Notes under the pieces: model-generated
The model's database searches: none
What the model was told of the DNA's origin: nothing
The model's input: the letters and a program-made list of their open reading frames with translations, nothing else
From: a virus
DNA: 26,221 nt
Direction: 5' to 3' (one strand)
Virus record (IMG/VR): IMGVR_UViG_3300009285_001973
Coordinates: 1-26,221 of that record
Position numbers and translations under genes: made by a program
In this document: positions 1 to 26,221 of the stretch, one piece after another
How the letters are laid out: the number at the start of each line of letters is the position of its first letter
How positions within the stretch are numbered: position 1 is the stretch's first letter

Positions 1-2
1 CC

Positions 3-182
3 CAAGATATTTGGCAAAACTGTTACGAATCCGGCTGGCAGGGAGAGATAGTCCCTGAAGCGTTCGCGCATCCCGCAAAGTTCTCCCATGCTCTTATTCG
101 GCGGATCTACGACCATGCCCTTGCGGAGGGTTGGCTTGCTCCCAGCATGACGGTGGATTATTCACGTTGCTGGGAAGTTTAA
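3..182 (+). CDS. C-terminal fragment resembling a phage DNA methylase, 5' partial
   Basis: An open frame enters from the left edge and stops at 180-182 (59 residues visible). The stretch PEAFAHPAKFSHALIRRIY followed by DHALAEGWLAP resembles, from memory, the segment just before the DPFGG-type catalytic motif in phage and metagenomic DNA methylases. Here the protein ends (TVDYSRCWEV, stop) where a full methylase would continue into that motif, and neither other frame restores it. It is therefore either a truncated methylase remnant or an unrelated protein sharing this segment. The 5' end is outside the window. The frame is real with good confidence; the family assignment is tentative. Confidence 0.5.
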   Translation, partial: QDIWQNCYESGWQGEIVPEAFAHPAKFSHALIRRIYDHALAEGWLAPSMTVDYSRCWEV

Positions 183-198
183 ATAACAAGGAGGATTT

Positions 199-402
199 AT
201 GTCCAAACATAAAAAGCACGGTAAAGAAAAAGTTGCTACTGTAATGCGGGAGTTCCACCAAGGGACTCTCCATTCCGGCTCTAAAAAAGGCCCGGTGGTT
301 ACAAATCCTGCTCAGGCGAAGGCAATCGCAATGAGCGAGGCTGGGATGCAGAAGAAGAAGCGGCCATACCGTAAAAGCCTAAAGCGCATTTTCGGGAGGT
401 AA
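199..402 (+). CDS. Small basic DUF6496-like protein
   Basis: A 67-residue, strongly basic protein (Lys/Arg-rich at both ends). The central block MREFHQGTLHSGSKKGPVV, then TNPAQAKAIAMSEAG, matches the pattern I know for DUF6496 proteins (MREFxxGxLxSGSKxGPxVxNPxQAxAIAxSEA), which are common in phages and bacteria and have no established function. An excellent Shine-Dalgarno (AAGGAGG) lies 6 bases before the ATG. It follows the methylase-like fragment and precedes two small unknown genes with 1-14 base gaps, so all are probably co-transcribed. Basic charge suggests nucleic-acid binding, but nothing in the sequence proves this. Confidence 0.8.
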   Translation: MSKHKKHGKEKVATVMREFHQGTLHSGSKKGPVVTNPAQAKAIAMSEAGMQKKKRPYRKSLKRIFGR

Positions 403-403
403 A

Positions 404-712
404 ATGGCCCTGAAAGTTTGGTTAGGGGGCTGTTTGCGCCGTGCTGTGCTCTGGATAACTGGACGAGATTTGATGGAGCCAACTTTACTGTCTCCTAAAG
501 GGGGGGATTTGATGATTTTGGGGCCTCCAACCTCGCGATGGGAAATGACACTTTCGGCGGATGCGTACTTGAAGTTCATGCTACCAACGGGGCCGAACGT
601 ACTGCACAGGATGATGCAGCGGTTGGTTCTCGGAATCAGGTGGCGCATGTTGCCGAAGACCCCTAACGAGAAGGCTGAGGAGCCGCCTCGGTCTCCTCAA
701 GCCGGTGGTTAG
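404..712 (+). CDS. Hypothetical protein, 102 residues
   Basis: The ORF starts at an ATG one base after the DUF6496 gene, with GGGAGG 4 bases upstream. I do not recognise the product. It begins MALKVWLGG and ends in a Pro/Glu-rich tail (EKAEEPPRSPQAGG), and it has an unusually high Met content (about nine). Its first six codons echo those of the next gene (MALRVW). The alternative frame starting at 406 also reads like protein (for example NWTRFDGANFTVS) but has an internal TAA, so a broken gene in that frame is a possible alternative. The good start signal favours the reported frame. Confidence 0.5.
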   Translation: MALKVWLGGCLRRAVLWITGRDLMEPTLLSPKGGDLMILGPPTSRWEMTLSADAYLKFMLPTGPNVLHRMMQRLVLGIRWRMLPKTPNEKAEEPPRSPQAGG

Positions 713-716
713 TGAG

Positions 717-1040
717 ATGGCGCTAAGAGTTTGGTTTGACAGATTAGATTTTGACCGCGCTTTGCATATTGTCTTAGTACACGAGCGCGAAGATGGTCAA
801 GTCTGGGTCGGTAAAGTGGCAGATAATGGCGTAATAGAATACAGGTCGCAGGACCAGGGAACAGAAATCCGACCTACTCTCATCTTACCGAATGAAGGTA
901 AAATCTTTTTAAAAGCCTGTGCGGAAGAACTTGCTCGCCAAGGAATCAAGACCGACAACGATCATAAAATAGAAGGCAAGCTAGAAGCTACGCGCTATCA
1001 TCTTGAAGATTTACGGGCGATGCTGAAACTAAAAAGATAA
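717..1040 (+). CDS. Hypothetical protein upstream of terminase, 107 residues
   Basis: I chose the ATG at 717 (MALRVWFDR) over the in-frame GTG at 705, because 717 gives no overlap with the previous stop and matches the MALKVW start of the preceding gene. The protein is mixed alpha/beta in composition, with a beta-like centre (VWVGKVADNGVIEYRS) and a charged helical C-terminus ending LRAMLKLKR. No membrane segment or catalytic motif is visible. Its stop overlaps the terminase ATG by one base (TAATG), implying translational coupling. This position, just before the large terminase, is where phages often encode a small terminase subunit, but no helix-turn-helix is obvious and I do not assign that role. 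Confidence 0.7.
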   Translation: MALRVWFDRLDFDRALHIVLVHEREDGQVWVGKVADNGVIEYRSQDQGTEIRPTLILPNEGKIFLKACAEELARQGIKTDNDHKIEGKLEATRYHLEDLRAMLKLKR

Positions 1041-2560
1041 TGTCCGACCCTAAACTTAGACAACTCTTTCTCTCCTGGCGTCTGGACTCCTATAAATTTG
1101 CGCGGGAGGCGTGCGGCTTAAATGGCCCAACCCCCGGCTTGGATGCTTTATCCAATCAGCAGATCGAAGGTTGCCGGCATATTTCCCTCCTAACCACGGC
1201 AAAATGGAAGCTGGCCCTGGGCCAACCGATGACGGAAACGGAAAAAATTTATTCCAAGAAGATCGGAATTTCCATTATGAGCGGGCAAGGGACGGGCAAA
1301 GATTTTTGGGTGGGTTTGCATATACTCTGGTTTTTAAGTTGTTTTGAGTTTCCCATTATCGGAGCGACCGCCCCCACGCAGCACCAACTGAAAGACGTTC
1401 TCTGGTCACAAATTTATAAAATAGCTAATCGAAGAAAGGAAGATGGCAGCTATTATTTCGTTTTGAGAGACAAATTTGAAATTCAGGCTGATAAGGTTTA
1501 CATGAAAGAATACGAGGGCAAACAGTGGTACGCAGTAGCCCGAACTACCAACGCCAAAGGCAGCGCAGATGAACAGGCGGAGACACTTGCCGGGTTACAT
1601 GAGCATAATTTAATGCTGCCTATTGACGAAGCTACCGGAGTACCCGATCCGGTTTTTAAACCATTCGATGGAGCCATGACCCAAGAATGTAATTTTGGCG
1701 TTCTCATTTTCAACCCTACACGCTCTACTGGTTACGCGATAAGAAGTCAATTCCAGGACCGCGAGCATTGGGTTTGCCTGCGGTGGAATGCCGAGGAAAG
1801 CGATATTGTTACGAAGGCGTCTATAGAAGAAAAAGCACGGCGTCATGGGAGAGATTCTAACTTTTTCCGTATCCGCGTTCTTGGCCTCCCCCCTTCGGTC
1901 GGTAGCGACGAATTAATCCCTTGGGATTGGGTTATGGACGCGGTAAATAGGGACGTTCAACCGATGGATGACGACCCGTTGATTTTTATTATCGACGTAG
2001 GCGCAGGGGGCGATGATACCGCTTTATGCCGCCGCAAAGGGCCGCAGGTCATGCCGTTTGAAGTTACTAATATCGCGGAACCTGAAATCCTCACCAATTG
2101 GCTTCTAAGGCGCATTTTGACAGAGGAACCGCGCTTTGCGTTCATTGATCCTATCGGCGTTGGATGGGGAATAGCAGGACATTTGACGGATAGAGTGAAA
2201 AATGGGGTAACGGAGATAATCGGAGTGAACGTAGCCGAGGCCGCAGCCGAAGATGCTAGATTTTCACGCCTACGAGACGAGCTTTGGTGGAAAACGAGAG
2301 AGGAATTTGAGGCAAGAACTATTTCCATTCCCGACGATCCGCTTTTAATCGACGAATTGACCGCTATCAAGGTCGATCAGGAACGATTAGATGGAAAAAT
2401 CAAGGTAGAAGGGAAAAGAGACCTCCGCAAGCGCATAGATTCCCCTAACCGGGCGGATACGATTATGATGAGCCAATTTTACGGGAAATTTTATATCAGA
2501 AAAATGGCGCAGAAGAAGAAAGCGAAGCATGAGGCGCAGCCGAGTTGGAGGGTGACGTGA
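1040..2560 (+). CDS. Terminase large subunit (DNA-packaging ATPase-nuclease)
   Basis: A 506-residue protein of normal length for a large terminase, the motor that pumps DNA into the procapsid and cuts the concatemer. The ATPase domain has a Walker A-type loop SGQGTGKD at residues 81-88, a hydrophobic strand plus acidic pair LMLPIDEA at 191-198 (Walker B and catalytic Glu), and a likely coupling motif FNPTRSTG around 224-231. The nuclease domain has the RNase H-like acidic residues in FIIDVGAGGDDTA (D319, D325/D326), FAFIDPIG (D369 region) and SPNRADTI (D473). It starts one base inside the previous stop, and its stop overlaps the GTG of the HNH gene by 4 bases. The family call is firm; the subgroup is not determined. 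Confidence 0.95.
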   Translation: MSDPKLRQLFLSWRLDSYKFAREACGLNGPTPGLDALSNQQIEGCRHISLLTTAKWKLALGQPMTETEKIYSKKIGISIMSGQGTGKDFWVGLHILWFLSCFEFPIIGATAPTQHQLKDVLWSQIYKIANRRKEDGSYYFVLRDKFEIQADKVYMKEYEGKQWYAVARTTNAKGSADEQAETLAGLHEHNLMLPIDEATGVPDPVFKPFDGAMTQECNFGVLIFNPTRSTGYAIRSQFQDREHWVCLRWNAEESDIVTKASIEEKARRHGRDSNFFRIRVLGLPPSVGSDELIPWDWVMDAVNRDVQPMDDDPLIFIIDVGAGGDDTALCRRKGPQVMPFEVTNIAEPEILTNWLLRRILTEEPRFAFIDPIGVGWGIAGHLTDRVKNGVTEIIGVNVAEAAAEDARFSRLRDELWWKTREEFEARTISIPDDPLLIDELTAIKVDQERLDGKIKVEGKRDLRKRIDSPNRADTIMMSQFYGKFYIRKMAQKKKAKHEAQPSWRVT

Positions 2561-3012
2561 GGCAACCACTAGCGGAAAGATTTTTTGACAAAATTCAAAT
2601 TGGCGGCGATGATGACTGCTGGCTGTGGATAGGTGCTAAATTTTTAGGTGGTTATGGTTCGATTTGGTATCAGGGACAAAATCGTCGGGCAACAAGAATT
2701 TTATATATTCTTCTCGGCAATGAAGTTCCTGCCAAATTCGACGTTTTACATTCATGCGACAATCCGCCATGTATGAATCCTCGTCATCACTTTCGAGGGA
2801 CGCGAGCCGATAATTGCCGCGATATGGGAAAAAAGGGAAGAGCTTGCAAGGGTAGCCAACAATGGAATGCGCGGTTAACAGAGAAGGATATTCCGTATAT
2901 ACGCGAATTGAGACGAAACGGCAAATTATATAAGGAAATAGCTGCTAAGTTTGATGTTCATCCAGTTACTATAGGCGATATTTTCAGAAGATCGACATGG
3001 AAACATCTATGA
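2557..3012 (+). CDS. HNH homing endonuclease (HNH_3 type) with C-terminal HTH
   Basis: About 151 residues. The N-terminus has the DDDCWLWIGAKFLGGYG pattern usual for HNH_3 homing nucleases. The nuclease core is VLHSCDNPPCMNPRHHFRGT (His65, Asn74, His77/78, with two Cys), and the C-terminus (about 110-146) looks like a helix-turn-helix (YKEIAAKFDVHPVTIGDIF). I prefer the GTG at 2557, which overlaps the terminase stop as GTGA and follows GGAGGG by 4 bases; an upstream in-frame TTG at 2545 is possible. The gene sits exactly between terminase and the NeuB-like gene, overlapping both by 4 bases. It is probably a free-standing selfish element and shares its architecture with the broken gene at 3881. 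Confidence 0.9.
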   Translation: MRQPLAERFFDKIQIGGDDDCWLWIGAKFLGGYGSIWYQGQNRRATRILYILLGNEVPAKFDVLHSCDNPPCMNPRHHFRGTRADNCRDMGKKGRACKGSQQWNARLTEKDIPYIRELRRNGKLYKEIAAKFDVHPVTIGDIFRRSTWKHL

Positions 3013-3884
3013 AAATAGTAAACTATGAAATAGGAATGGGCCAGCCTTGTTTTATCGTGGCAGAGGCTGGAGTTAATCACAATGGTTCCCTCGAACTCGC
3101 CAAAAAACTCATTGACGCCGCTCAAGCCGCAGGCGCAAACGCCGTCAAATTTCAGAAGCGTTCGATTGAGATTTGCTACACCAAAGAAGAACTCGACAAG
3201 CCCCGCGAATCACCCTGGGGAACTACCAACAGGCAACAGAAAGAAGGGTTGGAATTCGGCCTAAACGAATATCTGGAAATAGACGATTACTGCGAAGAGA
3301 AAGGAATTATCTGGTACGCGAGCCCCTGGGATATTGAATCGGCGGATTTTCTTGATAGCTTCGATATTCCGGTCTGGAAAGTGGCCAGCGCGTGCGTGAC
3401 GGATATTGAATTGCTTCGCTACATGGCAGAATCGAAAAAGCCAGTGATTATCTCCACGGGAATGAGCACTCTGAAAGAAGTGGAATCGGCTGTTTTTGTT
3501 TTTGAGACAGCAGGATATAAGCCTGAAGATATCGCTCTCCTTTCCTGCGTTTCCACCTATCCGACGCCGATAGAAGAATTGAATCTGTTGAAAATCGTTA
3601 CCCTGAAAGATTACTTCCTGGGCCACCCGATAGGATACTCCGGCCACGAAGTCGGTTTGTGGACTACTCTTGCTGCTGTCGCTATGGGAGCTTGTATCGT
3701 GGAGCGGCATCTGACCCTTGACCGGGCTTCGTATGGTTCAGACCAGGCAGCGAGCCTGGAACCGATAGCGTTTACTAAACTGGTCGTGGAAATCCGTGAC
3801 TTGGAACGCGCCAGAGGGGACGGCAAAATTGACATTATCAAGAGCGAGATGGCGATAAGAGAGAAATTAAGGAGATTTCGATGA
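3009..3884 (+). CDS. neuB: NeuB/SpsE-type nonulosonic (sialic) acid synthase
   Basis: A 291-residue TIM-barrel protein that should condense phosphoenolpyruvate with an amino-sugar such as N-acetylmannosamine to make a nine-carbon sugar acid. Visible signatures are AEAGVNHNG (residues 18-26, E19), NAVKFQK (K47), WKVASA (K124), STGMSTL (149-155), GYSGHEVG (H213), VERHLTLDR (H234) and GSDQAASLEP (243-252). The two histidines match the metal ligands known in NeuB. The usual C-terminal SAF (antifreeze-like) domain is absent; full NeuB proteins are about 340-350 residues. The ATG at 3009 overlaps the HNH stop as ATGA, and its own stop overlaps the next HNH start as ATGA. Substrate (sialic, legionaminic, pseudaminic or other) cannot be read from sequence. 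Confidence 0.93.
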   Translation: MKIVNYEIGMGQPCFIVAEAGVNHNGSLELAKKLIDAAQAAGANAVKFQKRSIEICYTKEELDKPRESPWGTTNRQQKEGLEFGLNEYLEIDDYCEEKGIIWYASPWDIESADFLDSFDIPVWKVASACVTDIELLRYMAESKKPVIISTGMSTLKEVESAVFVFETAGYKPEDIALLSCVSTYPTPIEELNLLKIVTLKDYFLGHPIGYSGHEVGLWTTLAAVAMGACIVERHLTLDRASYGSDQAASLEPIAFTKLVVEIRDLERARGDGKIDIIKSEMAIREKLRRFR

Positions 3885-4387
3885 AAAAAATGGCACCCAA
3901 TATTGATCGATTTCTCGCGTCAATAAATTATGGCGATGGCTGTTGGGCTTGGATTGGCACGCGATTTAGCAACGGTTATGGTCGATTTCGATTGCCGCCA
4001 CCATAAGGAAAACATGAGGGTGCTCACCGTTATATGTGGAAATTGCTTTATGGCGATTTAAGAAAAAACGATTTTGTTTGTCATAAGTGCGACAATCGCG
4101 CGTGTGTAAGGCCAGTTCATTTATTTGTCGGAACACAAAAAGGTAACGTTGCCGATATGTTTTCAAAGGGGCGAGCCGGCCCACAAAAAGACCCAACCTG
4201 GCAACGAGGAGAAAAAAATAGAAACCACCGTCTTAATTTTGCGCAGGTTAAGCAAATCCGTAAGCAATTTGAATCAATGACCGCGAAGGAAATCGCCCCT
4301 TTATATGATATTGCTCCTGGCACTGTTTACAATATTATTCATCGTCAAAGATGGAACTATAAAGAATGTCTCGCACAATCGCGATAA
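3881..4387 (+). pseudogene. HNH homing endonuclease gene with an in-frame TAA
   Basis: From the ATG at 3881 (ATGA overlap with the NeuB-like stop) the frame reads a typical HNH_3 N-terminus (GDGCWAWIGTRFSNGYGRFR), then hits TAA at 4004-4006, codon 42. The same frame continues without a shift into GAHRYMWKLLYGD, the HNH core VCHKCDNRACVRPVHLFVGT and a C-terminal HTH (AKEIAPLYDIAPGTVYNII). A single CAA-to-TAA change would explain it. TAA is an ordinary stop elsewhere here, so codon reassignment is unlikely. An ATG at 4034 could still yield a 117-residue fragment that keeps the nuclease core and HTH. The 3' end overlaps the cytidylyltransferase start by 22 bases. Confidence 0.85.
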
Positions 4388-5067
4388 TCCAACAGCGCTT
4401 AGGAAACACAAGGCTTAAAAATAAGGCTCTCCTTCCGCTCTGCGGCATTCCCATGACGCAGCACATCGTGGACCGCTGTAAGCGGGCGAAGCTTGTGAAT
4501 GAAGTCGTAGTTGCCTGTCCGTTCAAGGACGCGATTGTCCTTGGCGAAGCCTTGGATGCTACCATTGTCGCCCCCGATGTGCCGGAGAATGATCTGATTG
4601 CTCGATACTACACGGTAGCAAAGGGAATGGGGGCGGATGTAGCAATCCGAATCAGCGGCGATAACCCATGTATTGAGCCGGAGGAGATCGATGCGCTTTG
4701 TGGCTTTATTGGTGGTGGCCTGGGTGGCCTGGTCACCAATGCCGAATATATTGATCCTCAGATGCCACAGCTAGGTTTTGACGGCTTGGGCGGTGAGCGT
4801 TATGCATTGGGAATGTTGAAGTGGATGAATCAAACGATCAAAGAACCGTTTTACAGAGAGCATCCACACAAGTTTTGGTACGACATCAACCGCTACGCTT
4901 ATGTAGGCAAACCCTATCCCAATGGTTTCCGCCTCGACATCAACAACCAGGCCGATTATGAAAAGATCCGCGACATCTACGAGCACTGCTATCCGCAAAA
5001 CCATGAATTCGGGATAAAGGAAATTCTGGAGTACCTCAATGCAAAAAAAGAAGCGGCACAAGCATAA
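4366..5067 (+). CDS. SpsF-like cytidylyltransferase (sugar-acid CMP transferase family)
   Basis: A 233-residue nucleotidyltransferase-fold protein. The N-terminus IAIIQQRLGNTRLKNKALLPL (residues 5-25, split around L18) follows the family pattern IxQARMGSTRLPGKxLLPL, with R11, R16 and K20 in the CTP-binding loop. RISGDNPCIEPEEID (95-109) matches the metal-binding RITGDCPLIDPE motif (D99), and FRLDINNQADYEKI (188-201) matches the conserved C-terminal LRLTxDTPEDxxL segment. This family (SpsF, related to CMP-KDO and CMP-NeuNAc synthetases) activates sugar acids as CMP derivatives. Its placement right after the NeuB-like gene mirrors SpsE-SpsF pairing in spore-coat polysaccharide operons. The product sugar is unknown. 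Confidence 0.88.
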   Translation: MSRTIAIIQQRLGNTRLKNKALLPLCGIPMTQHIVDRCKRAKLVNEVVVACPFKDAIVLGEALDATIVAPDVPENDLIARYYTVAKGMGADVAIRISGDNPCIEPEEIDALCGFIGGGLGGLVTNAEYIDPQMPQLGFDGLGGERYALGMLKWMNQTIKEPFYREHPHKFWYDINRYAYVGKPYPNGFRLDINNQADYEKIRDIYEHCYPQNHEFGIKEILEYLNAKKEAAQA

Positions 5068-5206
5068 GTGGGTTTACGCCTACTACCACTGGCAGTACGG
5101 AAAAGGCGAAAACGTTTATGAGTGTGTTTGTGGAGCTAGGAAGCGAAAAGAGGTAAAACGTGAGCCGTGCGATTTGGAAAAACGGAATCTTCTTGCCAGA
5201 AAGTGA
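5039..5206 (+). CDS. Small basic Cys-containing protein, 55 residues
   Basis: A short ORF spanning the junction of two larger genes: it overlaps the cytidylyltransferase by 29 bases and the aminotransferase by 47. It begins MQKKKRHKHKWVYAYYHWQY and contains YECVCGARKRK, a half zinc-ribbon like that in many tiny phage proteins. The composition of the part not overlapping the aminotransferase (5068-5159) is protein-like and nothing else uses that DNA. No strong Shine-Dalgarno is visible before the ATG, so expression may depend on coupling to the upstream gene. Function unknown. Confidence 0.5.
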   Translation: MQKKKRHKHKWVYAYYHWQYGKGENVYECVCGARKRKEVKREPCDLEKRNLLARK

Positions 5207-6077
5207 GGCGACCCTAAGTTTATATGATTCAGCCCTACTATACGGTGATAGCGTTTTCGAAATGGCAAGAAGTTTTAACAAAAAGCTGTTTAAGCTCGAA
5301 GCCCACATTGACCGCCTCATGGATTCTATCAAATTCACTTCTATGCCGTGCGCCTATAACTTTCACCAACTAAAGATGGCCCATGAGGATTTGATATGCC
5401 GAAACAGAAAGGAGTTCGCAGAAGACGACGAATATCGTACATTCATAAATGTCAGCAGGGGGCCATTACCGATCTACAAGGATATTTTGGAGGTAAAACC
5501 GTGGGTAATGATAACGTGTTATCCTTTACGGTGGGTTCTGAGGGGTATGTCAAAATACTATCAGCAGGGAGTTACTACGGTTATCCCCTCGCAGAGGGCG
5601 ATACCGTCACGGTACATCGAAAACAAAGTAAAAAATCACTGCCGGTTAAGTTCAAGGCTGGCAGAATTGGAGGTAAGAAGAAATGATCCCGAAGCATGGC
5701 CCCTTTTGGTTGACGATAAAGGTTATATTACCGAAGGAACCGGAGCAAATTTCTTCATTTGTAAAAGAGATAGGCTTATTACTCCAGAACCCCAAGACTG
5801 TCTCCGAGGCATTAGCAGGAACTTTATCCTTTCCTTGGCCCGATCCAATGGCATTGACTATCGAGAGCGGGACATTGGATCTTTCGACGCTATCACCGCC
5901 GACGAAGCCTTTTTCACCGCTACACCGTGGTCTATTCTCCCGGTTACTAAAATCAATGGGACGAAAATTGGGAATGGGAAAGTCGGAAAGATGACGGAGT
6001 TTCTTTCAAGTAAGTGGGAGGAAGAAGTCGGATGCGAATGGAGAGAACAGGCGAAACTTTGGGATGAAAATGCTTGA
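5160..6077 (+). CDS. Class IV PLP-dependent aminotransferase (IlvE/DAAT fold)
   Basis: A 305-residue protein with fold-type IV signatures. The N-terminus (LYDSALLYGDSVFEMAR, 21-37) matches the DRGFxYGDGVFExxR entry motif. K156 in NKVKNH fits the Schiff-base lysine pattern KxxN. TEGTGANFFI (191-200, E192) is the conserved EGxxxNxFx block, CLRGISR (214-220) fits the TPxxxxGITR site, and FFTATPWSILPVTKING (251-267) the C-terminal PLP-phosphate region. Members act on branched-chain amino acids, D-amino acids or aminodeoxychorismate, so the substrate is open. It starts at GTG with AGAGG 6 bases upstream. It follows the NeuB-SpsF pair, which raises the possibility of a role in making an amino-sugar acid or its amino-acid substituent. 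Confidence 0.9.
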   Translation: MSRAIWKNGIFLPESEATLSLYDSALLYGDSVFEMARSFNKKLFKLEAHIDRLMDSIKFTSMPCAYNFHQLKMAHEDLICRNRKEFAEDDEYRTFINVSRGPLPIYKDILEVKPWVMITCYPLRWVLRGMSKYYQQGVTTVIPSQRAIPSRYIENKVKNHCRLSSRLAELEVRRNDPEAWPLLVDDKGYITEGTGANFFICKRDRLITPEPQDCLRGISRNFILSLARSNGIDYRERDIGSFDAITADEAFFTATPWSILPVTKINGTKIGNGKVGKMTEFLSSKWEEEVGCEWREQAKLWDENA

Positions 6078-6237
6078 TGCTCTATACATAGGAGTCCTTA
6101 CGATGATAGCACTGTTACCGATAGGGCTAAGTGTTTTTGATAAGTGGGACGAATGGGAAGAAACTACTGCTGGCAAAATTGTGCCTTCCATTATCGGACT
6201 TTTAATTCTCATGGCTTTTGCTGTGAAGTGTAAATAG
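6064..6237 (+). CDS. Small two-pass membrane protein, 57 residues
   Basis: The ORF overlaps the aminotransferase 3' end by 14 bases. It encodes two hydrophobic segments: about residues 6-25 (LYIGVLTMIALLPIGLSVF) and 39-55 (IVPSIIGLLILMAFAV), joined by a charged turn (DKWDEWEETTAGK). This is the pattern of a small inner-membrane hairpin protein. There are two candidate starts, ATG at 6064 and ATG at 6070. I recognise no family. Small membrane proteins in phage accessory regions can act in exclusion or lysis, but nothing here identifies either role. Confidence 0.6.
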   Translation: MKMLDALYIGVLTMIALLPIGLSVFDKWDEWEETTAGKIVPSIIGLLILMAFAVKCK

Positions 6238-6250
6238 GCGAGGAGATGGG

Positions 6251-6469
6251 ATGGAAAAGTTTAAACACATAAATTGTCCTAATTGTGGTAGTAAGAATAC
6301 AGTCGTTGGCGAAGGCGATGATCTTTCCACAACTGGACCAACTGGTATTTACGTATGGTGCAAGAAATGTAAACATCGCAACGCGGTCGGCTACATTGGC
6401 GGTACAGCTATGGCTGGTGATTTTAAAAACTACAATAAGCGAATTTATTTCAAAAACAAAAAATGCTGA
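6251..6469 (+). CDS. Small zinc-ribbon protein, 72 residues
   Basis: Two Cys pairs, NCPNCGS (C9, C12) and WCKKCKH (C37, C40), about 25 residues apart, form a classic zinc ribbon. A Lys/Asn/Tyr-rich C-terminal tail follows. GAGGAG lies 5 bases or so before the ATG. The last Cys codon and the stop (TGC TGA) lie inside the first of three copies of the radical SAM gene start. The upstream bases (GAGGAGATGGGATGGA) resemble those before the next small ORF. The role is unknown; zinc ribbons of this type bind nucleic acid or protein partners. Confidence 0.75.
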   Translation: MEKFKHINCPNCGSKNTVVGEGDDLSTTGPTGIYVWCKKCKHRNAVGYIGGTAMAGDFKNYNKRIYFKNKKC

Positions 6470-6486
6470 ACGGGCTTAGCCAAATA
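6463..6486 (+). repeat. First echo of the radical SAM gene start
   Basis: Reads ATG CTG AAC GGG CTT AGC CAA ATA, coding MLNGLSQI, the first eight residues of the radical SAM protein at 6908. It differs from the copy at 6689 at three bases. The frame opened here dies after about ten further codons, so this is a remnant, not a gene. It supplies the last codon and stop of the zinc-ribbon ORF at 6251. Confidence 0.85.
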
Positions 6487-6497
6487 GAGGAGATAGG

Positions 6498-6695
6498 ATG
6501 GAGAATAATGATAAGTTAGGTTATGATGAGGTTTGCATTTATTGCTGTAAATCCCACAGGAAAAAGTCCACGCAAATAAGATGCCAGAAGAAATACGACG
6601 TTAATTGGATTAAAGTTGAGAGCAAGGGTGAAATCTTTGTCGTAAATCGTACTTGGTTTGATCGCATGAAGCCGCTGCACATAGATCAATGCTGA
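6498..6695 (+). CDS. Small Cys-containing protein, 65 residues
   Basis: The ATG is preceded by GAGGAGATAGG. The protein has CIYCCKSH (C13, C16, C17) and a later RC (C29), which could be an incomplete metal site. It is followed by a beta-like stretch (WIKVESKGEIFVVNRTWF), and the C-terminus is HIDQC. Its final Cys codon and stop are again TGC TGA from an echo of the radical SAM gene start, at 6689. It is not a clear paralogue of the zinc-ribbon ORF at 6251 despite the shared start and end context. Function unknown. Confidence 0.65.
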   Translation: MENNDKLGYDEVCIYCCKSHRKKSTQIRCQKKYDVNWIKVESKGEIFVVNRTWFDRMKPLHIDQC

Positions 6696-6717
6696 CCGGA
6701 CTTAGCCAAATCAACAT
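6689..6717 (+). repeat. Second echo of the radical SAM gene start
   Basis: Reads ATG CTG ACC GGA CTT AGC CAA ATC AAC AT, coding MLTGLSQIN. It matches the true gene start at 6908 at protein level but differs at many third positions, including a Ser codon change AGC to TCA. The frame ends soon after (stop near 6760). It forms the 3' end of the small ORF at 6498. Confidence 0.85.
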
Positions 6718-6734
6718 GCAGGCAAGGCAATGGG

Positions 6735-6908
6735 ATGAACAAAGCAAAAGTTGAAGCCTTTATAAAAGAATACCGCGCTCTGTGCAAAAAACACGGCATC
6801 GTGATCGGCGGTTTTGATGATGGTCCATTTCTTGCGAAAATTAACCAATACAATAAACTTGAAGAACTCATTCGCCACATGATGAAAAATAAGGTTTGGG
6901 ATTCCTGA
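6735..6908 (+). CDS. Small hypothetical protein, 57 residues
   Basis: The ORF runs from the ATG at 6735 to TGA at 6906-6908, the last base of which is the A of the radical SAM ATG (TGATG), so the two are likely translationally coupled. The protein is mostly helical: a basic N-terminal helix (KVEAFIKEYRALCKKHG), a short beta/turn (IVIGGFDDGPFL) and a C-terminal helix (YNKLEELIRHMMKNK). Small phage proteins with an LCxKHGIxI pattern are common and uncharacterised. The upstream AAGG signal is weak. Confidence 0.65.
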   Translation: MNKAKVEAFIKEYRALCKKHGIVIGGFDDGPFLAKINQYNKLEELIRHMMKNKVWDS

Positions 6909-6940
6909 TGCTTAACGGCCTTTCACAGATAAACATCGAA
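6908..6940 (+). repeat. Functional copy of the repeated gene start
   Basis: The third member of the repeat set, here the real beginning of the radical SAM gene: ATG CTT AAC GGC CTT TCA CAG ATA AAC ATC GAA (MLNGLSQINIE). Compared with the echoes at 6463 and 6689, nearly all base differences are silent. Confidence 0.85.
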
Positions 6941-7711
6941 CTTACTTCCCGCTGTGACAAGCGCAATCTTTGTCAATTTTGCGGGCACCAGGACGATGAG
7001 ATAAACCCGAATAAGAAGGGAAGAATGCTTTTTATGTTGCTTGTTCGGATCGCAGATCAGTTACCTGATGGCATTGTTTTACAGATGCACAGGGATGGTG
7101 AACCGACAGCCTATGACTTCTTAGGTGAAGCTCTTTTTTATCTTCATCCTCGTTTTATCGTTTCCATCCTTACCCACGGAGAGAACCTAATTCAAAAGGC
7201 CGATGAGATTATTAACCACTGTACGTCCCTCACCGTTTCCGCCTTCAACGGCGACCCGGATATGGAGTGGCAGATTGAAAACATCAAGAATTTTCTTGAA
7301 CTCAAAGGCGACCGCCCGCCTATGGTAAACATCAAAATTGTCGGCTTCATGCCGCCAGAAAGAGAGAGAATTTATGCAAGTCTTGGAATTCCGATCATCA
7401 GAAGATTACTCCATGTTCCTGACGGAAATTATAGATACGTTCGACGCCATCCAACCGTACCAGAACACGGCATTTGCCTCGACTTTTTGCATCACCCGTC
7501 CATTGATTGGAAAGGGCGGCTCTTTATATGTAACCGTCTTGACCCGTCCGATGCTGGCCTGCTAGGGGACTTAAACGAGTCCACCCTAGACGAACTGTGG
7601 AACTCACCGAAGCGGATGGAAATGTTAAGAGCGCATATGGCAGGACGGCGCGATCTGGCTAATCCTCTTTGTGCTCGTTGTATTTATTTCGGCGTCCCTT
7701 CAGAGATGTAA
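6908..7711 (+). CDS. Radical SAM protein with SPASM/Twitch-like auxiliary cluster
   Basis: A 267-residue protein. The N-terminal cluster motif is C16-x5-C22-x2-C25, a variant of the usual Cx3Cx2C that should hold the SAM-binding 4Fe-4S cluster. A GEP-type motif follows (HRDGEPTAY, G64-E65-P66). The C-terminus has C190, C208 (WKGRLFICNR), the GDLNESTLDELWNS segment (220-233) and C255-x2-C258, the layout of a SPASM/Twitch domain carrying an extra Fe-S cluster. Such enzymes modify peptides, sugars or other small molecules; the substrate is not evident. I chose the ATG at 6908, the TTG at 6896 being a weaker choice. Its first codons are duplicated upstream at 6463 and 6689. The next gene begins directly after the stop. 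Confidence 0.88.
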   Translation: MLNGLSQINIELTSRCDKRNLCQFCGHQDDEINPNKKGRMLFMLLVRIADQLPDGIVLQMHRDGEPTAYDFLGEALFYLHPRFIVSILTHGENLIQKADEIINHCTSLTVSAFNGDPDMEWQIENIKNFLELKGDRPPMVNIKIVGFMPPERERIYASLGIPIIRRLLHVPDGNYRYVRRHPTVPEHGICLDFLHHPSIDWKGRLFICNRLDPSDAGLLGDLNESTLDELWNSPKRMEMLRAHMAGRRDLANPLCARCIYFGVPSEM

Positions 7712-8428
7712 ATGGCTTATAATCCAGTAAGACAAAGAGCATACTATTTAATTTATCAAGAACAAAAGCGAGAGTATGCTCGACAATGGAGAAAAAATAA
7801 CCGTGATAAAGTCAAAGCACAAAAACGTCGTCCCGGCGCTCGCGCAAGTGCTTCGCGTTATTACTATAGACATCAAGAAAAGTTGAACGAACGCGCAAAA
7901 ATATGGCAGGCGATACACTCAGAGCGCAGTAAGGCCAATAGTAAGGCATATTACGAACAACGCAAATTAAGCGATCCCAATTACAATAAGAAGCGGGCAC
8001 AGAAATACAGTAAGCAACTTGCCGAACAACAGAAAAAACGCAGGGCAAAACTAAGGTTGGCGCGACAGGAATCTCCCGAACTTGATAAACGCGAACGTGA
8101 GCGGCAGCGAGTTTCCACCCAATTATGGAGAATTAAAAACCCTGACAAAGTGAAACTTAAAGGAATTGTAGATTTTCATAGAAGGAAAGCGCGACTGATC
8201 GGGAATGGGGGATCATTTTCTGCTAAAAATATCGAAATTTTGGAAGTTAGGCAGAAAGGGAAATGTTACTGCTGCGGTAAACCTTACGGCAAATTTCATA
8301 TAGACCATATATGGCCGGTAGCAAAAGGTGGTAGCAATGGGCCGGGAAATATTTGTTTGGCTTGTCCGCCATGCAATTTGTCTAAACATGATAAAACCCC
8401 GATGGAGTTTGCAGGAAGGCTTTTTTAA
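7712..8428 (+). CDS. HNH endonuclease with long basic helical N-terminus
   Basis: A 238-residue protein. The first 160 residues are very rich in Arg, Lys, Gln and Tyr with repeated K/RxxxxxW/Y units (ARQWRKNN, RAKIWQAIHSERSKANSKAYYE), probably a long DNA-contacting helix. The HNH core is at 185-230: CYCC (C185/C187/C188), FHIDHIWPVAKGG (D198-H199), N213, CPPC (C218, C221) and H226. The core belongs to the common HNH family (McrA-like). It begins immediately after the radical SAM stop and ends overlapping the next ATG by one base. The likely role is homing or mobility, the third nuclease gene of the island. Confidence 0.88.
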   Translation: MAYNPVRQRAYYLIYQEQKREYARQWRKNNRDKVKAQKRRPGARASASRYYYRHQEKLNERAKIWQAIHSERSKANSKAYYEQRKLSDPNYNKKRAQKYSKQLAEQQKKRRAKLRLARQESPELDKRERERQRVSTQLWRIKNPDKVKLKGIVDFHRRKARLIGNGGSFSAKNIEILEVRQKGKCYCCGKPYGKFHIDHIWPVAKGGSNGPGNICLACPPCNLSKHDKTPMEFAGRLF

Positions 8429-8622
8429 TGACTGACACCGAACTCCTCACCGCCTACCGCAACGCAAAGGGTCTGACAGAATCCCTAGAGCGTTTACTGC
8501 TTTCAAAGGGATTGCTAAAATGCCGGCAATGCGGAATAGCGCATCCGATGGGAACGCCGCACATGGCTAAACCACAAGGAACGATAGCGACCCTACTTAG
8601 TAGAGTGGAGGTATCAGGATAA
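8428..8622 (+). CDS. Small hypothetical protein, 64 residues
   Basis: The start overlaps the HNH stop (TAATG). It is helical at the N-terminus (MTDTELLTAYRNAKGLTESLERLLLSKG, given in part) followed by a putative metal site CRQCGIAHPMGTPH (C32, C35, H39, H45). This is the last gene before the only sizeable non-coding gap in the window. No family recognised. Confidence 0.6.
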   Translation: MTDTELLTAYRNAKGLTESLERLLLSKGLLKCRQCGIAHPMGTPHMAKPQGTIATLLSRVEVSG

Positions 8623-8630
8623 AAAAAGAC

Positions 8631-8659
8631 TTGACACGATTCTAAAATGGGTGTAGTGA
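8631..8659 (+). promoter_or_regulatory. Candidate promoter upstream of the portal gene
   Basis: A perfect -35 hexamer TTGACA (8631-8636) is followed 17 bases later by TAGTGA (8654-8659), a poor -10 with only two consensus positions. It lies at the start of the 127-base gap between the accessory island and the structural genes, a logical place to drive the portal-scaffold-capsid operon. The weak -10 may mean an activator is needed or the match is chance. Confidence 0.4.
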
Positions 8660-8668
8660 AAGTAAAAC

Positions 8669-8685
8669 GACGCTAAATTAGCGTC
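8669..8685. promoter_or_regulatory. Perfect 17-bp palindrome, operator-like
   Basis: GACGCTAAATTAGCGTC: 8-bp arms around a single central base. It lies 10 bases after the candidate -10 element, at about the expected transcription start. The near absence of a loop makes an RNA hairpin less likely than a dimeric-protein operator. It is not followed by a T-tract, so it is not a terminator. Confidence 0.5.
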
Positions 8686-8697
8686 AACATTCCCAAG

Positions 8698-8764
8698 CTC
8701 GCCCCGCGAACGGTAAGCCACCTTGGACTGAAAATCCATAGGTGGCTTTTTGGCTTACAGCGAG
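8698..8764 (+). promoter_or_regulatory. Structured leader that can mask the portal ribosome-binding site
   Basis: Two mutually exclusive foldings are visible. In fold A, AAGCCACCT (8715-8723) pairs with AGGTGGCTT (8740-8748), burying the portal Shine-Dalgarno AGGTGG (8740-8745); an inner TGGA/TCCA stem closes a 7-base loop CTGAAAA. In fold B, GTAAGCCA (8713-8720) pairs with TGGCTTAC (8751-8758), supported by an outer CTCGC/GCGAG stem (8698-8702 with 8760-8764). This covers the start codon but leaves most of the Shine-Dalgarno outside the long stem. Fold A plus the T-run at 8747-8751 also resembles an intrinsic terminator or attenuator. Confidence 0.55.
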
Positions 8765-10912
8765 TCCAAATCCAAAAACGGTAAAGAAACCTCAACTGAC
8801 CGGGAATTACTTGTCCAACTGGATGAGTGGATTCGCGCCGACATAGAGCATCCTACTTGGGTATCTTGGCGGGAAAACGCCCTAAAATGCTTTAGATATA
8901 AGGAAAATGACCAGTGGACTAAGGAAGAATTAAAAGAACTCGCCACACGCGGCCAGCCCCCTACCGTCAATAATCAAATCAGCGTCACCATCAATCGTTT
9001 AGTCGGTCAATTCGTCAAAATCAAGACCCGCATAGGCTATCGGGGCCGGAACCAGCCCCAGGACCAAAGCGTAGCCGAAGCCCTCACCGACACCTTTCTC
9101 TACATTCGCCAAGCTAACGCCCTTGAATTTGAAGAAGTCGAGATGGCTGATAACGGCTTTACCGGCGGCTTTGGTGTGCTTGAAACCTATGTCGAATTTG
9201 ACGACATAGGCCAGCCGGAAATTAAGGTCAGAAGCGAAGATCCATTTTCCATTTTTCCCGATGGATGGTCGCGCCGGTATGACTGGAACGAAGATGCTAC
9301 AAGGATCAGCCGTGCCAAGTGGATGGATGTTAAAGATGCTCAGGCACGCTGGCCGGGAAAGAAAAATCAAATAGGGGAATTGGCCGATGGCAACGTTCTT
9401 GGCCTCTTGAGCGATGTAATAGGATTCAAAAACGAAAACTATGTCGATCCTAAGAGCCATCGAGTACGGCCTTTCGAGGTCTGGTGGAAGGAAAAGATCA
9501 AGGAAACTATCTGTCTTTTCGATGACGGCAGCATCGTTGACAAGCAAGCAATGACGCTCAAACTCTCTGATGGCCAGAGTAGGCCGATAAGCAAAAAAGA
9601 GCTTGAGGAGCTAAAAAAGATAAGGAATTATAAGGAGATAGATCGTCTAAGCCACAAGATGCATTGCGCTGTTTTTATCAGCGGCGTTTTACTAGAGCAC
9701 AAAGAAGTAGACCGCAAGTATTTTCCTTTTGTTCCCTACTTTGCGTACCGAAAAAAGAGCGGGGAGCCGTATAGCCTGATTTTCCTAGCTATCCCGATGC
9801 AGGACGCTATCAATAAGCGGGAATCGAAGGCCCTGCACCTGCTCAACACCAATCAGGCCATCATGGAAGAGAACGCTGTCGAGGATGAAAACGAGCTTGC
9901 TATTCAAAAGGCCCGTCCTGACGGCATTATCAAGCTCAGAGTAGGACAAAAGGAAAAGTTTGAACTGCACAATAACATCGAACTCGCTGCGACGCAGTTC
10001 AACATGCATAACCAGGGGAAGATCGACTTCCGGCACATCACCGGGATCAATCCAGAAGCCCTTGGGGAGCCGTCTGAGGTCCGATCTGGTGTAGGCATTG
10101 CCCGCAAGGTGGCTATGACCGAGCTTGTGATAGCCCCCCTATACGATAATGTCCGGCGCACCCGCATCCTTCTTGCCCGTAATATCCTCGAACTGGTCCA
10201 GAAATACTACACAGAAGAAAAACTCTTTTATATCCTCGATGATTTGAAGAAGGTTAAGGAAGTTGCCCTTAACAGGCGGCTTCCTGGCGGGAAGATTGAA
10301 AATGATATAAAACAAGGTTTGTATGATGTCGTAGCCGAGGATATGCCCGACATCACGACCCTACAGCAGGAGCAGGCTCAATTACTCGCACAGGCTCTCC
10401 CGAATATCCTTCCGTTTGGGCCATTCTGGACGAAAAAGTTAATCCAGTTATCCGATATTCGCAACAAAGAAGAATACATCAAGGAAATTGAGGCTGAGAG
10501 CGGTCCACCGCCTCTTGAGCCAAAAATCAACTTGACTGTCCAATTCGACAAGCTCCCGCCGTCTGAACGGGCCTTTTACTATATGAAAATGGGTAGCCCG
10601 GAGATGGCCCAAGTGGTCATGCAGGAAAACATGCCACCTACGCAGATGCTAGATGCTCAAGCGGATCAGGCAAAGGCGGCGTCTGACCAGCAAAATGTAG
10701 TTTTAAAGGCTAAAACAGACGCGCAAAAGACGATGATGGACATGGCCGCTAAGGAAATGGACCTAAAGGCAAAAGGCGAAATGCACCGGATGAACCTGGA
10801 AAAGGGGCGTATGGACATGGAAGCGGCAAAAATAAAAACGGCTCTGGCGATCACGCAGGCACAGATGGGGAAAGGCAATGGGAGTCAAGGAAATCAAGAT
10901 CGAGCACGCTAA
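8750..10912 (+). CDS. Portal protein (P22-type)
   Basis: A 720-residue protein with the features of podovirus portals: an N-terminal helical start (WVSWRENALKCFRYKENDQW), PPTVNNQI, VNRLVGQ-like TINRLVGQFVK (given in part), DPFSIFPD, and a central FRHITGINPEALGE region typical of the stem and crown-proximal part. The last 90 residues are Met/Lys/Gln/Ala-rich and should form a long coiled coil or barrel (AKTDAQKTMMDMAAKEMDL). The protein forms the dodecameric gate for DNA at the capsid vertex. Translation must start at the TTG at 8750: an in-frame TGA lies at 8729 and the first in-frame ATG is more than 120 codons downstream, past conserved sequence. AGGTGG lies 4 bases before TTG. Confidence 0.93.
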   Translation: MAYSESKSKNGKETSTDRELLVQLDEWIRADIEHPTWVSWRENALKCFRYKENDQWTKEELKELATRGQPPTVNNQISVTINRLVGQFVKIKTRIGYRGRNQPQDQSVAEALTDTFLYIRQANALEFEEVEMADNGFTGGFGVLETYVEFDDIGQPEIKVRSEDPFSIFPDGWSRRYDWNEDATRISRAKWMDVKDAQARWPGKKNQIGELADGNVLGLLSDVIGFKNENYVDPKSHRVRPFEVWWKEKIKETICLFDDGSIVDKQAMTLKLSDGQSRPISKKELEELKKIRNYKEIDRLSHKMHCAVFISGVLLEHKEVDRKYFPFVPYFAYRKKSGEPYSLIFLAIPMQDAINKRESKALHLLNTNQAIMEENAVEDENELAIQKARPDGIIKLRVGQKEKFELHNNIELAATQFNMHNQGKIDFRHITGINPEALGEPSEVRSGVGIARKVAMTELVIAPLYDNVRRTRILLARNILELVQKYYTEEKLFYILDDLKKVKEVALNRRLPGGKIENDIKQGLYDVVAEDMPDITTLQQEQAQLLAQALPNILPFGPFWTKKLIQLSDIRNKEEYIKEIEAESGPPPLEPKINLTVQFDKLPPSERAFYYMKMGSPEMAQVVMQENMPPTQMLDAQADQAKAASDQQNVVLKAKTDAQKTMMDMAAKEMDLKAKGEMHRMNLEKGRMDMEAAKIKTALAITQAQMGKGNGSQGNQDRAR

Positions 10913-11102
10913 GATCGGGGATTCACAGAAAATAACCGACGTGCAGGAAAAGGCTTTCAAAGAAGCGGGGCTTGATTTGCACCGTGATGAGGTTACCGGC
11001 GATGAGATCATAGACGACTTCGACAAAAAGGTAAGGGTGTTGAAGGTAAGAAATCGCAGAAAATTCTTTTTCCTTGGAGGTCACAGTGGAAAGAAAAGTT
11101 AA
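10878..11102 (+). CDS. Hypothetical protein, 74 residues
   Basis: It overlaps the portal 3' end by 35 bases in another frame. The ATG follows GGGGAAAGG by a few bases. The sequence is charged (KIGDSQKITDVQEKAFKEAG; then DEVTGDEIIDDFDKKVRVLKVR) and ends basic (RNRRKFFF). No motif recognised. It overlaps the next gene slightly. Such small ORFs after portal genes are common in podoviruses; whether it enters the virion is unknown. Confidence 0.6.
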   Translation: MGVKEIKIEHAKIGDSQKITDVQEKAFKEAGLDLHRDEVTGDEIIDDFDKKVRVLKVRNRRKFFFLGGHSGKKS

Positions 11103-11481
11103 ATTTCTCCGTATCAAGTGGAACGGCAAAACGCCCCGGACATTTTCGCTCCCTATCCCATTTATAAGCCTAAGCGAAAAAGAAGGGGAAGTCTTTTGTA
11201 ACCCCATAGGCGATTTTCCGCCTGCTGATGGGCAGCGGCTGTTGGATTTGGAAGGTTCTTTAGCCGAACTCATAGAAACGATTTATGAGGGCGAAACGAC
11301 AAAAGGAGCCAACACGACAGGCACAGTTTCGTCGGTCTTGGGTGTTCAATTTTCCTTTTGTCAGTGTGGGTGCGAAAAGTCCGTAGCGAAGGAAGGAAAT
11401 AGGTTTATCCGAGGTCATTCAGCGAGGTATCCGAAAGCGCCATCTCAGCCGCAACCGGAGGCAGGGGCCGTCCCGGTATAG
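11086..11481 (+). CDS. Hypothetical protein with Cys-rich CxCGC...GH motif
   Basis: I chose the GTG at 11086, which has GGAGG 5 bases upstream; the TTG at 11074 would place the Shine-Dalgarno inside the gene. About 131 residues. The N-terminal half looks beta-rich (VKFLRIKWNGKTPRTFSL). The C-terminal part carries FCQCGCEKSVAKEGNRFIRGH, a compact putative zinc site seen in many uncharacterised phage proteins, followed by a Pro-rich tail. It lies between portal and scaffold genes. Function unknown. Confidence 0.7.
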   Translation: MERKVKFLRIKWNGKTPRTFSLPIPFISLSEKEGEVFCNPIGDFPPADGQRLLDLEGSLAELIETIYEGETTKGANTTGTVSSVLGVQFSFCQCGCEKSVAKEGNRFIRGHSARYPKAPSQPQPEAGAVPV

Positions 11482-11500
11482 CTGAAGGCAAGGAGGCAAT

Positions 11501-12421
11501 ATGGCAGAGACAGCAGTAGCGGTAGAACCCGCAAAACCGAGTCACCCTAGCTTGGGGAGCATCTTTAACCAAAATCCGCCTGAGATCACTCCTGAAAAAG
11601 CTCCGGCAGCAGAAGCATCGCCGGAGAAGGAGCAACCAGCGGAAGAAGTTAAGGAAGCGAAGCCAGAGGCTAGTCCGGCAGTTGAAGCCAAACCGGAGGA
11701 AAAGCCGTCCCTCGAAAAGAAAGAGGAGGCAAAACCAAAGGAAGAGGCTAAACCTGCCGTAGAGACAAAACCAAAAGAGGAGGCGAGTCAAGCTAAAAGC
11801 GCATGGGATACCGAGAAAGAAACCCTGTTGAAGCAACTGAAGGATACCCGCGATTACGCAACGCGGGTAAACAGGGAAAATCTCGATACGAAAAGGCAGC
11901 TGGAAATTGTCAACAAGAAGCTCGACGGGACTTACGACCCCGACAAGGATGACGTTAAGCCGCCAGCACCGGAAGAAATCCTAAGTACAGGCGAGAAGGT
12001 AGGGGCAGCGAGAGCATCGCTCAGGGCTGCCGTGGATAGGTATGGTGAAGAAACTGTAGAAAAGGAGCTTAACGAGTTCCACAGGGTTTTTGAGCAGAAT
12101 GAACTCATCCAACGACGAGTAGTGAATAGTTCCGCGCCTACCCTTGAAGCTATGGAAGTGATGAAAGAGCTTCGCTTCTACAATGCTGTTACGGAAAAAT
12201 ATGGCAAAGATCCTGACAAGTGGATTTCAAATATCCGTGCGGCGTTGAAAGAAGAAGTTAGGCAGGAAACAAGAGGAGAGGAATCCCAAAAACTGATAGC
12301 GCGACTTGAAAAAAAGGACAAGGAAGTCGCCGGAATAGGCGGCGCAAGGGGGAGCAGCGGCATACGAGACGAAAAAGTCGTAGCCGGACCTAAATCCCTC
12401 GGCACCATATTCGGCCATTAA
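11501..12421 (+). CDS. Probable capsid scaffolding protein
   Basis: A 306-residue, highly charged protein right before the major capsid gene, the canonical place for a scaffold. Residues 25-95 are a low-complexity Ala/Pro/Glu/Lys region. Residues about 98-150 and 185-280 are predicted helical (TEKETLLKQLKDTRDYATRV; LARLEKKDKEV-like end). A short motif occurs near both termini: SLGSIFNQ at 17-24 and SLGTIFGH at 299-306. The Shine-Dalgarno AAGGAGG precedes the ATG. The assignment rests on position and composition rather than on a specific family match. Scaffolds guide coat assembly and leave before or during packaging. Confidence 0.75.
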   Translation: MAETAVAVEPAKPSHPSLGSIFNQNPPEITPEKAPAAEASPEKEQPAEEVKEAKPEASPAVEAKPEEKPSLEKKEEAKPKEEAKPAVETKPKEEASQAKSAWDTEKETLLKQLKDTRDYATRVNRENLDTKRQLEIVNKKLDGTYDPDKDDVKPPAPEEILSTGEKVGAARASLRAAVDRYGEETVEKELNEFHRVFEQNELIQRRVVNSSAPTLEAMEVMKELRFYNAVTEKYGKDPDKWISNIRAALKEEVRQETRGEESQKLIARLEKKDKEVAGIGGARGSSGIRDEKVVAGPKSLGTIFGH

Positions 12422-12442
12422 CAAGATTAAGAGGAGCGCAAT

Positions 12443-13498
12443 ATGAGTTATGTTGAAATTCTAACGGGTCACGATCTCACTGTAGAACAGTGGAATAGTG
12501 ACATTTTCGAGGACATCGCAGGACATCTGTGGTGGAAAAATCTAATCGGTGATGGAAATACCAACGTTATCATTGCCAATGAGGATTTGACGACAAAGCC
12601 CGGAGATGCCGTTACGTTTGGGTTGATGGGGCGTATGTCAGGAGGTTTGGTTACTGGAAACGCTACCGGCATTGGGAATGAAGGAACGGTGTCCTTCTAT
12701 GGGCAACGTGTCACGGTGAATAACGTCAGGCGGCTTATCAAAGTCACTGACATTCCGATGAGTGAAAAACGCACCAACTTTGGCCTACTGAAAAAGGCCC
12801 GGCAGGCGTTGGAAAGTAAATTTCAGGAGGACATTGACGACGCTATCACTACGGCGTTGAGCGTTACGTCAACTGGAAGAGTCCGTGGGCGCTACCTCTA
12901 TGGCGCGGCGGATTCAAACTGGAACGCGACGCACTCGACGGCTCTGACCGCCGTTGACAATACGTCGGATCAGTTGACAACCAATATGCTCAGAATCGCC
13001 AAGCGGAAGGCTACCATTCCGGTTAATGCAGACGGAATCAAAATGCGGCCCATGAAAGTAGTCAATGGCAAGAACTACGAGGATTGGTTCATCTCGGTCA
13101 ACCACCCCTACTGCACACGCGATATGTTCGATAGCGACGCGGCATGGAAAAACGCTCAGTTGAACATCCCGCCTCAAGCAAATCGGGATTCTCCAATATT
13201 CTCCGGCAGTTCGTTTAAGGGGGCCTATGACGGCATTTTGATCTACGAGTACGACCGGATCAATCTGGTTAGCTCTACAATCCAAGTGGCCCATAACTTC
13301 CTACTCGGCGCTGGGGCATGTGGAATTGCGTGGGGGCAAAGGTCCAAGTTCGGAGAAGAGGAAAGCGATATAGGCCACGCGGTAAGCTATGAACTGCACG
13401 AAATCCGTGGGGTAAATAAGTTTGTTTTTACCCGCACTGGTGGCAGTGCGATGGATGAGGGTGTGGTTAGCGTTTTTGCCGCAGCGGTGGCGGATTAA
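12443..13498 (+). CDS. Major capsid protein, N4-gp56 family
   Basis: A 351-residue protein. The N-terminal region NVIIANEDLTTKPGDAVTFGL, then MSGGLVTGNATGIGNEG and VTVNNVRRLIKVTDIPMSE (given in parts), and the C-terminal GIAWGQRSKFGEEESDIGH match the pattern of N4-gp56-type capsid proteins (HK97 fold). The length is typical for the short members of this family. A strong AGAGGAG precedes the ATG. It follows the scaffold and precedes small virion genes, as expected. It forms the icosahedral shell. Confidence 0.92.
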   Translation: MSYVEILTGHDLTVEQWNSDIFEDIAGHLWWKNLIGDGNTNVIIANEDLTTKPGDAVTFGLMGRMSGGLVTGNATGIGNEGTVSFYGQRVTVNNVRRLIKVTDIPMSEKRTNFGLLKKARQALESKFQEDIDDAITTALSVTSTGRVRGRYLYGAADSNWNATHSTALTAVDNTSDQLTTNMLRIAKRKATIPVNADGIKMRPMKVVNGKNYEDWFISVNHPYCTRDMFDSDAAWKNAQLNIPPQANRDSPIFSGSSFKGAYDGILIYEYDRINLVSSTIQVAHNFLLGAGACGIAWGQRSKFGEEESDIGHAVSYELHEIRGVNKFVFTRTGGSAMDEGVVSVFAAAVAD

Positions 13499-13511
13499 AG
13501 GAGGATGAATA

Positions 13512-13772
13512 ATGGCTCAAACAGCTAAAAGCGCAGAAATTCTACAGATTGTCGGCTCTTTTGGCAATCTGGCTTGGGGCGTAGCTGGCGGAACTGGAAC
13601 TACTACGACCGTCACTGTTCCCCAATTTTCTGTTGTTCAAGGTGCCGGGGCAATGGGGGCAACGAGTAATACAGCGGTTTACGTTGACACCATTTCCACC
13701 AACACCTTTACTGTCACACATGCAAGCGGTGATCTGTTTTTCTGGATCGCGTGTGGCAAGGCAAAAACTTAG
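13512..13772 (+). CDS. Small probable virion protein, 86 residues
   Basis: The ATG follows AAGGAGG by 8 bases, 14 bases after the capsid stop. The protein is rich in Thr, Ala, Gly and Val with alternating hydrophobic stretches (GTTTTVTVPQFSVVQGAGAM; NTFTVTHASGDLFFWIACG), a beta-rich profile with no charged clusters. The position immediately after the major capsid gene suggests a head decoration or minor head protein. No family recognised. Confidence 0.75.
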   Translation: MAQTAKSAEILQIVGSFGNLAWGVAGGTGTTTTVTVPQFSVVQGAGAMGATSNTAVYVDTISTNTFTVTHASGDLFFWIACGKAKT

Positions 13773-13783
13773 GAGGAGAAACG

Positions 13784-14617
13784 ATGAGTTCAAATTACAC
13801 AGAGTTTGATGTTCAACTTTGGGATGTCCGTTTGGGACAGGCTATCGACGACGACACCGGCCTGTATTGCGTCTTGCAGGCGGGGGTTCCGCTAAAGCAG
13901 ACTTCCTATAGCGATAGCTCCGGGGCCACGACTTTGACGCAACCGGCAACCATGACTGACGGCAGGATCAACTTCTTTGTCGCCAGCACGACTACCACCG
14001 TTGACCTGTCCATTATGACGGCAGCGGGGAAGTCGTACTTTATTGAAGGGCTGACTGCCTCGCAGCATCGGGTCGATGTTGACCCGTACCGGGAAAGCTA
14101 TACCCTGGTTGGCTCCTGGGCGGTCCTAAGCGCTCATGCCGATGGAACCGTAAGCGCGGTGTTTGCGCCTCAATCCGGTGGGCCGCCTGCCGGACTTAAA
14201 ATCAAGGACGTGTACGTCCATAAGACGCAGCTTGGCGAAGGCGTCGGCGCTGGGCTGATTGTGGACCTAGGAGTGTCTGGCGATCCAGATGGTTTCGTGG
14301 ATGGCATGACGGCCAGTGCAACTGGTTACTACTTGAACCAGGCGGTCATTGCGGTTGACACCGAGGGCGGGTCTATTGTTGCAGCCGTGCAACTTCGCGG
14401 TGTTCTGTTGATGAACTATGCAGAGGGCAATTCTGGTGTCACAGCCAGCGCAGGAGCACCAGGCTTCTTCGAGAAAAAGCCGTACATGATTTCGTTGGTT
14501 ACAACCACAAACAACCTTGTGTTCGCAATCACCGCGACATCACAGTTGACTACGGTTGCCGGAGCTAGGGGATATGTGTTCTACGAATATGACATAATCC
14601 CCACTGCGGGCAACTAG
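13784..14617 (+). CDS. Probable structural protein, 277 residues
   Basis: The ATG at 13784 has AGGAGGAG 4-5 bases upstream and is preferred to an in-frame GTG at 13751 that would overlap the previous gene. The protein is beta-rich with little Lys, no membrane segment and no enzymatic motif. It lies in the head-tail joining region. Features include TFVSG-free beta repeats such as GSIVAAVQLRGVLLMNYAEG and a C-terminal YVFYEYDIIPTAGN. A minor capsid or decoration role is plausible by position only. Confidence 0.75.
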   Translation: MSSNYTEFDVQLWDVRLGQAIDDDTGLYCVLQAGVPLKQTSYSDSSGATTLTQPATMTDGRINFFVASTTTTVDLSIMTAAGKSYFIEGLTASQHRVDVDPYRESYTLVGSWAVLSAHADGTVSAVFAPQSGGPPAGLKIKDVYVHKTQLGEGVGAGLIVDLGVSGDPDGFVDGMTASATGYYLNQAVIAVDTEGGSIVAAVQLRGVLLMNYAEGNSGVTASAGAPGFFEKKPYMISLVTTTNNLVFAITATSQLTTVAGARGYVFYEYDIIPTAGN

Positions 14618-14635
14618 TTAGCAGCGAAAGTTAAT

Positions 14636-15142
14636 GTGGCACTTCACACAGAAGAAGCCAAAGCTAAGATGAGAGAAGCGTGGAGGCGGAGGGGGCTAAT
14701 CCCCTTCTCCGCCGAAACGCTACTTAGGCAATCGCTCGCCAGCAAGGGAAAACCCAAATCTGCGAAGCATTGCTTAAACATTAGTCTCGGCAAACTCGGT
14801 AAGCCGCGACCCGATATGCAAGGGGCCAACAATCCAAAATGGATAGATGGTCGCATGAGTGATCCTAATCATGCGATAGAGTCTCTTCGCCTTCGACGGA
14901 AGTTAGGCAAGGTTCACCCTGAAATATGGGAGAACATAAAAAGGCGATACGACTATACATGCCCCGCCTGTGGCAGGATAGAACCTGACATCGTACTGAC
15001 TAAAGACCATATCATTCCGATCACTTGCGGCGGGACTAACGATCCAAGCAATCTGCAACCTCTTTGCAAAGCCTGCAATTCCCGAAAACACACAATGATT
15101 AAGCGATACTCGCCCAAAAAGGAGGCCACTATTGCAGTCTAG
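14636..15142 (+). CDS. HNH homing endonuclease with NUMOD3-like repeats
   Basis: A 168-residue protein. The first 65 residues contain NUMOD3-like DNA-binding motifs (TEEAKAKMREAWRRRG; SLASKGKPKSAKH; GKLGKPRPDMQG). The HNH core follows: C109/C112 (CPACG), DH at 124-125 in LTKDHIIPITCGG, N139 (DPSNLQPLC), C144/C147 and H152. This combination is typical of phage free-standing homing nucleases. The start appears to be the GTG at 14636 with only a weak Shine-Dalgarno. Its 3' end overlaps the next gene's ribosome-binding site and first codons, so it is fitted exactly into the gap between two late genes. Confidence 0.9.
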   Translation: MALHTEEAKAKMREAWRRRGLIPFSAETLLRQSLASKGKPKSAKHCLNISLGKLGKPRPDMQGANNPKWIDGRMSDPNHAIESLRLRRKLGKVHPEIWENIKRRYDYTCPACGRIEPDIVLTKDHIIPITCGGTNDPSNLQPLCKACNSRKHTMIKRYSPKKEATIAV

Positions 15143-16886
15143 CAACAATGGCAACGGTAACGGAGGGGTGTGGGACAAAAACACGCCCCTCCGTTATGTC
15201 GCCCAAGTAATCCGCAAATTAGACGACGGGACTTATCCTACAGAAGCGACGAAATGCTTTTGCGGGATAGAGCCTGCGAACGATTCCGTTCTAACCGAAC
15301 GTGACCGCTATACGATCCCGCATCGCATGGTTATGTGCGAAAACTGCCTTTTGATACGGGCGAACCCTCGTATGACAAAAGAAGCCTATGAGCAGTTTTA
15401 CAATAACGAATATCGCAAGATTTACGACGGCTTCCCCTATCGGGAAAAATCGGAAAACGATGACTTCCTTTTTCAAATCGCGGCTGACCGGAGTATGCAA
15501 CTAAAAACCTTTTTGGCCGAGTTCGATATACTGCATCCTAAAGTGGTAGTGGATATAGGTAGTGATAAAGGCGGCACATTAACCCCGTTCAAAGAGGATG
15601 GCGCAACGGTTTATGGCGTAGAGTTATGCGAACGGGGAAGAAGTTTTGCCGAGCAAAAAGGCATCCAGACAGTCAAAACTGTTGATGAATTGATCGCAAA
15701 AGGCGTAAAAGCCGACCTCGTTATCTTGCAAGATATAGTTGAACACCTGCTCGACTTAAATGAGCTAGGCAAGCTCAAAGACATACTTTCTCCGACAGGG
15801 CGCGTATTCATTTACACGCCTGGGCTACTGGCCTGCGACCCCGGCAAGATGTTTCAAAATGCCCATACCTACCAATTTCTAGGTGCGACGTTGCAATACG
15901 TGATGCAGAGGCTTGGCTATATAGACGAAATCCTCGACGACAGGGTTGTTTCTATATGGCGATATATCGGGCCGCATCGGTTCCCAGCGGAGCCTGAATT
16001 AGTATGGCGCACCCATATTTTTGAACATCTGTTGCAAAAAGCCCCTCGAACATTGCCGCCAGTAAGAACGCGCTGCAAGTTTTCCGAGAAAAGCATGTTG
16101 AGCAACCTGGAAGCCAATTTGAGCCGTAAACTGCCGACCATAACGGAGCTTGTCGGCAAGTATTCTGGTCCCTGCGTCATTGTCGGCGGTGGGCCATCGG
16201 TTGATAGCCAGATAGACAAGATCAAAGAATTAATTACAAGGGGCTATCCGCTGTTTGTTATTGAACGCATGTATCCCTGGTGCGCCAAACATGGCCTTAA
16301 ACCGACATTCGTTGTTCAGCTTGATGCCAGCGATGACGTTGAAGCCGGGTTCGCGCATCTTGACTCCGATACTATTCACCTCGTAGCCGCGACAACGTAT
16401 CCTCCTGTGTTTGACGCACTGAAGGGTTACAAAACATACATTTGGAGTGGTATTGGCGGAGCACATCCAGACGGGCAAGAAAGCTGGATACGCTACGGCT
16501 ATAAGAGAGTGACGGTTGTGAATACGGGCGGCTCTGTCGTCCTAGCGGCAATGTCTATAGCGTCGATGCTAGGTTTCCGCAACCTGCATCTTTTTGGCTA
16601 TGACTTTATGGTGCCAAGCCAAGAAAAAACGTATGCCGCTGACATAGCGGGGATGAGCGTAGATCGGACTTATATGGAAGTAGAAGTAGGCGAGGAGCAT
16701 GAGAAAGTCCTTACATGCACGTCTTTTCTTTCCTTCGCGCAGCAGTTTTTCAATATGCTCGAAACGCAACGCAAATGTGGATTGACTGACTCTGTAGATA
16801 TCTATGGAGAGTCGATTCTCAATAAAATGTGGGACAGACCAAATTCGGAGGCAATATGGCAGGATCAATCAGCACCCCTAATATAG
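15132..16886 (+). CDS. SAM methyltransferase fused to a DUF115 (Maf-like) domain
   Basis: A 584-residue two-domain enzyme. Residues 42-72 hold two Cys pairs (CFC, CENC), a zinc-ribbon seen before some sugar methyltransferases. Residues 135-260 are a class I methyltransferase: motif I VVVDIGSDKGGTL (138-150), acidic strand GVELCE (162-167), and DLVILQDIVEHLLDL (195-209). Residues 345-560 carry a DUF115 (PF01973) domain: CVIVGGGPSVDSQI (348-361), FVVQLDASDDV and GGSVVLAAMSIASMLGF with LHLFGYDF (485-492). DUF115 occurs in Maf proteins that glycosylate flagellin with nonulosonic acids and in the MptE pterin enzyme. It starts at TTG 15132 after GGAGG. Its 3' end overlaps the LAGLIDADG gene by 31 bases. 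Confidence 0.85.
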   Translation: MQSSNNGNGNGGVWDKNTPLRYVAQVIRKLDDGTYPTEATKCFCGIEPANDSVLTERDRYTIPHRMVMCENCLLIRANPRMTKEAYEQFYNNEYRKIYDGFPYREKSENDDFLFQIAADRSMQLKTFLAEFDILHPKVVVDIGSDKGGTLTPFKEDGATVYGVELCERGRSFAEQKGIQTVKTVDELIAKGVKADLVILQDIVEHLLDLNELGKLKDILSPTGRVFIYTPGLLACDPGKMFQNAHTYQFLGATLQYVMQRLGYIDEILDDRVVSIWRYIGPHRFPAEPELVWRTHIFEHLLQKAPRTLPPVRTRCKFSEKSMLSNLEANLSRKLPTITELVGKYSGPCVIVGGGPSVDSQIDKIKELITRGYPLFVIERMYPWCAKHGLKPTFVVQLDASDDVEAGFAHLDSDTIHLVAATTYPPVFDALKGYKTYIWSGIGGAHPDGQESWIRYGYKRVTVVNTGGSVVLAAMSIASMLGFRNLHLFGYDFMVPSQEKTYAADIAGMSVDRTYMEVEVGEEHEKVLTCTSFLSFAQQFFNMLETQRKCGLTDSVDIYGESILNKMWDRPNSEAIWQDQSAPLI

Positions 16887-17332
16887 CTTGGGCGGCTGGT
16901 TTTTTGGAAGGTGAAGGCAGTTTTTATTCTCCTGGTCCAAATACTTGTCCTACTGTGAGAGCGAGTCAGGTGCAAAAACAGCCCTTAGAGAAACTGCAAA
17001 AGTTGTTTGGGGGCATAATTCGTCTAGTCAATAGACACATTCCTACTAGCAAGGCCATATATGATTGGCAATGTCATGGACCTCGCGCAGCTGGAATAAT
17101 GATGACGATTTTCCAATTCATGTCGCCAAAAAGAAAGGAGCAAATCGGAAAAACTTTTTCCCGTTGGCAAAATACTCAAGGTCTCCAATCTAAGTATAAT
17201 AAGTTGTGTTTTAGGGGCCACGCAAATAGATGGGGGAAATTGGCCTATAAAGTAAAATCTACTGGTGAGCGCCGTATCGGGAGGCGTTGCCTAGAATGTC
17301 ATAACCTCCGAAGAAAGGGATTATTGGTGTAA
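16856..17332 (+). CDS. LAGLIDADG homing endonuclease using a virion gene's start
   Basis: A 158-residue protein with a single LAGLIDADG motif (WAAGFLEGEGSFY, 12-24), so it would act as a dimer. A C-terminal putative zinc module follows: C118FRGH (H122) and C145LEC (C148). The Shine-Dalgarno GGAGG and ATG appear to belong originally to a small virion gene: the first eleven codons, MAGSISTPNIA, continue naturally into the headless frame downstream (17331-17624). No intron core could fit, since nearly all of the inserted 451 bases is coding. The gene overlaps the DUF115 gene's end in another frame. Confidence 0.88.
   Translation: MAGSISTPNIAWAAGFLEGEGSFYSPGPNTCPTVRASQVQKQPLEKLQKLFGGIIRLVNRHIPTSKAIYDWQCHGPRAAGIMMTIFQFMSPKRKEQIGKTFSRWQNTQGLQSKYNKLCFRGHANRWGKLAYKVKSTGERRIGRRCLECHNLRRKGLLV
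16879..16887. repeat. Left junction repeat of the LAGLIDADG insertion
   Basis: TAATATAGC at codons 8-11 of the LAGLIDADG ORF. It matches TAATATCGC at 17330-17338 in 8 of 9 bases. The two flank the 451-base segment whose removal would restore one open frame. It may be duplicated target sequence or recombination microhomology. Confidence 0.6.
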
Positions 17333-17338
17333 TATCGC
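17330..17338. repeat. Right junction repeat of the LAGLIDADG insertion
   Basis: TAATATCGC, overlapping the stop of the LAGLIDADG gene and starting the headless virion frame with Asn-Ile-Ala, the same residues that end the left side. See the left junction at 16879. Confidence 0.6.
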
Positions 17339-17624
17339 AAACTCAACAAATGGAAATCCCTGGAAAATCGACACCGCAACCGCCGTATCCGCAATAGCGG
17401 GCAGTAGGGTTTTCCAGATTTACGATATTATCTTAACCTCCGCTAGTGCCTCTGGCGCTACGGTCGTGCAGGATATTGACGGGAATATCAAATGGGAATG
17501 GTCCGGTGATGCAGTAGTCTATAACGTCCACGACCATTTTGATCCACCCATTACGATTAACGGCCTTACCGTTCCAACATTGACCTCCGGCACCCTGAAA
17601 ATCTATGTGAAACAGATGAGGTAG
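17331..17624 (+). pseudogene. Headless small virion gene (3' part of the interrupted gene)
   Basis: From 17331 a frame reads NIANSTNGNPWKIDTATAVS and continues for 97 residues to TAG at 17622, beta-rich and protein-like (GATVVQDIDGNIKWEWSG; NGLTVPTLTSGTLKIYVKQ). It has no ATG and no usable start near its beginning; the only in-frame GTG is around 17467. Joined to the first eight codons at 16856 (MAGSISTP) it would make a normal small phage structural protein of about 105 residues, ending just before the connector gene. In this sequence the two parts are in different frames, separated by the LAGLIDADG gene. Either the gene is dead or a +1 shift near the TAA at 17330 joins the products. Confidence 0.75.
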
Positions 17625-17625
17625 T

Positions 17626-18510
17626 ATGGCTATTGGTACTACCGCTGATTTTGGCCTAAAAAGAAACCAGATTATCTATGAGGCTTTACGCAAGGTCCGT
17701 GCTATTCAGAGCGGCAATGAGCCTACCTTAGACCAGATAGATGAGTCTGTCCGGCTTCTCAATGCGATCATCCGGGAAGAAGATTTGCATGGTACAGGGT
17801 TAAACTTAAATCTTTGGGCCGTTGATACCGGCTATCTTATCCTCACCGCAGACCAGCACGTTTACACGACATCAACCGGCGACGGTCTAGCCAGCAACAT
17901 CTTAGAGCTTCTTTCGGCTAATTACCGAGACGCTACAGGCGATGATTTGCCACTCGGCATTATCGTAAAACAGCAGTACGACGAGATACAAAGCAAGGAC
18001 GAAACTGGCGACCCTACAAAAGTCTATTTTCAACCATCACGCCTGCTCGCGGATCAACGGCTTTGGATTGACAACGCGCCAGGGAGTGTAACCAGCACGT
18101 CGGAAGTAATCGGAACAGATGGACTCAATTACAAGTGCATCCTAAAACATACGGCGGCGAGCTTAAATGATCCTATAACCGGCGGCGACTGGCGGCTTTA
18201 CTGGACACAAGCGGGCAGTAGTGGCTCGGCATGGGTGACTGCGACGGCCTATACCAATGGCGAACTGATTTTCTATTCCTACAAGCGGCCCCTTTACGAT
18301 TTCGACTTGGCTACCGATAACCCCGACATGCCTAGAGGGTGGGATAGATATTTAACCTTGCGATTAGCGCACGATCTTTCGCCAGGATACGGATTGGCTT
18401 TGGATGAGCGAGTCTGGTTTAGGGCACAATACAAAGAAGCCAGGGAAGCCATTTTCCCATCAACCAAGCCGCCGGTAACGGAAAAGTTTAACAAGGCTCT
18501 CTACTACTAG
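17626..18510 (+). CDS. Head-tail connector / tail accessory factor, P22 gp4-like
   Basis: A 294-residue protein. The N-terminal half, with LKRNQIIYEALRKVRAI and ESVRLLNAIIREEDLHGTGL (given in parts), and the C-terminal FYSYKRPLYDFD and DNPDMPRGWDRYLTLRLAHDL follow the pattern of P22 tail accessory factor gp4, which docks onto the portal ring. Residues about 158-212 (LNYKCILKHTAASLNDPITG, then GDWRLYWTQAG and WVTATAYTNGELI) look like an inserted small beta domain of a kind seen repeatedly in phage structural proteins and resembling carbohydrate-binding modules. GAGG lies upstream of the ATG. Confidence 0.82.
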   Translation: MAIGTTADFGLKRNQIIYEALRKVRAIQSGNEPTLDQIDESVRLLNAIIREEDLHGTGLNLNLWAVDTGYLILTADQHVYTTSTGDGLASNILELLSANYRDATGDDLPLGIIVKQQYDEIQSKDETGDPTKVYFQPSRLLADQRLWIDNAPGSVTSTSEVIGTDGLNYKCILKHTAASLNDPITGGDWRLYWTQAGSSGSAWVTATAYTNGELIFYSYKRPLYDFDLATDNPDMPRGWDRYLTLRLAHDLSPGYGLALDERVWFRAQYKEAREAIFPSTKPPVTEKFNKALYY

Positions 18511-18512
18511 AT

Positions 18513-18866
18513 ATGCCAGCCCGTGAAACAGATTCCTTTTTCCCGTATCCGCCTATCTGGAAAACACCAGCGGAATTAGTCAACTTCGACTTTGAGTTTA
18601 CCGATGACATTCCGGCAAGCGATTCCATCAAAGCGATAGGCATAAGTTCGGCTACGGGGGCGGTAGCCTATGATGAGAGTAGCACGGTCGTAACAAGCAC
18701 CCTTATTTTTTCCACCGTAGTAACAGGGACAAAAGTTAGAGTAAAGCTCACAGGCGGCATGGATGGGAGTAACTATACCATAATCGCCACTGCCGAAATG
18801 AGTACATCAGGAGAAAAGCCGCAGCAGGGCCTAAAAGTAAAAGTACGGTCGATTCCGGTGATTTGA
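18513..18866 (+). CDS. Small structural protein, Ig-like, 117 residues
   Basis: The protein begins two bases after the connector stop. The sequence FDFEFTDDIPASDSIKAIGI and then STLIFSTVVTGTKVRVKLTGG with GSNYTIIATAEMSTSGE resembles the small beta-sandwich proteins that often sit between connector and tail genes in podoviruses. There is no clear Shine-Dalgarno, so translational coupling is probable. An adaptor role between tail and fibers is possible but unproven. Confidence 0.75.
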   Translation: MPARETDSFFPYPPIWKTPAELVNFDFEFTDDIPASDSIKAIGISSATGAVAYDESSTVVTSTLIFSTVVTGTKVRVKLTGGMDGSNYTIIATAEMSTSGEKPQQGLKVKVRSIPVI

Positions 18867-18875
18867 GGAGGTCTA

Positions 18876-19169
18876 TTGGATTTAAGAGATCCTTACTGGA
18901 GAGATCTGATGGAATGGAGCCTTGGGCGACCACTAACAGAGGGAGAAATTTACTCTAGCATAAATGAACAATCGGGCATGATACGTTACGATGCTAGACG
19001 AACTGCCAATCTGTTAGGTGGAGCGGGCGCATCTTATGTAAAACAACCCGATTCTACTTTCAATTATAAGCAACAACCACCCGGGGGATATGGCGAACTG
19101 TCGGAATTAGACACCCTGTTTAAAATTTTAAATTTTATTCGTAAGAGGGGTTTGTCAAGCTTGGAATAA
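18876..19169 (+). CDS. Hypothetical protein, 97 residues
   Basis: It begins at TTG 18876 with GAGGAGG 5 bases upstream. It is charged at the N-terminus (LRDPYWRDLMEWSLGRPLTE) and Tyr/Gln/Gly-rich in the middle (KQPDSTFNYKQQPPGGYG), then has a C-terminal amphipathic helix (LDTLFKILNFIRKRGLSS). No family recognised. It lies inside the tail operon and may be a minor tail component. Confidence 0.65.
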   Translation: MDLRDPYWRDLMEWSLGRPLTEGEIYSSINEQSGMIRYDARRTANLLGGAGASYVKQPDSTFNYKQQPPGGYGELSELDTLFKILNFIRKRGLSSLE

Positions 19170-19191
19170 GGCGACCTTAAGGGAATATCTA

Positions 19192-20688
19192 ATGCAGCAG
19201 GAAATAACTTTCGCCGCTATAGCGGGGTTTGAAGGGCTGGACGAAACCCTTATCCCTGGAACCAATCCAAAACGCACAAGGAGCCTGGATAATGTTAAAG
19301 TGCTAAATGGGCGCGTTTTAGGGGTGCTTGGGACGGCCAAATATAGGGGTATTACTGGCGCGTCAGCCAGTACCGTGCTCGGCCTGATGCAATATCAAGG
19401 ATCGGATTTAACCACAAGCGTTCTCCGGCTGACGACCACGGCGGTTCATAAGCTTAATACCAGCACAGATGTATGGGATGATGTGACCGGCACAGCCCTG
19501 ACTGGCGCTTCGACCGACCTGCCGCCTCAATCCGACATGCACAAAGGCGTATTGGTTTTTACCAACGACGGCCAGGACAGACCTCGTAAATACACCAACA
19601 GCGGTACTACGGCTGTTCTGGGAGGCACACCTCCATTCTGCAAATCGCTGGTAAGTTACTTAGATTTTCTCATTCTACTCAACATCGCCACTGTTGACGG
19701 AACATTCTCGCCACGGACTGCTAACTATTCCAACGACTATGATGTTAATTGGTCCTTGTGCGAAGGCAATGAGCTAAACTTCAACGAAACGGCTGGTGAG
19801 TTAAATTGTGCAAAAACGGTTGGCGATCTGGTAGTGGTCGGCAAGTCGGATAACATCAACCAACTGCGTCACATCGGCTCTCCCACACGCTTCTTTCAAA
19901 AACCACTTAAGTTCGACCAAGGCGTACTAGCCCCCCGCAGCATGGCGACTGTAGGCAATGCCGGAGTAATATTTCTTGCTACCGATTTGCAGCTTTATAT
20001 TACTGACGGTCAGATAGTAAAGCCCTTACCTCCGCTTGTGCAGAGGAAACTACAGTCCACAATGGATATAGCTCAAGCGAAGTGGGCCTGCGGCACGGCC
20101 TTTCCAGACAATGATGTTTACCATCTGATTTATCCGACCAGTAGTAGCGATACGGCGAACCGAGGGCGTATTTCCTATAACTTCCGCACAGGGGAATTCT
20201 ATCACCGGACCTATGACGGGCATCAATTCACGGACATTATGGAGTTCCGCCTTAGCAATATCACTTCCAACCTGCTCATAGCTTCGGCCACAGACGACAG
20301 AGTGTACCAAATGGATGCGGCAGACGATGATGATGATGGGACACCGATAGACCGTTACTATGATACCGATTGGCAGTACTTTGATGGGTCAATTACAGGG
20401 GCACGGCTGATATTTCGCAGACGGCGGGATGTAAGAGTGAAAATCTCTGTGGCGGCGGATTTCAGCGACAAGTGGCTTTATCCAAAATGGTTCGATCTGC
20501 GTGGAAGCAATCCAACCAAAGAAGATACTGAGGTACTTTACCGCTTGCCACAGCCACTTGAGGGTAGAGCGTTTAATTTGAGAATCAACTTCTATCACGG
20601 TGGTACAACAAATGTAGGTGAACTTCACCAAATACACCTGCGCGGGATACCTCGAACAGATGAGGCGAATATTTATCAAGCTGCATAG
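19192..20688 (+). CDS. Tail protein, gp10-like (DNA stabilization / propeller type)
   Basis: A 498-residue beta-rich protein. It starts with the GFEGLDETLIPGTN pattern, continues with a series of blade-like repeats containing VFTNDGQDRPRKYT, GDLVVVGKSDNINQLRHIGS and GVIFLATDLQLYITDG (parts given), and has an Asp-rich turn DAADDDDDGTP. Position after gp4-like and length near that of P22 gp10 suggest the packaged-DNA stabilization or tail hub role. The family call is by pattern and context, and a general tail-tube protein is the main alternative. AAGGGA precedes the ATG. Confidence 0.7.
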   Translation: MQQEITFAAIAGFEGLDETLIPGTNPKRTRSLDNVKVLNGRVLGVLGTAKYRGITGASASTVLGLMQYQGSDLTTSVLRLTTTAVHKLNTSTDVWDDVTGTALTGASTDLPPQSDMHKGVLVFTNDGQDRPRKYTNSGTTAVLGGTPPFCKSLVSYLDFLILLNIATVDGTFSPRTANYSNDYDVNWSLCEGNELNFNETAGELNCAKTVGDLVVVGKSDNINQLRHIGSPTRFFQKPLKFDQGVLAPRSMATVGNAGVIFLATDLQLYITDGQIVKPLPPLVQRKLQSTMDIAQAKWACGTAFPDNDVYHLIYPTSSSDTANRGRISYNFRTGEFYHRTYDGHQFTDIMEFRLSNITSNLLIASATDDRVYQMDAADDDDDGTPIDRYYDTDWQYFDGSITGARLIFRRRRDVRVKISVAADFSDKWLYPKWFDLRGSNPTKEDTEVLYRLPQPLEGRAFNLRINFYHGGTTNVGELHQIHLRGIPRTDEANIYQAA

Positions 20689-20697
20689 GAGGATAAT

Positions 20698-21081
20698 ATG
20701 GCTATAACTCAAGTAACAATCGCTGGTCCAGCGGGTCTAATTGAATATACAAATGACGACATTGCAGAGGTAAAGGATGCCGTAAAGGCTTCTTCTGCTG
20801 TTGTCTATTCTATCTACATAGATAACTCAGCAAACGCTGCTGCCGCTTCCTATCTGAAAATTTGGAACGTGGCTTCCGGCAGCGTTACGGTGGGGACAAC
20901 CGCCCCGGACGAAATCATCTATGTCCCCGCCGGGGCGCGTATTACTCACCCGATGTTTACGGTCGCCGCCAGTGGAAAGACGTTCGGGACCGCATTGACG
21001 ATAGCCTGCGTAACCACGGGTGGCACAGCAGGAACTACTGGCCCAACGTCCAATGTGATCGTCAGTATTCTTTATGTATAG
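20698..21081 (+). CDS. Small structural protein, 127 residues
   Basis: The ATG follows AGGAGG, 9 bases after the gp10-like stop. The protein is Ala/Thr/Val/Ile-rich with almost no basic residues (SSAVVYSIYIDNSANAAAAS; TFGTALTIACVTTGGTAG), giving a beta-sandwich profile resembling small phage decoration or fiber-attachment proteins. It is the last gene before codon use shifts in the receptor-binding region. Function unknown. Confidence 0.72.
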   Translation: MAITQVTIAGPAGLIEYTNDDIAEVKDAVKASSAVVYSIYIDNSANAAAASYLKIWNVASGSVTVGTTAPDEIIYVPAGARITHPMFTVAASGKTFGTALTIACVTTGGTAGTTGPTSNVIVSILYV

Positions 21082-21118
21082 GTTTTATTGGATCGACAAC
21101 GCTAAAGGTTGATAAGCT

Positions 21119-22438
21119 GTGGCAGTCCCAACTAGCGTAAGAGTTGAGAGTAATGACATAGATCGGGCACTCCTTCGGTGGACACTGGCTACGGGTACAA
21201 CTGCTACTCAAGTCTATCGTAGTACTGATGGAATTAGCTATAGTCAAATCATTAATCTCCAATCAAGTGAAATTATTTACGAAGATACAGGCTTAAGTGA
21301 TGCCACCCGGTATTGGTATAAGCTAAGCGCAGATTCAGGCGTGACGTTTAGCTCAGTGGTAACTGTAGTTGTGCAGACTTGCTTTGGGAGTGCAGGTGGT
21401 GGAGGCGGACTGAGTTTGCCCAATGACATAGAGGATCTTGCTAGGCGGGTTGAGGAAAAGTTTAGCCAGCTAGAGGGCGTGAATCCTAGTGGTGCTGGTT
21501 CGCAATGTGAAGTGTGTTCTACAAATGGAGCAATAGTTTTAGATTGTAGTAGTGGTTGTGTTGCCTTCGTTGTAAACATGGACGAGGACATCAATTCAAT
21601 TAGTATTAATTGGTGTGGGGAAAGGCCAGCAAATGTAGAGTTTGTAATTCCAGATGGAGCAACTCGCCAAATCTGCGGATTTCCACGCTACTTTGGTTTT
21701 ACTGGTGATGAATGTAATGACGCACAAATAACTGGACCACGTAGGCTACCATTCAGTCTAGGTGGGCCTGGAAGTGGGACAGGCGGCGGCAGCGGCGGCT
21801 TAACGTCTAGGTCTGGTGGTGGCGTGCCTACAGGTGGTGGAGGAGGTGGAATTGCGTGTAATTGCATACCAGCAAGTGATGGTGGCTTAACCATTAAGTC
21901 ATGCACAGCTAATAATTCAATGAAGTGTAGTAGCAGTAATAGTAGTGCTAAGAAATTAAATCTAATTGCTTGTGGAGGTAGGCCGCCGTATTCTTGGAGC
22001 GTTACAGGTGGGCTGGGATTAAGTAGTACAAGTGGATCAGAAACTACAGTTACTCCGCCAACAAATTCAGGCTCAGGTGTTGCTGGAGTTGCTTATGAGC
22101 TTATTTGGTGTGAAAGTGGTGGTGGGCAGAGGACTACAGATCATAGTTGTAATGATGTAGCTGGGACTTGTGTTGGGACTGCTAATTGCTCTACTTGCAT
22201 AAGCCATACATGCAGTGGTGTACTTACGACTATGAATGGGCTTGGTGGTTGTGATACCACAATTCCAACTAACTCAATAGCTTGTGGTGGAGTGATTGGC
22301 ACAAAGACGTTTTGTGACACTAGATCAGCTAGTATGATAACAGCCGGGTGTAATCCATGTGGAACTTCTACAGATGGAAAAGTAGTTACCGTGACTGATG
22401 CTATAGGTACGGCAGTGAGCATAACACTAAGCGCATGA
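21119..22438 (+). CDS. Cys-rich FN3-containing virion protein, probable adhesin
   Basis: A 439-residue protein from GTG 21119. Residues 1-85 look like one fibronectin type III domain (VRVESNDIDRALLRWTLATG; YEDTGLSDATRYWYKLSAD). A short coiled-coil-like segment follows (IEDLARRVEEKFSQLEG, about 102-118). The remainder has two Gly-rich linkers (around 220-250) and 24 cysteines, many in close pairs (ACNCIP, ANCSTCISHTC, GCNPCG). Disulfide or metal crosslinking is likely. A repeated pattern ACGG/GGRPPYSW suggests small Ig-like or tail-fiber-tip modules. Ser is mostly AGT and Gly GGT/GGA, unlike the genes upstream. It overlaps the next start as ATGA. Confidence 0.7.
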   Translation: MAVPTSVRVESNDIDRALLRWTLATGTTATQVYRSTDGISYSQIINLQSSEIIYEDTGLSDATRYWYKLSADSGVTFSSVVTVVVQTCFGSAGGGGGLSLPNDIEDLARRVEEKFSQLEGVNPSGAGSQCEVCSTNGAIVLDCSSGCVAFVVNMDEDINSISINWCGERPANVEFVIPDGATRQICGFPRYFGFTGDECNDAQITGPRRLPFSLGGPGSGTGGGSGGLTSRSGGGVPTGGGGGGIACNCIPASDGGLTIKSCTANNSMKCSSSNSSAKKLNLIACGGRPPYSWSVTGGLGLSSTSGSETTVTPPTNSGSGVAGVAYELIWCESGGGQRTTDHSCNDVAGTCVGTANCSTCISHTCSGVLTTMNGLGGCDTTIPTNSIACGGVIGTKTFCDTRSASMITAGCNPCGTSTDGKVVTVTDAIGTAVSITLSA

Positions 22439-22845
22439 TTATTCTGGAAGACGACACTGGCCAAAGGATGGAGGTTGCAGAGGGCCAAAGATATGATGGC
22501 AGGAAGTGGCATGTAGTAGATAGCAAGCCACCTTTCCAAAATATTGAGCCCTTGCTCAATGAAGCAGTTGAGTTGCTTAGGACTATTAGTGCTGAGTTAG
22601 ACCAAGAAGGGATTCATTGGGGCGATGTACTTAAAGTACTATTTAAGCCAATAGCACTTTTGACTGGCATGGGTAATTGTTCAGGTTGTGATGTACGGCA
22701 AGTAGTTATTAATTCGGCCCAAAAGTTAATTGAAAAATTGGGTAAGGTTGATGCAGCTAAAGCTATGAAGGACTTGATTAAGGCTAGTTTTAAGCAGCAA
22801 CCCCAAGAGGTTTTACAACAGTTGAAGGCAATTTTACTGGTATAA
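22435..22845 (+). CDS. Hypothetical protein, 136 residues
   Basis: The ATG overlaps the preceding stop (ATGA). The N-terminus is beta-like (MIILEDDTGQRMEVAEGQRY); the rest is helical with regular hydrophobic spacing (PLLNEAVELLRTISAELDQE; AQKLIEKLGKVDAAKAMKDL). It contains a single NCSGCD motif at about residue 81. It lies between two receptor-binding-type genes and shares their codon style. It could be a fiber chaperone or attachment factor, but nothing identifies it. Confidence 0.7.
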   Translation: MIILEDDTGQRMEVAEGQRYDGRKWHVVDSKPPFQNIEPLLNEAVELLRTISAELDQEGIHWGDVLKVLFKPIALLTGMGNCSGCDVRQVVINSAQKLIEKLGKVDAAKAMKDLIKASFKQQPQEVLQQLKAILLV

Positions 22846-22850
22846 CTTGG

Positions 22851-25193
22851 ATGATTGAACAAGGCTTAGAGTTCTACGACTTTATGGGACGAGTTTGGAT
22901 AGATGGCTATCTGAAACTCAAAGAGCAGGCTTCAGGCGTAACTAGCCTTACTCCTAGTACTGACTTCCTCCATTTCTACGCCAAAGATAAAAGTAGTTTA
23001 ACTGAATTATACTACAAAAACGATGCAGGGACTGAGCGGGACTTAAGTTTAGTTGCCTTACTCCCGGCTTCATTTACAGCTAGCCGGATGGCTGCAAGTG
23101 ATGCTAGTGGAGTACTTACTAGCTTGGTTGCTCAAACTCAGGGCGCAATTCTATTTGGTAATGGAACCACTCAGACTTTCGATATTAGTAACCTAGCTTG
23201 GAATAATACGACTAAAGTTCTCGGTATTGGGCTATCTGATCCAGTCTTTCCAAATGGTGGAGGGCTACAAATATACCGGAGTGACTATCCACGACTCTCA
23301 CTTGCTAATTCTACTACCGGTGCCACTAGCGCAGATGGCTATGGCCTTGTTGGAGTAGGCCTAGACCTATACTTAGAGAATCGTGAAGCCGGCAATCTCA
23401 TATTCACCACTACAGACACCGAGCGATTCCGTATAGGCGCATCAGGCCAACTTGGTATAGGTGGAGCAACTTATGGGACAGCTGGTCAATACTTCAGATC
23501 GGGTGGAGCATTAGCAGCACCTACTTGGACTACGATTCCTGCAAGTGAGATTGGAAGTGGGGCAGCAGTTACAGCGGCCTCTACTAAGATTACACTGGCT
23601 GGCAGTCCTTCAGCAGCAGCTTTAGCTGCTTTTAGTATAGATGTAAATCAAACCAATTTGGACCACGGAAGTATTGGTGGCTTAAGTGATGATGACCATA
23701 CAATTTACCTGCTTGCTGATGGTAGTCGTGCACTTTCTGGTAGTCTGGGCATGACCGGAGCGCCAAACCTTGGTACTGCTGTGGCCCCAGTCGGTACGGC
23801 CTTCTGTACAATTCTCGATTTGGAACCATCTAGTTCTAGTGCAGGGATTATTCGCTGGAACGGCTCGAACATCCTTCACCTTTACGGCACGCAAAATATG
23901 TTTGTAGGCCGCAACTCTGGCAATTTCACCCTAACTGGAGGTTACAATGTTGGATTTGGAGAAAATACTCTAAAAGTCCTGACCTCTGGTAGCCGGAATT
24001 TTGCGATGGGGTCAGACGCGATGCGTGCCGCTACGACTGCAAATGATGGAGTTGCTTTAGGCGAGAGCGCAGCAGCAAATGTGACCACAGCAGGTAACTT
24101 CGTTGCAGTCGGCGCTAGTGCTCTCTCAGGGGCAACTACCGGGAGCAGTGAGTCCGTAGCCGTCGGAACAGGGGCTGCGGCAAACTCAAATGCTCCTTAC
24201 CCCATAGTCGCCATTGGTCCGAGGGCGTTATACTTTGCGACAACTGGGTACGATATAGTAGCCATCGGCCTTCAAGCCGCACAATACATGTTGACAGGGC
24301 AGCAAGTAGTCGCAATAGGAAACGATGCGGCGAGAAATTCCACTCTGATGGATATAACCGCTCTTGGCCCTGGGGCATTTCGCGGGGCGACAACTGCGAG
24401 CCAGCAAGGGGTAGCTGTTGGAGGAGAAGCTCTCGGTAGTACGACAATCAGCGCCGGTGGTCTCACAGGAGTTGGACATAATGTCGGCAATAATGACGAT
24501 GGTTTTAATGTCACCACGGGCACCTATCTGACTTTCCTGGGCTACCGCGCAGGACAGAGCACCGCTACTCAACTGACTAATGCTATGGCGCTTGGGGCTA
24601 ACGCAAAGGTAGGTGCAAGCAATGTCTGTGTTATTGGTGGAACAGCAACCGCACTAAAACTGGGGATTAGTGTTCCTGCACCGACAAATGACCTGAGCTT
24701 TAATGGTGGATCTACACGGACTTGGTGGATGGAACGTCATACAACGGCTGATACACCAGGAAATAGCCTAACTATTCAAGCAGGAGGTGCAACAGTTGGT
24801 GCTACAGATAAAGCAGGTGGAGACTTGTTGCTCAAGCCTGGAGTTTCTACAGGCTCAGCCGAGAGCGGAGTACAAATTAGTGGTTGTGTTGCTGGAGCAA
24901 CTGGTACGGCAGATCGTACCCTTAGTACCATAATACAAGTACTTGGTAATAAGCTTGGTCTTTTTGGTGTGGCTCCAGTTGTGCGGCCAGCAGCCCTTAC
25001 AACACAACTGACTAGTATCACGCATACTGCACCAGGGACACCAGATTATGCACTACAGGACTTGGTGCAGAACACAGGATTTGGTTTTGTAACCAAGGAT
25101 GAAGGTAACTCTTTTTTGAGTGTGGTTGCTAATTTACAAACGAGGATGAGTGAAATAGAGAGTCGATTCCAGGGGCTAGGTGCATTAAACTAG
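22851..25193 (+). CDS. Tail fiber / spike protein with YadA-like head repeats
   Basis: A 780-residue fiber. An N-terminal virion-attachment part is followed by the common phage-fiber motif GGLSDDDHTIYLLADGSRAL (about 275-295). Residues about 345-590 contain many VAxGxxA/ALGxxA units (VALGESAAAN, VAVGASAL, VAIGPRAL, VAIGNDAA, VAVGGEAL, MALGANAK) spaced 20-35 residues apart, as in trimeric autotransporter (YadA/Hep-Hag) heads. The last 25 residues (FLSVVANLQTRMSEIESRF) form a trimeric coiled coil. It should trimerise and bind the host surface. Codon use inside the gene changes around 23750 and again around 24650, suggesting a swapped middle segment. Confidence 0.85.
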   Translation: MIEQGLEFYDFMGRVWIDGYLKLKEQASGVTSLTPSTDFLHFYAKDKSSLTELYYKNDAGTERDLSLVALLPASFTASRMAASDASGVLTSLVAQTQGAILFGNGTTQTFDISNLAWNNTTKVLGIGLSDPVFPNGGGLQIYRSDYPRLSLANSTTGATSADGYGLVGVGLDLYLENREAGNLIFTTTDTERFRIGASGQLGIGGATYGTAGQYFRSGGALAAPTWTTIPASEIGSGAAVTAASTKITLAGSPSAAALAAFSIDVNQTNLDHGSIGGLSDDDHTIYLLADGSRALSGSLGMTGAPNLGTAVAPVGTAFCTILDLEPSSSSAGIIRWNGSNILHLYGTQNMFVGRNSGNFTLTGGYNVGFGENTLKVLTSGSRNFAMGSDAMRAATTANDGVALGESAAANVTTAGNFVAVGASALSGATTGSSESVAVGTGAAANSNAPYPIVAIGPRALYFATTGYDIVAIGLQAAQYMLTGQQVVAIGNDAARNSTLMDITALGPGAFRGATTASQQGVAVGGEALGSTTISAGGLTGVGHNVGNNDDGFNVTTGTYLTFLGYRAGQSTATQLTNAMALGANAKVGASNVCVIGGTATALKLGISVPAPTNDLSFNGGSTRTWWMERHTTADTPGNSLTIQAGGATVGATDKAGGDLLLKPGVSTGSAESGVQISGCVAGATGTADRTLSTIIQVLGNKLGLFGVAPVVRPAALTTQLTSITHTAPGTPDYALQDLVQNTGFGFVTKDEGNSFLSVVANLQTRMSEIESRFQGLGALN

Positions 25194-25202
25194 GAGGGCA
25201 GG

Positions 25203-25457
25203 ATGGCTAATCTTGATATTAATAGATATAGTGAACTCAAGAAAAAGGGAACTATTTCCTTAATCAAAGCAGGTGGCGTTGTGGCACTTGTGCAGAGGCG
25301 GTTTGACACTGAAAGTGGAGAAGCACTCCCAGACGAAGTAGTTGGTGTAAACCTCAAAGAATTGCGAGAGTTAAGAGCTAAACTTGTTGAGCAGATTGCA
25401 ACTCTGGATACGGTGCTTGCAGATTGTGATGAAGTTTTGGCAAGTAAGGTTGTTTAA
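25203..25457 (+). CDS. Hypothetical protein, 84 residues
   Basis: A strong AGGAGGG precedes the ATG, 9 bases after the fiber stop. The N-terminal half is mixed (ISLIKAGGVVALVQRRFDTE); the C-terminal half is an amphipathic helix (LKELRELRAKLVEQIATLDT) likely to form a coiled coil. It has the codon style of the fiber gene. It may be a fiber assembly factor by position. No family recognised. Confidence 0.75.
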   Translation: MANLDINRYSELKKKGTISLIKAGGVVALVQRRFDTESGEALPDEVVGVNLKELRELRAKLVEQIATLDTVLADCDEVLASKVV

Positions 25458-25504
25458 ATTTTGTCCGATAACTGGGCACAAATTTACAAAAAAGGAGTAA
25501 AGTA

Positions 25505-26221
25505 ATGGCTAGTCCGTATGCAAGTTTGATGTTCGGCAATTATCAAGCAAATAACCGTCCTTTATATCCGGGATCACGGCCACCCGGGAATGTACCCACA
25601 TCAGCGGGTGGTTTGCCGATTCAAAAGGCGGAGACGAGTTCGCGGCGGGACATCTTGCCTGCGGGATATGCGACCTTGAGGGATTACCTCGCTGGCGGAA
25701 TTCCGACGCTAACGGGGGGCGCTCGGACTACGGCGAAGTTAGATGAGCTAAACGCCGACCCGCTAAAAAGTACCCTTTTCCAAAATACCATAACGCCATT
25801 GCTGGCAAGTATGGTGCCGGGAGAGATAGCGGCACGTCGTAGCCTAACCGATAGATTCCGACAGAGTGGGCAATTGCAATCTGGTGCTTTTGCTGAACAG
25901 GCCAGACTGCAAGAAAGTGACATACTGGGGAACAGGAACGAAGTGGTAGCTAAACATGCGGGGGATATTTATTCTCGCTTGCTGCAATCCTTGGGTCTCG
26001 GCTTACAGGCGGAACAAGCATCGGCACAACCGTTCCAATTAGGGACTACCTTGCTACAGGCCCTACGGAATGAAGGGGCAGATGTTACAGGCGGTCAATA
26101 CAGCATGTTTGACCCGATAGCCACAGCGGCGGCAAGCAGGGGTGGTGGGTACAGCGGGGGTAGTGGGGGTTCTACGGTAGGTGGGGGAGATTATCCGAGT
26201 GGCGCTGATGTTAATAATTAC
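25505..26221 (+). CDS. Probable internal virion / ejection protein, 3' partial
   Basis: The ATG at 25505 follows AAAGGAG by 6 bases. The frame stays open for 239 codons to the window edge. It starts MASPYASLMFGNYQANNRPL, has a Gly/Pro-rich N-terminal 50 residues, then long helical stretches (TLFQNTITPLLASMVPGEIA; DIYSRLLQSLGLGLQAEQAS), and ends at the edge in a Gly/Ser-rich low-complexity segment. Codon use returns to that of the core structural genes. Helical Ala/Gln-rich proteins after tail genes are typical of DNA-ejection proteins in podoviruses, which is the basis of the call. Confidence 0.65.
   Translation, partial: MASPYASLMFGNYQANNRPLYPGSRPPGNVPTSAGGLPIQKAETSSRRDILPAGYATLRDYLAGGIPTLTGGARTTAKLDELNADPLKSTLFQNTITPLLASMVPGEIAARRSLTDRFRQSGQLQSGAFAEQARLQESDILGNRNEVVAKHAGDIYSRLLQSLGLGLQAEQASAQPFQLGTTLLQALRNEGADVTGGQYSMFDPIATAAASRGGGYSGGSGGSTVGGGDYPSGADVNNY

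Follow-up and report, generated by a model that had tools for sequence, protein, structure and literature searches.

How do several small ORFs come to stand in a row between two phage genes that are direct neighbours in other phages? The question is raised by the window analysed here, which is the whole of the IMG/VR virus record IMGVR_UViG_3300009285_001973 (26,221 bases, from an uncultured phage). Its genes are arranged in the order terminase, NeuB-like, cytidylyltransferase-like, class IV aminotransferase (AMT), radical SAM/SPASM (rSAM), HNH endonuclease and portal; the terminase has no Pfam match and its name rests on reading and synteny. Between AMT and rSAM lie four small ORFs, which we call A to D. 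They are separated by short copies of the 3'-end of AMT, called tails, and by echoes of the rSAM start, called heads, so that the array reads AMT, A, tail 1, B, head 1, tail 2, C, head 2, tail 3, D and rSAM (Table 1). Heads 1, 2 and 3 are spaced 226 and 219 nt. The tail-ORF-head units are alleles of a single junction set in series. In our opinion they were stacked by repeated one-sided, homing-like recombination with relatives, a reading to which we give a probability of about 70%.

Table 1. Features of the AMT-rSAM junction and of its flanking genes (positions in the window)
Feature	Positions	Strand	Similarity or basis
Class IV aminotransferase (AMT), upstream neighbour of the junction	5160..6077	+	Pfam Aminotran_4, E 2e-40; 73% identity to L002
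Tail 0, true AMT 3' end, CAGGCGAAACTTTGGGATGAA	6048..6068	+	sequence
ORF A, 57 aa, membrane-like by reading	6064..6237	+	start is TGGG-ATG of AMT tail
Tail 1, foreign AMT 3' end copy ahead of ORF B	6235..6255	+	19/21 to L068, 18 nt exact
ORF B, 72 aa, zinc-ribbon-like	6251..6469	+	
Head 1, rSAM start echo (MLNGLSQI)	6463..6486	+	
Tail 2, probable AMT-tail copy ahead of ORF C	6487..6505	+	in register, resembles tail 1; alone not significant
ORF C, 65 aa, Cys-rich, matches no known family	6498..6695	+	
Head 2, rSAM start echo (MLTGLSQIN)	6689..6717	+	
Tail 3, foreign AMT 3' end copy ahead of ORF D	6719..6739	+	18/21 to L068, 17/21 to L012
ORF D, 57 aa, matches no known family	6735..6908	+	
rSAM (radical SAM/SPASM) gene, real start is head 3	6908..7711	+	SPASM, E 7.5e-8; conserved in relatives
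HNH endonuclease gene directly 3' of rSAM	7712..8428	+	Pfam HNH_5 and HNH; 36% identity to L063 HNH 3' of rSAM

Regarding the rest of the window, the NeuB-like, cytidylyltransferase-like, AMT, rSAM and methyltransferase/MptE-like genes occupy positions 3009-6077, 6908-7711 and 15132-16886, and the product of the last of them (15132-16886) is similar to the flagellin modification protein PseD. These genes might possibly represent a nonulosonic-acid-like sugar pathway among the phage's head genes. NeuB, AMT and rSAM co-occur also in Omnitrophota, Lentisphaerae and other bacteria. Free-standing endonuclease-like genes are found at gene junctions at 2545-3012, 7712-8428, 14636-15142 and 16829-17332, the last being of LAGLIDADG type by reading and having no Pfam family match. 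An HNH_3-type gene at 3881-4387, between NeuB and the cytidylyltransferase, is split by a frame change into 3881-4006 and 4034-4387. Finally, a 55-aa Cys-containing ORF (5039-5206) spans the boundary of the cytidylyltransferase gene and AMT, overlapping the former at its end and the latter at its start; the nine other phages compared have a tight junction there.

Copies of both neighbouring genes around the small ORFs

A relaxed pattern of the rSAM start occurs at exactly three places of the window (6463, 6689 and 6908, all on the + strand) with 0 mismatches, the chance expectation being 0.20 with 3 mismatches allowed, and a repeat search recovers the same family. A reading of this DNA made from the letters only (hereafter, the sequence-only reading) had described three copies of the rSAM start with mostly silent differences, including AGC versus TCA for Ser, and both observations are confirmed. 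Head 1 differs from the real start in 6 bases and no amino acid, and head 2 in 8 bases and 1 amino acid; random substitutions would be equally silent with P ~1.5e-5 and ~6e-5 respectively. The two heads differ from each other in 3 bases, fewer than either of them from the real start. Against the rSAM starts of relatives the heads reach 18/24 and 19/24, whereas the maximum among ~23,500 control 24-mers was 16. The silent divergence together with this match indicates that the heads are fragments of rSAM alleles whose evolution was under selection at the protein level, as the same reading had proposed.

Other candidates for heads were discarded. A stretch after the real AMT end (6070, ATGCTTGATGCTC) has the look of a decayed head, but 6% of the control 24-mers match equally well and we do not claim it; no head separates ORF A from tail 1. 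Most of the other matches to the initial head pattern, in L007-L011, L013 and L014, were unrelated coincidences, for example MLNGFCQIN.

The heads were only half of the pattern, and the other half had escaped the sequence-only reading: ORFs B and D are clearly preceded by copies of the AMT 3'-end, and ORF C probably is. These copies are TAGGCGAGGAGATGGGATGGA ahead of ORF B (6235) and CAGGCAAGGCAATGGGATGAA ahead of ORF D (6719). No other place in the window, AMT's own end excepted, matches AMT tails as well as these two do, and 2,000 dinucleotide shuffles of the region never yielded either score at the corresponding rank. When the tails were compared with the real AMT tails of 18 loci, using 23,552 controls, the 19/21 agreement of tail 1 with the AMT end of L068, with 18 bases in a row, was equalled by 0 of the controls, and the 18/21 agreement of tail 3 with the same locus by one. 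Tail 2 is weaker, 0.9% of the controls being as good, and it stands in register and is very like tail 1. At the end of ORF D (KVWDS) there might seem to be a tail 4; its likeness to AMT tails was equalled by 70% of the controls and it is not claimed.

Thus, the units also bear the tail of the upstream gene, which means that the joint is the overlap of the AMT end with the rSAM start and not the gene start alone. The former idea that a gene start serves as the joint has to be widened accordingly to include the AMT tail, although its core reappears at another junction of one relative (L063, see below).

That all these repeats are due to chance similarity or to an assembly error is hardly credible. 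They are short (21-29 nt), as such an explanation would have it, but the pattern, shuffle and control statistics of heads and tails speak against it, and so does the presence of the array in a second contig, L001, from a genome that differs by ~10% in its portal gene. Over 3,271 bases no difference separates L001 from the window; from shortly inside the portal gene the two diverge by ~10%, with 76 differences from 8796 on (8796-9529), a boundary that has the appearance of a recent recombination event. As two distinct phage genomes share the array, an assembly artefact can be excluded.

The junction in relatives and the signals it carries

The rSAM gene is encoded at 44 viral loci, and in ~15 relatives, including L002, L016-L019, L062-L067 and L070-L071, its start adjoins or overlaps the AMT end. 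The ancestral site is AMT directly followed, or overlapped, by rSAM. This overlap is not a feature shared with cellular homologues, an option that we ruled out: the bacterial rSAM gene has a different start and does not overlap AMT. The phage database searched held no rSAM relative, and the AMT matches there were ordinary aminotransferases. As a separate observation, tandem copies of GTTCCAATCTGAAACAT are located just upstream of the portal region in L016 (3990-4062), and fewer of them in L017-L019.

In L061 a single unrelated ORF of 70 aa lies exactly between AMT and rSAM, whereas its close relatives L063-L067 are empty at this place; L068 has a different single ORF of 58 aa. Both ORFs start at the TGGG-ATG of the AMT tail and stop within the rSAM head, and no extra heads accompany them. 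In L092 the two genes are separated by an insert of 1.7 kb with three ORFs, one of them pentapeptide-like by reading, and we found no convincing echo in it. The content upstream of rSAM varies among relatives as the sequence-only reading had anticipated, the exact site being either empty or taken by a different single ORF. Its other expectation, relatives missing one or two of ORFs B, C and D between the echoes, found no example.

Exchange at this joint can be followed in L018 and L019. Apart from a few short patches, their identity is ~100% over the stretch from terminase through AMT and again in the portal gene, but that of their rSAM genes is only ~50%. The whole rSAM gene has been swapped edge to edge (L018:4425-5280 and L019:6573-7404). 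The right breakpoint is at the conserved WGIP motif at the gene end; the left one is ~25-40 nt ahead of the rSAM start, and therefore the donor's last ~ten AMT codons were transferred too. Comparison with relatives shows a foreign origin for heads 1 and 2 as well as for tails 1 and 3, and it shows that swaps do take place at the joint. The empty and alternative sites and the L018/L019 swap agree well with the earlier proposal that small ORFs were repeatedly added here through exchange with relatives.

Nevertheless, the name of gene-gain hot spot given to this place overstates the case, since the AMT-rSAM junction is occupied no more often than its neighbours: 5/21 phages, compared with 5/10 for terminase-NeuB, 5/10 for NeuB-cytidylyltransferase and 9/9 for rSAM-portal. 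We looked for head or tail echoes at the window's other occupied junctions (the HNH genes at 2545, 3881 and 7712) and found none. Among the ~40 occupied junctions screened, clear echoes were present only at AMT-rSAM here and in L063, which suggests that the scar is rare or short-lived.

The small ORFs themselves are A+T-rich (38-40% G+C, versus 48% for the genome). For ORFs B and C the viral contig collection contains no relative outside L001 and for ORF D only short and weak ones, and the phage database gave no convincing matches to the small ORFs. A remnant of 15 aa in L012 looks, by direct reading, like the start of ORF A. We considered whether B and C could be paralogues and dropped the idea, no similarity being apparent by reading. 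ORF B (6251-6469) has a weak likeness to Lar-type restriction alleviation proteins, below the curated cut-offs, and a role in counter-defence is conceivable from its sequence.

What these ORFs have in common is the way in which they begin and end. ORFs A, B and D and the single ORFs of L061 and L068 start at TGGG-ATG, which corresponds to the Trp-Asp codons of the AMT tail (ORF C has TAGG-ATG). This context is present in 0/21 other gene starts of the window (hypergeometric count 6/80,730, ~7e-5). Except for ORF A, the ORFs stop out of frame within the rSAM start. The TGC TGA contained in the ATGCTGA of heads 1 and 2 forms the end of ORF B (6469) and ORF C (6695); to this extent it is correct that each echo supplies the last Cys codon and stop of the preceding ORF, as had been stated, but the third copy, the real rSAM start, completes ORF D with only the last base of its TGA and gives no Cys codon. 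Judged by its motifs, the AMT tail (AGGAG followed by TGGGATG) can give a ribosome site and an ATG to whatever comes next, and the rSAM head (ATGCTGA or ATGCTTAA) offers out-of-frame stops to whatever precedes it. As the tail supplies start signals and the head supplies stops, a small ORF in between needs no signals of its own; the shared starts and the stops within the rSAM start indicate that the AMT/rSAM overlap works as an expression slot.

One could then suppose that the heads and tails are kept for their function, as a regulatory or translational element ahead of each small ORF, for example a coupling leader. Every tail does have a ribosome-binding-like sequence and a start ATG, and heads 1 and 2 hold the stops of B and C. 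We regard this explanation as very unlikely, because the differences among the heads lie at synonymous codon positions, as is usual for protein-coding alleles, the single ORFs of L061 and L068 manage without extra heads, and the head pattern is found at no other place in the window. Furthermore, the joints fold no better than shuffles, and no promoter- or terminator-like sites above shuffles were detected at 6000-7000 (sigma-70-type promoters only).

A second echo and a possible history of the array

The second clear echo is at the NeuB-AMT junction of L063. Positions 4565-4598 there repeat 34 nt of the L067 AMT start (L067/L061-type) without a mismatch, and are followed by an HNH gene (4600-5106) and by L063's own AMT. 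This HNH gene is of the HNH_3 type and related to the HNH gene at window position 2545. L064 and L065 have the same HNH gene end ahead of AMT; in L064 the gene is a truncated remnant with an eroded echo before it. Thus, L063 and L064 bear the HNH gene or its remnant at NeuB-AMT, and L066 and L067 are without it. Over nt 1-90 of AMT the carriers are 91-93% alike and the empty-site phages 89-96%, compared with 65-74% between the two groups; past nt 90 the similarity between groups rises to 86-98%. Upstream of the insert lies a displaced AMT start and downstream of it a donor AMT tract of ~90 nt, which implies that the left joint of L063 was illegitimate and the right one homologous. This second echo explains the first, that of the window.

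An alternative history is that the AMT-rSAM region, with differing ORFs, was joined in tandem as long whole-gene segments, and that the gene bodies were later deleted until only short heads and tails remained. Head-tail joints are expected from it as well, and the common reading frame of head 2 and tail 3 (MLTGLSQIN-MQARQWDE, by reading) would suit it; it is also general knowledge that the size limits of phage genomes favour the loss of duplicate genes. We consider it unlikely all the same. Two steps are required per unit, with deletions ending at nearly the same place every time; no relative of the junction survey has a duplicate AMT or rSAM; and in L063 a short echo accompanies a single inserted gene, with only ~90 nt replaced.

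We therefore prefer repeated one-sided recombination, which could have proceeded as follows. Each tail-ORF-head unit would derive from a different related phage. The incoming left end would have been joined without homology ~24-29 nt inside the resident rSAM, so that the resident start was left as an echo, and the right end would have been resolved by homology within rSAM, where the incoming allele displaced the resident one. Each such event would rebuild the same target and the array would therefore grow at its downstream end, which would make A the oldest ORF and D the newest. Such a pattern is what one-sided, illegitimate double-strand-break repair would be expected to leave behind. Among the relatives examined we found neither a donor phage with a tail-B-head, tail-C-head or tail-D-head unit nor a one-step intermediate. 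The history of additions is well supported; the enzymology is what we infer from it. HNH genes are common in these phages and are plausible candidates as makers of the break, judging from the one directly 3' of rSAM here and its 36%-identical counterpart at the same place in L063; between AMT and rSAM the window phage has no HNH gene. Alternatively, a phage recombinase may have acted on short homology (compare PMC2327257).

More tentatively, and we would sooner bet against it than for it, the array could reflect a gene-gain ratchet. Breaks, perhaps made by candidate HNH enzymes encoded beside the gene, would recur at a conserved gene start because one-sided repair restores the target, and unrelated small genes would accumulate one behind the other as they arrive, every arrival leaving behind an echo of the allele that it displaced. 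If this is true, such echoes would be a general and datable signature of how phages acquire orphan genes.

The gain of the many small orphan genes of phages is mostly inferred from presence and absence, whereas here the joints themselves survive; they show the flanks that accompanied each gene and suggest an order of arrival. They also present a gene overlap as a ready-made expression slot, with a ribosome site and ATG on the left and out-of-frame stops on the right. Should such echoes of displaced starts turn out to be common, a single genome would suffice to reveal the mechanism and tempo of gene gain, and one could test what part homing endonucleases play in carrying other genes.

Comparison with known systems

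The closest parallels are in phage T4, where 'one-sided' events 'revealed illegitimate DSB repair', co-conversion occurs beside homing endonucleases, and the enzymes are able to cut far from their own gene (PMC2988022). In free-standing homing of the T4 type the insert stands between conserved genes, the flank on the homologous side is replaced by the donor allele and, where only one side has homology, the other joint is illegitimate; L063 fits this anatomy. Empty and occupied sites coexist in close relatives both at NeuB-AMT (L063 and L064 versus L066 and L067) and at AMT-rSAM (L061 versus L063-L067), and a donor flank allele has replaced the resident one in the AMT of L063-L065, which agrees with that of empty-site phages at 65-74% over nt 1-90 and at 87-98% beyond. 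Only in L063 does the insert encode an endonuclease (HNH_3), whereas ORFs A-D match no nuclease family. The window also differs in having a stack of three inserts (B, C and D), all of them small ORFs other than nuclease genes, and in keeping the scars of resident starts.

Phage mosaicism involves homeologous recombination (PMC2327257), with homing endonuclease genes at exchange boundaries (PMC10448857). As in mosaic genomes and in those with morons, small ORFs are present or absent between conserved genes of relatives, and exchange follows gene edges (L018/L019). The junction survey indeed shows extra genes between genes that are adjacent in relatives. Morons are described as having their own promoter and terminator; here, in contrast, the tail and head of the neighbours give start and stop, and successive events have left readable scars.

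Other systems resemble the array in its short repeats. The mobile regulatory cassettes of T4-type phages (PeSLs; Arbiol 2010, cited in PMC4503421) consist of promoter and stem-loop motifs. They share with our array short repeats between small ORFs that are potential recombination joints, but the joints here are the ends of coding genes and have no promoter or stem-loop above chance. The start-associated sequences (SAS) of cluster K mycobacteriophages, one consensus located upstream of many starts (PMC3203893), are likewise short repeats tied to translation starts. Here, however, the repeats are diverged alleles of the coding start of one gene, they lie at the 3'-ends of ORFs, and the head pattern occurs only at its three places in the window and not before many starts.

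Integron-like, site-specific capture of cassettes, with the head-tail joint as the recombination site, would account for the regular one-ORF units and for similar joints at even distances (226 and 219 nt). Nevertheless, an attC-like imperfect palindrome was searched for at the joints and none was found (no inverted repeats, no significant fold). The joints are moreover the coding ends of neighbour genes, and the tails and heads are diverged alleles, which makes such capture highly improbable.

In literature searches the parts of the mechanism were found and the stacked-scar signature was not, which is weak evidence given that subscription journals were mostly outside their scope. To our knowledge, stacked tail-ORF-head units with scars of displaced alleles are new. 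By analogy with the systems compared, the array of the window works like homing with one-sided illegitimate repair and is, in kind, a case of phage gene accretion.
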